From positions 1 through 64,000 of the forward strand of contig JAURMR010000024.1 in the NCBI GenBank assembly GCA_030830565.1: 64,000 nt of DNA, in the 5' to 3' direction. Under the pieces are notes generated by a model. It had not been told where the DNA came from. It did no database searches and worked only from the letters and a program-made list of their open reading frames with translations. Of this stretch, positions 1 to 64,000 are shown piece by piece; positions within the stretch are counted from its first letter, which is position 1, and each line of letters opens with the position of its first letter. Both the position numbers and the translations under genes were made by a program. This DNA comes from Acidimicrobiales bacterium (lineage in GTDB: Bacteria; Actinomycetota; Acidimicrobiia; Acidimicrobiales; Acidimicrobilacustridaceae).

Positions 1-267
1 CCCGTGCTTCCACAGCTCATACACATTTGGCATATACGCGGCGAGGTACTCACCAGCGGTACTGATGCCGGCAGGAAACACGCTTGGAAAACGAGTTTCA
101 TCGACAATGATGAAGACGATGTTTGGTTGCCGATCAACCGCCCCAGACGCCGCACTCGACACGGCTGCCGACGCCACGCCGTCAAAGAGACGTGATCCTG
201 CGAGTGAGCCAGCAGCAACGGCCGCAGTGCCTTTCAGAACTGATCGACGACTAAAGGTGTTTTCCAT
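1..267 (-). CDS. Tat-exported sulfatase/alkaline-phosphatase-superfamily hydrolase, N-terminus only
   Basis: The reading frame runs off the window's left edge, so only 89 N-terminal residues are visible. Translation begins at ATG (265-267), preceded by an AAAGGG ribosome site. The protein starts MENTFSRRSVLKG, a twin-arginine signal, followed by an Ala-rich hydrophobic stretch. After the signal comes QPNIVFIIVDETRFP, which matches the first strand and metal-binding Asp of sulfatases and related phospho-transferases (PNIxxIxxDxxR). It is probably exported folded, with a metal site; the substrate cannot be told. The catalytic Cys/Ser region lies outside the window, so sulfatase versus phosphodiesterase is unresolved. 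Confidence 0.75.
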   Translation of the reverse strand, partial: MENTFSRRSVLKGTAAVAAGSLAGSRLFDGVASAAVSSAASGAVDRQPNIVFIIVDETRFPSVFPAGISTAGEYLAAYMPNVYELWKHG

Positions 268-311
268 GGGGGCCCTTTCGGCGGCGACCGATTGCCGCTC
301 CACGTCGACAA

Positions 312-340
312 GTGTTAGTTCGGCTCACAGCATCAGTCAA
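312..340 (-). promoter_or_regulatory. Sigma-A-like promoter of the sulfatase-like gene
   Basis: On the minus strand TTGACT (335-340) and TAACAC (312-317) are separated by exactly 17 nt. The transcript would have a leader of about 40 nt before the ATG at 267. The rest of 268-532 shows no gene, tRNA or strong hairpin that I can recognise. Confidence 0.55.
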
Positions 341-532
341 CGACCGAGCGATGGTCCTGCCCGCCATAATCACCATCGCTTTTCAGAGGTTTGAACGTGC
401 CCTGCGTCCGACAGGTAACCGAATTACGGGTGAAAGATTCGCGATGTGCCAACAGACCCAAGGTGACCCCGAGATACGTTTTGTGACTGCAAAACCTTGC
501 AGCGCCAATCACCACAAGAAATATGAGGACCG

Positions 533-988
533 ATGAGCACACTTGATGAGGTCGGTTTCCGTGACAACTGGCGCTGTTGGCTGTGTGATGAACCCGTTGA
601 TCCCGAGATGTCGGTCAACGATTCTCGCGGTCCGAGTATCGACTCAATGACGACGAAGTCGAAGAGCAAAAACAAAACCTCAACGGACGTTTTCGGCGTG
701 GAACGTCTTGCGCATCGGGACTGCAATACAAAGAAAGGCGCAATCGCTCCCGTCGTTGAATGGCCTGATCATCTTTTCGTCGTCGATCCTGCGCCAATCA
801 TTGGAAGCGTGGAACGCCTTTGTCGAAAGGGCGGTCGTGAAATCATTGCCCGTTGCCCGTCGGAACAGGACGCCGCCGATGCATCCGAGTGGCTTCTTGA
901 TCGACTCAGCCGCCTCGTTCCCGATCGCCACTTCGAAACCGCCGTTGAATCCGGCGGTGGCCAGTACCTCCTCGTGCTTCGGGCCTAA
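533..988 (+). CDS. HNH-nuclease-like protein with a degenerate active site
   Basis: This 151-residue protein opens with NWRCWLCDEPVD (Cys15, Cys18) and has a second zinc-type pair in LAHRDCNTKKGA, the layout of the HNH/beta-beta-alpha fold. The expected DH pair in the middle (usually xDHxxP) reads SIDSM here, so the first catalytic His is missing. The C-terminal half (PDRHFETAVESGGGQYLLVLRA) is unlike nucleases and resembles a small separate domain. GAGGA lies only 3 nt before the ATG. It sits alone between a divergent sulfatase-like gene and sulP. It may be a structural zinc protein rather than a nuclease; the fold is moderately likely, the function unknown. Confidence 0.5.
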   Translation: MSTLDEVGFRDNWRCWLCDEPVDPEMSVNDSRGPSIDSMTTKSKSKNKTSTDVFGVERLAHRDCNTKKGAIAPVVEWPDHLFVVDPAPIIGSVERLCRKGGREIIARCPSEQDAADASEWLLDRLSRLVPDRHFETAVESGGGQYLLVLRA

Positions 989-1030
989 CTGAATCGCAAC
1001 TCTTCGAGGCATCGCTGCAGTCTTCGCAAG

Positions 1031-1036
1031 TACCGT
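1031..1036 (+). promoter_or_regulatory. -10 box TACCGT of leaderless sulP
   Basis: TACCGT ends exactly 6 nt before the ATG at 1043 and there is no Shine-Dalgarno sequence, so the transcript probably starts at or next to the start codon. Confidence 0.5.
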
Positions 1037-1042
1037 GGCGCC

Positions 1043-2788
1043 ATGACTGCAAGCTCGACTACACACCGCCGACGCATTCCAATCCTCCAAGGCGTCCTCC
1101 CTGTAGATCGCAAGCAAATTCCGAACAATGTGCTTGCTGGCGTCACATTGGCAGCACTCGCGATTCCCGAAGTCATGGGTTACACCTCCATCGCGGGCAT
1201 GCCTGTCATCACCGGCCTCTACACGATTCTGTTACCGATGCTGGCGTTTGCCGTGTTCGGTTCGTCGCGCCACCTTGTTGTTGGTGCCGACTCCGCAACT
1301 GCAGCGGTGATGGCAGCCGGGCTTGTTGAGCTCGCGCAACCCGGCACCGACGACTACGTCGCGCTCGCTGGGCTGCTTGCGATCATGGCCGCTGCATTCC
1401 TGTTTATTGCACGACTCATTCGCCTTGGTTTTCTTGCCAACTTCTTGTCTCGCTCCGTTCTTATCGGCTTCCTCACCGGTGTCGGTATTCAAGTCGCGTG
1501 CGGCCAGGTTGGCGGACTCCTTGGCATACCCGAAGGCAAAGGCATCACCATCAATGGCGACCTCTTCGACAACACACTCACCAAGCTGATTTCAACGCTC
1601 AAAAATGTCGGTGCAACGAGTTGGGCGACTGTTGCAGTTTCGGTCTCCGTGCTTGTCGTCATCCTTGGGGGAAAGTTCGTTACGAAAAAAGTTCCCGGTG
1701 CACTTGTGGCAGTCATCGGTGCCATCGTTATTTCCTGGCACTGGGATTTGGTGTCCCACGGGATTGCCATTCTCGGGCCCGTTCCCGGAGGCCTTCCCAA
1801 AATCGGCGTTCCGAGTGGTGTCAGCTTTTCCGACATTCCATCCCTCATGGGGACTGCCGTTTCAATTTTTATTCTGATCCTCGCCCAGAGCGCAGCGACT
1901 TCCCGTGCCTACGCCGCAAAATACAACGATCAATTTGATGAGAACGTCGACCTCGTCGGACTCGGCGCAGCAAATCTCTTTGCAGGTTTCACCGGAACGT
2001 TTGTGGTGAACGGAAGCCCTACAAAAACCGAAATGGTTGATGGGGCAGGCGGTCGAAGTCAGCTCGCGCAGATCACTACCGGACTCATCGTTCTCGTCGT
2101 CCTCCTCTTCCTCACTGCGCCACTCGAGTACATGCCAAAATCGGTGCTCTCCGCTGTTGTTTTCATGATCGGCATTCAACTCATCGACCTCAAAGGCATG
2201 CGAAGCATCCTGCGCGTTCGCAAGGACGAGTTCGTTGTTGCGACACTGACCGCTGCAACGGTTGTTCTTCTTGGTGTGGAGCAGGGAATCGTTCTTGCCA
2301 TCGTCGCTTCGGTCATCGGCCATTTGCGACGCTCGTACAAGACAGCCACTGCAGTAATGGTTCCCGACGAGAACGATTCTGGACTCCACTCCACAGCGTT
2401 TGATCCGGACACTCGAACCGCTCCCGGCATTGCCGTGTATCGCTTTGCGTCCGACCTCTTTTATGTCAATGCAAATCTTTTCCTCGAAGATCTCACGGCA
2501 CTGGCGAACTCCACCGAACCACTCGAATGGGTTGTACTGGATTCAAGCGCAATCACCGACATCGACTTCACCGGTTCTCTCACCATCAAACAAGTTCTCA
2601 GCGAACTCGCCGAACACAACGTGAAGTTGGTTCTCGCCGATGCAATGACGAGTGTCCGACAAAAGCTTGACCGCTACGGAATTACCGAAATCATTGGCGA
2701 AGACGCCTTCTACCCCACTGTCAACTCTGCACTTCGGGCGATTCAGGCCTCGTCAAACGATGAAGGGCGGCCACCGGTTTCCCGATGA
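1043..2788 (+). CDS. SulP/SLC26-family anion transporter with STAS domain
   Basis: The 581-residue protein has the SulP order: a membrane domain of repeated hydrophobic helices (residues about 30-430) and a cytoplasmic STAS domain (about 460-565, with VVLDSSAITDIDFTG). The N-terminal motif PEVMGYTSIAGMPVITGLYT matches the family signature for helix 1. Substrates in the family include sulfate, bicarbonate and dicarboxylates; there is no carbonic anhydrase or cys gene next to it to choose between them. It is probably leaderless. Its last eight codons and TGA stop lie inside the terminator hairpin that serves the convergent solute-binding gene, so the C-terminal tail EGRPPVSR is a by-product of that stem. 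Confidence 0.9.
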   Translation: MTASSTTHRRRIPILQGVLPVDRKQIPNNVLAGVTLAALAIPEVMGYTSIAGMPVITGLYTILLPMLAFAVFGSSRHLVVGADSATAAVMAAGLVELAQPGTDDYVALAGLLAIMAAAFLFIARLIRLGFLANFLSRSVLIGFLTGVGIQVACGQVGGLLGIPEGKGITINGDLFDNTLTKLISTLKNVGATSWATVAVSVSVLVVILGGKFVTKKVPGALVAVIGAIVISWHWDLVSHGIAILGPVPGGLPKIGVPSGVSFSDIPSLMGTAVSIFILILAQSAATSRAYAAKYNDQFDENVDLVGLGAANLFAGFTGTFVVNGSPTKTEMVDGAGGRSQLAQITTGLIVLVVLLFLTAPLEYMPKSVLSAVVFMIGIQLIDLKGMRSILRVRKDEFVVATLTAATVVLLGVEQGIVLAIVASVIGHLRRSYKTATAVMVPDENDSGLHSTAFDPDTRTAPGIAVYRFASDLFYVNANLFLEDLTALANSTEPLEWVVLDSSAITDIDFTGSLTIKQVLSELAEHNVKLVLADAMTSVRQKLDRYGITEIIGEDAFYPTVNSALRAIQASSNDEGRPPVSR

Positions 2789-2796
2789 CCGCCCTT
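2763..2796 (-). terminator. Terminator hairpin, copy 1, overlapping the sulP stop
   Basis: AAGGGCGG (2763-2770) pairs with CCGCCCTT (2789-2796) around an 18-nt loop. It lies 34 nt beyond the stop of the solute-binding gene at 2830 and includes the TGA of sulP. The same 34 nt occur identically at 4359-4392. Neither strand has a strong T run, so it may be a bidirectional or 3'-end-stabilising hairpin. Confidence 0.65.
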
Positions 2797-2829
2797 GACC
2801 ACAACACGAATGCGCTGAAGCGCTGAGTC

Positions 2830-4224
2830 CTACTTGCCGGCTTGGGAGATGCGGTTGGAGTCGAGCTTTGCTCGATCGACCACAGGACCGGTCAGGCTGA
2901 CGAGGTACTTCGGGTCACAGGTCTGGGTTCCGATAGTTGTCGGAAGAACCTGCTCGTACTTCGTACCCGAAAGCTTCACAACCATGGAGCAGTTACCGGG
3001 CTTGTTCTGACCGGGGTTGGTTGTCGACTGGAGACCACCAGCGTCGTAACTGGTGACCTTCTGAAGCGCGCTGATCACACAGTCGCTCGTGAGGTTTGAG
3101 CCACATGACTGAGCACCCTGGGCCCAAAGAAGGAACGCTGCAGTTGCTTGAGCGCCGAGAAGGCTGGTGGATCCACCATTTGCCGTCACAATCTCAAGGT
3201 ACTTCGCGGTTGCCGGAACCTTGTCGGCCTGCTCGAACGGGTAGTACGTCATCTGCACGTACACGTTGTCTGCATTCCCACTTGTGTTCCACTTTGCGAA
3301 GTTCGTGTCATAGAAGTTGGCTTCTTCCATCCAGATGGGGCTGAAACCAATGGCCTTCGCTGCGTCAAGAATGTTCTCAAAGTTCGGAGCGTAGGAACCG
3401 GAGAAGTACACCGCTTCAGCACCACAATCCTTCAAACGCTGAAGGAACGGTGTCCAGTTGGACTCACCCATGATGTTGTACGACTGATCACAATCAAGGA
3501 ACGTCCAGCCCACCTGCGAGAACGCAAGCTTCGCCTTCTCACTTGAATCAACGGTGGCGGCGTAGTTGCCGTACATCGTTGCGGCCTTCTTCACCTGCGT
3601 TGGGAACTTCTCCGCCATCAATGCTGCGGCCGATGCATTGTAAAAGTCTGCGGGATTCGGGCTCGGCTGCACCATCATCGGGCCATTCGCGAACTGCGGT
3701 GACACGGTGTAGGTCGGGACTGAAGCCATCTTGCATCCAACACGGGTCTGCTCTTGTGCTGAATCGAGCGACCAGCCCTGACCGACGAGCATGAAAACCT
3801 TTGAACACGCTTCGGTCATGACGTTATTCACGTTCATGATTGCGGCATCGCCATAGTTGCCAATGACCTGACGACCATTAATGCCGCCCTGATCGTTACA
3901 CCACTTGATCATGGCCTTCACGGCGTCTGACATTTCCTTGTTCAGGCCAGGAGATGTCGGATAGCCAGCATCGTCGCCGTAACCAATGGTGATGGAGGTG
4001 TCAGTGACACCCTGCTGTGTTGCACCTTTGGCGTCGCCCTTACCGCATGGCGAAGTCATCGTGCCGAAGTCAGTCGACGACGACGCCTTGGTGGTTGCGG
4101 TGCTGTCGCCCGAGGAGTCAGATCGACCGCCGCCGCAGGCTGCGGCGAAAATGCTGAGCACAGCGACCAGCGCCACAACCAGCAGTGCGCCACGAGAGCG
4201 ACGCGATGAAGTGCCTAACGGCAT
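2830..4224 (-). CDS. Solute-binding lipoprotein of a branched-chain-amino-acid-type ABC importer (copy 1)
   Basis: This is a 464-residue periplasmic binding protein (type 1 PBP fold). The start at 4224 follows AAAGGGGAAATAC and gives a lipoprotein signal MPLGTSSRRSRG, then a hydrophobic stretch ending LSIFAAACGGG, with Cys as the lipidated residue. The mature part contains TDTSITIGYGDDAG, NDQGGINGRQ and GAEAVYFSGSYAPNFENIL, typical of LivJ/urea/amide-binding proteins. No permease or ATPase gene lies nearby, so it is an orphan receptor that must use a transporter encoded elsewhere. It is a tandem paralogue of the gene at 4426-5844: the signal peptide is almost identical and the mature region clearly diverged, suggesting different ligands. 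Confidence 0.88.
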   Translation of the reverse strand: MPLGTSSRRSRGALLVVALVAVLSIFAAACGGGRSDSSGDSTATTKASSSTDFGTMTSPCGKGDAKGATQQGVTDTSITIGYGDDAGYPTSPGLNKEMSDAVKAMIKWCNDQGGINGRQVIGNYGDAAIMNVNNVMTEACSKVFMLVGQGWSLDSAQEQTRVGCKMASVPTYTVSPQFANGPMMVQPSPNPADFYNASAAALMAEKFPTQVKKAATMYGNYAATVDSSEKAKLAFSQVGWTFLDCDQSYNIMGESNWTPFLQRLKDCGAEAVYFSGSYAPNFENILDAAKAIGFSPIWMEEANFYDTNFAKWNTSGNADNVYVQMTYYPFEQADKVPATAKYLEIVTANGGSTSLLGAQATAAFLLWAQGAQSCGSNLTSDCVISALQKVTSYDAGGLQSTTNPGQNKPGNCSMVVKLSGTKYEQVLPTTIGTQTCDPKYLVSLTGPVVDRAKLDSNRISQAGK

Positions 4225-4354
4225 GTATTTCCCCTTTGTGTATCGCTGGGCGGGGGCCCAGCACTTGATGCAGACAGGTTTTGTTTTGCGATTCTTGTCG
4301 TGCGTACGCGATGCCTGACAGTAGTGCGTCAGCCGGTCGGCAAGGACACGAATC

Positions 4355-4396
4355 GACAAAGGGCGGCCACCGGTTTCCCGATGACCGCCCTTTGTC
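4355..4396 (-). terminator. Terminator hairpin, copy 2
   Basis: A perfect 12-bp stem, GACAAAGGGCGG (4355-4366) with CCGCCCTTTGTC (4385-4396), closes the same 18-nt loop as copy 1. It lies 30 nt after the stop at 4426, mirroring copy 1 after the paralogue. Each gene also has a smaller GCTTC-centred hairpin just past its stop. Confidence 0.7.
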
Positions 4397-4425
4397 AGTT
4401 CAGAGCAACGCCGAAGCGTTATGAC

Positions 4426-5844
4426 TTACTTTGCAGCCTGCGAAACGCGATTGGAGTCAAGCTTCGCTGCGTCCACAACCGGGCCAGTAACGCTGCCGAT
4501 GAACTTCGGCGCGCATTCCATCTGAGCCTTTGTAGAAGGAGCCGCCTGGACGAATTCGGTTCCCTTGAGCTGCACGAGCATGCCGCAGTCAGGCGGAAGG
4601 TTTGCGCCCGGGTCAGCGTTGGAGTGAAGTCCGCCGCCGTCCCATTCGTTGATGGCCTTGAGCTTTTCCATCACGCATTCGCTGGTGAGAGTGCTTCCGC
4701 ACTCCTGTGCAGCCGATGCCCAAAGGAGGAAGTTCGTGGTGGCCTGTGCACCGAGAAGACCGGTCTTTCCACCCGACGCCTTAATAAGGTCGAGGTACTG
4801 CTGGACTGCGGGGTGTTCCGAAGCCTGCTCGAACGGGTAGAACGCCATACGAATGTAGACGTTGTTGGCGTTTCCAGAGGTGTTCCACTTCGCAAACGTC
4901 GTGTCGTAGAAGTTTGAATCCACGTACCACTTCGGTGTGAAGTCGATGGCCTTGGCGGCATCGAGAACGTTCTGGAAGTTGGGAGCAGGTGAACCAGAGA
5001 AGAACACAACTTCGGCTCCACAGTCCTTCAAACGCTGAATGAACGGCGTCCAGTTGGACTCGCCACCGATGTTGTAGGTCTGCTCACAGTCAAGGAAGTT
5101 CCAGCCTGCGTTCGTGAACGAAGTCTTGGCCTTGTCGGTGGAGTCCTTGGTTGCTGCGTAGTTGGCGGTGAAGATTGCTGCCTTCTTCACTGCATCCGGG
5201 AAAAGACCAGCGAGCTGGTACGCACCAGCAAGAGGGGTCTTGTCAATCGGGTTCGGAACGGCCTGCACCATGAGCGGCCCGTTCGCGAATGCAGCGCTCA
5301 CCGAGTAGGTGGGAACCGATGCCATCTTGCAACCAAGACGGGTCTGTTCCTGCACGGAGTCGAGCGAGAAGCCTTGGCCAACGAGCATGAACACCTGCGT
5401 GCAGGCTTCGGTCATGCGGTTGTTGGCTTCCATGATCGCTGCGTCGTAGTACTTGCCGGTGATCTGACGACCATTAATACCGCCCTGATCGTTACACCAC
5501 TTGATCATGGCCTTCATGGCGTCGGACATTTCCTTGTTGAGGCCAGGGGCGCCTGCATAACCAGCGTCATCGCCATAACCGATGGTGATTGAGGTGTCGG
5601 TGACACCTTGCTGGGTCGCACCCTTTGCTTCACCTGCGCCGCAAGGCGAATCCAGTGTGCCGAAGCTCGTTGAGGTCGACTTTGCCGTGGTGTTGGAGCT
5701 ACCACCCGAAGAATCGGATCGGCCGCCACCGCAAGCGGCAGCAAAAATGCTGAGCACGGCGACGAGCGCCACAACCAGCAGTGCGCCACGAGTGCGACGC
5801 ATTGGTCGGCTGCTCGCCGACACCGTTTCATTGCCTGTAGGCAC
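4426..5844 (-). CDS. Solute-binding lipoprotein of a branched-chain-amino-acid-type ABC importer (copy 2)
   Basis: The 472-residue paralogue of the downstream gene starts at GTG (5842-5844) behind AAAGGGGAAATCA, the same ribosome site as copy 1. The N-terminus is a lipoprotein signal, hydrophobic after RRTRG and ending FAAACGGGRSDSS. Shared blocks include QQGVTDTSITIGYGDDAGY, KWCNDQGGINGR and GESNWTPF(I/L)QRLKDCGAE, so the type 1 PBP call is firm. The ligand is unknown. A good promoter lies at 5905-5933 with a leader of about 54 nt. The tandem duplication includes the 3' terminator. There is no adjacent transporter. Confidence 0.88.
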   Translation of the reverse strand: MPTGNETVSASSRPMRRTRGALLVVALVAVLSIFAAACGGGRSDSSGGSSNTTAKSTSTSFGTLDSPCGAGEAKGATQQGVTDTSITIGYGDDAGYAGAPGLNKEMSDAMKAMIKWCNDQGGINGRQITGKYYDAAIMEANNRMTEACTQVFMLVGQGFSLDSVQEQTRLGCKMASVPTYSVSAAFANGPLMVQAVPNPIDKTPLAGAYQLAGLFPDAVKKAAIFTANYAATKDSTDKAKTSFTNAGWNFLDCEQTYNIGGESNWTPFIQRLKDCGAEVVFFSGSPAPNFQNVLDAAKAIDFTPKWYVDSNFYDTTFAKWNTSGNANNVYIRMAFYPFEQASEHPAVQQYLDLIKASGGKTGLLGAQATTNFLLWASAAQECGSTLTSECVMEKLKAINEWDGGGLHSNADPGANLPPDCGMLVQLKGTEFVQAAPSTKAQMECAPKFIGSVTGPVVDAAKLDSNRVSQAAK

Positions 5845-5904
5845 TGATTTCCCCTTTGTAGATGACTGTGAAACCAGCTGCCACCGAGGTGACAGCAGAC
5901 AACG

Positions 5905-5933
5905 ACGCTACTGTCCCAATTCGGAAGTGACAA
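5905..5933 (-). promoter_or_regulatory. Sigma-A promoter of solute-binding gene copy 2
   Basis: On the minus strand TTGTCA (5928-5933) is followed after exactly 17 nt by TAGCGT (5905-5910). This is the best -35/-10 match seen in the window and fits a strongly expressed lipoprotein gene. Confidence 0.65.
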
Positions 5934-5936
5934 GCG

Positions 5937-6443
5937 TCATGACCCGAAATAACTGGGGTCAGTGCGATCTCGCGCTCCGACTGTGAAATCCGCCTCCCAC
6001 TGAAACGTCGCAGACGGATCAAAGGGCACGGTGTAGTTCCAATCAAAGGCACACACTCGTTTGGCAATTCGCCACTGACCCGACCTCTTCTCAAAGCGGT
6101 CGATATAACGCAGACCCATCACCATGTCGGTCGCAGATCCGTCGGGTCCCGGGCGACTCACGTGATGAGCGACGCAGTAGGTATCGACCTGCGCCGTGTC
6201 GTCATTGAGTCGGATGTGAGGAAGCGCGATGAAATGTGTCGTCGCAGCAAAATGAGGAAGCACCGCACACACCCAGTCTGCGAACTCTTCTCCTGATCCT
6301 CGGAATGAATTGTGATCATCAAATCCATCGGGGTGATAACACGCTGCCATCAGGTCACGATCAAGTCGATCGGTTCCTCGCGCAAGTCGCTGAATCACAT
6401 CGGTAATCTCCGCACGAGCAATGAGGTCATCTGTGGTGAGCAT
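5937..6443 (-). CDS. SnoaL-like / NTF2-fold protein (possible small-molecule dehydratase or cyclase)
   Basis: The 168 residues form a single SnoaL_4-type domain: an N-terminal helix (DLIARAEITDVIQRLARGTDRLDRDLMAACYHPDGFDDH), then the alternating hydrophobic strands of the cone-shaped NTF2 fold, including THFIALPHIRLNDDTAQVDTYCVAHH and RYIDRFEKRSGQWRIAKRV. Members of this group act on aromatic or steroid-like compounds, but many have no known activity. It follows the MFS exporter by 33 nt on the same strand, so the two are probably co-transcribed under the divergent TetR regulator, which would suit modification and export of a small lipophilic compound (inference). Confidence 0.75.
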   Translation of the reverse strand: MLTTDDLIARAEITDVIQRLARGTDRLDRDLMAACYHPDGFDDHNSFRGSGEEFADWVCAVLPHFAATTHFIALPHIRLNDDTAQVDTYCVAHHVSRPGPDGSATDMVMGLRYIDRFEKRSGQWRIAKRVCAFDWNYTVPFDPSATFQWEADFTVGARDRTDPSYFGS

Positions 6444-6476
6444 TCGCGCAGTCTCGCGAATGCTGACCGGTTGTGC

Positions 6477-8039
6477 TCAGGCTTGTTCGAGTTCCGGCCA
6501 CTCACCTGGGTGGGGAGCTTCCTCTGACTCAAGGTCAGGGAGGAAGACGAACGCAGCGACAGATCCAACAAGAGCGACGCCTGCACAGACAAAACATCCG
6601 AGACGCATGCCCTGCATGAATGCGTCGGTGGCCGAGTTCTTGAAGAGTTCCTGCACTTCGCCCGGAGCCTGAGCGGCGACCGCAATTGCCGCAGCCATCG
6701 ACGCTTTGGCGGCTGCAAGTGCGTCAGAAGGGATCTGCGGAAACTTCGAAAGGAAGTCGCCGATCTTCGGCGCATAAATGGAGGCAAACACACTTCCCAC
6801 CACAGCGACGCCAAGGGTTCCGCCAACTTCGCGAGTGGTGTCGTTCACCGCTGCACCCGCTCCGGCCTTTTCTTTTGGCAATGAAGACATGACAGCGGCC
6901 GTTGACGGTGATGTCACGAGTGAAAGGCCAGTTGCGATGAATGCCATTGAGATCACGACCGGACCGAAGTACGCAGTATCTGCATCGCAGAAACCGATGA
7001 TGATGAAGCCCACCATCATCGTGAGCAAACCAGCACCAACAACTCGGCGTGGACCAAATTTCAGCGCCAAACGCGCGGCATTCGGCGCCGTAATCGCAGC
7101 AAAGATCGCAAACGGCAATGTGTGGAGACCCGCTGACAAGGTTGAATAACCGCGAACGAATTGGAAATACTGCGTGACGATAAAGATGAACCCGAAGAGG
7201 GTGAAAAACGCCGCTGCAATTGCTCCTGCCGCCGCACTAAAGCGCGCGATGCGAAACACGCGTACATCGAGCAATGGGTCTTCCCGACGGAGTTCGTACC
7301 AAACGAAGAACGTGAGCAACGCTGCCGAGCCGATGAATCCACCGATCGTTCTGGCCGAATTCCAACCAGCATGCGGACCTTCGATCACGGTGTAAACGAG
7401 AAGTCCAACGGCAAGGATCGAAGTGATTGTTCCTACGCGATCGAATGCACCAGCATCGGGATCTTTCGATGAGGGCACAAGGAACCAGCCTGCAAGAAGC
7501 GCAATCGCAACGATGGGGACGTTGACGAGAAAAATCGAACCCCACCAGAAGTGTTCAAGCAGGAAACCTCCGGTAACGGGACCGAACGCAACCGCCATAC
7601 CGGAGACGGCTGACCACGCGCCGATCGCTTTCGCCCGTTCGGTTGGGTCGGTGAAGACATTCGTAAGAATGGCGAGCGTTGCGGGAAACACAAGTGCAGC
7701 TCCAACACCCATTGCGGCTCGCGCTGCGATGAGTTGACCTGAACTTGTTGAGAACGCACCTACTACCGACATCGCCGCGAAGATGATCAGCCCAACCTGC
7801 ATTGTTCCTTTACGACCAATTCGATCACCAAGGCCACCGGCGGCAAGCAACAGTCCGGCGAAGACAAGGCTGTAGGCGTCAACGATCCACTGCAGTTCTG
7901 TCGTGGACGCGCCAAGGTCTCGACTCAGCGTTGGAAGCGCAACATTCACAATCGTGTTGTCGACAACCACCAGAAAGACACTGAGGGCCAAGACCACGAG
8001 AATCAGCCAGCGGCGGCGATAAATGGTTTCGGCATCCAT
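6477..8039 (-). CDS. MFS drug exporter, DHA2/EmrB-QacA family (14 TM)
   Basis: A 520-residue multispanning protein starting at ATG 8039 behind GGAGTTTGTT. Early motifs VDNTIVNVALPTLSRDLGAS (TM1) and GGLGDRIGRKGTMQVGL (loop 2-3, motif A), and later GAWSAVSGMAVAFGPVTGGF (motif C of antiporters), are diagnostic for proton-driven DHA2 exporters. An in-frame upstream extension to 8093 exists but lacks a ribosome site and runs through the promoter region. It is divergent from a TetR gene at 8126 with a shared inverted repeat between them, the standard layout of a repressor controlling its efflux pump. The substrate is unknown. Confidence 0.9.
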   Translation of the reverse strand: MDAETIYRRRWLILVVLALSVFLVVVDNTIVNVALPTLSRDLGASTTELQWIVDAYSLVFAGLLLAAGGLGDRIGRKGTMQVGLIIFAAMSVVGAFSTSSGQLIAARAAMGVGAALVFPATLAILTNVFTDPTERAKAIGAWSAVSGMAVAFGPVTGGFLLEHFWWGSIFLVNVPIVAIALLAGWFLVPSSKDPDAGAFDRVGTITSILAVGLLVYTVIEGPHAGWNSARTIGGFIGSAALLTFFVWYELRREDPLLDVRVFRIARFSAAAGAIAAAFFTLFGFIFIVTQYFQFVRGYSTLSAGLHTLPFAIFAAITAPNAARLALKFGPRRVVGAGLLTMMVGFIIIGFCDADTAYFGPVVISMAFIATGLSLVTSPSTAAVMSSLPKEKAGAGAAVNDTTREVGGTLGVAVVGSVFASIYAPKIGDFLSKFPQIPSDALAAAKASMAAAIAVAAQAPGEVQELFKNSATDAFMQGMRLGCFVCAGVALVGSVAAFVFLPDLESEEAPHPGEWPELEQA

Positions 8040-8070
8040 AACAAACTCCAGAACGTTCGATTCGGGTCTC

Positions 8071-8120
8071 GGCACTATAGAACAACGATCCATAAAAGTG
8101 GAACGATGACCTATAGTTCC
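8071..8120. promoter_or_regulatory. Divergent promoter/operator between MFS exporter and TetR gene
   Basis: GGCACTATAG (8071-8080) and CTATAGTTCC (8111-8120) form a 9-of-10 inverted repeat. Each arm contains a possible -10 box (TATAGT) pointing outwards, one for each gene. GGAAC...GTTCC (8100-8120) forms a second nested repeat. The arrangement suits a TetR dimer that blocks both promoters. Confidence 0.5.
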
Positions 8121-8125
8121 TCTTG

Positions 8126-8791
8126 ATGACCGTGCCGAAGCGACGACGATCAGAACCCCAACGACTGAGGACCCCTTCGTTAGAGGTCACAACCTCGGTC
8201 GTCGAAGCTGCGCTCCGGATCATCGGAACCGACGGGGCCGAAGCAGTCACGGTCCGACGGCTTGCGAGCGAAGCGGGCGTCGCCCCCATGAGCATCTATA
8301 ACCATTTCGGGGATATGCACGGGGTGTTCGATGCCGTCTTCGAGCATGGGTTCACCGCTTTTGCCGACCGCCTGCACAATTCGGTCACTTCAGAAAATCC
8401 TGTCGTTGCTCTTTACGAGATGGGACACGCCTACCGCGCGTTCGCTCTCGAGAACCCCGATACCTACGCCGTCATGTTTCTCCGAGTTGTTCCTGGATTC
8501 GAGGCTTCAGATGAATCATTTCTTGCAGCAGCTCGATCATTCGATGAGTTGAGTTCGGTCGTGCGCCGAGCGATCGATACGCAACAATTCATCGATGGCG
8601 ATCCTGCGCTTCTCGCTCAGGAGATTTGGGCGACCTGTCATGGTGCAGTCGCGCTCGAACTCCTTGGCATCTCCGCATTCGCTGACGCCGACGAAACTTA
8701 CGCAGCAGTGCTCGTCACGATCCTGCGCGGCCTTCTAGTGGATCCAGAGGAATCTGCAACACTCGCCTCGCCCCAGGCTCGAGTTCGGTGA
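8126..8791 (+). CDS. TetR/AcrR-family transcriptional regulator
   Basis: The 221-residue protein has an N-terminal helix-turn-helix: ALRIIGTDGAEAVTVRRLASEAGVAPMSIYNHFGDMHGVFDAVF (about residues 28-75) is a textbook TetR recognition region. The C-terminal part is a WHG-like ligand-binding domain (HAYRAFALENPDTYAVMFL). The start is ATG 8126 or the TTG just before it at 8123; with TATAGT at 8112-8117 the transcript is probably leaderless. It probably represses the divergent MFS gene and itself. Its last 77 nt overlap the convergent cupin gene. Confidence 0.88.
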   Translation: MTVPKRRRSEPQRLRTPSLEVTTSVVEAALRIIGTDGAEAVTVRRLASEAGVAPMSIYNHFGDMHGVFDAVFEHGFTAFADRLHNSVTSENPVVALYEMGHAYRAFALENPDTYAVMFLRVVPGFEASDESFLAAARSFDELSSVVRRAIDTQQFIDGDPALLAQEIWATCHGAVALELLGISAFADADETYAAVLVTILRGLLVDPEESATLASPQARVR

Positions 8792-9119
8792 CATGACCTT
8801 TGCCATGTTCATCCTCCGCGAGAACAACTGATCCGGCTGGGAGCGTTCGAGTTTCACCATCACTTGCCGTGATCCGAACCCAGCCGTCAAGGAACACCAC
8901 AAACTGCCGGCGAGGCGCATTGTGCGGCGCTGGAACCTGATCGAGAGCCTGCACGGTCAGAAACTGCACACGGTCAATGTCCACGCTTGGCGACACCCAG
9001 AGCTCGGCCACGCCTCGTTCAGCCGGGTTCACCACCCGATCAAGGGTCACCTCTTCGAAATGGCTTTCCCCGTCGGCATCGGCCCAAATTCGCAAATAGT
9101 CCACAACTGAGAATGCCAT
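8715..9119 (-). CDS. Small cupin-domain protein
   Basis: The 134 residues form one cupin barrel. The second half shows APRRQFVVFLDGWVRITASDGETRTLPAGSVVLAEDEHGKGHVTE, with the glycine turns and PAGSVVL of cupin motif 2 spacing, but the metal-binding His pair of motif 1 is mostly replaced. It could be a sensor or a small isomerase; no substrate can be named. The ATG at 9119 follows GGTGGGG; a GTG two codons earlier is possible. The 3' end overlaps the convergent TetR gene by 77 nt. Confidence 0.65.
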   Translation of the reverse strand: MAFSVVDYLRIWADADGESHFEEVTLDRVVNPAERGVAELWVSPSVDIDRVQFLTVQALDQVPAPHNAPRRQFVVFLDGWVRITASDGETRTLPAGSVVLAEDEHGKGHVTELEPGARRVLQIPLDPLEGRAGS

Positions 9120-9224
9120 CCCCACCGCGCGACTGAGGCCATTCTTCCCGACATTGCATCCAGCGTTGCTCTACGTTTGCGGAAATCGCCGGGCAGATGG
9201 CGCAGAAATGGGGGAACGATTCCA

Positions 9225-9911
9225 ATGATCCATGCCGATTTCACCGAATTCAAAGAGACTGAAGGTCAAGACCCCTTCACGCTTCAGAACTCGAAACTGC
9301 TCAAAGTTCATCTGAAGTACGGACCAATCAAGGCGCAGGTCGGTTCGATGGTCGCCTATCAAGGCGATGCTCAGTTCACGCATGCCGGTTCGGGCGGCGC
9401 GGCCAACTGGCTTAAATCGAAAGCGACTGGTGAAGGAGTCGTCGCCATGGATGTCACCGGAAGCGGCGAAGTCTTTTTCGCCAACATGGCACAGGACATC
9501 AAGATTATGTATCTCGAAAACGACGCCATTTCCGTCAATGGCGCCAACGTTCTTGCCTACAGCGCGTCGGTGACAGCAGACATTCGCTCGATCGGAAATG
9601 CTGGTGCTTTTGCTGGCGGTTTGTACAACACCTATCTCTCCGGGACCGGTTACGTCGCGATCGTTGTTGATGGTCCACCGGTTGTTCTTGATATCGCATC
9701 TGCTCCGACCTTCGCCGACCCCCAAGCTGTGGTCATGTGGACCAAAGACGTTCAGATGAACCTCAAGAGCGACGTGAACTTCAAGTCGCTCATCGGTAAA
9801 GGATCGGGCGAAACGTTCCAGATGTCATTCAGCGGAACAGGCTGGGTGATGGTGCAACCTTCAGAGGGCGTGCCACAAGGTGGCGGCACAAAGGGCGGCA
9901 TCGGGTTCTGA
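9225..9911 (+). CDS. AIM24-family protein
   Basis: The 228-residue protein is built of beta-rich repeats typical of the AIM24/TIGR00266 family: NSKLLKVHLKYGPIKAQVGSMVAYQG near the start, DVTGSGEVFFANMAQDIKIMYLE in the middle, and GSGETFQMSFSGTGWVMVQPSE at the end. Family members fold as double-stranded beta-helix trimers; their biochemical role is not established in bacteria. The start at 9225 is chosen because GGGGGA precedes it by about 9 nt and family homology begins there. It is divergent from the cupin gene and monocistronic. Confidence 0.85.
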   Translation: MIHADFTEFKETEGQDPFTLQNSKLLKVHLKYGPIKAQVGSMVAYQGDAQFTHAGSGGAANWLKSKATGEGVVAMDVTGSGEVFFANMAQDIKIMYLENDAISVNGANVLAYSASVTADIRSIGNAGAFAGGLYNTYLSGTGYVAIVVDGPPVVLDIASAPTFADPQAVVMWTKDVQMNLKSDVNFKSLIGKGSGETFQMSFSGTGWVMVQPSEGVPQGGGTKGGIGF

Positions 9912-9922
9912 CGAACAAAGGA

Positions 9923-11212
9923 TCAGGCGAATCCAAGCCAACCTGCAACCGTCTGCACTAACACCACAGTCGCAAGAATCGCGATAACGACAACACAAAT
10001 CAGCGCAGCAACTTTGAACTTTGGTCCGTTCGCGGCGTTTCCAAGGACTGCTCGACGATTCGCCAAGATCAAGATGAAAATCAAGATGATTGGCGTAATC
10101 AAACCGTTGATCACCTGCATATTGATCAGCAGCGAAATCAGGTTTCCTGGAAGTAATGCGACCAACGCACCGATCACAATGAGAGCTGTGAAGAGTCCCA
10201 TGAAGAGCGGCGCTTCGCGGAAGGTCTTCGAGACAGAACGCTCGACACCAACCGCTTCGGCAACTGCATACGAAGTTGCCAGCGGGACGACTGCAGCAGC
10301 AAGAGCAGATGCTCCGAGCAGACCGATCCCAAAAAGAATTTCGGCTGCTGACCCAGCGACCGGCTCAAGGGCTTGCGCGGCCTCTTTTGCCGATTCCAGC
10401 GGACCAGTGCCGCCGATCGCTGCAGCAGTGGCGATGATGATCGCCATCGAAATGATGTTCGCGAACACCGCACCAGTAATGGTGTCGATGCGAACCATCC
10501 GGTAATCCTCGGGACCGCTTCCGCTGTCGGCCACCGCTGCCGCTTGGTACAGCTGCATATACGGCGTGATGGTTGTACCGATCAGAGCGACGACCAAGAA
10601 GAGGAACTCTTTGGTTCCGAGCATGTGGGGAATGAAGGTGTTGCTTGCAACCTCGCCCCAATCCGGCTTTCCCAGGATCGCCGCAATTGGATAGGTAATG
10701 AATGCGAGACCGAGAAGCAAAAAGACTCGCTCGGCATAGCGATAGTTGCCGAAAACAACGACCGCCCAAATCGCAACAGCTCCAATCGGGATCGAGATGT
10801 ACCGAGAGACCCCAAAGAGTTCGAATGCTGCGCCGATACCTGCAAATTCCGAAACAACAAGACCAAGGTTTGCGATGAGCAAACAAATGATTGCGAATGC
10901 TGATGCTCGGAGCGGGAATTGTTCGCGAATGAGCGACATCAGTCCTTCGCCGGTATGCGCACCGAGCCGAGCGGACATTTCTTGCACGATGACTAACGCC
11001 ACGGTGACCAGCAACATGACAAAGAGTGTTCGGTAGCCGAATTCTGAACCGGCCGACGCGTAGGTGGCGATACCGCCGGCATCGTTCCCGGCATTCGCTG
11101 CAATAAGCCCGGGACCGAGAACTGCGAGCCAAACCATCCAACGACGACGGCGCTTCGGCGCGGCAGAGCGCGCGCCTGAGGCCTTCGTGGATTCGTTGAT
11201 CGGATCGCTCAT
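9923..11212 (-). CDS. NRAMP (SLC11)-family divalent metal transporter, divergent NRMT-like subgroup
   Basis: A 429-residue protein with about 11 membrane helices and the NRAMP layout. Helix 1 carries GNDAGGIATYASAG, where classical NRAMP has DPGN: Asp44 is kept and the Asn ligand is replaced by Gly47. Helix 6 reads IGTTITPYMQ, where classical proteins have AxxMPH: the transition-metal-selecting Met is Thr216 and His is Tyr218. These changes are like those reported for NRAMP-related magnesium transporters, so Mg2+ or Mn2+ transport is likelier than iron (inference). It lies 11 nt downstream of a soluble MgtE-N/CBS protein, its probable regulatory partner, in one operon behind a leader peptide. 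Confidence 0.85.
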   Translation of the reverse strand: MSDPINESTKASGARSAAPKRRRRWMVWLAVLGPGLIAANAGNDAGGIATYASAGSEFGYRTLFVMLLVTVALVIVQEMSARLGAHTGEGLMSLIREQFPLRASAFAIICLLIANLGLVVSEFAGIGAAFELFGVSRYISIPIGAVAIWAVVVFGNYRYAERVFLLLGLAFITYPIAAILGKPDWGEVASNTFIPHMLGTKEFLFLVVALIGTTITPYMQLYQAAAVADSGSGPEDYRMVRIDTITGAVFANIISMAIIIATAAAIGGTGPLESAKEAAQALEPVAGSAAEILFGIGLLGASALAAAVVPLATSYAVAEAVGVERSVSKTFREAPLFMGLFTALIVIGALVALLPGNLISLLINMQVINGLITPIILIFILILANRRAVLGNAANGPKFKVAALICVVVIAILATVVLVQTVAGWLGFA

Positions 11213-11223
11213 GACAACTCAGT

Positions 11224-12558
11224 TCACGCGAGCAGTCGGGTAAATGGGCGGCGGTTCGATTCGTGATGCGGAATCAGTGCGTCCACAACATCGTCAGCAA
11301 GGATTCGACCGATCGGGCGACTTTGTTCGTCAACAACAACGATTGATGACCCGCGGTTTTCGACAAAAGATTCGATGACGTCTTCAATCGGCGCTTCGAC
11401 GGTGACCGTTACCGGCCAAGGTGAGCCAATGAGGGAACGAAGTGAGTCGTCGGGGCCTGCCATGAAGAGGTCGATCATCAAGATGTCGTCAAGCAAGGTT
11501 CCATCCGCATCAAGAACCAGAACCGATTCGAGACGAGCAATGTCTTCGGCTTCTTCAAGTCGTTGACGCGCATCAGCGACCGTTAAATCAGCATCGAAGG
11601 CAAACAAGGCAGTCGTCATGAGACCGCCCGCGGTTTCTTCGTCGTAGCCAACCAAACGAACCAGCACTTCAGCGTCTTCCTGGTCCATCACCGCAAGCAG
11701 TTCGTCACGAGTCTCGTCATCAAGATCACGCAGCGCCTCCGCCGCTTCATCGGGCTCCATTTCGGCGAGCAACGATGCAGCCTGCTCTGGATCTGCATCT
11801 CGAAGAAGAACCGAAAGTTCGTCCGGTTCCATTTCTTCAAGAGCGTCAGCAGCGGTTTCAGCATCAAGTGCAGCAAGGAGTTCCTGTCGCTGCGATCGAC
11901 CGAGTTCTTCAAGAAGGTCAGCGAGCTCACCAGGCCGGAGCCGGCGCAATTCACTGTTGGCCCGACTGAGGCGGACGGGCTCCCCCGGATCGGAAAAGGG
12001 CTGAATGGCGGCCCAGTCGATGACCCGATCGGGATGCGGGCGTACACGCCAACGCGCCGGACCAAGGCGACGCACCAATGTTGAAAATCCAACGTCTGCG
12101 CCCACCAATCGGTAGCCACCCCCAACACGTGCCAAGAACAGGTCAGCAGCACGAAACACACGAACGCCATCAACATCGACCATTTGATGGTCAATGACGT
12201 CGTCGACCAATTTCACTTCGTTGTCACGACGCGCGAATTCCCGGAGGTCAACCTTTGCGGATCGAAGCACAACGCGGCGCTGCTCAAGTTCGCCAATCTT
12301 GTCCGCCGACACCCAGGTGAGCTGACGGCCAACACGAACCACAAGACCGGTAAGGGGCGGATACGGCTCGCCTTCCCAACGCACAACAAGGTCAACGAGC
12401 CGTCCTACTTCGATCCCGGAGGAGTGCACAACCGGCGCGCCAGTGAGTCCCGACACAGAAAGTAGGGACTCGGCAACTGCCTCAAGGGCAAGAAGTCGTT
12501 TTGTTCGTTGCTTGCGACGCTGCGAAATGGCACGCGGGGCATTGAGTGTCTGTGGCAT
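11224..12558 (-). CDS. Soluble PRC-barrel / MgtE-N / CBS protein, probable Mg2+ sensor of the NRAMP-like transporter
   Basis: The 444 residues contain a PRC-barrel-like region (about 35-180), a superhelical MgtE N-terminal domain (about 210-315, repeated (M/A)xxDExAxxLxDL units such as LLAEMEPDEAAEALRDL) and a CBS pair (about 315-435, ending VENRGSSIVVVDEQSRPIGRI). In MgtE channels these cytosolic domains bind Mg2+ and gate the pore, but here no MgtE membrane domain follows. Instead the next gene in the operon is the NRAMP-like transporter. It probably senses cytosolic divalent metal and gates or stabilises that partner. ATG 12558 follows GGAG by 6 nt; this site can be masked by an upstream hairpin. 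Confidence 0.85.
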   Translation of the reverse strand: MPQTLNAPRAISQRRKQRTKRLLALEAVAESLLSVSGLTGAPVVHSSGIEVGRLVDLVVRWEGEPYPPLTGLVVRVGRQLTWVSADKIGELEQRRVVLRSAKVDLREFARRDNEVKLVDDVIDHQMVDVDGVRVFRAADLFLARVGGGYRLVGADVGFSTLVRRLGPARWRVRPHPDRVIDWAAIQPFSDPGEPVRLSRANSELRRLRPGELADLLEELGRSQRQELLAALDAETAADALEEMEPDELSVLLRDADPEQAASLLAEMEPDEAAEALRDLDDETRDELLAVMDQEDAEVLVRLVGYDEETAGGLMTTALFAFDADLTVADARQRLEEAEDIARLESVLVLDADGTLLDDILMIDLFMAGPDDSLRSLIGSPWPVTVTVEAPIEDVIESFVENRGSSIVVVDEQSRPIGRILADDVVDALIPHHESNRRPFTRLLA

Positions 12559-12560
12559 GA

Positions 12561-12614
12561 CGGACTCCGGAACTGGAAAACGGACGGACTACGCCCACTC
12601 CAACTCCCAGTCCG
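12561..12614 (-). promoter_or_regulatory. Candidate attenuator with competing hairpins before the MgtE-N/CBS gene
   Basis: In the minus-strand RNA, CGGACT (12609-12614) can pair with AGTCCG at 12585-12590 or with a second AGTCCG at 12561-12566 that overlaps the GGAG ribosome site of the downstream gene. The two pairings exclude each other. The first arm lies 16-21 nt past the stop of a leader peptide, so ribosome behaviour on the leader could decide which forms. Confidence 0.4.
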
Positions 12615-12629
12615 CGAGGTGCGTGACTC

Positions 12630-12695
12630 TTAGAGAGAAATAGAGAAGGCGACACACGACATGAAGCGCGTACTTGGGGGCTCGCTAGCTGGCAT
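12630..12695 (-). CDS. 21-residue leader peptide upstream of the metal-transport operon
   Basis: The small frame begins at ATG 12693-12695, 5 nt after GAGGAGGTGA (12701-12710), the strongest Shine-Dalgarno in the window. The peptide is MPASEPPSTRFMSCVAFSISL and ends at TAA (12630-12632), 71 nt before the MgtE-N/CBS start. The Pro- and acid-containing N-terminus recalls the Mg2+-responsive MgtL-type leaders, in which low Mg2+ destabilises the ribosome; the similarity is in composition only. It is followed by alternative hairpins. I infer a translation-coupled attenuator. Confidence 0.5.
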   Translation of the reverse strand: MPASEPPSTRFMSCVAFSISL

Positions 12696-12861
12696 GTGGG
12701 TCACCTCCTCGAGATTTCAACGAAATATCAATGCCGACATTGAGCCGACACGACGGCCTACTTTCTACCATCTGGGGCCTCGAAGTTCCCCATCCGATCG
12801 ACATGGCTCGGTGAATTCGCCCATTGTTCATGCGTGGTTCGCTGTCGGGCAGGATGGGGAG

Positions 12862-13689
12862 ATGGCGACTGCTCCAGTGATTCTGCTCCCCCCGTCGGAA
12901 GGAAAGGCCGAAGGGGGATCGGGTCCAAAACTCCGGATCGCCAACCTCTCGTTTCCGCAATTGGAAGACAACCGATCGACACTTCGCGCTGCGCTCGGTG
13001 CGGCGATGAAGGGCAAAGAGGCAGGACGAGCCAAGTTGCTCGGCGTGAAGGGAGTCGCGCTTGCTTCAGCAACTCGCGCAAATCTCGACGTGCTGGCGTC
13101 CCCAACGATGCCAGCGATCGAGCGTTACACCGGCGTGCTCTACGACGCGCTTGATGTGGCATCACTTTCGTCTCGTGATCGAAAGCGCCTGAATAAGCAG
13201 GTCTTGATCTTCAGCGGTCTCTGGGGGGTTGTGCGTCCCGACGACATGATCCCTGATTACAAATTGAAAATGGGTGCGACTCTCTCACCGGTTGGAAAGT
13301 TGTCAACCTGGTGGCGTGAGCCACTCACGGCTGCACTGACAGCAACCGTTAGCAATGGCGTTGTCTGGAACTTGCTACCAAAAGAGCACGACAACGCATG
13401 GGCGCCATTCGGCTCGAATCACGCGGCTGGTTCGCAACCAACTGCAGTGTTCTCTGTGAAGTTCCTCGACGAAGGCGATCCCGTCAAAGGAGAGCGCTCA
13501 TTCACGACGGTAAACCATTGGAACAAGTTGCTGAAAGGTGCTCTTGTCCGATTCATTCTCGAGACGGGCGCCGATGACCCCAGGGCGCTTGCGAAGTTCA
13601 AGCACCCAGAGGGCTACCGATACGACCGAACCCTGACGGAAACGTTTCCGACAGGGACAGTTGTGAGCATGGTGCGACCCGCGCGCTGA
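12862..13689 (+). CDS. yaaA: YaaA/UPF0246-family peroxide-stress protein
   Basis: The 275-residue protein begins MATAPVILLPPSEGKAEGG, the LLPPSEGK signature of the family, and contains the characteristic RYTGVLYDAL and ILSGLWGVVRPxDxIPDYKLxMG-type block (here FSGLWGVVRPDDMIPDYK). In E. coli YaaA lowers free iron during peroxide stress and has a DNA-binding helix-hairpin-helix-like fold. The in-frame extension back to 12661 is rejected because homology begins at 12862 and the upstream part crosses the opposite-strand leader. CAGGAT lies 6 nt before the ATG, so it may be leaderless. Confidence 0.88.
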   Translation: MATAPVILLPPSEGKAEGGSGPKLRIANLSFPQLEDNRSTLRAALGAAMKGKEAGRAKLLGVKGVALASATRANLDVLASPTMPAIERYTGVLYDALDVASLSSRDRKRLNKQVLIFSGLWGVVRPDDMIPDYKLKMGATLSPVGKLSTWWREPLTAALTATVSNGVVWNLLPKEHDNAWAPFGSNHAAGSQPTAVFSVKFLDEGDPVKGERSFTTVNHWNKLLKGALVRFILETGADDPRALAKFKHPEGYRYDRTLTETFPTGTVVSMVRPAR

Positions 13690-13710
13690 GTCGCAACACC
13701 GCTCCGGCCG

Positions 13711-13716
13711 TATCGT
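13711..13716 (+). promoter_or_regulatory. -10 box TATCGT of the copper ATPase gene
   Basis: TATCGT is followed by GGAGAT and then the ATG at 13723, giving the 6-nt spacing seen at many other genes in the window. GGAG may also serve as a weak ribosome site, but it is too close to the ATG. Confidence 0.45.
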
Positions 13717-13722
13717 GGAGAT

Positions 13723-16005
13723 ATGGCCCGATCCTCGAATGCCTCTCCACTTGAGCGCATTGATCTCCCCATCGAGGGGATGACTTGCGCGGCTTGCGCA
13801 ACGCGTATTGGTAAGGGTTTGAGCAAGATTGATGGCGTCACCCAAGCCGACGTCAATCTGGCAGCAGCGAGAGCCACCGTTCATTTCGATCCCACACTCA
13901 CGAGCCGACGCGAGTTCGCTGCGAAAATTGAGTCGCTCGGCTACCACGTTCCCGAAATTGATCGCCGAGACGAAGCCGAGGCGGAGTACGCCCACACTCT
14001 CGCCATCCGGCTAGTCGTTGCGGCAATTCTCACGGTGCCGACGGTGCTCATCTCGATGATTCCGGCGCTCATGTTCACCAACTGGCAATGGGCTGCGTTC
14101 GCACTCAGCACCCCGGTCGTCTTTTACTGCGGGTGGGGATTCCACCGTGCGGCTCTCGTGAACTTGCGCCACGGCACCGCCACGATGGACACGCTCGTTT
14201 CTATGGGAACCCTTGCAGCGTGGACATGGTCAACGGTTGCCCTGTTCTTCTTGAGCGCAGCAGATACATCTTCCGATTCCATGAGCGGTATGGCTGCCAT
14301 GTCGTCCAGCACCGACACCGCCCACGTGTATTTCGAAACCGCCGGGGTGATTATTTCCCTCATCCTCTTGGGGAAATGGTTTGAAGCCCGAGCACGTCGC
14401 CGTTCCGGAGACGCATTGCGCAAACTTGCCGAACTCGGTGTGAAAACCGCGCGACTCGAAGACGGCACCGAGATTCCTCTTGAAGAACTCGTTGTTGGCA
14501 TTCGATTCGTCGTTCGACCTGGCGAAAAGGTTGCAACTGACGGCGTCGTTGTTGATGGCCATTCGGCAATTGACATGTCGATGATTACCGGCGAACCCGT
14601 TCCTGTTGAAGTCGGCCCCGGCGACGATGTCGTAGGCGCAACGGTGAATGCGAATGGCCATCTCGTTGTTGAGGCAACTCGAATTGGCAATGACACTGCC
14701 CTTGCCCAGATCGTGCAGCTTGTAGAGGATGCCCAAGGCTCACGAGCTCCGATTCAACGCCTCGCCGATCGCGTTGCCGGCGTCTTTGTTCCGATCGTGT
14801 TCGGCATCGCCATCGCAACAATCATCGGGTGGACACTTACCGGCAACTCAGCGCAAGACACATTCTCTGCAGCTGTTGCCGTTCTGATCATCGCCTGCCC
14901 ATGTGCACTTGGTCTTGCAACGCCCACCGCAATCATGGTGGGTACGGGACGCGGCGCACAGTTGGGAATCATCATCAAGGGCGGCGAAGTCCTCGAACAA
15001 ACGAGACGCGTCGATGTTGCCGTTCTCGACAAAACTGGCACTCTCACCGAGGGCCATATGGAACTCGTCGATGTCGTAACGAGTTCTGACACCAATGCCG
15101 ATACTGCGCTGCGACTTGCCGCTGCGGTCGAAGCTCGTTCCGAGCACCCCATTGCAGCAGCAATCGTCGCCGGTGCAGATTCCCGCCGCCCAGGCGATGC
15201 ATCGGCCGCAACTGTGAACGAATTTGAGAACCTCCCAGGCCGCGGGGTTTGCGCAAAGGTCACAGCAGATTCAGGCCTCACCTGGAGCGTGGGTGTTGGC
15301 CGCCCGTCGCTCTTCTCCACCATCGACACCGATCTTGATCGTGCCCGAATCGACGCTGAAACCAAAGGGCGTACCGCAGTTCTCGCCGGCTGGGCTGATC
15401 ACGAAGGCGGACCGCTCAACGCCCACGCCGTACTTGTCGTTGCCGACCGACTCAAAGCGACGAGTCCTGAAGCCGTTGCCGATTTTCATTCACTCGGCCT
15501 TGAGGTTGTGCTTCTCACCGGCGATAACCGGCGCACTGCAGAAACGATCGGAGCCGAAGTTGGTGTCGACCGTGTCGTGGCGGAAGTTCTTCCGGCGGAC
15601 AAGGCTGCCGAAGTTCGTCGACTGCAGGAACTTGGCCACATGGTCGCAATGGTTGGCGACGGCATCAACGATGCGCCTGCACTCGCCCAAGCCGACCTAG
15701 GAATCGCGATTGGCTCTGGCACCGATGTCGCAATAGAAGCCAGCGACCTCACCATCGTGAGTGGCGACCTTCGTGCTGCCGCCGATGCAATCGCTCTTTC
15801 GCGGCGCACGCTCGCGACGATCAAAGGCAATCTGTTCTGGGCGTTCGCCTACAACGTTGCTGCCATTCCACTTGCCGCTTTCGGCGTGCTCAACCCGATG
15901 ATTGCTGCAGGCACGATGGGCTTCTCTTCAGTCTTTGTCGTTACGAATTCGCTTCGACTCCGTAGATTCAAAGGCGTTCGCCGCCACTCCCCTTCAAAGG
16001 ACTGA
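13723..16005 (+). CDS. copA: Cu+-exporting P1B-type ATPase
   Basis: The 760 residues show an N-terminal heavy-metal domain with GMTCAAC (Cys22, Cys25), an actuator TGEPVPVE, the intramembrane CPC motif (392-394), the phosphorylation site DKTGTLTEG (Asp436), HP in SEHPIAAAI and the hinge [16 protein letters not shown]. The last helices contain FAYN and [15 protein letters not shown], matching the YN and MxxSS copper ligands of the P1B-1 class. A Met/Ser/His-bearing periplasmic loop ([15 protein letters not shown]) fits copper or silver. It exports cytosolic Cu+. The copZ-like chaperone gene follows after 2 nt, forming an operon. No CsoR or CueR gene is adjacent. Confidence 0.95.
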
Positions 16006-16007
16006 TC

Positions 16008-16214
16008 ATGACGACTCGTACGTACTCCGTTCCCGGAATTTCCTGCGGCCACTGCAAGAGCGCGATCGAGGGAGAACTCACACCGCTTAACGGCGTCGAA
16101 AGTGCTCTTGTCGACATCGACGCAAAAACCGTCACCGTTGTTGGAGCGATTTCCGAGGCTGACGTTCGCGCTGCAGTTGATGAAGCTGGTTACGAAGTCG
16201 AGTCAGTGAACTAA
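16008..16214 (+). CDS. copZ: CopZ-like copper chaperone (single HMA domain)
   Basis: A 68-residue ferredoxin-like HMA domain, MTTRTYSVPGISCGHC, with the metal-binding CxxC at Cys13-Cys16 (GISCGHCKSAIE). The usual length for CopZ is about 68-70. It would hand Cu+ to the adjacent ATPase. The start lies 2 nt after the ATPase stop (TGATCATG), so translation is coupled. The CGHC spacer, with His, is common in actinobacterial CopZ. Confidence 0.92.
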   Translation: MTTRTYSVPGISCGHCKSAIEGELTPLNGVESALVDIDAKTVTVVGAISEADVRAAVDEAGYEVESVN

Positions 16215-16219
16215 GGACG

Positions 16220-16244
16220 TTCACTGCGGACATCAGCCAGTGAA
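16220..16244. terminator. Hairpin between convergent copZ and S53 peptidase genes
   Basis: TTCACTG (16220-16226) pairs with CAGTGAA (16238-16244), followed by TT on the plus strand. The stop codon and last codons of the S53 peptidase (16233 onward) lie inside the stem, as seen for sulP at 2763. It probably ends transcription in both directions. Confidence 0.45.
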
Positions 16245-18179
16245 TTTCGGGGCGATCGCTTTCGGATTTAACAGGTCATAAAGCGTGCCGTGATCCACCC
16301 AACCGAGACCGCTGGCCAAGTCGTAGCCCTCGGTTGCGGGATAGACCCCAACAAGGTGAGCATCGTTGTTTCCAAGCACAACGTCGACGATGGAGTGAGA
16401 GGCGTAGCCGTCGCCACTGCTGGCCAGTTGGTGAAGAAGTGGCGCGACGAATCCAAGTTTCGTTCGACCCTGTGAGACTCGTGCTGATGACTGAAGCGCA
16501 AATGCAGTCGCTGAAAGCGGCGTGGACGCTGAGGTTCCGCCAACTGCTGTCCACTGACCTTGGAAGTAGAGGAAGTATCCCGGGTACTCGTCGGCGAATG
16601 CCGAAATATCTGGAATGGGTCGGTGGAGTCCTGCACCAATCTTTGGCTGCCAGGGTTGACGAAGTTCATATTGGCTCAAGCCGCCACCACCGCTCCCAAT
16701 AACTCCGTCCTGCGGAAGCGGTGTTGGCGCAAACCAGCGATCGTTCCAGACTCCGGATGAAACGATGCGGTTGTCCTCACCGAGCGTGAGATTGGTTCCA
16801 CCCACTGCAGTGATCCATCGGCTCAACGCAGGAAATTGCGGTGACACTGTGTTGTTCGGCGTACCCGGCCCGTTTGGATAGCAACCGGTCGAACCGGTAT
16901 CACCCGTTGATGCAAATGCGCCGATTCCAGACGCGACCGCCGTAGCAAGAACTTGATCAAAAATGCTGATGCCGACGAGATACGCGGGGTCATCGTTAAA
17001 GAAGTCCTCCTCGCAATTTCCGAAACTCGCCGTGAGAACGTCCGGCGCAACGCCGCCTGTTCGAGAAGCATCTAACGGAGCGGAGAACAACTGCAGGTAC
17101 TGACCGATCAGAGTTGTTGCTGAGCCCTCAACACCAAACCAGTCGATGCGATCGGCATCAGGAGCGAATGAAATGACTGTCTGAATATCGAGCGTCGTTT
17201 CATCAGATACCCCGGGGACGAATCCAGGTGAACCAACGATGTGGTCAGTGACGGGGGTTCCGGCCAGACCAAAACAGTCCCGCCACACGTCAATGTCCGA
17301 GTGCAGGTATCCGTTGAAATCGAGTACCGCTATTCGTGCACCCTTCCCACGAAATCCCTCATTCCACAAATGATCAATGCCATAGGCCGTGCGCAGCTGA
17401 GCCGGTGACAATCCCATCGGAAATCCCAACGGCGATACGGATTCAGCCGCGGCACAGCCATCAACAAACGTTCCGGTTCGTTCGGGAGTTCCGCCAAACG
17501 CAGGCTGCAGAGAAGACACCGTGCTCGGCGAATACTGCGTGAGATCAGGCTCCGGGGGAACGGAAAGCGGTTGCTGCGAATTCGAGTTTGTATCCCAAAG
17601 TGCGGTCGCACCTGCGACGCGGTCGATCACTTCGTCAAGCGGACTCACAAGCGTCGACACTGCTGCCGTTGGCGTTAGCAGTACCAAATTTGCTGGAACC
17701 CCAGCCGCCGCATAGGTGCCGTATGTCGTGCCAATCATTTGTTCGACAACAGACAAAGGAACGCTTGCGGTTGCATACGAACGGGTTGCATCGATGGCAA
17801 CCTGGACATTGCGCGACGTAAACCATTGCTCGAACGTGGAGATTGCTTGGTCAGACGCGTTGAACCGAGCTCCGTTCGTTGCAACTGAATCGAACATTCC
17901 GTAGTCCGCCGACTTCGGATCCGAGACCGAAATCGCATGAGCCTCGAGCGAGGCACGGTCTGTGCGGAAGCCAAACGTCAACGCGATTTCTGTTGACAAC
18001 GCCACCATTGTCGTCGGAGTCAGCGATGTCTGTGCCCATGTCGTGACATCAACGGGACCAACAGCGCCAAAATCGACAACTGTCGACGCTCGCCCAACAC
18101 GTTGATCAACAGAAACCACCAAACCCGACGCAAGCATTGCTGCCATCAGCGTTGCCAACAGCAATGTGCGGAGTTTCAT
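16233..18179 (-). CDS. Secreted sedolisin (S53) serine-carboxyl peptidase with pro-domain
   Basis: The 648 residues comprise a Sec signal (1-32, MKLRTLLLATLMAAM...), a pro-kumamolisin activation domain (about 60-185, with SVSDPKSADYG) and an S53 catalytic domain (about 250-640). Catalytic Glu327 and Asp331 lie in DETTLDIQ, and Ser550 in GGTSASTP. C-terminal DVVLGNN and EGYDLASGLGW match the Ca2+-binding segment. The enzyme is made as a secreted zymogen that self-cleaves at acid pH and degrades proteins or peptides. Length and order are normal. It stands alone; its stop lies within the hairpin shared with copZ. Confidence 0.92.
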   Translation of the reverse strand: MKLRTLLLATLMAAMLASGLVVSVDQRVGRASTVVDFGAVGPVDVTTWAQTSLTPTTMVALSTEIALTFGFRTDRASLEAHAISVSDPKSADYGMFDSVATNGARFNASDQAISTFEQWFTSRNVQVAIDATRSYATASVPLSVVEQMIGTTYGTYAAAGVPANLVLLTPTAAVSTLVSPLDEVIDRVAGATALWDTNSNSQQPLSVPPEPDLTQYSPSTVSSLQPAFGGTPERTGTFVDGCAAAESVSPLGFPMGLSPAQLRTAYGIDHLWNEGFRGKGARIAVLDFNGYLHSDIDVWRDCFGLAGTPVTDHIVGSPGFVPGVSDETTLDIQTVISFAPDADRIDWFGVEGSATTLIGQYLQLFSAPLDASRTGGVAPDVLTASFGNCEEDFFNDDPAYLVGISIFDQVLATAVASGIGAFASTGDTGSTGCYPNGPGTPNNTVSPQFPALSRWITAVGGTNLTLGEDNRIVSSGVWNDRWFAPTPLPQDGVIGSGGGGLSQYELRQPWQPKIGAGLHRPIPDISAFADEYPGYFLYFQGQWTAVGGTSASTPLSATAFALQSSARVSQGRTKLGFVAPLLHQLASSGDGYASHSIVDVVLGNNDAHLVGVYPATEGYDLASGLGWVDHGTLYDLLNPKAIAPKFTG

Positions 18180-18191
18180 GTGCCTGCCTTT

Positions 18192-19685
18192 TTAGATCGA
18201 CCCGTTTCTGAGTCCTGACCGTACTTCAACGGCGCGCTCACGAACCGCGTCAAGGTCTTTGAGTTTTCGCATTGAGCCCAATTGGTTACCGAGGCGATGA
18301 TTCGATCGAAGGGCTGGCTCGTTTCGTGCGAGGAAGTCCCAATAGAGGGTGGTGAACGGACATGCGTGCTCGCCAATGCGTTTCTTCGGGTCATAACGAC
18401 AGTCACCACAGTGATCACTCATTTTGTTGATGTACGCACCACCAGAGGCATAGGGCTTTGTCGACATCCGACCGCCATCGGCGTACAACGCCATACCGAT
18501 GACATTCGGAAGCATCACCCATTCCGCTCCGTCGATGAACGACTTCCACATCCAATCAACGACCTCACTCGGCCGCACTCCCGAAGTGAGCGAAAGATTG
18601 CCCAGAATCATCAGTCGTTCAATGTGATGGGTCCATGCACGATCATCAATTGCACTCACTGTGTGAGAAACACACGCCATCTGGGTCTCGCCACCTGTGA
18701 ATGATGCTGGCAACGGAGCATCCGCATGCAGAGCGTTGAGTTCCCGATACTCCGGCATCCACAACCAATAGAGGCCCCATACGTACTCACGCCAACCGAT
18801 GATCTGCCGAATGAACCCTTCGGCAGACGCGATAGGAATACGTCCTTCGTTGAACGCAGTGTGTGCGGCGTCTACAACTTCGCTCGGATGAAGTAAGCCA
18901 ATATTCAAATACGGGCTCAGCATCGAATGTGCAAGTTTCCACTCCGAAGACAAAACCGCATCCTCATGTGGACCAAACAACGGCAATGCGTCGTCGACAA
19001 ACTGACGCAGCCGCTTCAGAGCACCTTCGCGAGTTGTTGCCCACAAACCATCAAACGACGACCCAAAGGCGTCAGGCGCGCGCCGCGCGATGTCGGTTAT
19101 GACGCGCGCATCAGTCGCATCGAGTGGATCGGTGAGGGGTGCTGGCCATGAGCGCCCGTCTTTCGGTGGCGGCTCGCGATTCTCAGCGTCGTAATTCCAC
19201 GATCCACCGACAGGCTTCTTGCCATCCATGAGGATGTTGAGCCGTTGTCGCTGCCATCGATAGAAGTCCTCCATCTTGAGGTTTGATCGGTCGCCCGCCC
19301 AGGTCGCGAACATTTCGATGGTGCAAAGAAACTGATCATTCGCAATCACGTCAACGTCAAGGTCTCGCAACATTTCGAGACCATTGAATGACATGGGCGA
19401 CATTGCGCTCACCTTCGGCGGCGCGAACTCCGCACAATGGGCGTGGAATCCTTCGCGTAACGACGAAGCATGGCGATAGTCGACAGCAAAACCCTCGGAC
19501 CGGAGTTCCTCAGCAAACCTTCGCATCGAAGCCAACACGAAATGAAGTCGCTGACGATGCCAGCGGCCCGATCCGAGTTTTCCATCGCTCTCAACCATGA
19601 GGACACGGACTTCACCTGGGCGAAAACCAGCCAAAGCGCCCGTATCCCGACGAAGCTGATCTCCAAGAATCCAGACCGTATCCAC
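18192..19685 (-). CDS. FeS-type bacterial photolyase/cryptochrome (PhrB-like, (6-4) type)
   Basis: The 497-residue protein belongs to the deoxyribodipyrimidine photolyase-related (FeS-BCP) group: N-terminal DTVWILGDQL, long helical FAD domain and four Cys ligands in the group's pattern, Cys338 (QMACVSH), Cys426 and Cys429 (HCGDCRYD) and Cys442 (EHACPF). The C-x2-C-x12-C spacing equals that of PhrB. It would bind FAD, a 4Fe-4S cluster and a lumazine-type antenna and repair (6-4) photoproducts with light. The GTG at 19685 lies 6 nt after TAGGTT, so it is probably leaderless. Confidence 0.92.
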   Translation of the reverse strand: MDTVWILGDQLRRDTGALAGFRPGEVRVLMVESDGKLGSGRWHRQRLHFVLASMRRFAEELRSEGFAVDYRHASSLREGFHAHCAEFAPPKVSAMSPMSFNGLEMLRDLDVDVIANDQFLCTIEMFATWAGDRSNLKMEDFYRWQRQRLNILMDGKKPVGGSWNYDAENREPPPKDGRSWPAPLTDPLDATDARVITDIARRAPDAFGSSFDGLWATTREGALKRLRQFVDDALPLFGPHEDAVLSSEWKLAHSMLSPYLNIGLLHPSEVVDAAHTAFNEGRIPIASAEGFIRQIIGWREYVWGLYWLWMPEYRELNALHADAPLPASFTGGETQMACVSHTVSAIDDRAWTHHIERLMILGNLSLTSGVRPSEVVDWMWKSFIDGAEWVMLPNVIGMALYADGGRMSTKPYASGGAYINKMSDHCGDCRYDPKKRIGEHACPFTTLYWDFLARNEPALRSNHRLGNQLGSMRKLKDLDAVRERAVEVRSGLRNGSI

Positions 19686-19691
19686 GGAAGG

Positions 19692-19697
19692 AACCTA
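19692..19697 (-). promoter_or_regulatory. -10 box TAGGTT of the photolyase gene
   Basis: On the minus strand TAGGTT is followed by CCTTCC and GTG (start of the photolyase), with no ribosome site. The box sits in the 17-nt gap after the trmH-like gene. Confidence 0.5.
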
Positions 19698-19702
19698 GGC
19701 GT

Positions 19703-20359
19703 TTAGGAAGCAGGGGGCGGGGCCGAGTGCTCCCGTATCCATGCATGCATAGCAATCCCTGCGGCAACACCCACGTTGATCGATCGGGTGGAGCCAAATT
19801 GGGCGATGGAACACACCATTGACGAGGCCGCACAGGCTTCATCGCTGAGTCCCGGCCCTTCTTGACCAAAGACAAACATCGTGCGTTTGGGAAGCGATGC
19901 CGTCTCAATCGGAATTGCGCCCGGCATGATGTCGATTCCAACGACCTGCAGATCATTTGCGGTCGACCACGCGATGAGTGCGTCGATGGTTTCGTGATGA
20001 TGCACATGCATGTACTTGTCGGTCACCATCGCGCCACGGCGATTCCACCGCTTCTTGCCAACAATGTGCACGCCTTCAGCGTTGAAGGCATTTGCGGTTC
20101 GAACAACAGTGCCGATGTTGAGATCGTGCTGCCAATTCTCTATGGCGACATGGAACGAATGTCGCCGCGTATCAAGATCGGCGACAATCGCATCGTTCGA
20201 CCAATAGCGATACTCGTCTCCGACGTTGCGACGGTCGCCATTTTCAAGAAGTTCAGGATCAAAGCGTGGATCGTCTGGCCATGGCAGTGGATGCGGCCCG
20301 ACGCCAACCTCACGATCTTCACGTTCGACGAACTCGTCGCCTGACAGTTCGCCGGCCAT
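19703..20359 (-). CDS. SpoU/TrmH-family RNA ribose 2'-O-methyltransferase
   Basis: The 218 residues carry the SPOUT knot motifs: NIGTVVRTANAF (motif 1 with the catalytic Arg), MFVFGQEGPGLSDEA (motif 2) and IAQFGSTRSINVGVAAGIAMHAW (motif 3). The SAM-binding deep trefoil knot is thus complete. The target, tRNA or 23S rRNA, cannot be told. An N-terminal extension of about 50 residues rich in Pro and Asp precedes the domain. It starts 6 nt after the hemC stop, so it is probably the last gene of the rex-hem operon. Confidence 0.88.
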   Translation of the reverse strand: MAGELSGDEFVEREDREVGVGPHPLPWPDDPRFDPELLENGDRRNVGDEYRYWSNDAIVADLDTRRHSFHVAIENWQHDLNIGTVVRTANAFNAEGVHIVGKKRWNRRGAMVTDKYMHVHHHETIDALIAWSTANDLQVVGIDIMPGAIPIETASLPKRTMFVFGQEGPGLSDEACAASSMVCSIAQFGSTRSINVGVAAGIAMHAWIREHSAPPPAS

Positions 20360-20365
20360 CTGCGA

Positions 20366-21304
20366 CTAACGCCCAAGCAGCGCGGAACCGCCCGCATCGT
20401 CGAGCAAGTAGCGGGCTATCGACCGACCAGTTACTTCGCCCTCAGAAATGGGACAGCGTCGCGAATCTCGCAGCATCGCCGAACCATCGGGTGCTGCAAC
20501 GAGTGCATTGATGACAAGTTCGTCGCCGTCAGTTACAGCAAAGGCGCCCACAGGAAGGTCGCAATCTCCGCCCAGTTCAGCGAGAAATGCACGCTCTGCA
20601 TCGACGCATCGACGGCTTGGTCCGTGATCGAGTTCTTTCAACAACGCAAGCGTTGCTGAATCGGTTCCGCGGCACTCGATCACCAGTGCACCTTGAGCGA
20701 CCTGCGGAAGCATCACATCGGGCTCGAGAATTTCCACAACTCGATCGTTCATCGAAATACCGAGACGCTCGATCGCGGCGGCGGCCATCACGATGGCGTC
20801 GAAGCTTTGCGCTTTCTCAAGGCGGGTTGCGATATTGCCCCGTAGGCCCGAAAACACCAGGTCAGGCCGAATCGACGCGAGTTGTGCTTTACGGCGAATG
20901 GAACCGGTGGCGACATGCCCACCTTGGGGCAAACCGTCAATAGTTGAGCCAACAAGAACATCACGAACATCACCGCGCTGAGGCACAGCAGCGATGACGA
21001 GTTCATCGGGCGTTATTGCAGGAAGGTCTTTTCCCGAATGAACCGCAAGATCAGCGCGCCCATCGAGGACTGCAGCCTGAATCTCTTTTACGAACACGCC
21101 CTTGCCGCCCATTGCGTCGATGGGGATGTCAAGGCGTTGATCGGCCATCGTTTCGACAATCACTTTTTCCACGACAACCGACCGACCAGCAGCTACTGCC
21201 GCGGCCTGCAAAAGCGCAGTCACATGGTCGGCCTGCCACAACGCGAGCGCGCTTCCCCGTGTTGCTAAGCGAAGCGTCACGGTGTCGGGACCGCCCCCGG
21301 CCAT
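20366..21304 (-). CDS. hemC: Hydroxymethylbilane synthase
   Basis: A 312-residue porphobilinogen deaminase. It polymerises four porphobilinogens into hydroxymethylbilane on a dipyrromethane cofactor. Visible motifs are LRLATRGSALALWQADHV (N-terminus), HSGKDLPA (family HSxKDxP), RRKAQLASIRPDL, and ELGGDCDLPVGAFA with the cofactor-binding Cys248. The ATG at 21304 is chosen over in-frame upstream sites because family homology begins there and it follows the hemA stop by 7 nt. The uroporphyrinogen-III synthase (hemD) that often follows is absent. Confidence 0.95.
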   Translation of the reverse strand: MAGGGPDTVTLRLATRGSALALWQADHVTALLQAAAVAAGRSVVVEKVIVETMADQRLDIPIDAMGGKGVFVKEIQAAVLDGRADLAVHSGKDLPAITPDELVIAAVPQRGDVRDVLVGSTIDGLPQGGHVATGSIRRKAQLASIRPDLVFSGLRGNIATRLEKAQSFDAIVMAAAAIERLGISMNDRVVEILEPDVMLPQVAQGALVIECRGTDSATLALLKELDHGPSRRCVDAERAFLAELGGDCDLPVGAFAVTDGDELVINALVAAPDGSAMLRDSRRCPISEGEVTGRSIARYLLDDAGGSALLGR

Positions 21305-21311
21305 GACTTGC

Positions 21312-22571
21312 TCAGAGCTCAAAGAGATCGCGAAGGGCCTCGGCCAAACGCTCGCCACGAGGTGAACCAGCCGCATCCTTCAACCGAACAGTCGGCTGGT
21401 GAAGCAACTTGGCAACGATTCCCTTGGTCAGCGAATCGAGAGCCTCAAGCTGACGGTCATCGAGATCGCCAAGTCGCGAACGAAGTCGATCGAGTTCAGC
21501 AACACGAATCTCTTCAGACTGTTCATGAAGACGAGAAATCAGCGGAGCAACTTCACGTGCGGAACTCACTGCGAGATAACGCTCAAGTTCTTCGGTGCAC
21601 ATGGCCTCGACCGAGGTGACTTCACGGCGGCGTTCGGCCATTCCTGCTTCAGCGAATGCTCGAAGGTCATCCATGTCGAGGATGGTCACACCCGGGATAT
21701 CGGCAGCAGCGGGATCGACATCGCGAGGAACCGCAACATCAACAACGAGAATTTCCCGATCGCCGCGAGCTCGCATGACGCGTTCGATGTCAGCGTGTTC
21801 GATGATCATCGAATTGGCGCCGGTGCCGGTCAAGAGAAGATCGACTTCGGAAAGAGCGGCGTCGAGATCGGCAAGGCGAATCGGAGTTCCGCCAAGACGT
21901 TCTGCAAGATCAGCAGCGTTTTCCCATGTGCGATTGGCAATGCGGATGTCCGAGACGCCATTGGTTGCGAGTGCACGAACCATGCCTTCGCCCATTTCAC
22001 CCGCACCCATCACGAGGATGGAACGACCATCGAGGGAACCAAGGCGTTCTGCCGCCATTGCCACTGCGGCAGTTGAGACCGACGCAACGTGACGCCCAAT
22101 ACCGGTTTCGGTGCGGGCACGCTTTCCAACTTCAAGCGCGTGGCGGAACAAAAGATTGAGCTGCGAACCAGCGGCGCCTTCGGTCTGGGCGACGTCCCAT
22201 GAGTGGCGCACCTGGCCGAGGATTTCTGCTTCTCCGACCACAGCTGAATCGATACCGGACGCAACCCGGAAGAGATGCTTGGCAGCGGCATCGGCATCGT
22301 GGACATAGAGGTGATCGGCCAACTCTTCGGGCGCAGCGAATGCAAGTTCGGAGAAGAACGTGCGGAGGTCACCGAAGGCAGGGTGAAACTTCTCGGCAAC
22401 GACGTAGACCTCTGTGCGATTGCAGGTCGACAACACGACGGCTTCACTCACGTGGTCGTGCGACAGCACATCGTGAAGCGCTTTCGGGAGTCGGCCATCG
22501 TCGATTGTGACTCGCTCGAGTAGAGCGAGTGGGACCGTGCGGTGATTCAGTCCAACGACTACGACAGACAC
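21312..22571 (-). CDS. hemA: Glutamyl-tRNA reductase
   Basis: The 419-residue enzyme reduces glutamyl-tRNA(Glu) to glutamate-1-semialdehyde, the first committed step of C5 tetrapyrrole synthesis. VVGLNHRTVPLALLERV and STCNRTEVY with nucleophilic Cys50 open the catalytic domain; ILVMGAGEMGEGMVRALA is the NADPH-binding loop; a C-terminal helical dimerisation domain ends in LRDLFEL. GTG 22571 overlaps the end of the precorrin-2 dehydrogenase gene by 13 nt, so translation is coupled. HemL is not in the window. Confidence 0.96.
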   Translation of the reverse strand: MSVVVVGLNHRTVPLALLERVTIDDGRLPKALHDVLSHDHVSEAVVLSTCNRTEVYVVAEKFHPAFGDLRTFFSELAFAAPEELADHLYVHDADAAAKHLFRVASGIDSAVVGEAEILGQVRHSWDVAQTEGAAGSQLNLLFRHALEVGKRARTETGIGRHVASVSTAAVAMAAERLGSLDGRSILVMGAGEMGEGMVRALATNGVSDIRIANRTWENAADLAERLGGTPIRLADLDAALSEVDLLLTGTGANSMIIEHADIERVMRARGDREILVVDVAVPRDVDPAAADIPGVTILDMDDLRAFAEAGMAERRREVTSVEAMCTEELERYLAVSSAREVAPLISRLHEQSEEIRVAELDRLRSRLGDLDDRQLEALDSLTKGIVAKLLHQPTVRLKDAAGSPRGERLAEALRDLFEL

Positions 22572-23182
22572 GCCTGGAGGCGCTCCTTGGCTTCGGCGAG
22601 GCGACCCTCGCGGATGAGTTCCAGCATTCCCGAATCCAGAGCTCCTTGCCAGTTGAGACCCTCGGTGGAAGCGCCTTCGGCCAGGATCTGGGCTCGGGCT
22701 TCAGTGAGGATCTCGACCAGTACGGCGTACTCGGGTCCGAACTCAGGACCATAGCGACGTCGGAGCCAGGTTGAGAGAGCGGGCGAGGATCCACTCGTGG
22801 AAAACGTGACCAGCAGCGGGCCTTGGCGAACCCGTGCGGGTAAAGCGAAGGCACAGTTGGCCGGATCGTCGGCGCTATTGACCCAGACGCCCAGCGATTC
22901 GCCTTCGAGAAAGACCTGCCGATTCACCGCGGGATCGCTGGTCGCCGTGATTGCCAGGCGATAGCCAGCTACCTCGCCGTCGACATACGGCCGCTTGTGA
23001 CAGATGACCCCATCGAGCGCAGCGATCTCATCGAGGATTTCGGGGGCAACGACATCGACCGTCGCACCACACACCACGAGTTCGCGCGCCTTCTGCAGTG
23101 CAACCGGCCCGCCACCCACCACGAGACAGCGACGGCCGGCCAACGAGAGATTCACCGGATAGAGCGGCTGATCGAACGGCAT
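22559..23182 (-). CDS. Precorrin-2 dehydrogenase / sirohydrochlorin ferrochelatase-type protein (Met8/CysG N-domain)
   Basis: The 207-residue protein begins MPFDQPLYPVNLSLAGRRCLVVGGGPVALQKARELV, an NAD-binding Rossmann loop typical of Met8/CysG-B proteins, followed by ADDPANCAFALPARVRQGPLLVTFSTSGSSPALSTWLRR, the family signature block. It oxidises precorrin-2 to sirohydrochlorin and may insert iron to make siroheme. The ATG at 23182 is 1 nt past the rex stop (TGAGATG), so longer in-frame starts inside rex are rejected. It links siroheme supply to the haem operon. Confidence 0.93.
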   Translation of the reverse strand: MPFDQPLYPVNLSLAGRRCLVVGGGPVALQKARELVVCGATVDVVAPEILDEIAALDGVICHKRPYVDGEVAGYRLAITATSDPAVNRQVFLEGESLGVWVNSADDPANCAFALPARVRQGPLLVTFSTSGSSPALSTWLRRRYGPEFGPEYAVLVEILTEARAQILAEGASTEGLNWQGALDSGMLELIREGRLAEAKERLQACLS

Positions 23183-23183
23183 C

Positions 23184-23912
23184 TCAGCCCACCGGTTCCT
23201 TGGACTCTGACGTGACGCCAAGTTCTTCGCGCAACGACGCGCCGATCGATTCGCGTTGTCCATAGAAACTCAGGACCTGCAGTTCCAGAGCGAGATCGAC
23301 TTTGCGCAATTGCGCGTGCGGCGGAACCGTCACCACCGCGGGAGCGAAATTCAGAATCGAGGTAACTCCCGCAGCGACCAACAAGTCGGCCACTTCTTGG
23401 GCTCCAGCCGCCGGTGTTGCGATGATCCCGATCGAAATGCCGAGCTCATCGACGAGGTGCGGAAGATCGTCAAGGTGGCGGATTTCGTGGCCGCCAAACA
23501 TGGTTCCGACCTTTGCGGGATCGGCATCGACCAACGCAGCAACTGGAAAGCCTCGTTCCCCGAACCCGCCATAGTTCGCAAGAGCTGCTCCGAGGTTTCC
23601 GACCCCAACGATCGCCACTGGCCAATCTCGAGTGAGGCCGAGTTCTCGACTCATCTGCACAAGGAGATGATCAACGTCATAGCCAACACCCCGAGTGCCG
23701 TAGGAGCCGAGGTAGGAGAGATCCTTTCGAACCTTCGCAGCGTTCACCCCGGCGAGTTCGGCCAGGCGTTCGGAGGAAATTGTTGTGACGGCCTCAGCCT
23801 GAACGTCGAGCAGGGTTCGCAAATACACCGGCAGTCGAGCCACAGTGGCTTCAGGAATTCGGCGGCGACGGTCCACGGCCTTCCACGCTACCGACCATGT
23901 TCGTTTGTTCAC
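23184..23912 (-). CDS. rex: Redox-sensing transcriptional repressor Rex
   Basis: The 242-residue protein has an N-terminal winged helix (RRIPEATVARLPVYLRTLLDVQAEAVTTISSERLAELAG, then AKVRKDLSYLGSYGTRGVGYDV) and a Rossmann domain (VAIVGVGNLGAALANYGGF) that binds NADH/NAD+. Rex represses respiratory and fermentative genes when NADH is low. GTG 23912 follows GGAGGGGA with a short spacer; an upstream TTG at 23948 is less likely. The first codons overlap a sequence like a Rex operator, so autoregulation of rex-met8-hemA-hemC is probable, as known for streptomycete rex-hem operons. Confidence 0.95.
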   Translation of the reverse strand: MNKRTWSVAWKAVDRRRRIPEATVARLPVYLRTLLDVQAEAVTTISSERLAELAGVNAAKVRKDLSYLGSYGTRGVGYDVDHLLVQMSRELGLTRDWPVAIVGVGNLGAALANYGGFGERGFPVAALVDADPAKVGTMFGGHEIRHLDDLPHLVDELGISIGIIATPAAGAQEVADLLVAAGVTSILNFAPAVVTVPPHAQLRKVDLALELQVLSFYGQRESIGASLREELGVTSESKEPVG

Positions 23913-23914
23913 AA
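23897..23914 (-). promoter_or_regulatory. Candidate Rex operator at the rex start codon
   Basis: The minus strand reads TTGTGAACAAACGAACAT. Against the Rex consensus TTGTGA-N6-TCACAA the first half is perfect and the second is weak (9 of 12 positions overall). It covers the GTG start, so bound Rex would block early transcription of its own operon. Confidence 0.4.
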
Positions 23915-23961
23915 AGTCCCCTCCACCGGGCTTGCCTTGGGGTCCCAAGCCCGGGCGCCCC

Positions 23962-23967
23962 TACGCT
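23962..23967 (+). promoter_or_regulatory. -10 box TACGCT of the membrane protein gene at 23974
   Basis: TACGCT, then GGAGCC, then ATG: the 6-nt spacing again. It is divergent from the rex start about 50 nt away. Confidence 0.45.
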
Positions 23968-23973
23968 GGAGCC

Positions 23974-24744
23974 ATGCATGCCGCCCTCGCCGCCGCCGCC
24001 ACCTTGGTGTCGCTGGCATTCGCCCTCTCCACAGGCGAGCGATGGCTCCGAGGACGCAAACGGCACGAAGCGGCCTGGACCATCTCGCTGGTGATGTTCG
24101 CTCTCGGTTCGATTTCGTTGTGGTGGGGCGCTGCAGTGGGCTGGGACGAGTGGTCGTTCAAGTCGTTCTATTTGTTCGGCGCGATTTTGAACGTTCCGTA
24201 TCTCGCACTCGGAACCGTCGAACTGCTCGCTGGACCAAAACACGGTCGACGCTGGACAGCAATCATCACCGTGCTCAGCGCGTTTTGCGCGGGCATCGTC
24301 GTGGCCGCTCAACTCACAGGCCCAATCGCCGCTGATGTCCTACCCCAAGGCAAAGAGGTTTTTGGACCGGGACCGCGAATCGCGGCAGCCATCGGATCAG
24401 GTGTCGCTGCACTCGTGATCATCGGTGGCGCAGTGTGGAGCGCAGGCCGGCTCCTGCGTGCGTGGTACGCGGGAGCGAACACTCGGAAAACGCAAACCGG
24501 CGCGCCATCGCTTCGACGACTTGCCGTCGCAAACCTTGTGATCGCCTTCGGAACACTGATTCTCAGTGCGGGCGGCATTCTCAACTCAGTCGTCAACGAA
24601 ATGGATGGTTTCGCCATCTCACTCGTTGCTGGTATTTCGGTGATCTTCGTCGGCTTCTTGCTGACGAGTTCTCGTAACCCTGCGGAGTTGCGGGCTGTTG
24701 CTGAACCCGAGGCGTGGTACGCCCCGAATGCAGATGTCGCCTAA
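23974..24744 (+). CDS. Conserved-type integral membrane protein, about 7 TM, unknown function
   Basis: The 256 residues contain about seven hydrophobic helices (for example ALAAAATLVSLAFALSTGERW, TISLVMFALGSISLWWGAAVG, FYLFGAILNVPYLALGTVELL and GFAISLVAGISVIFVGFLL). I do not recognise the family. The helix pairs and the ELL/GTVE segment in the third helix resemble sensor-type membrane domains, but no enzymatic motif is present. The start at 23974 is supported by the leaderless-type TACGCT box; the frame open upstream to 23845 lies over the rex start. Its TAA overlaps the stop of a 29-codon gene on the other strand. Confidence 0.7.
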   Translation: MHAALAAAATLVSLAFALSTGERWLRGRKRHEAAWTISLVMFALGSISLWWGAAVGWDEWSFKSFYLFGAILNVPYLALGTVELLAGPKHGRRWTAIITVLSAFCAGIVVAAQLTGPIAADVLPQGKEVFGPGPRIAAAIGSGVAALVIIGGAVWSAGRLLRAWYAGANTRKTQTGAPSLRRLAVANLVIAFGTLILSAGGILNSVVNEMDGFAISLVAGISVIFVGFLLTSSRNPAELRAVAEPEAWYAPNADVA

Positions 24745-24830
24745 CGGGCGAGGATGAACAACTGCATGACTGCTGCAAGCAGGATGATGAAAAGCAGGGT
24801 GCCAACGGCGATGACGGTTCCGGGACGCAT
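24741..24830 (-). CDS. 29-residue single-span membrane peptide downstream of SAM hydrolase
   Basis: A short frame opens at ATG 24828-24830, 6 nt after GAGGAA, and ends at TAG 24741-24743. The product begins MRPGTVIAVGTLLFIILL and ends in MQLFILAR: a short positively charged head, one hydrophobic helix of about 20 residues and a C-terminal Arg. The good ribosome site, typical membrane-peptide composition and location 9 nt after the SAM hydrolase stop suggest a real translated gene of the same operon. The function is unknown; it may be a partner or anchor of a membrane complex. Confidence 0.6.
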   Translation of the reverse strand: MRPGTVIAVGTLLFIILLAAVMQLFILAR

Positions 24831-24839
24831 AGTTGTTCC

Positions 24840-25700
24840 TCAGCTTCGGCGTTGGCCGAGTTGCACTGGAGTGATGACACTCGGGGGACGGGTTTCGTCG
24901 AACTGTTCAATCGTCACCGCAGAAGTGCTGGACAGTCCAAGTTCCTCCGCAGCGGAATGTTTGTCGAGAACAATGGTGACGAGACCATAGGAATCGACAA
25001 TGAGGCCGACTTCATTCGGATCGAGATCGGCAAAAGTTCCGACGCGTCGAGCAACGCGAGTGCCGTCGTCCATCACCAGTCGAACGGTTTCATCGAATGC
25101 TTCAAGCTCATCGGGGTCGACGTTGAGCTGCGCGTTTCCGTAGTGATCAACCCACAACACTTCGGCGTGGAGACGACCCTCGTCTTCGCGGGTAAGCGGG
25201 ATCATCGCCGGGAACAACGAAATCGGATCGATCGATGGTCCAAGTTCGGAAAGATCGACACCGTTGCAAAGATGCGCTGCTGCGGGAGCGAACACGTCAC
25301 GGCCGTCAAACGTTCCTGGTTCCGTCGTAAACCGATACTCCGGGTTGACGATCTCGACGGCACGATCGGCGCCACCGCATAGCTGCACGACAGCAGCAAG
25401 CACACCGTTATCGGGTCCAACGAGGACCGATGAACCGCCACCGATCTCAACGGCTATCGGGCGACGCGGAGTTCCGACGGTTGGGTCGATCACGGCAACA
25501 ACAACGCCAGGAGCGAGATAGTTCGCAGCACGCACGAGCGCCAAACCTCCAGCGCGAACGTCGTACGCCGGGATGTCGTGTGTGATGTCGATCACGCGCA
25601 CCTCGGGAGCAATCGAACGGATCACCGAATGCACGACGCCAACAAATTCGTCGACGCGTCCGTAATCGGAAAGGAAGGAAACGGTGTCGTAGCGAGGCAT
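24840..25700 (-). CDS. S-adenosyl-L-methionine hydrolase (adenosine-forming), DUF62/SAM hydroxide adenosyltransferase family
   Basis: The 286-residue protein has the family layout: N-terminal FLSDYGRVDEFVGVVH, ITHDIPAYDVRAGGLALVRAANYLAPGVVVAVIDPTVGTPRRPIAVE, and VGPDNGVLAAV, followed by a beta-barrel C-domain (DHYGNAQLNVDPDEL). Conserved Asp, Asp and Arg/Asn positions of the active site are present. Such enzymes split SAM with water to adenosine and methionine; relatives include the fluorinase, but fluorinase-specific loops are not evident. TAACGT lies 9 nt before the ATG. The 29-residue membrane peptide follows. Confidence 0.9.
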   Translation of the reverse strand: MPRYDTVSFLSDYGRVDEFVGVVHSVIRSIAPEVRVIDITHDIPAYDVRAGGLALVRAANYLAPGVVVAVIDPTVGTPRRPIAVEIGGGSSVLVGPDNGVLAAVVQLCGGADRAVEIVNPEYRFTTEPGTFDGRDVFAPAAAHLCNGVDLSELGPSIDPISLFPAMIPLTREDEGRLHAEVLWVDHYGNAQLNVDPDELEAFDETVRLVMDDGTRVARRVGTFADLDPNEVGLIVDSYGLVTIVLDKHSAAEELGLSSTSAVTIEQFDETRPPSVITPVQLGQRRS

Positions 25701-25732
25701 GGGAGAGTCACGTTACCGGCGGACCGGTGACG

Positions 25733-26524
25733 TCAGTCCTGTCCGAGCTGACGAGAACGGTCGGTGGCCGCGGCAACCGCATCGAGAACGGCCGAGCGGA
25801 AGCCACCCGATTCGAGTGCACGAAGTCCTGCGGCAGTGGTTCCGCCGGGCGACGTCACCTGCGCGCGCAACGACGCAGCGGCTTCATCGCTCGACTCAAG
25901 AAGGCTGGCCGAACCAAGCAACGTCTGGACGGCGAGCACTTCAGCGACATCCCGAGGCAGTCCGACGAGAACGCCTGCTTCGATCATGCTTTCGGCCATC
26001 ACGAATACATAGGCCGGTCCGGAACCAGAAAGTCCAGTAACTGCATCAAGTTTGTCCTCTGACACTCGGACAACGACACCCACAGCTTCAAGAACCGATG
26101 ATGCCCAATCGAGATCGGCGTCGGAAGCCGAGGAGCCCGGTGCGATGGCGGCAGCGCCAGCTCGCACTACCGCCGGAGTGTTGGGCATGGCCCGAACAAC
26201 AGCGATACCTCCGCCCAAAGTGTCTTGCAATGCAGCAGTTGTAATGCCCGCAGCAATGGACAACACGCGAGTCGCACCCGCCGCAGCGAGTGCCCGACAT
26301 GTATCGGCAACATCGCCAGGCTTCACGGCAATGACGGCACCTTCGGCCTGCACGATCGAGTCGGTAACGACGACGCCGGGGAAAAGAGCAGTGAGTTGTT
26401 CGCGTCGGTCGGCGACGCGTTCGATCACGGCGATCTCTGCCGGTTCGGCCCAACGAGCATCGAGGAGACCGCCGAGAAGGGCCTCGCCCATGCGACCGCC
26501 ACCAACGATTTGAAGTCGAATCAT
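25733..26524 (-). CDS. proC: Pyrroline-5-carboxylate reductase
   Basis: The 263 residues start MIRLQIVGGGRMGEALLGGLL, the NADPH-binding loop, and contain VVRAMPNTPAVVRAGAAAIAPG and the family signature ending GLSGSGPAYVFVMAESMIEAGVLVGLPRDVA. The enzyme makes L-proline from pyrroline-5-carboxylate. Length is normal. It is monocistronic and probably leaderless (TAGCGT, 6 nt, ATG). In mycobacteria proC also lies within the mshA-to-hemC region, so the neighbourhood is ancestral. Confidence 0.95.
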   Translation of the reverse strand: MIRLQIVGGGRMGEALLGGLLDARWAEPAEIAVIERVADRREQLTALFPGVVVTDSIVQAEGAVIAVKPGDVADTCRALAAAGATRVLSIAAGITTAALQDTLGGGIAVVRAMPNTPAVVRAGAAAIAPGSSASDADLDWASSVLEAVGVVVRVSEDKLDAVTGLSGSGPAYVFVMAESMIEAGVLVGLPRDVAEVLAVQTLLGSASLLESSDEAAASLRAQVTSPGGTTAAGLRALESGGFRSAVLDAVAAATDRSRQLGQD

Positions 26525-26530
26525 GCCGAG

Positions 26531-26536
26531 ACGCTA
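26531..26536 (-). promoter_or_regulatory. -10 box TAGCGT of proC
   Basis: On the minus strand TAGCGT is followed by CTCGGC and the proC ATG; no ribosome site is present. Confidence 0.5.
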
Positions 26537-26613
26537 CCCAATTGGCCCGCCTGGCCCGCTACGGATTCTGTTATGGGTTCTGTTCGTGGTTCTGTGCAAG
26601 GCCAAGAATCGTC

Positions 26614-26677
26614 GTCCGGGTGGTCGAACCACCACACTCACTTCCCCGATGACCGCAGAAGTTCGTTCCACCCGGAC
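26614..26677. repeat. Inverted repeat in the proC-ybjN gap
   Basis: GTCCGGGTGG (26614-26623) and CCACCCGGAC (26668-26677) are a perfect 10-bp inverted repeat. A second perfect hairpin, GGTGGTCGAACCACC (26619-26633), overlaps its left arm, so the two structures compete. The 228-nt gap 26525-26752 has short open frames on both strands (for example a 56-codon one on the minus strand) but none with a convincing start or family. Confidence 0.45.
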
Positions 26678-26752
26678 AACTGCGATCGTAGAAATCACCA
26701 TCGGTGCTTCGCATGGGCCGAATGGGCGATTTCACTTCAACTCGACGAAGCC

Positions 26753-27220
26753 TCAGTCGTTTGAAAAGCGGGTGGCGAAACCAATTCGCAGTGCCGGCTG
26801 AAAGAACTGTTCGACATAGGTATAGAGCGAACCCAAGATTCGGTCGAGTTCACCTTCGTCAATCGCATGAACCGGCAACGAACCGGCAAGAAAGATTGCG
26901 TCTTCTTCACCAATACAAAACGCCATCCCTGTGGTCTTGCGGTTTCGACGAAGCAAGTGTTCGAAGAACTGCGCATGATTTTCTTCGGGCGAAGGCATGA
27001 CGTAGGTCTCGTAGTGCAGCGTGCGCTGGCGAAGTGTGAACCAAATCGTGAACACGTCTTTACTCTCACCGAGCACGCGCACATACCAACGTCGCTCCGA
27101 AGGTTCACCGCGTTCAATGGCCGCGACAAAGGGATTTGTTTTGAGTTCATTAGCGAGCCACGCATCGATCTGAAGTTCGATTGCGTCGAGTTCTGCGTTG
27201 TCTGCGATGTTGTCAGCCAT
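26753..27220 (-). CDS. YbjN-domain protein
   Basis: The 155-residue protein is one YbjN domain, the fold of type III secretion chaperones: RRWYVRVLGESKDVFTIWFTLRQRTLHYETYVMPSPEENHAQFFEHLLRRN followed by the FCIGEEDAIFLAGSLP block. It starts 3 nt after the mshA stop and is its operon partner, as in Mycobacterium (Rv0486-Rv0487). Its job is unproven; chaperone-like binding of a partner protein is the usual suggestion. Confidence 0.85.
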   Translation of the reverse strand: MADNIADNAELDAIELQIDAWLANELKTNPFVAAIERGEPSERRWYVRVLGESKDVFTIWFTLRQRTLHYETYVMPSPEENHAQFFEHLLRRNRKTTGMAFCIGEEDAIFLAGSLPVHAIDEGELDRILGSLYTYVEQFFQPALRIGFATRFSND

Positions 27221-27223
27221 GAG

Positions 27224-28441
27224 TTATTGACACGTCACAAGGGAGCGAGAAGTGAGATCGGCATAGAGACGACGAAGTCGAGCCGCTGTTGTTGACCATG
27301 TGTAGTGCGAAGCACTTTCGGCAGCGGCGATGGACAGTGACTCGGCGAGAGCCGGCGATTCGAGAATTGTACGAACCGCCCCAGCAAAGCCACGTGGATC
27401 ACGGTTCTCGATGAGAAATCCGGTTGAACCTTCTTCAACAAGCGTCAGGAGACCACCGACAGCGGCGGCCACAACAGGCGTTCCGCACGCCGCCGCTTCG
27501 AGCGCAACAAGCCCGAACGATTCGGAACGACTCGGCACGATGCAAACGTCGGCGGCGCGGTAATAGGTCGAAAGCAGGTGATGAGGCTGCGGTGGAACAA
27601 ACCGAACTCGACCACGAAGGCCGAGCGCAGTAACGAGTGATGTCGCTGCTTCTAACTCCGCATTTCCTTCGACGCCGCTGGCGCCACCCACTACGAGCAG
27701 CACGGCATCGGGATGGGTATCGGAAAGTTCGGCGAGTGCAGCGATGGCCACGGTCAAACCTTTGAGTGGCTGAATCCGACCAGCAAAAAGAAGCACTGGC
27801 TCATCACCTAAACCGAGGGCGTAGCGCGCGCCACGGCGATCACCGGGTGAGAAGAAGGCATGATCGACACCTGGCGGAACGATCTCGATACGCGAAGGAT
27901 CGGCTCCGTAGAGATCAACCAGTTGGGTCACTTCGGCAGCGCAATTTGCGAGGATCGCATCGGAGCACGCAATGACTTCAGATTCGGCTTGCACCCGAAG
28001 AGCAGGCTCTTCGTCGCCCGTCTCTGCCTTCACGCGCGCAAGCGTGTGGAACGTCGAGACGAGCGGGAGCGAAAGTTCATGCTTCAGGCGATGACCGACC
28101 ACCCCGGAAAGCCAGTAGTTGGCGTGGATCGCGTCGGGACCGTCGTCACGGCTCAGATGTCGCGCAACGCCATCACCAAATTCATCAAGAACCTGCGGAA
28201 GGTCTTCCTTCGCAAGATCAAGTGGACCCGCATCGACGTGAACGACACGGAAACCCGGTTCAACGTCAACGAACTCGGGTTGACCTTCAGCAGATCGGCG
28301 GGTGTAGACCTCGGCCTTGACGCCAGCCTGTGCGAGCGCGCCAACGAGTTCGCGCACGTACACGTTCATCCCACCTGAATCGCCACTACCCGGCTGGGCA
28401 AGGGGGGAAGTGTGCAGCGAAAGCACCGCTAGAGACCGCAT
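27224..28441 (-). CDS. mshA: GT4 glycosyltransferase, probable D-inositol-3-phosphate glycosyltransferase of mycothiol synthesis
   Basis: The 405-residue protein begins with SLHTSPLAQPGSGDSGGMNVYVRELVGALA, almost the MshA signature for the donor/acceptor loop, then HANYWLSGVVGHRLKHEL and the GT-B C-domain with FAGRIQPLKGL and VPSRSESFGLVALEAAACGTPVVA (E-x7-E). MshA joins UDP-GlcNAc to inositol-3-phosphate in the first step of mycothiol synthesis. A sucrose-synthase-like GT4 relative cannot be excluded, but the YbjN partner and neighbourhood favour MshA. GGAGGAG precedes the ATG. Confidence 0.88.
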   Translation of the reverse strand: MRSLAVLSLHTSPLAQPGSGDSGGMNVYVRELVGALAQAGVKAEVYTRRSAEGQPEFVDVEPGFRVVHVDAGPLDLAKEDLPQVLDEFGDGVARHLSRDDGPDAIHANYWLSGVVGHRLKHELSLPLVSTFHTLARVKAETGDEEPALRVQAESEVIACSDAILANCAAEVTQLVDLYGADPSRIEIVPPGVDHAFFSPGDRRGARYALGLGDEPVLLFAGRIQPLKGLTVAIAALAELSDTHPDAVLLVVGGASGVEGNAELEAATSLVTALGLRGRVRFVPPQPHHLLSTYYRAADVCIVPSRSESFGLVALEAAACGTPVVAAAVGGLLTLVEEGSTGFLIENRDPRGFAGAVRTILESPALAESLSIAAAESASHYTWSTTAARLRRLYADLTSRSLVTCQ

Positions 28442-28493
28442 GACTCCTCCACGCTACGGCGCAAACGCCCCAAAGAGCACCTTTGGGGAACGA

Positions 28494-29267
28494 TCAGCCG
28501 ATTTGTGACAGGTAGTTCGTCAGCATGAGGCCCCACACCGGGGCAACAATCAACCAGGCATCGAGCCGGCGAAGAGCCGGGCCCGCAGATGGCGCCGATG
28601 GCGCAAGCGCCGAGGCCACAGGCGCACCCAGAGGGGCAAGCACCGCAACGAGACCCCCAAAGACCCACCCCGCTCGAGTCTCGAATGGGCCGAGCTGGAA
28701 CACCGCTTCCACGAACGTCACGACCATCACTGCAGCGATCCCCGAGAGCGGACCTTCGAACACGCTTCCCGCTTCCGCACCCATGAGGTAATCGCCGGTT
28801 TCATACGCGCTAACGAGCACGAGCAAAACAACCAGCGCACCCATATCGGTGCGACCGATGAGCACGACCGAACCAGCCGCAATGGCCGGGAGCATCACTG
28901 ATCGGAGGCCGACAATGACATCGCTCCGAAGAACACCGCCGGCAATCACTACAAGTGCAACCGCCACCGCAACGCCGGCACCAAAACCGATTGGACCAGT
29001 TAACGCAGCAAGCGGAACCAGCGCTGCAGCAACGCCCCCGAGAACTGGGTTCGCACGACGGCCAGCGTCGCTCCAGGTGCGCACCGTTTGCATTGCGGCG
29101 ACAGCAGCAACAACAGCGAAGAGCACAGCGACTGCGATCGTTCCCACTGCACACGCGGCGCACGCAGCGATAAACCACAACACTCCCAATCGGGCATGTG
29201 GACCATCGGGCTTCGGCAGATAAGCAAACCGGCGAACGAGCGACGGCTTCGATTGAGAACCGCTCAC
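28494..29267 (-). CDS. Integral membrane protein distantly like phosphatidate cytidylyltransferase (CdsA), signature lost
   Basis: The 257 residues contain about seven to eight hydrophobic helices. The C-terminal LRRLDAWLIVAPVWGLML matches the end of CdsA (typically LDRxDSLLxAAPVF), and ETGDYLMGAEAG resembles the SDTGAYxxG element of CdsA. The catalytic S-x-x-K-R-x4-K-D signature is replaced by an Ala/Pro/Ser-rich segment without Lys. Enzyme activity is therefore doubtful; the similarity is recognition by eye. GTG 29267 overlaps the moaD stop (GTGA). Confidence 0.5.
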   Translation of the reverse strand: MSGSQSKPSLVRRFAYLPKPDGPHARLGVLWFIAACAACAVGTIAVAVLFAVVAAVAAMQTVRTWSDAGRRANPVLGGVAAALVPLAALTGPIGFGAGVAVAVALVVIAGGVLRSDVIVGLRSVMLPAIAAGSVVLIGRTDMGALVVLLVLVSAYETGDYLMGAEAGSVFEGPLSGIAAVMVVTFVEAVFQLGPFETRAGWVFGGLVAVLAPLGAPVASALAPSAPSAGPALRRLDAWLIVAPVWGLMLTNYLSQIG

Positions 29268-29506
29268 TCGAACCCACCAGAGACGGGCGGCAGCACTGCG
29301 ACCTCATCGTCATCTCCAACTGGAGTGTCGCCCGAGGCAGGTTCGCCGTTGCACCACACGCGACTGTTCGCAACCACATCAGCAAACGCAGACCCATAGC
29401 GAAGAACTGCTGCAGCGAGAACTTCGTCGACTGTGGCGCCAGCAACGGTGTCGCGACCGGTGCCTGCGGCTTCACGAGCCGATGCAAACAGTCGAAGAGA
29501 AGCCAC
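29264..29506 (-). CDS. MoaD/ThiS-family sulfur-carrier protein with a GGFE tail
   Basis: An 80-residue ubiquitin-like protein: [21 protein letters not shown] at the start and DDDEVAVLPPVSGGFE at the end. The fold and the GG near the terminus are those of MoaD-type carriers for molybdopterin synthase, but two residues (Phe-Glu) follow the GG, so it would need trimming before activation, as known for some carriers such as CysO-like proteins. GTG 29506 lies 6 nt after TAACCT. It overlaps the CdsA-like gene by 4 nt. Confidence 0.8.
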   Translation of the reverse strand: MASLRLFASAREAAGTGRDTVAGATVDEVLAAAVLRYGSAFADVVANSRVWCNGEPASGDTPVGDDDEVAVLPPVSGGFE

Positions 29507-29512
29507 GACGGC

Positions 29513-29560
29513 AGGTTATGCGTTGAGCGCCACACCTCAGTCTCGAGGGTCGGGTACCGT
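29513..29560. promoter_or_regulatory. Divergent leaderless promoters of moaD-like and phosphoglycerate-mutase-like genes
   Basis: TAACCT (minus, 29513-29518) lies 6 nt before GTG 29506, and TACCGT (plus, 29555-29560) lies 6 nt before GTG 29567. Both transcripts would start at their GTG codons from a gap of only 60 nt. Confidence 0.5.
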
Positions 29561-29566
29561 CACGCC

Positions 29567-30157
29567 GTGACTCGCCTCCTTCTCGTCCGCCACGGTCAAT
29601 CTGAATGGAACGCCGTCGGCCGTTGGCAGGGGAAAGCCGACCCCGCCCTGACCGACTTCGGGCGTCAGCAGGCATTCCACGCCTCACAACGCATCGGATC
29701 GGTCGATGTCATCGTCGCTTCCCCGCTCGTTCGCGCATTTGAAACTGCGCAGATCATCAGTTCCCAGATCGGCGTTGGCCCCATCGTCGTCGACCCCGAT
29801 CTCATGGAACGAGACGCTGGCGAGTGGGAAGGCCTGACGCGCGCAGAAATCGAAGCCGAGTGGCCCGGCTATCTGGGTCACGACAAATGGCCACCTGGCT
29901 ATGAACTCCACGATGAACTTCTCGTGCGCACTCGCGCTGCCCTCGACCGCATCCACGCTGACTACGAAGGCGCCGACGTACTTGTTCTCACCCACGGCGG
30001 CGTCATCGGCACACTCGAAGTGCAGCACTCCGAACAGTGGCAACGGATGCCGAACCTCGGCGGCAGAGTGTTCATTCATCACGGAGACCGTCTCCAACTT
30101 GGCGAGCGAATGGTTCTTGTCGAAGACGACGAGATCACGATTCCCGATCAGATCTGA
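29567..30157 (+). CDS. Histidine-phosphatase-superfamily protein (phosphoglycerate-mutase-like)
   Basis: The 196-residue protein begins VTRLLLVRHGQSEWNAVGRWQGKADPALTDFGRQQA, the RHG motif with the phosphorylated His, and has LVLTHGGVIGTL with the second catalytic His. EGLTRAEIEAEWPG with a preceding ERDAGEWE gives the acid residue. It is more likely a phosphatase (glucosyl-3-phosphoglycerate or other metabolite) than a glycolytic mutase, since it is short. A gpm gene also lies near mshA in mycobacteria. The M48-type gene follows after 8 nt. Confidence 0.88.
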   Translation: MTRLLLVRHGQSEWNAVGRWQGKADPALTDFGRQQAFHASQRIGSVDVIVASPLVRAFETAQIISSQIGVGPIVVDPDLMERDAGEWEGLTRAEIEAEWPGYLGHDKWPPGYELHDELLVRTRAALDRIHADYEGADVLVLTHGGVIGTLEVQHSEQWQRMPNLGGRVFIHHGDRLQLGERMVLVEDDEITIPDQI

Positions 30158-30165
30158 GTGCGGCG

Positions 30166-30813
30166 GTGACCGAACCAGCCCGAGCATCACTGCCGGTCGA
30201 GATTGTCCGGTCTCGACGTCGCCGCAAAACCGTGCAGGCGACGATTGTCGACGGCGTGATTCGAGTCCAAGCGCCGGCATCGATGTCCAAACGCGAACTC
30301 GATGAGCACGTTTCCTGCCTCGTCGCTCGCCTTGAGCGCCGCTATCGGTCTGAATCTGTTGATCTTGAAGCGCGAGCTCTTCGCCTTTCCAAACGATTCG
30401 CGCTTCCCAAAGCAACATCAGTGATGTGGGCCGATCAACGAAGCCAGTGGGGATCATGCACGCCCTCGACTGGTGAAATCCGAATCTCGAATCGACTCGC
30501 TGCTTATCCCCCTTGGATCCTTGATTACGTGCTTGTGCACGAGCTCGCTCATCTCATTGAGGCCAATCACTCCCCCGCGTTCAATGCACTCGTCGCGAAG
30601 TATCCGCTTGCTGAACGAGCACGCGGCTTCCTCATGGCCATTTCCTTTGGCGACACAGGCGTCGCCGAGGACGTCGACGGCGAAGCTCCTGAACCAAACG
30701 ATGAACTCGATTGGGACCAACACGAAGACCCGCAGGAGTCCGAGGACTCTCAGGCGCAAAGACTCGCCGCGACTTCTGAGAGCGACACCGACCCACCACT
30801 CACGCTGTTTTAG
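30166..30813 (+). CDS. YgjP/WLM-type metallopeptidase-like protein (DUF45)
   Basis: The 215-residue protein carries the zincin motif VLVHELAHLIEANHSPAF (HExxH with downstream His) and the upstream SVMWADQRSQWGSCTPSTGEIRISNRL, characteristic of the YgjP/DUF45 family. A highly acidic tail (EDVDGEAPEPNDELDWDQHEDPQESEDSQ) follows. Family members are linked to the SprT/Wss1 proteases, and the substrate is unknown. GTG 30166 follows the upstream stop by 8 nt, so the pair is an operon. Its stop interleaves by 4 nt with the convergent methyltransferase stop. Confidence 0.85.
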   Translation: MTEPARASLPVEIVRSRRRRKTVQATIVDGVIRVQAPASMSKRELDEHVSCLVARLERRYRSESVDLEARALRLSKRFALPKATSVMWADQRSQWGSCTPSTGEIRISNRLAAYPPWILDYVLVHELAHLIEANHSPAFNALVAKYPLAERARGFLMAISFGDTGVAEDVDGEAPEPNDELDWDQHEDPQESEDSQAQRLAATSESDTDPPLTLF

Positions 30814-31493
30814 GAACTGGTTTTCGTTCCCACCACAACACAATGTGGGTGGAAATATCCCTTATCGAGTCGCGCTCTCCGAGTTACCAAACCTTCGCTC
30901 GTCATCAGCATTGCCAGCTGTGCGGCCGATGGGAAGTTCAACACATCTCCATCGGTGATTCGCAGAACCTTCGTGGCGAGAAACTCCTGGAAGTGTGAGA
31001 TTCGCGCTTTCAATTTCGGCTCGGTATCGACTTCTTTCACGATCAGGCTCCCGCCGATCGCAAGAGCGCCCACACATTCAGACAACAAACGTGAACGATC
31101 TTCGGGTGCAAGGAGATACAGCACGTCGGCAAAAACGATCGCATCCCAGCAACCGTCAATTGTCGGAATATCGCCCGACGCACGATGTTCGAATCTGACT
31201 GAGGCCTCGCCTGCCCGCAGGCCACGTAACGACTCGCTCGCAAGCGTGACCTTCTCAGGATCAATGTCGACGCCAACCACCGTTCGGCTCGTTGACGAAA
31301 GCGCCATGTACGTCGTGAACACTCCATGACCGCATCCAACTTCGAGGATGTTTCCCGAACGGGGCACTTCAGCGTCAAGCGCTTCGAACGGCGCAGTCCA
31401 CCAGCGGATCGTCGTGTGAACGCGCGCGGAACGGGGTAACTGCTTCCAGAGTCCGAGGGCTCGCTTCGCCGCTGCGGAACGAGGTCGCTTCAC
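30810..31493 (-). CDS. Class I SAM-dependent methyltransferase
   Basis: The 227 residues form a Rossmann methyltransferase: ILEVGCGHGVFTTYMAL (motif I), VVGVDIDPEKVTLA (acidic loop), CWDAIVFADVLYLL (motif IV) and GGSLIVKEVDTEPK. It lacks substrate-specific motifs. It is the last gene of the envelope glycan operon, overlapping the YdjC-like deacetylase by 4 nt, so methylation of a glycan or lipid-linked sugar is plausible (inference). Confidence 0.85.
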   Translation of the reverse strand: MKRPRSAAAKRALGLWKQLPRSARVHTTIRWWTAPFEALDAEVPRSGNILEVGCGHGVFTTYMALSSTSRTVVGVDIDPEKVTLASESLRGLRAGEASVRFEHRASGDIPTIDGCWDAIVFADVLYLLAPEDRSRLLSECVGALAIGGSLIVKEVDTEPKLKARISHFQEFLATKVLRITDGDVLNFPSAAQLAMLMTSEGLVTRRARLDKGYFHPHCVVVGTKTSS

Positions 31494-32350
31494 AACCCTG
31501 CCCTTGGAAGATCCGCAAATGTTCCGAGGCGGAAACCGAGTTCATCGATCGCGATGCGGACGGTTTCCGAGCACAGCGCGTTGAACTCAGCGTCCCACTT
31601 GTAGTTCCACCGATATCGCGCTCGATCGGGATCATCGGGAAGTCCTGGGTGTGTCGCAAGTTCCGCGCTCGATGCACCTGACGACGCGAGACGCCCAACG
31701 GCTTCAACCATTTCGCCCAAACCAATTGAGCCGGCTTCATCAAGACCTGTTGCTGCGTCGGTCCAGGCCCAATGCCGCTCGCGCAACTGCGCTTCGAGCC
31801 GCCGCGCAAGTTGACGGACGGTGATTCCGATTGGGCCGCGGCCATTTGAACGCATGACACGAATTGCATGAACGTCGTTGGCGTCACCGAGATCAAGGAG
31901 AACGTCGCTCACCATCGGCCAGAGGTGAACGTTTTGATGCGTGTCGAAATGGTCAACCACCAAACCAGCCGAACGGATGGCATCAAGTTGCGCAGTGAAT
32001 TCACGGCGAAGATCGTCGGGATCAATTCGTCCGGCCGCAGCTCGTGGCACAAACGCGCGCCAGGTCGGCCAGAAGTTTCCCGCCTTGTCCACTAGCGACG
32101 GAATCTCCCGGGCCGAAAGCAGTGGCGGATCCTCACCGACAACGGTGAAATGGGCGCCGATTCCCAGACTCGGAACATCACGCAAACGCTTTGCGGCAGA
32201 TTCGAATGCGGGCGCCACGGCGATGATTGACGCCGACGTCACAACTCCGTGTTCATGCGCGTCGATGATGCCTTCCGAAACTCGTTCGGTGAGGCCGTAG
32301 TCATCAGCCGAGACGATGAGGATCGGCTGTTCGTCGTCGGACGAGCTCAC
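31490..32350 (-). CDS. YdjC/ChbG-family carbohydrate deacetylase
   Basis: The 286-residue protein has ILIVSADDYGLTERVSEGIIDAHEHGVVTSASI (metal-binding DD and substrate groove), LGIGAHFTVVGEDPP (GxHxxL-type motif) and VVDHFDTHQNVHLWPMV (DSHxHxH-like metal motif), as in diacetylchitobiose deacetylase ChbG. It removes an N-acetyl group from an amino sugar. GTG 32350 overlaps the upstream glycosyltransferase stop (GTGA), better than the ATG at 32377. The operon suggests editing of a lipid-linked amino sugar. Confidence 0.88.
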   Translation of the reverse strand: MSSSDDEQPILIVSADDYGLTERVSEGIIDAHEHGVVTSASIIAVAPAFESAAKRLRDVPSLGIGAHFTVVGEDPPLLSAREIPSLVDKAGNFWPTWRAFVPRAAAGRIDPDDLRREFTAQLDAIRSAGLVVDHFDTHQNVHLWPMVSDVLLDLGDANDVHAIRVMRSNGRGPIGITVRQLARRLEAQLRERHWAWTDAATGLDEAGSIGLGEMVEAVGRLASSGASSAELATHPGLPDDPDRARYRWNYKWDAEFNALCSETVRIAIDELGFRLGTFADLPRAGL

Positions 32351-33129
32351 GAGTTCGCGCCGCCTCCTGAATTCCAAGGCTGGCGCACTTCGATGGGCAA
32401 GGGTTCAAGCGATTGCAGATCGCTTCGCAGCTCCCACATTTCGCGGAGGATCTTGAAAATGACCGCATTCGAGGAAAGCGTCGAGATGCCCCGTGTTCGA
32501 GGGAAATAGTCGACACCGAATTGCACAATGCTGAACCCAAGCTTCTGCGCACGGGCAAGTAGCTCAACATCGATGAATGAACCCTCGCTATGGAGTTCGA
32601 TGTTGTCAAGCAACGAGCGGCGCATGAGTTTGAATGCGAAATTCATGTCGCGGAGGCGAAGACCAAACACCGTTTGAATGAGGTGGTTGTAGACGTAGCT
32701 GTAGACCAGTCGACGTGCGCCTTCACCAGTTCGATCGAATCGATACGCGCTCACAATGTCGGCTTCGTAAATGCGGAGCAAACGCACGGCCTTTGCAACC
32801 TCGGCCATATCGAACGGTAGGTCGGCATCGGTGTAGAGGACGATCTCGCCCTTCGCGTTCTCGAATCCGGTCTTCAGCGTTCCACCAAGTTTGCGATTGG
32901 TTTCGTGGTGAACCACCGAGATTCGCTCATCGGCCGCAGCCATCTGATCGGCGATCTTCCCCGTGGCATCGGTGGATGCGTCATTGATGATGAGGACGTC
33001 ATACCGAGCGATCTCACCGGTCTCGATGAGTGCGTCGCCGGCTTCAAATGCGGCCGCAATGGCGCGCTCAATGGTCTCCTCTTCATTCCACATTGGGTAG
33101 AAGATTGTGAGGCTGTCGAAATGCGCCAT
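32347..33129 (-). CDS. GT2-family glycosyltransferase (polyprenol-phosphate sugar synthase type)
   Basis: The 260-residue protein starts MAHFDSLTIFYPMWNEEETIERAI and has YDVLIINDASTDATG, NRKLGGTLKTGFENAKGEIVLYTDADLPFDM (DxD-like metal site) and a C-terminal ARAQKLGFSIVQFGVDYFPR. This is the DPM1/ArnC-like class that links a sugar to undecaprenyl or decaprenyl phosphate. It has no membrane helix, so it resembles DPM1. It precedes the YdjC and methyltransferase genes and follows the PIG-V-like gene by 4 nt. Confidence 0.88.
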   Translation of the reverse strand: MAHFDSLTIFYPMWNEEETIERAIAAAFEAGDALIETGEIARYDVLIINDASTDATGKIADQMAAADERISVVHHETNRKLGGTLKTGFENAKGEIVLYTDADLPFDMAEVAKAVRLLRIYEADIVSAYRFDRTGEGARRLVYSYVYNHLIQTVFGLRLRDMNFAFKLMRRSLLDNIELHSEGSFIDVELLARAQKLGFSIVQFGVDYFPRTRGISTLSSNAVIFKILREMWELRSDLQSLEPLPIEVRQPWNSGGGANS

Positions 33130-33133
33130 GGCC

Positions 33134-34417
33134 TCAGGCTACGTAGTAACCGCGCCCGAATGCGAAGGCCCACACCAACAGCACAATTCCGCTGACGGAC
33201 CACCACGCCCAGCGCAGACCTCGGCGATCGGCCAAGAACCCGCCCACCACAAGGAAACACGGGAAGGTCGACAGGAGATATCGGCCTGTGCCCTGAAAAT
33301 CCTTGGTACCGATCAGAGCGATTCCGAGCATCGAAAAGCAGTACAGCCCATAGCCCCAGCCGAAGTTCTTCCAGACCTGCCAGGCGAGAAACAAGAATCC
33401 GAGAACGAACAGACCCTGCAGGATCACCGTGACGGCGTACTGAACCTTTTCGAACGTGGCGGTGTCGCCATGTTGCAGCCAGTCCCAGGTCCAGCGCGGC
33501 AGATTCTTGATCTGCTGGAACCACGTGATCTTGAACCAAGTTCGTGGACCGGAGCCTTGGTCCCAACCAGGTGCGCTCTGCACCTCGTCGAACGCGAGCG
33601 GATGTCCAAACCGCACGCCGAGATAGGTCATGTAGCCAACGAGCCCACCGAGTGAAAGTAAGACCCCCGAGTCAGCAGGCCGGAGTCGACGCCACCTCAC
33701 TCGTGGGCGCCAACGTGAATCACCGGCTTCAATGACGTGACGACGCCAAAGCGCGACTGCGACAAGTCCGATGATGAGCGCGATTCCAACTGGTCGCGTT
33801 GCGGTTGCCACCGCACCAGCGAGTCCAGCGAGGATCGGATGATTGCGTTCGAGGAGGAGAAATGCGCCGACTGCAGCAACCAAGAAGAGCGCGTCGCCAT
33901 ACACCGCACCGAACAAATAAAAGGCGTATGGGTAGACAAGGAATGTGACAAGCGCGATTCGCGCAACCCGATCGGTGACGTGATCACGGAACCATTTGAA
34001 AATTGCCATCACGGCACCGAGACCGCAAACGATCGTTACCAACGATCCAAGCAACTTCACCGACACTGTCGTGACCGAATGCAATCCCCACAACACACCT
34101 GGATAGGCGGGGAAGAACGCCACCGCTGATTGCGTTTCTGGGCCAGCGAACCAGTAACCCGTCGTCGAAATCTGCGCGTACCAGTTGCCATCGAATCGGA
34201 ACCACCCACCGAAGAGGCCTGAACCTGGATACGACGCAGCGTCGACCCCGCCGTAGGTCGCAAACGGTCCGCGGGCTCCGAACCACACTGAGACGAAGAG
34301 CGCAACGAAAACAATCGCCCACATCGCAAGGGCGTCAACCCAGAGTGATCGCCCAAGAGCTCCGACGTCGGAACCCTTCGCGGCATCTGCATCGCTCGAC
34401 GGTGGGGCGGAGATCAC
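33134..34417 (-). CDS. PIG-V-like integral membrane mannosyltransferase
   Basis: The 427-residue protein has about ten hydrophobic helices and the luminal-loop block YPGSGLFGGWFRFDGNWYAQISTTGYWF...AVAFFPAYPGVL, matching the RWDAxWYxxIAxxGY-FFPLYPxL motif of GPI mannosyltransferase 2 and related bacterial enzymes that use lipid-linked sugars. The first Asp pair of such GT-C enzymes is present in DGNWY. The GTG at 34417 lies 6 nt after TAGCGT. It leads the operon GT-C, GT2, deacetylase, methyltransferase, probably acting on a membrane lipid or envelope glycan. Confidence 0.8.
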   Translation of the reverse strand: MISAPPSSDADAAKGSDVGALGRSLWVDALAMWAIVFVALFVSVWFGARGPFATYGGVDAASYPGSGLFGGWFRFDGNWYAQISTTGYWFAGPETQSAVAFFPAYPGVLWGLHSVTTVSVKLLGSLVTIVCGLGAVMAIFKWFRDHVTDRVARIALVTFLVYPYAFYLFGAVYGDALFLVAAVGAFLLLERNHPILAGLAGAVATATRPVGIALIIGLVAVALWRRHVIEAGDSRWRPRVRWRRLRPADSGVLLSLGGLVGYMTYLGVRFGHPLAFDEVQSAPGWDQGSGPRTWFKITWFQQIKNLPRWTWDWLQHGDTATFEKVQYAVTVILQGLFVLGFLFLAWQVWKNFGWGYGLYCFSMLGIALIGTKDFQGTGRYLLSTFPCFLVVGGFLADRRGLRWAWWSVSGIVLLVWAFAFGRGYYVA

Positions 34418-34423
34418 GCTGAG

Positions 34424-34429
34424 ACGCTA
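34424..34429 (-). promoter_or_regulatory. -10 box TAGCGT of the envelope glycan operon
   Basis: On the minus strand TAGCGT, CTCAGC, GTG. It drives the four-gene operon 34417-30810 and is divergent from the lipase-like gene. Confidence 0.5.
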
Positions 34430-34482
34430 CCTGTGCCATCGATGAGGTCCGGGGAGACCGATACCCTCTCCCCTCAGCCAAG

Positions 34483-35586
34483 GTGAAGGATCCCATCGTG
34501 ACCTCCGACGTACTCATCGAAAAGACGCAAATCGAAACCAATCTCAAGAATGCAATTGCGTTCCGGATTCGGTATCGCTCTCACGACCTGCGCGGTCGAG
34601 CTACCGAATCCACCGGACTTGTGATCGCTCCGAACACGGCCGGGACCGACCGACGAGTTCTTTCGTGGTGCCACGGGACGACCGGTCTCGGCGACGCAGC
34701 GTGTCCTTCGGCACAACCCGACCCTGCGGGCGAACTGCGCACCTATTTCGAAGCAACCGCAACACAACAAATCGACTACGGGATTCCTGGAGCTCAGTCG
34801 TTTCTTGACCAAGGTTGGATTCTCTGCGCCACCGATTACCAAGGACTCGGCACACCCGGAATGCATCAGTACACCGTCAACCGCACGAATGCGATTGATG
34901 GCGTCACAATCGTTCACGCCGCGCAAGAAATGGGACTCGGCGCTGGCTCCAAGTTCGGTGCGATGGGGTGGTCACAAGGAGGAGGTTCGGCTGCTGCAAT
35001 TGCCGAACTTGACGATGCCGATTTTGGCGATCTCCAACTGGTCGGCACTGTTCCCATGTCGCCGGGCGTCCCGATTTTTGCTGTGAAGAATCCCACCGGT
35101 ATCGGAGCTGCGATGTCTGGCGCCGATGTTTCACCCGACGGCCACATGGTGATGACACTCGCCGCGCACGCCACTGCATTCCCCGACGACTTACATATCG
35201 ACGATGTCTTCACCTCTCTCGGCAAAGAAATCATCGAATCATCGTGGAATTCGCTTCCCGTCCACCACCTCAGCGACGTCGTCGCTCGTCTCTATCGGTT
35301 CAAGGGGCCAATTCTCGCCCTCAAAAAAGACCGAATCGACGCGTGGATCGCCGCGTTCACCGAGTCCTCGGCCGGACGAGTAAAACCCAGATGCCCCATT
35401 TTCGTTGCGATCGACGGCTTCGATAACGGCACGGTGGTTCCCGTTGCGTGGCAAACGGCGTATGTCAATGCAATCAAGGATCTCGGTGGTGACATCTCCA
35501 CAAAGGACTATCCGCTCGATGACCACTTCTCGCTGCCGGTGAGTTGTGTCGACGACGCCCGTGAATGGTTGTTCGCAAAGTTCTGA
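34483..35586 (+). CDS. Alpha/beta-hydrolase of the secretory-lipase family, no signal peptide
   Basis: The 367 residues carry AMGWSQGGGSAAA (nucleophile elbow GxSxG), an oxyanion segment VLSWCHGTTGLGDAACPS, a catalytic Asp in VAIDGFDNGTVVP and His in YPLDDHFSLPVS, in the order of fungal-type secretory lipases (LIP family). There is no signal peptide at GTG 34483 or at the alternative GTG 34498, so it probably acts in the cytosol on esters or acylglycerols. It is monocistronic and divergent from the glycan operon. Confidence 0.85.
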   Translation: MKDPIVTSDVLIEKTQIETNLKNAIAFRIRYRSHDLRGRATESTGLVIAPNTAGTDRRVLSWCHGTTGLGDAACPSAQPDPAGELRTYFEATATQQIDYGIPGAQSFLDQGWILCATDYQGLGTPGMHQYTVNRTNAIDGVTIVHAAQEMGLGAGSKFGAMGWSQGGGSAAAIAELDDADFGDLQLVGTVPMSPGVPIFAVKNPTGIGAAMSGADVSPDGHMVMTLAAHATAFPDDLHIDDVFTSLGKEIIESSWNSLPVHHLSDVVARLYRFKGPILALKKDRIDAWIAAFTESSAGRVKPRCPIFVAIDGFDNGTVVPVAWQTAYVNAIKDLGGDISTKDYPLDDHFSLPVSCVDDAREWLFAKF

Positions 35587-35700
35587 AAACGGCGCAACCC
35601 GCCCATGACGGTGATCCCGCGTTCAACCCGACCGCACGGCGTGGGCCATACTTCAGGAGGTACTTCGCTCCTGAGTCCACTCACGGCGCGCAGCACACAC

Positions 35701-35774
35701 GCCTCTGTGGCCAAGTTGGTTAAGGCAGCGGACTTTTAATCCGACGATCGTGGGTTCGACCCCCACCGGAGGCA
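35701..35774 (+). tRNA. tRNA-Lys(UUU)
   Basis: A 74-nt cloverleaf: acceptor GCCTCTG pairs with CGGAGGC and the discriminator is A; the D arm is GCC...GGC; the anticodon loop CTTTTAA gives anticodon TTT; the T arm is GTGGG-TTCGACC-CCCAC. The anticodon stem pairs CGGA with TCCG. CCA is not encoded. A strong terminator follows 12 nt later. The 114 nt before it (35587-35700) contain a CAGGAG...CTCCTG hairpin but no gene. Confidence 0.9.
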
Positions 35775-35786
35775 CTGCAAAACGAA

Positions 35787-35821
35787 CGAAGGGCCCACCT
35801 TGCGGTGGGCCCTTCGCTTTT
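35787..35821 (+). terminator. Intrinsic terminator after tRNA-Lys
   Basis: CGAAGGGCCCACC (35787-35799) and GGTGGGCCCTTCG (35804-35816) form a perfect 13-bp stem with a TTGC loop, followed by CTTTTT. It is the cleanest intrinsic terminator in the window. Confidence 0.9.
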
Positions 35822-35881
35822 TCACTCAATAGAGGTCAACCTCAAACAACCGTTTGCGGTGTTGCGATGCAACCTTCGAAA

Positions 35882-36616
35882 TTAGAAACCGGCCGGTGCA
35901 GTTCCGGTCTTGGCTGCTTCGAGCAACGCATTCCATTGCGCTTCGGTGATTTCGCCGCTGGTACGGAAGACCACCTTGCCCTGCGCGTTCGTGACAATGA
36001 AATATGGGAAACCCGAAACTCCATACGCACTACCAGCTTGGCTCTGCTTATCGTCAACGATTGTCGGGACGCTCCACTTCTCGCGGCGCAACCAATCAGC
36101 TGCAGGGAAGTTGCCCTTGGCCGGATCATTCGAGGTTGCCACCGTGACGAGGTCGACGTCGGCCGGCATGCCGTCCTTATCAAGCCACTTCTGGATACGC
36201 GGAACTTCTGCCTGACAATGCGAACACCAATGCGCCACCACCATGATGATCTGCGGCTTGCCGTTCGGAGCGATCGTGAGTTGCTTGCCGTCGAACTGTT
36301 GACCAGTCACTGACGGTACGACGGTTCCGACCATGGGATCGGCGCCACTATCGGGCACCGGCGTCAGTGCAGTTCCGCCTACAGCGATCTGGCCGTAGTC
36401 GAGGTTGCCGCTCGGAACGACGGTGCCGCCGCTCGGCGACGCACCACCACCCGATGAGCTCGAGCCGCGGCCCGCAACGATCGCAACGATGCCAACTGCG
36501 ATCACGACACCGACGATGGCGATCCAGATCCATGCGGTGGACTTTCCTTTACCCGCATTCGATGCAGCTCGAACACGCTGCGAAGCGGACTTGGACTTTC
36601 CCGGACGGTTACTCAC
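35882..36616 (-). CDS. Membrane-anchored TlpA-like thioredoxin-fold protein
   Basis: The 244 residues start with a basic cytosolic head, one membrane helix (AWIWIAIVGVVIAVGIVAIVAG, about 28-50), a Ser/Gly linker and an extracytoplasmic thioredoxin fold with VAHWCSHCQAEVPRIQKWL (CxxC active site) and cis-Pro loop VSGFPYFIVT. It is of the ResA/TlpA type and would exchange disulfides outside the membrane. The GTG start overlaps the dsbB stop by 4 nt, so it is probably the DsbA-like partner reoxidised by the adjacent DsbB. Confidence 0.88.
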   Translation of the reverse strand: MSNRPGKSKSASQRVRAASNAGKGKSTAWIWIAIVGVVIAVGIVAIVAGRGSSSSGGGASPSGGTVVPSGNLDYGQIAVGGTALTPVPDSGADPMVGTVVPSVTGQQFDGKQLTIAPNGKPQIIMVVAHWCSHCQAEVPRIQKWLDKDGMPADVDLVTVATSNDPAKGNFPAADWLRREKWSVPTIVDDKQSQAGSAYGVSGFPYFIVTNAQGKVVFRTSGEITEAQWNALLEAAKTGTAPAGF

Positions 36617-37191
36617 GCGGAAACCTCAACTTCTTCAGTGATGTCGATCTCGACATCGTAGGGATCACTTGCAAACAACAGAGCAATCATGAACACCGCA
36701 GCCGAAAGCGCCATGAACGGAAGCGTGACGAAACTGAATTCGTTCACATATTTCAGAGTGCATGGGGTCGCTGCGCTACAGAAGGAGGTTCCATTCGACG
36801 GGGGGAACCATTGGATCCACGAGTGATACACGGAGATCACCACTCCGATGCACAACACGGGGATCGCATAGATCTTGATCGAGGCATCGCGCCGCCATGC
36901 AGCAATGCCAAGAATGACCGACCATGGGTACAAACAAATGCGCTGGTACCAGCACAGTTCGCAAGGTACGTAGCCCTGCACTTTGGAGTAGTAGAGCGAA
37001 CCCAACGTTGTGACAAGAGCGATGGCCCACGCAAAAGCCAACGAGATGCGACCGACCTGCGCACGCAGTTCTGCGAATGCATCCGGGTTCCCGAATTTAC
37101 GAACGAGCGCGCCGACAACAATCGCCAACGTTCCCAGCCAACATCCCAAGGCGAGAATGGCGAAGAAGAAGGAGAAGGACTGGACGTTCAT
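36613..37191 (-). CDS. dsbB: DsbB-family disulfide bond formation protein
   Basis: The 192-residue protein has four core membrane helices, plus one at the N-terminus, and the first Cys pair in GYVPCELCWYQRICLYPW, matching the DsbB signature with the quinone-binding Arg. The second periplasmic pair lies in SFCSAATPCTLKYV. It passes electrons from a DsbA-like protein to quinone. It forms an operon with the TlpA-like gene, giving a complete oxidative folding pair. Start ATG 37191; GAGGA about 9 nt upstream. Confidence 0.92.
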   Translation of the reverse strand: MNVQSFSFFFAILALGCWLGTLAIVVGALVRKFGNPDAFAELRAQVGRISLAFAWAIALVTTLGSLYYSKVQGYVPCELCWYQRICLYPWSVILGIAAWRRDASIKIYAIPVLCIGVVISVYHSWIQWFPPSNGTSFCSAATPCTLKYVNEFSFVTLPFMALSAAVFMIALLFASDPYDVEIDITEEVEVSA

Positions 37192-37333
37192 GCCCGGTCA
37201 TCCTCGCAGAATCACGGCGCCGGGCCAACGCGGCGGCAAATTTCCAAGGATGGGGGCCTGAAGATGCCGCCACTGTTCGCCAGAAGCCAGGGGCGAGATG
37301 GGAATGGCTCGGGTCGGCAACGCGGTGAACCCG

Positions 37334-37339
37334 TAGGCT
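37334..37339 (+). promoter_or_regulatory. -10 box TAGGCT of the first uspA-like gene
   Basis: TAGGCT, CAACCC, ATG (37346): 6-nt spacing and no ribosome site. Confidence 0.5.
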
Positions 37340-37345
37340 CAACCC

Positions 37346-37813
37346 ATGACTTCCTCTGCGTCCCAACGCACCGTTATCGCTGCCGTCGATTTCTCCGACC
37401 ACGGTGAACAAATCGTCCGCGAGGGACTCCTCCTCGCCCGGGCCGCTGGTTCATCGCTGCATCTCATTCACGTTGCCGCCGGGGAACCTGCGCTTGCGGG
37501 ATACGACAAAGAGGACATCAGCCCGTTCACCCGATCTGCGCGTGCCGGTGAACTCACCCACGAACATAAAAAGGTGCGCGAGCTCGCCGAGACACTCAGC
37601 GACACGACCGGCGTTGACGTGCACCCACTCGTCATCATGGGTCCTGCTTCTGAAACACTCCTCACCGCTATCGACGAACTGGGTGCATCGCACATTGTTC
37701 TCGGAACCCATGGTCACGGTGGCATGCACCACCTCATGTTCGGCAGTGTGGCTCAAGAACTCGTTCGCCGCAGCAACGTCCCCGTACTACTCGTTCCTGT
37801 CGTGAAGCGCTGA
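37346..37813 (+). CDS. Universal stress protein (UspA family) 1
   Basis: The 155-residue Usp domain begins TVIAAVDFSDHGEQIVREGLLLAR and ends with the ATP-binding loop GTHGHGGMHHLMFGSVAQELVRRSNVPVLLVP (G-x2-G-x9-GS type). It is thus of the nucleotide-binding class. It leads a three-gene set with a second Usp and a CtpE-type ATPase. The functional role of the pair is not clear. Confidence 0.92.
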   Translation: MTSSASQRTVIAAVDFSDHGEQIVREGLLLARAAGSSLHLIHVAAGEPALAGYDKEDISPFTRSARAGELTHEHKKVRELAETLSDTTGVDVHPLVIMGPASETLLTAIDELGASHIVLGTHGHGGMHHLMFGSVAQELVRRSNVPVLLVPVVKR

Positions 37814-37831
37814 AAGGTCAAGGGAATTCCC

Positions 37832-38260
37832 ATGGCAAAAATTGTGGTTGGTGTCGACGGATCAAAAGGCTCACGAGAAGCACTGCGGTGGGCCTTCAAT
37901 GAAGCGAAATTGCGCAATGACACCCTTGAGGCAGTGATTGTTTGGCAATACCCAATCACTTCGTCGCTCCCAACCTTCGGAGCAATGACAACACCCGACG
38001 ATTTCGCCACCGAAGCCCGCACAACGCTCCTCGCCATCCTCGCCGATGAAGGAATCACGGCCGAAGCACCAATTCCTGTGACCACTTTGGTAGCCGAAGG
38101 AAACCCGGCACGCGAATTGCTCGATGCAGCCGAGACCGCCGAACTTCTCGTTGTCGGCTCTCGCGGCCACGGCGGATTCACCGGCGTACTTGTTGGCTCA
38201 ATCAGTCAGCAGTGCGTGCACCATTCCACGTGCCCCGTCGTCGTTGTTCATCCCAGTTAA
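37832..38260 (+). CDS. Universal stress protein (UspA family) 2
   Basis: The 142-residue Usp domain starts MAKIVVGVDGSKGSREALRWAFNEAKLR and ends GSRGHGGFTGVLVGSISQQCVHHSTCPVVVVHPS, with the full ATP-binding loop. It follows the first Usp by 18 nt with AAGG as ribosome site. It probably forms homo- or heterodimers with the first one. Confidence 0.93.
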   Translation: MAKIVVGVDGSKGSREALRWAFNEAKLRNDTLEAVIVWQYPITSSLPTFGAMTTPDDFATEARTTLLAILADEGITAEAPIPVTTLVAEGNPARELLDAAETAELLVVGSRGHGGFTGVLVGSISQQCVHHSTCPVVVVHPS

Positions 38261-38283
38261 CTGATCCGGGCGGACGCAACTCC

Positions 38284-40644
38284 ATGGAAGCAACACTGCA
38301 AGGGCTGAGTTCTTCGGACGTCGCGCAACGGCGCGCTGACGGCCGCACAAACAATGTTGCTGATCCGACAAGTCGAACAATCGGTCAGATCATCAAGGCG
38401 AATGTCTTCACGCCGTTCAACTTTCTTCTCGGCATCCTTTTCATCATCATCGTGGCGATCGGCGAATATCGCGACGGCCTCTTCGGATTCGTATTGGTTG
38501 CCAATGCACTCATTGGTATCGTTCAGGAAATTCGCTCAAAGCGATCGCTTGATGCCCTTGCAGTTCTAAATGCACCACATTCAACGGTGCGGCGCGACGG
38601 AACCGACATCACCATCGACTCAAAAGATGTCGTGCTTGACGACATCATCGTGTTGACCCTGGGCGATCAAATCGTCGTCGACGGTGAAATCCTTGACAGC
38701 ACCAACCTGGAAATCGATGAATCACTTCTCACCGGAGAAGCCGATCCGGTCGACAAGGCTTCAACAGACAGCGTGATGTCAGGAAGTTTCGTCGTCGCTG
38801 GCAGCGGAGTTATGCGAGCCACTGCAGTTGGCGCCGACTCCTACGCCTTCAGGCTCTCAAATGAAGCTCGTCGATTCTCGTTGGTGAAGAGCGAACTGCG
38901 AACGGGTATCAACCGAATTATCACCATCGTCGGCTGGATGATGATTCCGATTTCAATCATCCTGATCACCTCACAGCTTTCGAGCCACGAGGGTTTCGTG
39001 GAAGCTGTTCAGGGTTCTGTTGCTGGCCTTGTGGCAATGGTCCCCGAGGGCTTGGTCCTCCTGACCAGCATTGCGTTTGCACTTGGCGCCACTCGCCTTG
39101 CGAGCAAGAAAGTCCTTACTCAAGAGCTCGCTGCAATTGAAGGTCTTGCTCGCGTCGACACGATTTGTCTCGATAAAACTGGAACCCTGACCGAGGGATC
39201 CCTTTCACTGTCCACGATCGAACACCTCGGCCCCGACCAAACCCCTGTTGATGCTGTTTCCGTGCTTGCCGCAATCGGCGAAACGGATGATCACCCCAAC
39301 CCAAGCCTCGCCGCAATCGTGGCTGCACACCCCAAGGGACCGGGATGGACACTCGCCGATTCGATTGCGTTTTCATCCGCCCGCAAATGGAGCGCCGCGC
39401 AGTTCGCCGACCACGGCTCGTGGTACCTCGGCGCCCCGGACATCCTTCTTGATCATGCTCCGGCGGGCGCAACCCTTGACGAAGCTCGCGAACGTTTGCA
39501 GCACTACTCGAGCAAAGGCCAACGAGTTCTCCTCCTTGCCTCGTCGCCAACCGGTCTCGATGGAGAAACGCTGCCTAGCGAGCTGCAGCCGACGGCATTG
39601 GTCGTCCTTGATGAACAACTTCGCGAGGCCGCTCCACAAACGATTGGCTACTTCGGCGAACAGGGCGTTGCGGTAAAGGTCATTTCGGGCGATAGCCCGG
39701 TAACGGTCGGTGCCGTCGCAACACGATGCGGCGTTCCTGGCGCTGACAACCCGGTCGATGCCCGCACCTTGCCAGAAGATCAGGAAGAACTCGCAGACAT
39801 TCTTGAATCTCATTCGGTCTTTGGCCGTGTCACCCCGCAACAAAAGCGAGCGATGGTCCACGCGTTGCAGTCACGTGGCCACATCGTGGCGATGACTGGT
39901 GACGGAGTGAACGACACGCTCGCACTCAAAGACGCCGACGTTGGTGTGGCCATGGGCTCAGGTTCCGCCGCAGCGCGCGCCGTTGCCCGATTCGTTCTTC
40001 TCGCGAACGATTTCGCTGTCTTCCCATCGGTGGTGAGTGAAGGACGTCGAGTCATTGCGAACGTCGAGCGAGTCGCCAACCTGTTCCTGACGAAAACGTT
40101 CTATGCAGTTGTGCTCGCTATCGCTGTCGGAATTGGTCGTTTCCCCTTCCCGTTCCTCCCACGGCACTTCACGATCATCTCTTCACTCACGATTGGTGTT
40201 CCCGGCTTCTTCCTCGCGCTGTCGCAAAACAATCGGCGCGCAATTTCCGGCTTCCTTCGCCGAGTTCTGCGGTTCGCCATTCCTGCAGGCGTCATCGCCG
40301 CAACTTCCACGCTCGTGGCCTACCTCATTGAGCGAAACGCCGATGTACCCCTTGATCAAGCCCGAACTGTTGCTGTGATCACACTGTTCACAATTGCGAT
40401 CTGGGTGCTTGCCATTCTTTGTCGACCGATGCTCTGGTGGAAATACCTATTGGTGATTGCGATGATCATCGGGTTCATCGGTGTGCTCGTGATTCCTGGC
40501 CTACGCGAGTACTTCGACCTTCCACTCCCCGATGCACGCGACATCGCGAGCGCCGTCGGGATCGGCGTCATCGCGTCAGCGATCATAGAAATCGGTTGGC
40601 GAATGACCGACTGGTCAGTCCCGCAACAACTTCCTTCTGACTGA
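38284..40644 (+). CDS. CtpE-type P-type cation ATPase (probable Ca2+ transporter)
   Basis: The 786 residues have P-type motifs: an actuator with IDESLLTGEADPVDK, the membrane motif MVPEGLVLLTSIAFALGATRLA, phosphorylation site [14 protein letters not shown] (Asp297) and hinge MTGDGVNDTLALKDADVGVAMGSG. The start (MEATLQGLSSSDVAQRRADGRTNNV) and helix 1 closely resemble mycobacterial CtpE, described as a Ca2+-uptake ATPase. The unusual PEGL in place of PEGxP and the lack of CPC separate it from copper pumps. ATG 38284 is chosen because homology begins there; upstream in-frame sequence lies in the usp gene. Confidence 0.9.
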   Translation: MEATLQGLSSSDVAQRRADGRTNNVADPTSRTIGQIIKANVFTPFNFLLGILFIIIVAIGEYRDGLFGFVLVANALIGIVQEIRSKRSLDALAVLNAPHSTVRRDGTDITIDSKDVVLDDIIVLTLGDQIVVDGEILDSTNLEIDESLLTGEADPVDKASTDSVMSGSFVVAGSGVMRATAVGADSYAFRLSNEARRFSLVKSELRTGINRIITIVGWMMIPISIILITSQLSSHEGFVEAVQGSVAGLVAMVPEGLVLLTSIAFALGATRLASKKVLTQELAAIEGLARVDTICLDKTGTLTEGSLSLSTIEHLGPDQTPVDAVSVLAAIGETDDHPNPSLAAIVAAHPKGPGWTLADSIAFSSARKWSAAQFADHGSWYLGAPDILLDHAPAGATLDEARERLQHYSSKGQRVLLLASSPTGLDGETLPSELQPTALVVLDEQLREAAPQTIGYFGEQGVAVKVISGDSPVTVGAVATRCGVPGADNPVDARTLPEDQEELADILESHSVFGRVTPQQKRAMVHALQSRGHIVAMTGDGVNDTLALKDADVGVAMGSGSAAARAVARFVLLANDFAVFPSVVSEGRRVIANVERVANLFLTKTFYAVVLAIAVGIGRFPFPFLPRHFTIISSLTIGVPGFFLALSQNNRRAISGFLRRVLRFAIPAGVIAATSTLVAYLIERNADVPLDQARTVAVITLFTIAIWVLAILCRPMLWWKYLLVIAMIIGFIGVLVIPGLREYFDLPLPDARDIASAVGIGVIASAIIEIGWRMTDWSVPQQLPSD

Positions 40645-40703
40645 TCGACGTCACACGCAATGGCGTGTTCCTGCAACTGATAGCAACCGAACCTTGACGG
40701 GGA

Positions 40704-41150
40704 TCACCTGCCAGTGTGTCCGAATCCGCCTTCGCCGCGTTCTGATTCACCGAGATGATCGAAGTCTTCGACGGGAACGAGCACAACATGTTCGACTCGC
40801 TGGACCACGAGCTGTGCGATTCGTTCACCACGTTTGACCTCGAACGGCTCGACCGGGTCGGTGTTGATGAGCAGCACCTTCAATTCGCCGCGATAGCCAC
40901 TGTCGATGAGACCCGGAGTGTTGAGACACGTCACACCGTGTTTGAGGGCCAGCCCACTTCGAGGCTGTACAAACCCTGCATGACCTTCTGGAATCGCAAC
41001 GGCGAGGCCGGTTGGAACCAAAGCTCGGCCTCCGGCGGGCAAGAGGACGACGGTCTCGCGAGCAAGAAGATCAAGTCCGGCATCGCCAACACGGGCGTAG
41101 GCCGGCAGTTCAAGATCGGGGTCAAGGCGCATCACCGGAACTTCAAGCAC
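40704..41150 (-). CDS. dut: dUTP diphosphatase
   Basis: The 148-residue trimeric dUTPase has all five motifs: GDAGLDLLA (1), [12 protein letters not shown] (2), [20 protein letters not shown] (3), [10 protein letters not shown] (4) and [10 protein letters not shown] (5). It removes dUTP and makes dUMP. GTG 41150 is chosen because TACGAT lies exactly 6 nt upstream and longer starts would run into the orn gene on the other strand. It shares a 34-nt promoter region with orn. Confidence 0.95.
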
Positions 41151-41156
41151 CGTCCG

Positions 41157-41178
41157 ATCGTAGGACGGTGCGTAGGAT
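41157..41178. promoter_or_regulatory. Back-to-back leaderless promoters of dut and orn
   Basis: TACGAT on the minus strand (41157-41162) lies 6 nt before GTG 41150, and TAGGAT on the plus strand (41173-41178) lies 6 nt before ATG 41185. The layout is a mirror image, so both messages probably begin at their start codons. Confidence 0.55.
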
Positions 41179-41184
41179 CCGGTC

Positions 41185-41751
41185 ATGCTCGCTTGGATCG
41201 ATCTCGAAATGACAGGCCTCGACACTGCCAAAAATGTGATCGTCGAAATCGCTACCTTGCTCACTGACGACAACCTTGAGATCATCGCCGAAGGGCCCGA
41301 TCTCGTCATCCACCAACCCGCCGAAGCCTTGGCGCGTATGGACGATGTGGTTGTCAACATGCACACCCGCAGTGGGTTGCTATCAGAGATTGAAGCCTCG
41401 ACTATCAGCCTGCAAGAGGCCACCGACGCCACGATGGCATTCCTCCGTGAGCACATTGCCGAGCCGCAGACCGTCCCTCTCTGTGGCAACTCCATCGGGA
41501 CTGATCGACGCTTTCTCGCCGCCTATATGCCGGAAATCGAAAACTTTCTTCACTATCGATCAGTGGATGTTTCCACCCTCAAAGAACTCATCAAGCGGTG
41601 GAATCCCGCACTTCTCAAGGGCGCACCTCGCAAGGCCGAGGGCCATCGCGCCCTCGATGACATCCGAGAGAGCGTCTTCGAGCTTCGGTACTACCGCGAC
41701 TGCTTCTGCCTGCTTGAACATCAAGAGCCAACTACCGAACCCAGTTCCTGA
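41185..41751 (+). CDS. orn: Oligoribonuclease
   Basis: The 188-residue DEDDh 3'-5' exonuclease has [33 protein letters not shown] (Asp6, Glu8), [19 protein letters not shown] and [18 protein letters not shown] (His and Asp). It degrades di- and short oligoribonucleotides, and in actinobacteria removes pGpG and pApA. Length is normal. It is probably leaderless, divergent from dut. Confidence 0.96.
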
Positions 41752-41788
41752 GGGGCCCGCGGTCCTCGGGCGGTAGTGTCAGAACGCC

Positions 41789-42910
41789 ATGGGGGACGCA
41801 CACGATCACAACGGACATGCACACAGCGCGGAAGCGCCGCGTGTGCTGCGTCAGGAACAAGAAGACGCCTCAACCGAGATCACTGAAGTTGCTCGGGGCA
41901 TTCTTCGCCTGCAACTTCCCACTGACTTCACCGGCCTTGGACACGTAAACACCTACGCCATCGAAGACTCACGTGGCTTCACTCTCGTCGATCCCGGCCT
42001 TCCCAGCGACGAGTCCTGGGCGGCACTTCAAGACCGCATGCGCGACGCAAACATTCCACTGGCGCGAGTGCACACCGTCTACATCACCCATTCCCACCCT
42101 GATCATTTCGGCGGGGCGCATCGACTTGTTGAGGCAAGTCATTCCGATGTGCTGACGTCCTCCATGTTTCGCAAGTGGACCGATCTTCTTGATCTCGATG
42201 ACACACCGCTCGAACCGCTCGACCCCGCTGACGCAGCGGAAGCCGGAACCATCCTCGATGCCATCGGATCGACCGATGAAGCCGAAATGGAAGAAGCCTT
42301 CCCCGGCTTCAAAGCATTCCGCGACCGCATTCGCGCGGCAATCGCCGATGGTCGCATCGAGGAAGTGTCGTGGATGAAAGCACCACGCCCGACAATCGTG
42401 GTTGACGATTCACAACGCGTTCGAATGGGCGATCGCGATTGGGTTGCGGTCTTCACGCCCGGACACACGCATGATCATTTGTGCATGTGGAATCCAGAAG
42501 ACGGAGTGTTGCTCTCGGGCGATCACGTTCTACCCACCATCACACCTCATATTGCAGGGTTCATGGGTGGAGATCCGCTTTCGAACTATCTGCAGAACCT
42601 TGACAAGGTCGCTGGACTTGAAGGAATCACCACGGTGCTGCCCGCGCACGGTCATCCGTTTGGCGATCTTTCTGGGCGCTGCGAAGCAATCAAAGATCAT
42701 CACGCCACGCGCTTGCAGCTACTTGTCGACGCTGCACCCGAAGCGGGCTGGGCGCCGATCACCAAGTGGTCCGAATATCTGTTCTCCCCGCGAAGTCGCG
42801 GACCAATGGCCGATAGCGAGACCTACGCCCACCTCGAAAATCTCCGCCTTGCCGGCAAAGCCGAACGTCGCGCTGCCGAAGAAGGTTTCGATTACCGCGT
42901 CGAGTACTGA
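41789..42910 (+). CDS. Metallo-beta-lactamase-fold hydrolase, LACTB2/glyoxalase-II-like
   Basis: The 373-residue protein contains VYITHSHPDHFGGAHRLVE (HxHxDH metal site), GHTHDHLCMWNPEDGVLLSGDHVLP and PAHGHPFGD, together forming a binuclear metal site. A C-terminal region with a winged-helix-like DAAPEAGWAPITKWSEYLFSPRSRG segment follows. The N-terminus is His/Asp-rich (MGDAHDHNGHAHSAE), which could bind metal. Substrate not known; a thioester or phosphodiester is plausible. The next gene (MFS) starts 5 nt after its stop. Confidence 0.82.
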   Translation: MGDAHDHNGHAHSAEAPRVLRQEQEDASTEITEVARGILRLQLPTDFTGLGHVNTYAIEDSRGFTLVDPGLPSDESWAALQDRMRDANIPLARVHTVYITHSHPDHFGGAHRLVEASHSDVLTSSMFRKWTDLLDLDDTPLEPLDPADAAEAGTILDAIGSTDEAEMEEAFPGFKAFRDRIRAAIADGRIEEVSWMKAPRPTIVVDDSQRVRMGDRDWVAVFTPGHTHDHLCMWNPEDGVLLSGDHVLPTITPHIAGFMGGDPLSNYLQNLDKVAGLEGITTVLPAHGHPFGDLSGRCEAIKDHHATRLQLLVDAAPEAGWAPITKWSEYLFSPRSRGPMADSETYAHLENLRLAGKAERRAAEEGFDYRVEY

Positions 42911-42915
42911 CCGGC

Positions 42916-44313
42916 ATGGCAGCAACCATTTCGGCCAAACAACTTCTACGAACTCGCTCAGTCTCGCCATTTCTTTTGGCCTCAGTGGCAGCGCAAATCG
43001 CGACGATGATTCAGATCACCGCGTTAGGCAAGCAGCTGTACGACATGACTGGCCGCGACCTCGATCTTGGACTTCTCGGTCTCGCTGAATTTGCTCCTGC
43101 ATTTTTGCTTATGACCGTCACCGGTTCGTTTGCCGATCGATTCGACCGTCGTCACATTGCATCGATCGGGCTCATCGTCGAAGTCATCACCACTGGCTTG
43201 CTGGCCTGGTACGTCTCCACCTCTCCCACCGCAACGTTGCCGATTTTCATTGTCGTCATCGCGTTCGGTGTTGGTCGAGCATTTGTGAGCCCCGCAACTC
43301 GATCAATGCCGGCCGACATCGCTCCCGATGGAGGACTTCCGCGCCTCATTGCATTTCACGTTGGTTGTTGGCAGACCAGCGCGATTCTTGGGCCAGTACT
43401 CGCCGGTTTCTTATTCGTCGTGTCGCCCTCGTGGCCGTTTATTGCCTGCATGATCCTGACCGGGGTTGCTGCTGTTCTCATTCAGTTCGCTCGGCCACGC
43501 CCGGATCGAGTGACTCCCAGAAACTCCCTTGTTGGCGAGCAAGATGCGCCAATCATCGAATTGGGAGACGAACTGCGACCTGCCGAACTTCTTGATGTGC
43601 TCGGGGAACGCAACGCTGAACACATCGCCCATGAGCAGCTTGATCAGACGACCAGCGTTTCGGCGCCCTCAACAACACCAGCAAAAAAGCGCACCTTTCA
43701 CGAGGCGTTCGAAGGATTCCGAGTCATCCGCCGCAACCCTGCTCTTCTCGGCGCAATTTCGCTTGATCTCTTCGCAGTCCTTTTCGGCGGCGCCGTGGCT
43801 CTGCTTCCGGCTATCGCCGAGACTCGCTTAGGCGTCGACGCCGTCGGTTTGGGTTGGCTGCGTGCTGCAGGCGGCATAGGTGCAGCAATCGTCACTATCG
43901 CTCTCAGCATCCGCCCGATCCAGCGCCGGACCGGCCCAATCATGTTTCTGGCCGTCGCCCTCTTCGGCGTCTTTACGATCACGCTCGGCCTCACCCGCAA
44001 TTTCATGATCGCCTTCCTCAGCGTGATGTTGTTGAGCGCTGCCGATTCGGTAAGCGTATTTATTCGCAGCACCCTTGTCCCACTCGTTACGCCGTCTTCG
44101 GCGCGAGGTCGGGTAATGGCAGTCGAAGGCGTCTTCATCGGCGCGTCGAACGAACTCGGTGCATTTGAATCGGGCGTCGCCGGCCAACTTCTTGGCACAG
44201 GCCGCGCCGTTGTCTTTGGCGGTATCGCCACGATCGGTGTGGTGGTTGGCTGGATTGTGTTGTTCCCAGTGTTGTGGCGATACGACCGTTTCCCTGATCA
44301 TCCGCCCGACTGA
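42916..44313 (+). CDS. MFS transporter of the EntS/enterobactin-exporter-like group
   Basis: The 465 residues have 12 predicted helices. SVSPFLLASVAAQIATMIQITALGKQLYDMTG, then FLLMTVTGSFADRFDRRHIASIGL (motif A after helix 2), and a long central loop (about residues 200-260, rich in Glu and Thr) separate the halves. It resembles the DHA3/EntS group of exporters. It is in a tight pair with the metallo-hydrolase. The convergent metallo-hydrolase at 44332 ends 18 nt away. Confidence 0.85.
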   Translation: MAATISAKQLLRTRSVSPFLLASVAAQIATMIQITALGKQLYDMTGRDLDLGLLGLAEFAPAFLLMTVTGSFADRFDRRHIASIGLIVEVITTGLLAWYVSTSPTATLPIFIVVIAFGVGRAFVSPATRSMPADIAPDGGLPRLIAFHVGCWQTSAILGPVLAGFLFVVSPSWPFIACMILTGVAAVLIQFARPRPDRVTPRNSLVGEQDAPIIELGDELRPAELLDVLGERNAEHIAHEQLDQTTSVSAPSTTPAKKRTFHEAFEGFRVIRRNPALLGAISLDLFAVLFGGAVALLPAIAETRLGVDAVGLGWLRAAGGIGAAIVTIALSIRPIQRRTGPIMFLAVALFGVFTITLGLTRNFMIAFLSVMLLSAADSVSVFIRSTLVPLVTPSSARGRVMAVEGVFIGASNELGAFESGVAGQLLGTGRAVVFGGIATIGVVVGWIVLFPVLWRYDRFPDHPPD

Positions 44314-44331
44314 ATTCCAGAACATCGGCAA

Positions 44332-45180
44332 TTAAACGACCGACCACACTCCGCGCGCGCCGTTTCCTTCAACTTTGCCTTCGTCAGCAAGTTTGCGCAG
44401 ATGCGAATGCACCGAGCGTTTCGCCATGGGGATGAGTATCGGATCAAGCGGCACATAAGCGGCCTCCACGAGCTGCGCGATGCGGGCGCTACCCATCTCT
44501 AGTAATAAGCCATGCAATTGCGCTTCGCGTTCAAGGCGATGCGACGTGTACCAATCAATGACTGCATTGGGGTCGGTGATGACATATCCGTGCGCCGGGG
44601 CAATCGACGTCAACTCCAGTGCTCGCACTTTTGCGAGCGATTCGAGGTATGCCCCCATATCCCCATCGGGGGGCGTAATGACAACCGTTGAGCCCTGCAT
44701 GATGTGATCGCCCGAGAACAGCATGCGCTCGTTTTCAAGGAAGAAACACAGATGGTTTCCCGCATGGCCCGGCGTATGAACTGCAGTGATTATGAACTCA
44801 TCGGTGACGAGTTGATCGCCATCGCGCAAACGACGGTCGGTGCGCAGGCCACCACGGTTGCTCCACGCCATCACTTCGGCGCCCGTTTCCGCTTTCAATG
44901 CGGGAACGCCAGGCGAATGGTCCGGATGGGTGTGTGTGCACATGATCCAACGAATGCGACCCTTCGCCGCCTTCAGAATCGCTTTGGTATGCGCCGCGTC
45001 TTCAGGGCCCGGGTCAATCACGAGCACCTCATCGTTACCCACGAGATAGGTGTTGGTCCCAAAACCCGTCATATGGCTGGGATTCGCTGCGGTGATTCGG
45101 CGCACGAGGGGCGAAACGGTTTGCGCCTTGTCATGCACCAACGGCGGTTCAGTTGTGAACGTTGCGCGTGCGTCAGTCAC
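44332..45180 (-). CDS. Metallo-beta-lactamase-fold hydrolase with C-terminal winged helix (LACTB2-like)
   Basis: The 282-residue protein has MTGFGTNTYLVGNDEVLVIDPGPED, IMCTHTHPDHSPGVPALK (HxHxDH), HTPGHAGNHLCFFLENERMLFSGDHIM and APAHG, then a winged helix (RSVHSHLRKLADEGKVEGNGARGVWSVV). The layout is like human LACTB2, an RNase, and like mycobacterial Rv3677c, which also lies near a whiB and paired ArsA genes. GTG 45180 overlaps the FxsA stop by 8 nt, so an upstream ATG is rejected. Confidence 0.88.
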   Translation of the reverse strand: MTDARATFTTEPPLVHDKAQTVSPLVRRITAANPSHMTGFGTNTYLVGNDEVLVIDPGPEDAAHTKAILKAAKGRIRWIMCTHTHPDHSPGVPALKAETGAEVMAWSNRGGLRTDRRLRDGDQLVTDEFIITAVHTPGHAGNHLCFFLENERMLFSGDHIMQGSTVVITPPDGDMGAYLESLAKVRALELTSIAPAHGYVITDPNAVIDWYTSHRLEREAQLHGLLLEMGSARIAQLVEAAYVPLDPILIPMAKRSVHSHLRKLADEGKVEGNGARGVWSVV

Positions 45181-45649
45181 GAACGGGACTGATTTCGATC
45201 GGCGCAGTTGTTGAGGGGCGCGTCGGGGTGACATCACCGATCCACTCGACGTCGATGGTCTTGCGTCGCCGAGTCATGCCTGCGAACGACGCAATTCGCG
45301 TCCAGCGACGCACGAGCCGACGACCAACAGGACGACGCACCGGACCGATCAGCAAGAGGAGGCCGATCGTTCCAGAAATGAACCCGGGAACGATGCACAA
45401 CAATCCGGCGATGGCCAGCATCGCACCATCAAGCATCTCGGCACCTGGCACTTCACCGCGGTTCATCGCTGCTCGCGTTCGCCGAACAACTGCGAGGCCT
45501 TCGCGCTTGACCAGCCAAACACCAGCTGCGCTCATCGCAATGAGCGCCACAATGGTCGGAAGAATGCCGATCCAGTCAGCGACCACGATGACGACGCCCA
45601 ACTCAATGAGCGGGAACACAACGAAGACGCAGAACAGCAACAAGAACAC
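45173..45649 (-). CDS. FxsA-family membrane protein
   Basis: The 158 residues begin VFLLLFCVFVVFPLIELGVVIVVADWIGILPTIVALIAMSAAGVWLVKREGLAVVRR, the FxsA signature with two early helices, and GEVPGAEMLDGAMLAIAGLLCIVPGFISGTIGLLLLIGPVR. In E. coli FxsA counteracts F-plasmid exclusion, and its wider role is unknown. GTG 45649 lies 6 nt after TACGCT; an upstream TTG is less likely. It is in an operon with the LACTB2-like gene. Confidence 0.85.
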   Translation of the reverse strand: MFLLLFCVFVVFPLIELGVVIVVADWIGILPTIVALIAMSAAGVWLVKREGLAVVRRTRAAMNRGEVPGAEMLDGAMLAIAGLLCIVPGFISGTIGLLLLIGPVRRPVGRRLVRRWTRIASFAGMTRRRKTIDVEWIGDVTPTRPSTTAPIEISPVRD

Positions 45650-45655
45650 GGCCAA

Positions 45656-45661
45656 AGCGTA
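45656..45661 (-). promoter_or_regulatory. -10 box TACGCT of fxsA
   Basis: On the minus strand TACGCT is followed by TTGGCC and the GTG at 45649. Confidence 0.45.
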
Positions 45662-45708
45662 CAGGCGAGGTCCTTTTACTGGCCGTCGCGCTCTGAGCGT
45701 TTCGCCGC

Positions 45709-45754
45709 AAAAATGCCCCAGCGCCGGGCCGGACGTACCGAACCCGACGCTGGG
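45709..45754 (-). terminator. Intrinsic terminator of the whiB-like gene
   Basis: On the minus strand CCCAGCG (45748-45754) pairs with CGCTGGG (45717-45723), extended by inner CGGG/CCCG pairs, and is followed by TTTTT (45709-45713). It lies 44 nt after the whiB stop and separates it from fxsA. Confidence 0.75.
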
Positions 45755-45797
45755 TATGCAGCGAGCGTTAGTCCCCCCGAACCAACGTCGCAGGCCT

Positions 45798-46061
45798 TCA
45801 GACCGCGTGCTGCGTCAGCAGGGCCTTTCGTTCGATTTCGTTCAGGCCGCCCCAAATGCCATGCGGTTCACGAATTGCGACTGCGTAGTCAAGGCAATCG
45901 GTGCGCACTGAACATTCCATGCAGATTTCTTTGGCCCGATTCTCACGCTGCAGCTTGTCTTCCTTGCGCTCAAACTGCGACGGAGGAAAGAAGACCACGG
46001 CTTGTGGTCCACGACATTCCGCCTTCATCTGCCAATCGTCTTCGATCCGCTGAACACTCAT
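45798..46061 (-). CDS. WhiB-family iron-sulfur transcription regulator
   Basis: The 87-residue protein has four Cys ligands: AECRG, then EICMECSVRTDCLDYA (C-x2-C-x5-C), followed by the turn GIWGGLNEIERKAL. Wbl proteins bind a 4Fe-4S cluster and act with the sigma factor. The position, next to a LACTB2-like gene and the ArsA pair, equals that of mycobacterial WhiB4, but sequence alone does not prove that subclass. ATG 46061 follows AAGGGGGC; a longer frame to 46100 lacks a ribosome site. Confidence 0.92.
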   Translation of the reverse strand: MSVQRIEDDWQMKAECRGPQAVVFFPPSQFERKEDKLQRENRAKEICMECSVRTDCLDYAVAIREPHGIWGGLNEIERKALLTQHAV

Positions 46062-46170
46062 TGCAGTGCTGCCCCCTTGCTCCGGATGGCGAACGTACAA
46101 CGACGCCTACGCCCATTGCAAGAAAAAAAGCGACGAATGTCACATCCCGGTGAATGGGATGAAAACGGGG

Positions 46171-47550
46171 TCAGTCAGGGTCCTGAACAGAGCCTGACGC
46201 CGGGTCGGCCACCTCCGGAGACTCCTTGTCTCCCTTGGCATCGGAGCGGGGCGAACGGTCTCGGTAGTCCTTTGCCGCACCCTCTTCCGGCTCGACTTCA
46301 AGGACGAGTCCGTCAATGCTCACGACCCGCACTCGATCGAGTTCCTCGATGGGGGTCGATCGGTTGGTCGACGCTCGCCAAAGGGCCTCACGGATCTGGA
46401 CAACGCCATCGGGATTGATCCCGGTGACGGCGCGACCCATCTCCCCGATCATCCACTCACGCCCGATTGTGGGAGTTGAAAAACGTGTCCGCACCATCGA
46501 GGGCATACCCGCAAGGAACGTCAGTGCGATGCCCAAAATCGCGACAAGCAAAGTGATCCAGGACAACGACATGCCGTCATAAACAGTGAAGGAAAAGACG
46601 ACGAACAAAACGAGACCGATACCGGTCCACACCCGTGGCACACCGGTTTGGACATCAACTGCGAACGCAAACATCGAAATCGCGAGAAGTACGAACGCCC
46701 ACCAATGCGTAGGCAAGACCCACATTCCATAACCGGAAAGAATGAACGCACCGGCACCGACCACACCAGCAACGCCGACGCCCGCAGTGAAAAGTTCAAA
46801 AATGATGAGCGCAAGACCAACTGTGATGAGCAAGTACGCAACCGCTGGACTGGCAACCGTGTGCATCAGGTTCGAAACAAGCGAAAGTTGACCGAATCGC
46901 ACCTGCGTCATCGGTTCCCGACGTGTCTCACCGTTTTCAGCGGTCACTTCCCGTGTCGCAACGTTGGGCAAATTCACCAGGAAATCGCCAATTGTTGGTG
47001 CTTCAACGGTTGTAACACCGAGGTCTGCAGCTTCCTGCGCGCTCACCGTTTTGTCACGTATCGGTGCAAGACGCTTTGTGTCGAGACCATCGATCACTGG
47101 CTGTCCGCTGTCACCGAGACGCGAACCCGGTGCCATCCCAACTTGATTTGCGGCGCCAACAAGTTGCGCGGCCTGTCCAGTGAGATGCGAACCCGATGGT
47201 CCTACCCACACATCAATTGGTACCGGAGAGGCAAGCATCGCTTTCAATAGCGCAGCGAAGACTGACTCTTCAACGACAACACCGGCAGAGTCGGTCTGAA
47301 GGATGAGGGCAACCGCTCCTTCGGCAATCGCTTCATCGATCGACGTGCGAATGAAATCGACCATCACCGGATCGAGAAGACCACTGACCTTGACCACAGC
47401 GACGAAACCATCAGGGCCACCTTCATTAATGATTGTTGTGGTGGTCTCGGCCGAAACCGGGCTGGTCGCAGCACTCACAACAAAACCGACGACACCAACC
47501 ATCAGCGCTACGACAGCGGTGATGGCAGCAGCGGTGGGTAATCTGCGCAC
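46171..47550 (-). CDS. NfeD-family membrane protein with ClpP-class protease-like domain
   Basis: The 459 residues comprise a signal or anchor helix (about 5-30), a ClpP-fold domain (about 45-200, with GFVAVVKVSGLLDPVMVDFIRTSIDEAIAEGAVALILQTDS), then four membrane helices (about 225-350) and a C-terminal OB-fold NfeD domain (about 360-430, GREWMIGEMGRAVTGINPDGVVQIREALWRA). Full-length NfeD proteins cleave stomatin partners, but no SPFH gene is in the window. The usual Ser nucleophile context is only loosely kept (GPSGSHLTG). GTG 47550 follows GGAGG. Confidence 0.85.
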   Translation of the reverse strand: MRRLPTAAAITAVVALMVGVVGFVVSAATSPVSAETTTTIINEGGPDGFVAVVKVSGLLDPVMVDFIRTSIDEAIAEGAVALILQTDSAGVVVEESVFAALLKAMLASPVPIDVWVGPSGSHLTGQAAQLVGAANQVGMAPGSRLGDSGQPVIDGLDTKRLAPIRDKTVSAQEAADLGVTTVEAPTIGDFLVNLPNVATREVTAENGETRREPMTQVRFGQLSLVSNLMHTVASPAVAYLLITVGLALIIFELFTAGVGVAGVVGAGAFILSGYGMWVLPTHWWAFVLLAISMFAFAVDVQTGVPRVWTGIGLVLFVVFSFTVYDGMSLSWITLLVAILGIALTFLAGMPSMVRTRFSTPTIGREWMIGEMGRAVTGINPDGVVQIREALWRASTNRSTPIEELDRVRVVSIDGLVLEVEPEEGAAKDYRDRSPRSDAKGDKESPEVADPASGSVQDPD

Positions 47551-47570
47551 GTCGAGCCTCCGAGGAGAAA

Positions 47571-48542
47571 ATGGACCCTGCACGGTTTTTCGCAGCATCA
47601 CGGGTCCTCATCGTGGCCGGGAAGGGGGGCGTGGGCAAAAGCACCATGTCCGCGGCCCTTGCCCGCACCGCCGCCCGGGCCGGCTTGTCCACGCTTTTGG
47701 TCCGTCTCACCCCCGGCGGCCCCATCAGTCGCCTCTTCGCTCAGCCTGAGCTCACAGGCCTTGAACAGACCCTCAGTGCCGGGGGCGGGCCCAACGGCGA
47801 TGCCGATGTTCGAGGCCGTCTCGTGACCCCTGACGAGGCTCTGTCCCAGTATCTCGCTGATCACGGCCTCGCCCGCATCACCAAGCGTCTTGTCTCGACC
47901 GGCGCAATCGACGTGGTCACCACCGCCGCCCCCGGGATTCGAGACCTCCTCGTACTGGGCCGAGTCAAAGCCTTCGAGGCATCGAGTGCCGCCGACCTCG
48001 TCGTCCTCGACGCCCCCGCTGCCGGCCACGCCGTTTCGTTTCTTCAATCGCCCACGGGTCTGCGCGGCGCAGTCGGAGCAGGGCCCATTGCCACTCAAGC
48101 CGACGAAGTTCTTGAACTGCTCGCTGACCCTGCTCGTTGCCGGGTGATGCTCGTAACCCTCGCCGAGGAAACGCCAGTGAACGAGGTTGTTGAAACTGCA
48201 TTCGCTCTCGAGGACGAAATTGGTGTCGCACTCGGGCCGGTGATCGTGAACGGCCTCGTTGAACTTCCTGAAGGACTCGACGGCGACCTCGACTCACTCG
48301 TTGCGGCGAATGCCCCGCAACTGTCGGCCACCGACATCGCAGAACTTCGCAACGCGGCAGCGTTCCGACTTCGTTGGGCCACACGTCAGCATGAACAAGT
48401 CGCACGTCTGAGGCAACTGCTGCCACTCGCGCACCTCACAACGCCGTATCTGTTCACCACTGAGCCTGGCCCGACAGAACTCGAGCACTTAAGCAGCGCG
48501 CTCACCGTTGGAATTGGCGAGCTTGGCGAGGACGACGCATGA
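47571..48542 (+). CDS. ArsA/GET3-like ATPase, subunit 1
   Basis: The 323-residue protein has the deviant Walker A VAGKGGVGKSTMSAALARTAA with the signature Lys, a TPGGPISRLF segment and ADLVVLDAPAAGHAVSFLQSP. It belongs to the actinobacterial paired ArsA-like proteins (as in Rv3679/Rv3680). No As-binding Cys are present, so it is unlikely to transport arsenite. GAGGAGAAA precedes the ATG. It overlaps subunit 2 by 4 nt and its start is 20 nt from that of nfeD. Confidence 0.88.
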   Translation: MDPARFFAASRVLIVAGKGGVGKSTMSAALARTAARAGLSTLLVRLTPGGPISRLFAQPELTGLEQTLSAGGGPNGDADVRGRLVTPDEALSQYLADHGLARITKRLVSTGAIDVVTTAAPGIRDLLVLGRVKAFEASSAADLVVLDAPAAGHAVSFLQSPTGLRGAVGAGPIATQADEVLELLADPARCRVMLVTLAEETPVNEVVETAFALEDEIGVALGPVIVNGLVELPEGLDGDLDSLVAANAPQLSATDIAELRNAAAFRLRWATRQHEQVARLRQLLPLAHLTTPYLFTTEPGPTELEHLSSALTVGIGELGEDDA

Positions 48543-49624
48543 GTTCGCTTTCTTCTCTTCTTGATGAACGCTCCATCATTGTGTGCGTTGGTGCTGGCGG
48601 CGTGGGTAAAACAACGACTGCGGCTGCGCTCGCACTTGAAGCCGCCCAACACGGTCGTCGCGTTTGCGTTGTCACCATTGATCCAGCGCGACGCCTCTCC
48701 GATGCAATGGGATTCGATCCCGATCGAGCCATTGGCAATGAGCCACAACAGATTGACCTCGCAGTTCCCGGTGAACTGTGGGCCGTGATGCTTGACACAA
48801 CAACCACATTCGACGCGCTTATCCGCACGTATGCATTGAGCGACGAACAAGCGCACACCATCCTCACCAACGCCTTCTATCGAAACATTGCCGATTCGAT
48901 GTCGGGTGCGCACGAATACATGGCGATGGAAAAGTTGTACGAACTCCATAACGATGATCGATTTGATCTCGTGGTTGTCGATACTCCCCCAACCAGCAAT
49001 GCAATCGATTTTCTCGAAGCCCCCGATCGCATTACCCAATTCCTTGATCATCGCCTCTACAAAATTCTCGTCACACCGAGTGGCGGGCTTGCCCGTGTCG
49101 TGAACTTTGCGGCCCAAGGATTTCTACGCACGGTCGCCCGCATTGTGAGTGCATCAGTTGTTGACGATGCAGTTGACTTCTTCGCCTCGTTCGACGGGAT
49201 GGAAGAGGGATTCCGCGGTCGCGCAGTTGCCGTGCACAATTTGCTCATTGCCGCTGACACCGCTTTTGTTCTGGTGACCGTTCCGCGTAACGACACCGTG
49301 CAAGATGCAGCGGACTTCATCGGAACCCTCGCCACTGCCGACATTGGCGTCGACGCCATCGTCGTGAATCGCGTGCACCCCACATTTGGTTCGCATCGCC
49401 TTGAAGGTCTCAGTGACGGACCGCTCGGCCCGTTCATCCGGGCCCTGCATGACTCACAGGCCGTGGCCGCCGGCCAAGACGTCATCCTCGAGTCGCTCAC
49501 CGCCGACCTGCCCGCAGGTGCTGTGGTGAAGATCCCCTTCCTCGATACCGACGTCCACGACCTCGACGGCCTCGCTTCACTTTCCCAGTGGCTCACCCCG
49601 ACCGAGGACGTGTCCCACAACTAG
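48539..49624 (+). CDS. ArsA/GET3-like ATPase, subunit 2
   Basis: The 361-residue partner has IIVCVGAGGVGKTTTAAALALEAA: the intradimer signature Lys of GKGGVGKT is replaced by Ala, so the pair would have asymmetric active sites. VTIDPARRLSDAMGF and FDLVVVDTPPTSNAIDFLEAP are switch I and II. The central helical insert (AHTILTNAFYRNIADSMSGAHEYMAMEKLYEL) is the client-binding type seen in GET3. The start ATGA overlaps the stop of subunit 1, indicating 1:1 synthesis. Confidence 0.9.
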   Translation: MSSLSSLLDERSIIVCVGAGGVGKTTTAAALALEAAQHGRRVCVVTIDPARRLSDAMGFDPDRAIGNEPQQIDLAVPGELWAVMLDTTTTFDALIRTYALSDEQAHTILTNAFYRNIADSMSGAHEYMAMEKLYELHNDDRFDLVVVDTPPTSNAIDFLEAPDRITQFLDHRLYKILVTPSGGLARVVNFAAQGFLRTVARIVSASVVDDAVDFFASFDGMEEGFRGRAVAVHNLLIAADTAFVLVTVPRNDTVQDAADFIGTLATADIGVDAIVVNRVHPTFGSHRLEGLSDGPLGPFIRALHDSQAVAAGQDVILESLTADLPAGAVVKIPFLDTDVHDLDGLASLSQWLTPTEDVSHN

Positions 49625-49669
49625 GCCGATGGTTGGGCGAAACCGGTGCCAGCCGGTACTGTCTGCGCC

Positions 49670-50101
49670 GTGCCAACCATCCTTCTCGCCACCGATGCTG
49701 ACTGGATCCTCGAAGAGGTCGATGCCGCTCTGGCCGACGATTCGACGAACGTCTACCGAGTGCGAGCAGGCATCGATGTACTTCAGGGCATCACCCAGTT
49801 GACCCCCGACCTCGTCATTATCGACGAGCAAATTGGCAACATGGGCGGGATCGCCACCTGCATGGCCATTCGCAATGCCGAGGGGATGGATGCCATTCCG
49901 ATCACGGCAGTTCTGCTGCTCCTCGACCGAGCTCACGATGTGTTCCAGGTCCAGCGTTGCGATGCCGACGGCTATCTCGTGAAGCCGCTCGATTCATTGC
50001 GCCTGCGCAAGGCCGCCAATGCGCTTCTGGCTGGTGAGGCCTTCGCCGACCCGATCAACCTCGTGTCGGGCGACGCTGTCGATCTCACCATTCAGGCCTA
50101 G
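49670..50101 (+). CDS. Stand-alone response-regulator receiver domain
   Basis: The 143 residues form one CheY-like receiver: [21 protein letters not shown] (acidic pair partly replaced), [25 protein letters not shown] (phospho-acceptor Asp), [10 protein letters not shown] (Thr) and [20 protein letters not shown] (Lys). There is no output domain. GTG 49670 lies 7 nt after TACTGT. It follows the ArsA pair by about 45 nt, and no histidine kinase is adjacent. Confidence 0.85.
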
Positions 50102-50152
50102 GTAGCGGCTTTCATTGCAACCGGGGTCGTCCGATAGGGTGACTCCTCCTTA

Positions 50153-50229
<77 letters not shown>

Positions 50230-50237
50230 CAACGAAA

Positions 50238-50264
50238 AGAGCCCCGGCCATTGGCCGGGGCTCT
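50238..50264 (+). terminator. Terminator-type hairpin after tRNA-Pro
   Basis: AGAGCCCCGGCC (50238-50249) and GGCCGGGGCTCT (50253-50264) form a perfect 12-bp stem with an ATT loop. No T run follows. It may also end the convergent asd transcript. Confidence 0.75.
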
Positions 50265-50294
50265 ACTCCATAGGTTTCGACTCCATAGGTTTCG
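50265..50294. repeat. Perfect 15-bp tandem duplication
   Basis: ACTCCATAGGTTTCG occurs twice head to tail (50265-50279 and 50280-50294) between the tRNA terminator and the asd stop. It looks like a recent slippage or small duplication in non-coding DNA. Confidence 0.8.
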
Positions 50295-50307
50295 ACGAAG
50301 AAATTCG

Positions 50308-51393
<1,086 letters not shown>

Positions 51394-51431
51394 TCAAAGC
51401 CCCGGAATAGAGCCTCAAAATCGGGATTGCG

Positions 51432-51926
51432 TCAGTCGACGTAAACAGGGCCATCAGCCAAGCCGAAGGCATCGTGCAAGGCCACAACCGCTCGCTCGAC
51501 ATCGGCCTCGGCCACCACACAACTCACTCGGATTGCCGACGTAGCGATCATCTCGATGTTGATGTTGTTGGCCGCAAGCGTTTCGAACACGGTGGCGGCA
51601 ACACCAGGGTGCGACTTCATGCCCGCACCAACCACGCTCACGCGCGCAATGGCGGGATCGCCGTTGACTCTGGTCGCCCCAATGTCAGCGGTGTGTTGTT
51701 CGCAGATTGCGATTGCAGCATCAAGCTCACCGTGAGGAACCGTGAACGAAATATCAGTGACGCCATGATCAGAGGTGTTCTGCACGATGAGATCGACGTT
51801 GATATTGGAATCGGCCAGCGCGCGGAACATGAGCGCCGCGATACCGGGACGGTCGGCGACACCACCGATCGTGACCTTCGCTTCATCGGCATCGTGCACA
51901 ACGGCAGAAACGATTGCCTGTTCCAT
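51432..51926 (-). CDS. Aspartate kinase beta subunit (in-frame internal start)
   Basis: Within lysC, AAGGAGGA (minus strand, 51934-51941) lies 7 nt before an in-frame ATG at 51926. Translation from it would give a 164-residue protein with only the two ACT domains, matching the size of the separate beta subunit known from Corynebacterium and Bacillus, which is made from overlapping lysC genes. Product formation is inferred, but the ribosome site inside a gene is hard to explain otherwise. Confidence 0.65.
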   Translation of the reverse strand: MEQAIVSAVVHDADEAKVTIGGVADRPGIAALMFRALADSNINVDLIVQNTSDHGVTDISFTVPHGELDAAIAICEQHTADIGATRVNGDPAIARVSVVGAGMKSHPGVAATVFETLAANNINIEMIATSAIRVSCVVAEADVERAVVALHDAFGLADGPVYVD

Positions 51927-52664
51927 GGTTGGGTCCTCCTTGGTGACGATCGTTCCGGTTTCCCAAGTAAACGCTGAACGCACATGAAGATCGACACCGT
52001 GTGTACGGGCGAACTCAACAGAGCGCATCGCTGGTTTAGGACAACCATTGGCCGTCATCTCTAGCAATTCATCGAAACTGATTTTTTCCATCTTGCGAGC
52101 GTTCGACACGATGCGAGGATCAGTCGTGAAGACACCAGTTACGTCGGTGTAGAGCTCACAGGAATCGGCACCGAGCGCGTGCGCAAGCGCTACAGCCGTC
52201 GTATCGGATCCACCGCGACCAAGGAATGTCACATTCGCTTCAGGCGAAACGCCCTGCGCGCCACCCACTACGGCAACGCGACCCGCAGCTAACGCTTCAA
52301 CAACTCGCGCAGGTTTCACGTCGACGATCTTGGCGTTGCGATGAGTTGAGTCGGTAAGGAATCCGGCTTGTGAACCGGTGAAGGACTCGGCCTCGATGCC
52401 AGTGTCGGCGATGGCCATGCACAACAGCGCCATTGCTTTGCGTTCGCCAGCGGTCACGAGCATGTCCATCTCGCGACCGGGACGGGTGTCAGAAACCTCT
52501 GCGGCAATTCGAAGAAGATCGTCAGTTTCCTTGCCCATGGCCGAAATCACGACCACGACCTGATTGCCTCGGCGCACCGTGCGCGCCACATGGTCGGCCA
52601 CGGCGCGCATGCGCTCTGGATCACCGACCGAGGTGCCACCGAACTTCTGAACTAGGAGAGCCAC
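51432..52664 (-). CDS. lysC: Aspartate kinase (alpha subunit)
   Basis: The 410-residue kinase has VQKFGGTSVGDPERMRAVADHV, the phosphate loop FLGRGGSDTTAVALAHAL and two ACT domains in the C-terminal third (KVTIGGVADRPGIAALMFRALADSNINVDLIVQ and RVSVVGAGMKSHPGVAATVFETLAANNINIEMI). It phosphorylates aspartate and is the feedback-controlled entry to the Lys/Thr branch. GTG 52664 lies 8 nt after TAGCGT. An internal ribosome site in frame marks the beta subunit. asd follows. Confidence 0.95.
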   Translation of the reverse strand: MALLVQKFGGTSVGDPERMRAVADHVARTVRRGNQVVVVISAMGKETDDLLRIAAEVSDTRPGREMDMLVTAGERKAMALLCMAIADTGIEAESFTGSQAGFLTDSTHRNAKIVDVKPARVVEALAAGRVAVVGGAQGVSPEANVTFLGRGGSDTTAVALAHALGADSCELYTDVTGVFTTDPRIVSNARKMEKISFDELLEMTANGCPKPAMRSVEFARTHGVDLHVRSAFTWETGTIVTKEDPTMEQAIVSAVVHDADEAKVTIGGVADRPGIAALMFRALADSNINVDLIVQNTSDHGVTDISFTVPHGELDAAIAICEQHTADIGATRVNGDPAIARVSVVGAGMKSHPGVAATVFETLAANNINIEMIATSAIRVSCVVAEADVERAVVALHDAFGLADGPVYVD

Positions 52665-52769
52665 GGGTTGCAACGCTACCGGCCGCCCCGACCCCGCATT
52701 GAAACAGTGTCGGCCCCACCTTCAAACCAGCCACGGCCCCGACCCAAATCACTTGTAGGTTCTCCCACC

Positions 52770-53615
52770 ATGGCTCGCTCATCGGACCGCCGTCAGCAAC
52801 AGTTAGCCCGCCAGAAGGCTCAAAATGCAGCGACGGCCCGAGCGCGAAATGCACGTCGCCGCCGGCAGTTTGCGGCCGGCGCAGTTGCAGTCGTCGTTGT
52901 GCTCTCGACGCTTGGGGCGTTTATCGGATCGAAAGATTCGAGTTCGAAATCACCATCGACTACCGCGGCTGTCCCCACGTCAACCACGCTGCAGACCTCG
53001 GGAATTGTCCCGCCAGCGGTTGCGCCTGGGGCGACGCTCACGGGTGCAACTCCATGCCCGGCCGAGGATGGCTCCTCCGCCCGAACCACCTCGTTTGAAA
53101 CAGCACCACCAACCTGTATCGACAACACCCGCTTCTACACAGCGACCATCACTACAACCAAAGGGTCGCTCACCGTGCAACTCAATCCGAAAGTGTCACC
53201 ACAAACGGTGAACACCTTCGTTGTGCTTGCTCGCTATCACTATTACGACGGTCAGCCGATTACCGATGTACGCAACCGCGCGTCATTCACCGCAGGAATG
53301 GCGTTTACGGGTGGAACAGCGCAGCCAGGCTTTGACATTCCGGGCGAGATTCCCGCAAAGGGCACCGTCTTCACCCCCGGCGCACTTTCAATGGCCCCCG
53401 CATCTGCCTCGAACGGCATTGGTGGACAGTTAGTTTTCGCGACCTTTGATCAGGCGGCTGACAACAGTCAGCAGGTCACTCCGCTCGGCATCATGCTTAG
53501 CGGCGACACAACGCTGACGGCGATCAATCAACTTGCGAGTGAGTCGGGGAAACCCACCGCCCTTGTCACGATCACTTCAATCTCGGTTCTTCAAAGCGGA
53601 GTCATCCCGAGCTAA
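52770..53615 (+). CDS. Membrane-anchored divergent cyclophilin-type protein
   Basis: The 281 residues start MARSSDRRQQQLARQKAQ with a basic head, one helix (FAAGAVAVVVVLSTLGAFIG, about 32-52), a Ser/Thr linker and a cyclophilin-like beta barrel (FYTATITTTKGSLTVQLNPKVSPQTVNTFVVLARYHYYDGQ). The active-site segments FHR and NGSQFFI of true cyclophilins read TDVRN and NGIGGQLVF, so prolyl isomerase activity is doubtful. It may act as an extracytoplasmic binding domain. The start is supported by TAGGTT 8 nt upstream. Confidence 0.75.
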   Translation: MARSSDRRQQQLARQKAQNAATARARNARRRRQFAAGAVAVVVVLSTLGAFIGSKDSSSKSPSTTAAVPTSTTLQTSGIVPPAVAPGATLTGATPCPAEDGSSARTTSFETAPPTCIDNTRFYTATITTTKGSLTVQLNPKVSPQTVNTFVVLARYHYYDGQPITDVRNRASFTAGMAFTGGTAQPGFDIPGEIPAKGTVFTPGALSMAPASASNGIGGQLVFATFDQAADNSQQVTPLGIMLSGDTTLTAINQLASESGKPTALVTITSISVLQSGVIPS

Positions 53616-53700
53616 GCAAGCCTGCCGAGCATGCCGTCAAACCAGTTGGGAAGCGTCGCGATGGCCGTGTCCAACGAGGGCTTGCTAGCGTCCCCGCCCG

Positions 53701-54381
53701 ATGGGAACCTCAAAACGCGAACGTCAGAAGGCCGGCCATCAAGCCCGCCTCAATGTTGAACGATCAATGGCCCGGCGCGACCAGCGTCGCCGCCGCCTCT
53801 TCACGATCGTCGGCGCCGCGGTCATGGTGGTCGCAACCGCAGCACTGTTCGTGGCGTTGAGCGATAACAGTTCGACATCAACCACCGCAGCAACGACGAC
53901 AACGACGCTTGCGAGTTCAACAACTGTTTCTGCAGTGACGCTTCCCTCGGCAGCAGGAAAGCCTTGCGTTGATTTCAACGACACGCTTCCGACTGGTGCA
54001 CCTGCCGTCATCATGCCGGTTGGCGAAACGCCAAAGTCGCTCGTTGTTCAGGACCTGGTCACGGGCACCGGCACCCCGGTTGCCAAAGGCGATTCCGTCA
54101 CCGTGAACTACATCGGTGTCTCGTGCTCGACCGGCAAGATCTTCGACTCGTCGTGGGCAAACGGAAAGCCAGTGACGTTCCCGCTGAATCAGGTGATTAG
54201 CGGTTGGTCACAAGGCCTTGTCGGCATGCAGCCCAATGGCCGCCGTCTTCTGGTCATCCCGCCCGACCTTGGTTACGGCGCGACCGGTCAGGGAAGCATC
54301 GCTCCCGACGAATCACTGATCTTTGTTGTCGACCTTGTTTCCACTTCGCCTGCTGCGAATCCAGGAACCACGCCGAACTAG
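53701..54381 (+). CDS. Membrane-anchored FKBP-type peptidyl-prolyl isomerase
   Basis: The 226-residue protein has a basic head, one helix (LFTIVGAAVMVVATAALFVAL, about 35-55), a Thr/Ser-rich linker and one FKBP domain: VVQDLVTGTGTPVAKGDSVTVNYIGVSCSTGKIFDSSW, then VISGWSQGLVGMQPNGRRLLVIPPDLGYGATGQGSIAPDESLIFVVDLV, with the classical aromatic active site. It probably helps fold exported proteins. It follows the divergent cyclophilin in the same orientation; TAGCGT lies 9 nt before the ATG. Confidence 0.92.
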   Translation: MGTSKRERQKAGHQARLNVERSMARRDQRRRRLFTIVGAAVMVVATAALFVALSDNSSTSTTAATTTTTLASSTTVSAVTLPSAAGKPCVDFNDTLPTGAPAVIMPVGETPKSLVVQDLVTGTGTPVAKGDSVTVNYIGVSCSTGKIFDSSWANGKPVTFPLNQVISGWSQGLVGMQPNGRRLLVIPPDLGYGATGQGSIAPDESLIFVVDLVSTSPAANPGTTPN

Positions 54382-54431
54382 CGATTCCCGCTCGGACCTC
54401 TGACCACGGCCTTGCAGCAATGTCCGTTCGT

Positions 54432-55109
54432 TCAGAGAACCGCTTCGGGCATCACAGAAATATCGGTGACTTTCCCGTCGCGATGAACGATTACTGATCC
54501 GGCACCGGCAACTCGCCAACCGCCAGTTCCGACATCGTCAATGAGCGCTGTGCGAGACGGAAGTTCGAGCAGCACAACGCCGGCCGATGCAAGGTCGATC
54601 GTGCGTCGCACTTTGTCCGGCGACCATTCGTCGCTGCGCGCAATCACGGCGACGCCCGGCAGAAGGCCAAGGCCGACGGTGAACGCGCCGCCGCGCGTGT
54701 CGACCATTGGGTCACACAACACATCAGCGCCTGCACCACTCCCAACGAGCGCCGCGCCGTTACGCCATGCCGAAAGTATCGCGTCGTAGACAGGAGTCTC
54801 TTTGAGCACTGAACGAATATGCATCGGCGAGACACCAGTGAGATACATCAACTTCGCGTTCGCGACCGCAGCGATGTTGTCCGCATCGAGCGCGTCGGTT
54901 CGTGAATACACCGGAACCTCACGCACAGTCGCACCGAGCGTTGCAAACCATTCACGAGCAGCGGTGACTGACTTTTGCGGGTTTTCATAGGCCCAACCTG
55001 TAGCGAGCAGCGTCACTTCGGTTGCGCCCACCGCTGCGAGAAGTTCCGCATCGAAGGTGCAACCTTCGGAGAATTCTCCGCCGCCAACAAGAGCAAGTGG
55101 TCCGGTCAT
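54432..55109 (-). CDS. Peptidase S51/cyanophycinase-like protein lacking the nucleophile
   Basis: The 225-residue protein has the class-I amidotransferase/S51 fold: GPLALVGGGEFSEGCTFDAELLAAVG, LMYLTGVSPMHIRSVLKETPVYDAILSAWRNGAALVGSGAGADVLCDPM and RGGAFTVGLGLLPGVAVIARSDEW. In cyanophycinase and dipeptidase E the elbow is GxSAGA with Ser as nucleophile; here it reads GSGAGA, so catalysis by that Ser is lost. It may bind a ligand or use another residue. Its ATG overlaps the methyltransferase-like stop (ATGA). Confidence 0.7.
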   Translation of the reverse strand: MTGPLALVGGGEFSEGCTFDAELLAAVGATEVTLLATGWAYENPQKSVTAAREWFATLGATVREVPVYSRTDALDADNIAAVANAKLMYLTGVSPMHIRSVLKETPVYDAILSAWRNGAALVGSGAGADVLCDPMVDTRGGAFTVGLGLLPGVAVIARSDEWSPDKVRRTIDLASAGVVLLELPSRTALIDDVGTGGWRVAGAGSVIVHRDGKVTDISVMPEAVL

Positions 55110-55639
55110 TGTTGTACCTCCGAGATATTGACGACACGGCGAGCACCGAGCGACACGAAATGTCGAAGCGGTGCAACGGAGGTCGGCATAGTGAAACGAT
55201 CAATATCGTCATTCATAAGTGTTGTCGTACGCAGAGCAGCAACGAGGTCGCGCCCGACATGGAAACCACGCACCGAACGAGTTGATGTCCATGGTGCGAA
55301 GCCCAGCACGCGAAGAGTTCCGGGACGAACGATGGGCTCGACCGCAAGCAAACGACCGCTCGGCGACAAGAGAGCGTCGATCGCCGCGAGAGCTGCTGCG
55401 AGATCAGGGAAGCGAATGAGTTCAGCGACTGAAATCACAACATCGCATTCGTCGGCACCGGGCCCAATCCGGCGATCAATGGCATTTGCGAGTACTGATC
55501 GGGCAGACGGATCGGAAAGATCAAGAACACGACCGGCTGCGCCCGCAAGCGCTGCGGAATAACGACGGCCGAGTTCGCTGGCGACAGCCTTCGGGAACTG
55601 ACGCTCGCCTTCGACGATCACTGTCTTGCGATTCGACAC
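55106..55639 (-). CDS. Methyltransferase-like Rossmann protein, reduced
   Basis: The 177-residue protein begins VSNRKTVIVEGERQFPKAVASELGRRYSAAL and has AGRVLDLSDPSARSVLANAIDRR and CDVVISVAELIRFPDLAAALAAIDALLSPSGRLLAVEPIV, like a class I SAM methyltransferase (motif I weak as VLDLSDPS, motifs IV-VI kept). The Gly-rich SAM loop is poorly preserved. It is co-translated with the S51-like gene. TAGCGT lies 7 nt before GTG 55639. Function unknown. Confidence 0.6.
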   Translation of the reverse strand: MSNRKTVIVEGERQFPKAVASELGRRYSAALAGAAGRVLDLSDPSARSVLANAIDRRIGPGADECDVVISVAELIRFPDLAAALAAIDALLSPSGRLLAVEPIVRPGTLRVLGFAPWTSTRSVRGFHVGRDLVAALRTTTLMNDDIDRFTMPTSVAPLRHFVSLGARRVVNISEVQQ

Positions 55640-55762
55640 GGGGATCACGCTAGTGGGGGCACCGATCGCGGCCGCCCCGAACTCCATTCGGCGGCGAAAC
55701 CTACCCAGCGGTAACCTCTAGCGCTCTCCGGGATGGCCGGAGCCAGTGAAAGAGGAACGGCT

Positions 55763-56617
55763 GTGGCAATCGAACGAATCGGAATCATTGGATCCGGAAT
55801 CATGGGCTCGGGCATCGCCGAGGTCGCCGCCAGCACGGGTCACACCGTGGTGTTGCGCTCCCGTTCGATCGACAGCGCCAACGCGATGCTCGCTGGTCTG
55901 CAAAAGTCGCTCGCCCGTCAGGTCGAGAAGGGTCGCCGCGAACAGGCCGACGCTGATGCCATCGCCGCACGCGTTTCTGCCACTGCCGATCTCGCCGACC
56001 TCGCTGATTGCGATCTCGTTCTTGAATCTGTCGTTGAAGACCTCGATGTGAAGCTTGCGCTCTTCCGGGAACTCGATGGAATCGTCAAGGCCGACGCCAT
56101 CATCGCCACCAATACCTCGACGCTCCCGGTCGTTGAAATGGCCATGGCCACCAACCGTCCCGGTCAGGTGTGCGGCGTTCACTTCTTCAACCCGGCACCA
56201 GCCATGAGCCTCGTTGAAATTGTTCGTCCGATGACAGCCGACGATGCAACGATCGCTGCAGTTACTGCATTCGCAACGGCGTGTGGCAAAGACCCAGTCG
56301 AGGTTGCTGACCGCGCTGGCTTCATCGTGAACGCGCTGCTCTTCCCCTATCTCAACAACGCCGTCAAGTTGCTTGAAAACGGAATCGCAACTCGCGACGA
56401 CATCGATACCGCCATGAAGGGTGGCTGCAACTTCCCAATGGGGCCGTTGCAACTGCTTGATCTCGTTGGCCTCGACACCTCTGTCGCAATCCTTGATGCG
56501 CTCTATGACGAATTCCGCGATCCAAACTTCTCGCCGGCTCCTCGTCTTCGTCGCATGGTGACCGCAGGCCACCTCGGCCGTAAGTCAGGCATCGGCTTCT
56601 ACGACTACCGCAAGTAG
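55763..56617 (+). CDS. 3-hydroxyacyl-CoA dehydrogenase (3-hydroxybutyryl-CoA type)
   Basis: The 284-residue protein has RIGIIGSGIMGSGIAEVAASTGHTVVL (NAD loop), VHFFNPAPAMSLVEIVR with the catalytic His, and DRAGFIVNALLFPYLNNAVKLLE with the C-terminal CHAD-type domain GCNFPMGPLQLLDLVGLD. Length is that of FadB2/Hbd single-domain enzymes. It oxidises 3-hydroxyacyl-CoA, probably in C4 acyl-CoA metabolism with the nearby MeaA. GTG 55763 follows GAGGAACG. Confidence 0.94.
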   Translation: MAIERIGIIGSGIMGSGIAEVAASTGHTVVLRSRSIDSANAMLAGLQKSLARQVEKGRREQADADAIAARVSATADLADLADCDLVLESVVEDLDVKLALFRELDGIVKADAIIATNTSTLPVVEMAMATNRPGQVCGVHFFNPAPAMSLVEIVRPMTADDATIAAVTAFATACGKDPVEVADRAGFIVNALLFPYLNNAVKLLENGIATRDDIDTAMKGGCNFPMGPLQLLDLVGLDTSVAILDALYDEFRDPNFSPAPRLRRMVTAGHLGRKSGIGFYDYRK

Positions 56618-56647
56618 GCCGCGGTTCTCGCCGATGGTCGTTCACTC

Positions 56648-57331
56648 ATGATGCCCATCGCTCCGCCAATTTCGCAGTGGCAGTTTCCTCCGCCCGACAC
56701 TGCCGATGAAAACGGTCTCGTTGGGGTTGGCGCCGACCTTGAACCTGGAACGGTCCTGGCCGCATATCGGACGGGGATTTTTCCGATGCCATTCGACAAC
56801 GGACCAATGGTTGGTTGGTGGTCGCCAGACCCTCGTGGCGTTTTTCCGCTTGATGCGTTGCGTGTGTCTCGGTCATTGCGCCAGTCCGTCGGTCGTTATG
56901 ACATAACTATCGATACGTCGTTCGATCAGGTTGTGACCGAATGTGCGAACCCGGAACGCGATGGGGCATGGATTACTTCAGCGATTCGATCCGCATATGG
57001 CGAACTCCATCGTTTGGGTTGGGCCCATTCGATTGAGACTCGGGACCGAGCGACTGGCGAACTCGTAGGAGGCCTCTATGGCATCCATATCCGTGGACTC
57101 TTCGCCGGCGAATCGATGTTTCACCACACCCGCGATGCTTCGAAGGTTGCGCTCGTTGGCCTCGTGAATCATTTGCGATCGATCGGCGTGATCCTGCTTG
57201 ACGTGCAGTGGCTCACACCGCATCTCGCCAGTCTTGGAGCGGTCGAGATCCCCCGCAGCGACTACCTGTCTCAGCTCGCCAATGCCTTGGCGATACCCGT
57301 TCGCCCCTTCATCCCAGAGGTCTCATCGTGA
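56648..57331 (+). CDS. aat: Leucyl/phenylalanyl-tRNA-protein transferase
   Basis: The 227-residue Aat begins PPISQWQFPPPDTADENGLVGVGADLEPGTVLAAYRTGIFPMPF, with WWSPDPRGVFPLDALRVSRSLR and the GGLYGIHIRGLFAGESMFHHTRDASKVAL block. It adds Leu or Phe from tRNA to proteins with basic N-termini, marking them for ClpS/ClpAP. A second ATG (56651) follows the first, so the start is uncertain by one codon. The mutase gene follows, and a GTGA overlap with it is possible. Confidence 0.95.
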   Translation: MMPIAPPISQWQFPPPDTADENGLVGVGADLEPGTVLAAYRTGIFPMPFDNGPMVGWWSPDPRGVFPLDALRVSRSLRQSVGRYDITIDTSFDQVVTECANPERDGAWITSAIRSAYGELHRLGWAHSIETRDRATGELVGGLYGIHIRGLFAGESMFHHTRDASKVALVGLVNHLRSIGVILLDVQWLTPHLASLGAVEIPRSDYLSQLANALAIPVRPFIPEVSS

Positions 57332-57363
57332 CAAAGCAACCATCAGTGGGAGAGCATGGAGCC

Positions 57364-59340
57364 ATGAGTACGAGCCCTTCTGGAGATTCGATTCGTTCAG
57401 CCGATCGTCCGTGGATGATGCGTACGTATTCGGGCCACTCCACGGCGCGCGCGTCCAACGAGCTCTACCGCACCAACTTGGCCAAAGGTCAGACCGGCCT
57501 TTCAATCGCGTTCGATCTTCCAACGCAGACCGGCTACGACCCCGACGACCCGCGTTCTCGTGGCGAGGTTGGCAAAGTCGGCGTTCCCGTTGCCGAGATC
57601 GGGCATATGCGCGAACTCCTCGAAGGCATTCCGGTTGGCGGAATGAATACGTCAATGACGATCAACGCGACCGCCGCTTGGCTCCTTGCGCTGTATGTCG
57701 CCTACGCCGCTGAGAACGGTGTCGCATCGAGCGAACTGCGCGGAACGACTCAGAACGACATTGTGAAGGAATACCTGTCGCGCGGCACATACATCTTCCC
57801 GCCAGAACCTTCTCGGCGGTTGATCGTTGACATGGTCGCATGGTGTTCAGAGAACATTCCGGCCTGGAACCCAATGAATGTGTGCAGCTACCACCTTCAA
57901 GAAGCCGGAGCGACTCCGGTTCAAGAAATTGCATTCTCACTCGCCACGGCAATCGACGTTCTCGATGCCGTGCGCGACAGCGGCCAAGTTCCCGCCGATC
58001 GCATGCCTGCTGTCGTTGCGTCGATTTCCTTCTTCGTGAACTCGGGGATTCGGTTTGTTGAAGAAGTCTGCAAGATGCGTGCCTTCACAAAGATGTGGGA
58101 CGAGATCTGCCTCGAACGATACGGCGTCACCGATGCGAAGGCTCGTCGATTCCGTTACGGCGTGCAGGTGAACTCACTCGGACTTACCGAAGCACAGCCC
58201 GAAAACAATGTGCAGCGCATCGTGTTAGAAATGCTCGGAGTCACGCTTTCAAAGGATGCTCGAGCACGCTCGTTGCAACTTCCAGCATGGAACGAGGCCC
58301 TTGGTCTCCCCCGCCCATGGGATCAGCAGTGGTCGCTGCGCATGCAGCAAGTACTCGCCTTTGAATCTGATCTTCTCGAATACGAGGACATCTTCAACGG
58401 CTCACACGTCATCGAGGGTCTCACCGATGAACTGGTGACCGCAGCCCGAGCAGAACTCGACGACGTACTCGCAATGGGCGGAGCGTTCGCGGCCATCGAA
58501 GAATTGAAGGGACGCCTCGTTGCGTCCAACACCGAGCGAGTTCGTCGCATTGAAACCGGCGAACAGATTGTTGTTGGCGTGAACAAGTTCACCGAAGCGG
58601 CAGACTCGCCGCTTTCTGGCGATGAATCAATCCTTCGCGTCGATCCCGCTGTCGAAGCACAGACAATTGCCGAGGTCGAAACCTGGCGCAGCGAACGCGA
58701 CACCGCTGCTGTCGAAGCTGCGCTCGCCGAGCTTCGCCGAGTTGCGCTCACCGACGAAAACATCATGGACCCAACGATCGCTTTGGCCGTTGCCGGCGGA
58801 ACCACCGGGGAATGGGCCGGCGCCCTGCGTGAGGTCTTCGGCGAGTACCGAGCCCCAACCGGCGTTGCCGCCGCTGCCGGCGTTGGCACAATGCCGGAGG
58901 ATCTGCGTTCCGTAGCTGAACAGGTGAAGGCCATGCCAGGAGGTCCCCCTCGATTCCTCGTCGGCAAGCCCGGCCTTGATGGTCACTCCAATGGGGCCGA
59001 GCAAATTGCCGTGGCCGCGAGAGACGCTGGCATGGAGGTCATCTACCAAGGCATCCGGTTGACCCCAGCGCAGATCGCTGCGGTTGCTCGCGACGAAGAT
59101 GTCGACGTTGTTGGTCTTTCCATTCTTTCTGGTAGCCACATGCAACTTGTTCCCGATGTCGTCGAACGACTTCGTGCCGAGGGTGTGACTTGTCCGGTCA
59201 TCGTCGGCGGAATCATCCCCGAAGACGACCGACCAAAGTTGCTCGCCGCCGGCGTTGCGCGTGTCTACACACCGAAGGATTTCGAACTCGGAAACATCAT
59301 GGGCGATATCGCCGCCCTTGTGGCCGAAACCCGCCGCTAA
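57364..59340 (+). CDS. meaA: Coenzyme B12-dependent acyl-CoA mutase, MeaA/ethylmalonyl-CoA mutase type
   Basis: The 658 residues combine the TIM-barrel catalytic domain (RPWMMRTYSGHSTARASNELYRTNLAKGQTGLSIAFDLPTQTGYD, then GGMNTSMTINATAAW and QNDIVKEYLSRGTYIFPP) and the B12 domain with GLDGHSNGAEQ (His541) in one chain. This size and ENNVQRIVLEML/PRPWDQQWSLRMQQVL blocks fit actinobacterial MeaA, the ethylmalonyl-CoA mutase class, rather than two-subunit methylmalonyl-CoA mutase. The start may instead be GTG 57328, which overlaps the aat stop. Crotonyl-CoA carboxylase/reductase is not in the window. Confidence 0.9.
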   Translation: MSTSPSGDSIRSADRPWMMRTYSGHSTARASNELYRTNLAKGQTGLSIAFDLPTQTGYDPDDPRSRGEVGKVGVPVAEIGHMRELLEGIPVGGMNTSMTINATAAWLLALYVAYAAENGVASSELRGTTQNDIVKEYLSRGTYIFPPEPSRRLIVDMVAWCSENIPAWNPMNVCSYHLQEAGATPVQEIAFSLATAIDVLDAVRDSGQVPADRMPAVVASISFFVNSGIRFVEEVCKMRAFTKMWDEICLERYGVTDAKARRFRYGVQVNSLGLTEAQPENNVQRIVLEMLGVTLSKDARARSLQLPAWNEALGLPRPWDQQWSLRMQQVLAFESDLLEYEDIFNGSHVIEGLTDELVTAARAELDDVLAMGGAFAAIEELKGRLVASNTERVRRIETGEQIVVGVNKFTEAADSPLSGDESILRVDPAVEAQTIAEVETWRSERDTAAVEAALAELRRVALTDENIMDPTIALAVAGGTTGEWAGALREVFGEYRAPTGVAAAAGVGTMPEDLRSVAEQVKAMPGGPPRFLVGKPGLDGHSNGAEQIAVAARDAGMEVIYQGIRLTPAQIAAVARDEDVDVVGLSILSGSHMQLVPDVVERLRAEGVTCPVIVGGIIPEDDRPKLLAAGVARVYTPKDFELGNIMGDIAALVAETRR

Positions 59341-60467
59341 CGATCCTCGTCAAGTTCCGCGAGAACTGCTTCGGTATCAGCACCAAGTCCACGGGCGGCG
59401 AAACGCACACCACCAGGTGTTGCCGACAAGCGCGCGATCACATTCTGCATTGGCACTCCATCGACCGTCACGATCGCGTCGCGCTCGCGTAAGTGCGGAT
59501 CGTTCACAACATCGGCCATTGCATACACCGCGGCAACCGCGACTTCGGCCTGCTCCGCTTCTGCAAGAACGACCTCGAGCGTGCGTTGCGCGACCCATTC
59601 GCCCACGATCTCGTCGATCAGATCACGATTGGCCACTCGATTGTCGAAACCATCAAAGCGGGGATCGTTCGGCGCACCAACGAGAGTCATGAGTCGTTGC
59701 GCCACCGATTCGGCAGTCGTGGAAATGGCAACCCACTTTCCGTCTGCGCATCGATAGGTATTGCGCGGTACGGAATACGGAATACCTGAGCCGAGTCGAG
59801 GTTGTTCGTAGCCAGTGAGTGCATTGGCTGAAAGCAATGGACCCATTAAGTGCAGCATCGACTCAAGGAGATTGACATCGACGACTTGGCCAACCCCAGA
59901 GTGCACGGCAACCATCGTGGCGAATGCCGCCACAATCGCCGTCACTTCATCGGTCAATGCGATTGGTGGAAGCGTTGGCGCTCCATCGGGTTCGCCATTC
60001 ACATTGGCAAAGCCCGACATTGCTTCCGCCAGCGTCGCGAACCCTGGGCGATCTCGATATGGCCCTGTCTGACCAAAACCCGTCACACGAGTGATCACGA
60101 GTTTGGGATTCGTTGCATGCAATGTTTCGGGGGCAAGCCCGAGCGCTTCGAGTTTTCCGGGTCGAAAGTTTTCGACCAGAACATCGGCCGTGTCGAGGAG
60201 TCGACGCAAAACCGACACGCCTTCTTCGGACTTCAAATCGAGAACGATGGTTCGCTTTCCTCGCCCCGCGACTTTCCAAAACAGCGTGACGTCATCGGAC
60301 GGATCTCGCCATCCCATGGCCCGCACGGTGTCACCGGCACCCGGACGTTCCACCTTGATCACGTCCGCGCCAAAGTCCGCCAAATGCCGGGCACAACCGG
60401 GGCCCGCCAAAACCGTAGAGATATCGATCACTCGAAGATCGGCGAGCGGTGCAGCGGGGGAACTCAT
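59337..60467 (-). CDS. CaiB/BaiF-family (type III) CoA-transferase
   Basis: The 376-residue protein has LADLRVIDISTVLAGPGCARHLADFGADVIKVERPGAGDTVR, GKRTIVLDLKSEEGVSVLRRLLDTADVLVENFRPG and PYRDRPGFATLAEAMSGF, with the catalytic Asp in the expected SLE/DVNLLESML region. It moves CoA between carboxylic acids, or may act as an alpha-methylacyl-CoA racemase. The ATG lies 6 nt after TAACGT, whose first three bases are the stop of the GH36 gene. Its stop interleaves with that of meaA. Confidence 0.9.
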   Translation of the reverse strand: MSSPAAPLADLRVIDISTVLAGPGCARHLADFGADVIKVERPGAGDTVRAMGWRDPSDDVTLFWKVAGRGKRTIVLDLKSEEGVSVLRRLLDTADVLVENFRPGKLEALGLAPETLHATNPKLVITRVTGFGQTGPYRDRPGFATLAEAMSGFANVNGEPDGAPTLPPIALTDEVTAIVAAFATMVAVHSGVGQVVDVNLLESMLHLMGPLLSANALTGYEQPRLGSGIPYSVPRNTYRCADGKWVAISTTAESVAQRLMTLVGAPNDPRFDGFDNRVANRDLIDEIVGEWVAQRTLEVVLAEAEQAEVAVAAVYAMADVVNDPHLRERDAIVTVDGVPMQNVIARLSATPGGVRFAARGLGADTEAVLAELDEDR

Positions 60468-60473
60468 CTGGCG

Positions 60474-60479
60474 ACGTTA
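60474..60479 (-). promoter_or_regulatory. -10 box TAACGT of the CoA-transferase gene
   Basis: On the minus strand TAACGT is followed by CGCCAG and ATG (60467). The TAA is also the stop codon of the upstream alpha-galactosidase gene. Confidence 0.45.
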
Positions 60480-62258
60480 TCCAATCGGGTTAAAGATCGA
60501 ACTTCCATCGGCCAACTCGACGACAACCTCGCCGGCGGCAGAACGAAGCGTCGTGGGCTCAGTGGTCTCGAGTAGCCCCGGTGCCGTCGCAACTCGTCCT
60601 CGACGCGCAGCTTCGTCGGCCTGACGACTCAACGAAATCGCTTCATCCAACAACACGTGCGCAGCGTCGCCTAAGAGTGCAAGGTCATCGGACACCAGCA
60701 CCATTCCGCCTGACACACCAACGGCTTGTGCCCAAGTACGCGCCGCGTCTGTGCTGAGGTCGGTCTGTTCCGCTCGCAACATCACGCAGTCGGGATCATT
60801 CAGCCACAACCGTCGATGCATGAACGAACGTGTTGCCGTTGCCGCCCACGCGTGTCTGGTTGCCGGTTGCGTTCCCGAATAGCCGGCAAGCATCGGCACT
60901 TCCTCCGAAAGCGACCACGCAGGTGCAACATCGGCTCCGATTCGGTTTCCATCAACGACACCAACCGAATGCGCAAGCGGCACACCACAGCCAAGTAGGA
61001 ACGTGTCGTCTCCGGCGCCGGAACGAATCGCATCGAATCCCGCGCGAACTCGTTGAGCTGGAGTGAACGAGCGATCAGCCCAAACGCCGTCGAACGAGGG
61101 AGAAAAAGTGAAGTCGAGTTTCAAATACGTGTACCCCATTGCTACGAGCGTCGCGGTGAGTGACCGCAAATGTTCTTGCACCTCGGGAAGCGTCGTATCA
61201 AGCCCATACATCAGGCCGTCTCGTCCACCCTCCCACGGTGGATTGAACATATTGACGAGTGGTTCACCATCGAATCCACGTGCCAACCATTCAGGGTGTT
61301 CGCGCGCAACACGCGAATCGGGTGCCGCCAGAAATGGTGCGAGCCACAAACCAGGGCGTCGCCCGTGTGTCGCGATCGACGCGGCCATCGCTTCGAGCCC
61401 ATCAGGAAACTTTTCATTCGTCGTCAACCAATCGCCGATGGCGAACTGAAAACCATCGTCAACTTGGAACACATCGAAGGGCCAGTCACCGGACAAGCGC
61501 AAATTGGACTCAATATCGTTCTGTGTCACGTCGTGGAAGTAGTGGTACCAACTGCACCAACCCACTTGATGACCGGCCGACACTCGAGCGTTGTTCACTC
61601 GCCCAACTGTCGACGCCCACGCATCAAGCAACGCCTCTGCCGACGCACCGGTTCCGACGAGCACTTCGTGAAGGTCACGACGCTCACCGTCCACGAACAC
61701 GGCGTCGCCAAGAAACGCTTCGCACCACAGTTCCGTGCCCGTTTGCCCCGTGCGCAATCGAAGCGTTCCGTCGTGCCGGTCGCCACCTTCAAATCCCACG
61801 AGCACCGGTTCGTTAGTGTCGTCGACGAGAACCGTGAGCCATTCCGATCGAAGTTCATCCTCAACATCGACAACTCGCTGATCAGCCTGATTGATCGCCC
61901 GAATCAACTCGATCGAACCGGGGATTCGCGATCGGTCCTCGTCCACACCGAAGACCGCAACATCGCTCGGACTCCAGGACTGATACCCATGGCGAAGCAT
62001 TCGGAGTCGACCGGCAACCTCCACAACGCGGAACACCATCGAAGCTGAGCGAATCGCTTGCGGCGCCGCATCATCGCGAGCGATCCACCACGACCAGCGC
62101 TCAGAGTTGGCCCCGCTCGGCAGCACCGAGTCTTCCCACGATCCGCCGGCGGTGATTCCGACGGCAAACCCGGTCGTTCCATCGCTCGGTGTTGGTCGGC
62201 GTGACAGCGGAATTGTTCCGAACCCGGGTATCTCGATTCGGTCAAGAACGAGGCGCAT
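60477..62258 (-). CDS. GH36-family alpha-galactosidase-like hydrolase
   Basis: The 593-residue protein has the GH36/GH-D layout: an N-terminal beta-sandwich with MLRHGYQSWSPSD, then a TIM barrel with VGWCSWYHYFHDVTQNDI, FDVFQVDDGFQFAIGDWL, GYTYLKLDFTFSPSF (nucleophile Asp382) and GNRIGADVAPAW (acid/base Asp443). It cleaves alpha-galactosides or related sugars by a retaining mechanism. There is no signal peptide, so it acts in the cytosol. No sugar transporter is adjacent. TACGCT lies 6 nt before the ATG. Confidence 0.9.
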   Translation of the reverse strand: MRLVLDRIEIPGFGTIPLSRRPTPSDGTTGFAVGITAGGSWEDSVLPSGANSERWSWWIARDDAAPQAIRSASMVFRVVEVAGRLRMLRHGYQSWSPSDVAVFGVDEDRSRIPGSIELIRAINQADQRVVDVEDELRSEWLTVLVDDTNEPVLVGFEGGDRHDGTLRLRTGQTGTELWCEAFLGDAVFVDGERRDLHEVLVGTGASAEALLDAWASTVGRVNNARVSAGHQVGWCSWYHYFHDVTQNDIESNLRLSGDWPFDVFQVDDGFQFAIGDWLTTNEKFPDGLEAMAASIATHGRRPGLWLAPFLAAPDSRVAREHPEWLARGFDGEPLVNMFNPPWEGGRDGLMYGLDTTLPEVQEHLRSLTATLVAMGYTYLKLDFTFSPSFDGVWADRSFTPAQRVRAGFDAIRSGAGDDTFLLGCGVPLAHSVGVVDGNRIGADVAPAWSLSEEVPMLAGYSGTQPATRHAWAATATRSFMHRRLWLNDPDCVMLRAEQTDLSTDAARTWAQAVGVSGGMVLVSDDLALLGDAAHVLLDEAISLSRQADEAARRGRVATAPGLLETTEPTTLRSAAGEVVVELADGSSIFNPIG

Positions 62259-62264
62259 TTGGTG

Positions 62265-62270
62265 AGCGTA
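62265..62270 (-). promoter_or_regulatory. -10 box TACGCT of the GH36 gene
   Basis: On the minus strand TACGCT is followed by CACCAA and ATG (62258); no ribosome site is seen. Confidence 0.45.
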
Positions 62271-62304
62271 GAACGCGGGTGCACAGAACCACTGTTGATC
62301 TGCC

Positions 62305-62330
62305 TACGATTCGCCAATCCTCAGGAGGAA
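62305..62330 (+). promoter_or_regulatory. -10 box and ribosome site of the LLM oxidoreductase gene
   Basis: TACGAT (62305-62310) would start a short leader that carries AGGAGGA just before the ATG at 62333. This gene therefore uses a canonical Shine-Dalgarno leader, unlike the neighbouring GH36 gene. Confidence 0.5.
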
Positions 62331-62332
62331 CC

Positions 62333-63310
62333 ATGACTCGCATCGGCTACCAGATCCCCAACTTCACCTACCCCGGCGTCGGCCCCGCAGAACTCTTTGA
62401 CGCTGTTGCCAAACAAGCGTCGGCGGCTGATCGTTCCGGTTTCGACACCGTGATGGTGATGGATCACTTCTATCAATTACCAATGCTGGGCGAACCTTCG
62501 AAGTACATGCTCGAGTGCTACACGACGCTCGGCGCACTCGCGCAGCACACGAGCAAGGCACGACTCGCCGCTCTTGTCACTGGCAACACCTACCGAAACC
62601 CAGCACTCCTCGCCAAGACCATCACCACACTCGACATCGTTTCGGGCGGACGTGCGCAGCTAGGAATCGGTGCCGGCTGGTTCGAACTTGAACATGAGTC
62701 GCTTGGTTTCGAATTCGGAACGTTCACCGAGCGATTCGAGAAACTCGAGGAAGCGCTCCAGATCATCCTCCCAATGTTGCGCGACGAACGACCGACATTT
62801 TCCGGCAAGCACTATTCAGTCGACAACGCCATCAATCAACCGCCACCCATCGGCCATATTCCGATCATGATTGGCGGAACCGGCGAAAAGAAAACCTTGC
62901 GTATGGTCGCCCAGTATGCCGATGCCGCGAATTTCACCTGCGGACTCGACGAGGTTCCCCGCAAGATGGATGCTCTTGCGGCGCATTGCGAACGACTCGG
63001 ACGCAACCGAAATGACATCACTGTCAGCAAGATGGGTTTGTGTGTGATCGCACCCACTGTTGATCAGGCCTACCAAGAAGCGAAGGCATTCATGCTCGGA
63101 ATGGGCGTCGATCTCGATGCCGTCGACGAAGCAACCCGCGACATGTTCTTGGGAATGGTGTGGTGGGGCGGTTCGGAGGAGATCGAAGAATGGTTTGTAA
63201 AAACCAAAGATCTCGGTCTTGATGGCGTCACCGTTTCACTGCCGGCAAACGGCACGATCCCCGAGCGCATCGAGCAACTCGGGGAAGTGGCGACAAAGGT
63301 ATTCGGATAG
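62333..63310 (+). CDS. LLM-class flavin/F420-dependent oxidoreductase
   Basis: The 325-residue TIM-barrel protein begins MTRIGYQIPNFTYPGVGPAELFDAVAKQASAADRSGFDTVMVMDHFYQ, then has LAALVTGNTYRNPALLAKTITTLDIVSGGRAQLGIGAGWFELEHESLGFEF and PIMIGGTGEKKTLRMVAQYAD, the layout of the luciferase-like F420 group (TIGR03560 type). The cofactor is probably F420. The substrate is unknown. It is monocistronic between the GH36 gene and the carboxylase genes. Confidence 0.92.
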   Translation: MTRIGYQIPNFTYPGVGPAELFDAVAKQASAADRSGFDTVMVMDHFYQLPMLGEPSKYMLECYTTLGALAQHTSKARLAALVTGNTYRNPALLAKTITTLDIVSGGRAQLGIGAGWFELEHESLGFEFGTFTERFEKLEEALQIILPMLRDERPTFSGKHYSVDNAINQPPPIGHIPIMIGGTGEKKTLRMVAQYADAANFTCGLDEVPRKMDALAAHCERLGRNRNDITVSKMGLCVIAPTVDQAYQEAKAFMLGMGVDLDAVDEATRDMFLGMVWWGGSEEIEEWFVKTKDLGLDGVTVSLPANGTIPERIEQLGEVATKVFG

Positions 63311-63316
63311 CGCCAG

Positions 63317-63520
63317 TTAGTGACGAGCAGCAGGGCGGGCGCGGCGTGACGCGACTGGACGCGACCACCAACGGCCGCTGAATCGCCAGCGCGATTCAGG
63401 TGCAGCTTCTTGGCCCACCATGATCCGCGGGCGCGTGACCTCAATTGCGGCAGCGATTGCTGCTGCTTCTTCGATGGTGGGTTCGGGCGTAATGCGCACG
63501 CTCGGTGACGACTCGCTCAC
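63317..63520 (-). CDS. accE: Acyl-CoA carboxylase epsilon subunit
   Basis: The 67-residue protein starts [28 protein letters not shown], the characteristic epsilon-subunit helix, and ends in a basic Trp-rich tail ([19 protein letters not shown]). In actinobacteria epsilon bridges the alpha and beta subunits of acetyl/propionyl-CoA carboxylase. GTG 63520 overlaps the accD stop (GTGA), confirming the partnership. Confidence 0.85.
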
Positions 63521-64000
63521 AACGGGATATTTCCGTGCTTGCGGTGCGGAAGTTCTTCGCGCTTGGACTTGAGCATTTCAAGACCAGCGATGACCTTCAT
63601 GCGCGTATCGGCGGGATCGATGACATCGTCGATGAATCCACGCTCGGCGGCAACGTAGGGGTTCGCAAAGCGCTCGGTGTAATCGTCAATGAGTTCCGCA
63701 CGACGCTTTTCAGGATCGGCTGCGTCCTGAAGTTCACGGCGGTAAAGAATTTCCACCGCTCCGTTGGGACCCATCACGGCGAGTTCGGCGGACGGCCACG
63801 CAAAGGCAAGGTCAGCGCCGATCGACTTGGAGTTCATGACCACGTAGGCACCGCCATAGGCCTTGCGCGTGATGACCTGAATGCGGGGAACGGTGGCCTC
63901 GCAGAACGCGTAGAGCAACTTGGCGCCGTGGCGAATGATGCCGCCGTATTCCTGATCGACACCGGGAAGGAAACCGGGAACGTCGACGAACGTGACGAGC
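63517..64000 (-). CDS. accD: Acyl-CoA carboxylase beta subunit (propionyl-CoA carboxyltransferase type), C-terminal part
   Basis: The open frame continues past the right edge; about 160 C-terminal residues are visible. [90 protein letters not shown] is the carboxyltransferase C-terminal crotonase-fold domain of PccB/AccD5-like proteins, with the second oxyanion hole at [10 protein letters not shown]. It carboxylates propionyl-CoA and possibly acetyl-CoA, which would feed methylmalonyl-CoA metabolism alongside MeaA. The N-terminal domain is outside the window. Confidence 0.95.

Follow-up and report, generated by a model that had tools for sequence, protein, structure and literature searches.

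Introduction

The stretch analysed here, 64,000 nucleotides of contig JAURMR010000024.1 from an Acidimicrobiales bacterium and referred to below as the window, carries a short reading frame with its own ribosome site in front of a pair of metal-transport genes. The locus raises the question of whether a ribosome reading this frame controls the genes behind it and, if so, in response to what signal. A preliminary description had taken the frame for a possible leader-peptide attenuator with a link to Mg2+. That interpretation is partly supported by the comparisons that follow.

The leader frame and its operon

The features concerned all lie on the minus strand and are listed in the direction of transcription.

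12761-12770, minus strand: TGGTAGAAAG, putative -10-like element of the operon promoter, conserved in the family alignment apart from small changes
12701-12710, minus strand: GAGGAGGTGA, ribosome site of the leader frame; with position 12700 it doubles as pairing arm 1
12630-12695, minus strand: leader frame, 21 codons plus TAA, MPASEPPSTRFMSCVAFSISL, from the sequence and ORF reading; length and in-frame stop are kept in relatives
12672-12683, minus strand: putative sensor core, codons 5-8 of the leader, GAG CCC CCA AGT (EPPS)
12643-12656, minus strand: pairing arm 2, which lies within the leader frame towards its 3' end and pairs with arm 1 or arm 3
12590-12601, minus strand: pairing arm 3, beyond the leader frame on its 3' side; pairing in class-wide excess over shuffles, not significant in the window alone
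12554-12568, minus strand: start region of the MgtE_N/CBS gene with its ribosome site (GGAG, 12568-12565), a possible partner of arm 3
11224-12558, minus strand: MgtE_N and CBS cytosolic protein, 444 amino acids, assigned from Pfam and MgtE cytosolic-domain structures
9923-11212, minus strand: NRAMP-family transporter of the NRMT (magnesium) clade, 429 amino acids, assigned from its best solved relative and a motif

The leader start, ATG at 12695, lies five bases beyond GAGGAGGTGA (12710-12701), and the stop is the TAA at 12632-12630. The preliminary description had placed such a frame before MgtE-N/CBS and NRAMP-like genes; its coordinates are confirmed and Pfam identifies the genes. It had also called the ribosome site the best Shine-Dalgarno of the window, which fits the presence of GGAGGTGA just once on the two strands of the 64 kb. 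Shuffled sequences average 2.3 copies, and the octamer by itself is unremarkable against them. On comparative grounds the 21-codon frame is real and selected, lying far beyond chance because it is conserved in relatives and present as a single copy in each genome tested.

A scan with the sigma-70 consensus found no promoter in the region of TGGTAGAAAG. In distant loci TAGAAT- or TACAAT-like elements were seen by eye at a similar place, and it is likely from the alignments that TGGTAGAAAG and these counterparts are -10 boxes.

The divergent gene beside the leader encodes a YaaA-type protein. Downstream, the best solved relative of the NRAMP-family transporter is 7qia (E 3e-100), which we take to be EleNRMT, with MntH structures following at about 3e-26. 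The DAGG and TTIT segments of the transporter align with 7qia and fit the pattern DxxG-TxxA/T (helix 1 / helix 6). This is the NRMT motif given in the available text of a description of EleNRMT (PMC8806188). The best solved relative and the motif together place the transporter in the NRMT magnesium clade, and Mg2+ transport is predicted. A relative of the NRAMP gene adjoins the MgtE_N gene in 79 of 80 homologous loci; in the other, L080, none lies within the available stretch around the MgtE_N gene. Judged by these relationships the operon is a magnesium operon.

Distribution of the leader

It had been suggested in the preliminary description that relatives be searched for a frame with a conserved start rich in proline and glutamate, and such a frame, beginning with acidic and proline residues, does precede homologous operons. 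From 296 genomes drawn evenly across the class we obtained 30 homologues at E 1e-90, 29 of them with upstream sequence, and the core [E/D](Q)PPS is present in 26 of the 29. The remainder comprise one DAPS variant (G669) and two operons without the core (G632 and G501). Some of these 26 leaders are the same loci as in the 80-locus set considered next. Alignment of 24 upstream regions, that of the window included, shows the ribosome site, start and core to be almost invariant within the genus and family and still recognisable in the three most distant members.

The window and the 80 loci, 1.17 million strand-bases in all, were scanned strictly for a ribosome site, a start, an early [E/D](Q)PPS and a short frame. 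The scan returned 43 frames, that of the window and 42 in the loci, every one upstream of an MgtE_N gene; none was found away from that position, and this absence elsewhere is the informative part, the motif having been derived from the scanned loci themselves. L032-L087 are 56 loci, almost all with actinobacterial labels; the core is present in 43 of them, namely the 42 of the strict scan and L065, whose ribosome site is weaker. Upstream sequence is too short in four (L067, L070, L084 and L087), and the core is absent or variant in nine (L051, L054 with DIPHS, L072, L078, L080, L081, L083, L085 and L086). The strict scan found the core in none of the 24 loci from other phyla (L088-L111). Homologues without the frame exist and count against a role of the kind proposed below; they include four from Streptomyces (L072, L083, L085 and L086), one from Microbacterium (L081), L051/G632, G501, L078 and L080. 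An Rfam scan of three loci with the operon and no EPPS leader (L072, L081 and L083) gave no match.

At greater distance, 27 upstream stretches of homologues mostly 30-36% identical (L119-L145) contain no PPS core, the loose match in L129 being a DPPG frame. By the same scan the core is absent from L117 and L118 (55-56% identity), the former on the contig of L054, which bears the DIPHS variant. The variant cores read SDAPS in L163 (G669) and GDIPHS in L054, and AGT is kept in both.

With a sequence model of the leader, nine of nine genomes, picked for the test because they bear the leader, each yield a single strong copy (E at most 2.1e-6); the next best match in any of them has E 0.028. A phylum-wide search of 396 genomes with a sequence-only model, R1, matched in four, namely two members of the genus together with G114 and G441, but scored few candidates per genome, missed relatives and did not serve as a census. 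The G441 match did not read as a leader on inspection.

Several records deserve comment. On a contig labelled Mycolicibacterium (L077, G721) the operon follows a short leader, MTGEPPSTANR; within its family a homologue at E 1e-60 occurs in one of 81 genomes, namely its own, and the operon may have arrived there by transfer or belong to a mis-binned contig. Four metagenome-assembled records (L038, L041, L044 and L067) are titled Bifidobacterium breve, although their contigs are close to the Acidimicrobiia operon, and the titles look wrong. In L053, L056, L058 and L151 a small gene, presumably ferredoxin-like, was seen by eye, whole or as its end, directly upstream of the leader.

A probable link to magnesium

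The preliminary description had seen no M-box, and we too found none in the window, nor any up to E 10 in positions 12300-13000. Elsewhere the M-box (Magnesium, RF00380) lies upstream of the same MgtE_N-NRMT pair in nine of 13 non-actinobacterial loci tested (L091, L093, L094, L095, L097, L102, L103, L104 and L108), which are labelled as Geobacter and relatives, Desulfuromonadaceae, Delta- or Proteobacteria and one Anaerolineae; four other loci from outside the phylum (L088, L089, L107 and L110) gave no M-box. Leader-bearing loci yielded none in 24, namely L053, L061, L063 and L077 and 20 more. In the latter 20 no match of any Rfam family covers the leader. The leader occupies the place where other bacteria carry a Mg2+ riboswitch.

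In the available text of an earlier paper (PMC4072509) an MgtE-like cytosolic gene is described beside NrmT genes, some of them under M-box control. The same text has one NrmT relative, next to an MgtE-like gene, behaving as a Mn2+ transporter (PMC4072509), so that Mg2+ is not certain. We infer Mg2+ as the signal because the leader stands at the M-box position and its acidic-proline core resembles those of Salmonella leaders. The preliminary description had drawn its Mg2+ link from the downstream genes; with the NRMT assignment and the M-box on the same gene pair, this link is stronger than was stated there.

Alternative pairings of the leader RNA

The preliminary description had proposed a switch in which CGGACT pairs with either of two AGTCCG segments, one masking the ribosome site of the next gene. 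CGGACT (12614-12609) and both AGTCCG segments (12590-12585 and 12566-12561) are present, the second segment does overlap the mgtE-N ribosome site GGAG (12568-12565), and CGGACT pairs with it in the minimum-energy fold of the window. The two pairings are nevertheless not conserved: in 12 sequences of the genus 48.6% and 45.8% of cells are paired, no better than in shifted controls, and the covariation check that had been proposed for them gave no compensatory change.

Alternative pairings of a different kind are conserved, so that this more general part of the proposal survives. We scanned the family alignment for seven-base antidiagonals in 16 of the 21 rows, counting pairs on all 21. The three top helices join arm 1 with arm 2 (1:2), that is the ribosome site of the leader with the 3' part of the frame, arm 3 with the start region of mgtE-N, and arm 2 with arm 3 (2:3). 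Over the 21 rows pairing reaches 90.5% in 1:2, where nine cells have changes on both sides, and 83.3% in 2:3, where eight have. Both helices score higher than any of the shifted controls, for percentage paired and for covariation, and higher than 495 or more of the 500 shuffles; they were selected on the alignment used for scoring, and kinship of the sequences inflates scores of this kind. Neither helix exceeds the shuffles in its count of two-sided-change pairs or of pair types. Arm 3 with the start region is paired in 85% of cells in the family with no covariation, a lack that neither proves nor excludes pairing since a start codon can vary little.

Individual leaders were also compared with their shuffled sequences, about two of 46 being expected at p<0.05. 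Helix 1:2 is significant in 18 (mean z -1.42), 2:3 in 12 (mean z -1.09) and arm 3 with the start in six (mean z -0.45). In the window alone 1:2 has p 0.005, 2:3 is no better than shuffles (p 0.22) and arm 3 with the start is not favoured (z +1.8, p 0.99). Nothing useful came of consensus folding on the wide alignment A3, in which arm 2 is not in register. The conserved RNA switch seen by comparison consists of the mutually exclusive helices 1:2 and 2:3, and the CGGACT/AGTCCG pair is not part of it.

Each of 21 leaders was folded once from the end of the core and once from the end of the stop codon. Nineteen show a less open mgtE-N ribosome site in the first case, one shows no difference and one a more open site. 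This is the wrong way round for simple unmasking, a direction that is therefore unsupported by thermodynamics.

Proposed mechanism and codon signature

We think it rather probable that ribosome-dependent attenuation by a translated leader controls this Mg2+-uptake operon of an MgtE_N-CBS regulator and an NRMT. A ribosome would initiate at the very strong site and then meet Glu-Pro-Pro-Ser (GAR-CCY-CCN-AGT) at codons 5-8. Under low Mg2+ it may slow, stall or drop off at EPPS, leaving arm 2 free to pair with arm 3, and the transporter genes would be on. With ample Mg2+ the ribosome would reach the stop codon and cover arm 2; the released arm 3 would then shut the downstream genes, either through a masked mgtE-N start region or through premature termination. 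Were no ribosome present, arm 2 would pair with the ribosome site of the leader itself. Comparison establishes the frame with its core, its single-copy occurrence in the genomes tested, the operon and helices 1:2 and 2:3, whereas the slowing or loss of the ribosome, the Mg2+ signal, the direction of the response and its output are inferences.

The leaders also share a codon signature. Across 20 leaders of the genus and family the protein identity averages 93% over codons 1-9 and 33% over codons 10-21, and the length is exactly 21 codons in 20 of 21 leaders, with differing stop codons. Among 46 distinct leaders, which are related by descent so that the counts are not independent events, PPS (APS in one) starts at codon 6 in 41 and the serine codon of the core is AGT in all 46; of 582 serine codons counted in the MgtE_N genes that belong to the 30 class loci, 5.2% are AGT. 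The first proline codon is CCC in 39 and CCT in six, that is CCY in 45 of 45, one leader having alanine instead, and the second may be any of the four. The codon before the first proline is GAA, GAG, GAC or GAT, or CAA/CAG in DQPPS leaders, and this use of all four acidic codons or of DQ places the position under selection at the level of the residue. The acidic residue and the prolines are thus conserved as residues, CCY and AGT as codons.

Such a signature could also be that of a true leader-peptide attenuator whose signal is not Mg2+ but decoding, the leader responding to proline-tRNA, EF-P, m1G37 or the serine tRNA that reads AGT, with the operon tuned to translation capacity. Adjacent proline codons and an invariant AGT do point to decoding at the codon level, and CCY followed by C is a shift-prone context dependent on m1G37 in the available text of a study of the Salmonella leader (PMC6335274). 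This reading is unlikely in our judgement: the single strong copy in each of nine genomes stands before this Mg2+ operon, the same gene pair is under a Mg2+ riboswitch elsewhere, and the conserved acidic residue suits a Mg2+-sensitive destabilization of the ribosome better than it does the sensing of tRNA. A programmed frameshift at CCY-C was considered and rejected. The in-frame stop is conserved in position only in frame 0, at a median of 16 codons past the first proline in the 46 leaders; the stops of the +1 and -1 frames drift, with widely scattered distances (medians 59 and 24 codons) and no conserved landing frame.

The strong ribosome site and fixed length would also be expected of a frame that is always translated, keeping the leader open or blocking Rho, with the core as a fixed pause and no sensing. 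The folding comparison, which gave no clean switch, agrees with this. We regard it as quite improbable, as both alternative pairings, 1:2 and 2:3, are kept and a fixed pause would have no need of the AGT codon that all 46 leaders share.

The three nucleotides of AGT never vary and the core sits in the loop of hairpin 1:2, which might suggest an RNA loop (an aptamer or protein site) with the peptide irrelevant. Evidence from codons, frame and protein identity disfavours a core of RNA only and makes this very improbable: all four bases occur directly before the first proline codon although the residue remains Glu or Asp (Gln after Asp), frame 0 and its stop are kept, and codons 1-9 keep their protein sequence. 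A small protein with a function in the transporter complex might be suggested by the conserved N-terminus and by the small conserved peptide of unknown role accompanying the mycobacterial M-box in the available account (PMC12810186). It is scarcely credible given the low identity of codons 10-21, which arm 2 constrains as RNA, and the three leader peptides that match no family in Pfam or NCBIfam.

The mechanism proposed above, attenuation through a leader read by the ribosome, leads to a wider proposal that we offer tentatively and with some doubt. Acidimicrobiia may have evolved their own ribosome-read Mg2+ sensor, a fixed EPPS core, encoded by CCY-CCN-AGT, within a leader about 20 codons long, in replacement of the M-box before the same Mg2+ operon and with its own ribosome site as a pairing arm, so that the sensor also controls its own translation.

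Comparison with known systems

Ribosome-based leader peptides that sense Mg2+ are familiar from enterobacteria. A literature search, with subscription journals mostly outside its range, returned no earlier report of the present leader. If our proposal is correct, it represents convergence with enterobacterial mgtL and mgtQ and would make ribosome stability a recurrent sensor of Mg2+. A conserved leader in a distant class, at the position that an M-box takes before this gene pair elsewhere, makes it testable whether ribosome-read Mg2+ leaders are a local enterobacterial invention, and its codon signature lends itself to asking what in decoding is sensitive to Mg2+: acidity of the nascent chain, proline pairs or m1G37-dependent codons.

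MgtL, the leader of mgtA in Salmonella and E. coli, has early acidic residues. It shares with the present leader a short frame, early proline codons, a Mg2+ transporter downstream and alternative RNA structures. The available text of PMC6335274 gives CC[C/U] codons at positions 3, 5 and 7 of the mgtA leader, acting in Mg2+ control in Salmonella. The features of that type seen here are a short, translated-looking frame before a Mg2+ operon and acidic and proline codons at about 5-8. In this respect the preliminary description, which had likened the peptide to MgtL-type leaders in composition, was right about the acidic and proline-rich start, but what is conserved is a defined element, [E/D](Q)PPS with an invariant AGT, and not a general composition. 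By description, the present leader differs from MgtL in this fixed element and in using its own ribosome site as an arm. The transporter family and the phylum differ as well. The genes that follow are MgtE_N-CBS and NRAMP/NRMT rather than an mgtA/mgtB P-type ATPase, and this difference in downstream genes sets the leader apart from the mgtA/mgtB kind.

In mgtQ, from the mgtC-mgtB gap of Salmonella, the available text describes acidic codons or residues that abort translation in a Mg2+-linked manner, with arms 1:2, 2:3 and 3:4 governing access to the ribosome site of the transporter (PMC8092293). Acidic residues and alternative arms are thus common to both. According to the same text mgtQ has eight amino acids and is intergenic and enterobacterial, and its single proline codon matters as a pairing base and not for a stall (PMC8092293).

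The M-box precedes the same MgtE_N-NRMT pair in other phyla and is absent from the leader-bearing loci. In mycobacteria it occurs with uORF2/Rv1805A, which, in the available account, is likewise actinobacterial, Mg2+-linked and a small upstream frame with a conserved proline at position 7 (PMC12810186). There, however, sensing falls to the M-box and the peptide is its target, and the peptide is called mycobacteria-specific (PMC12810186), a comparison made by description only. Finally, arrest peptides of the RAPP type also carry a Pro-Pro motif for arrest within an upstream frame that has a regulatory role, as far as the available text describes them (PMC10951233). They serve protein-localization genes, whereas in the leader described here the core comes early, at codons 5-8, begins with Glu or Asp and precedes a magnesium operon.
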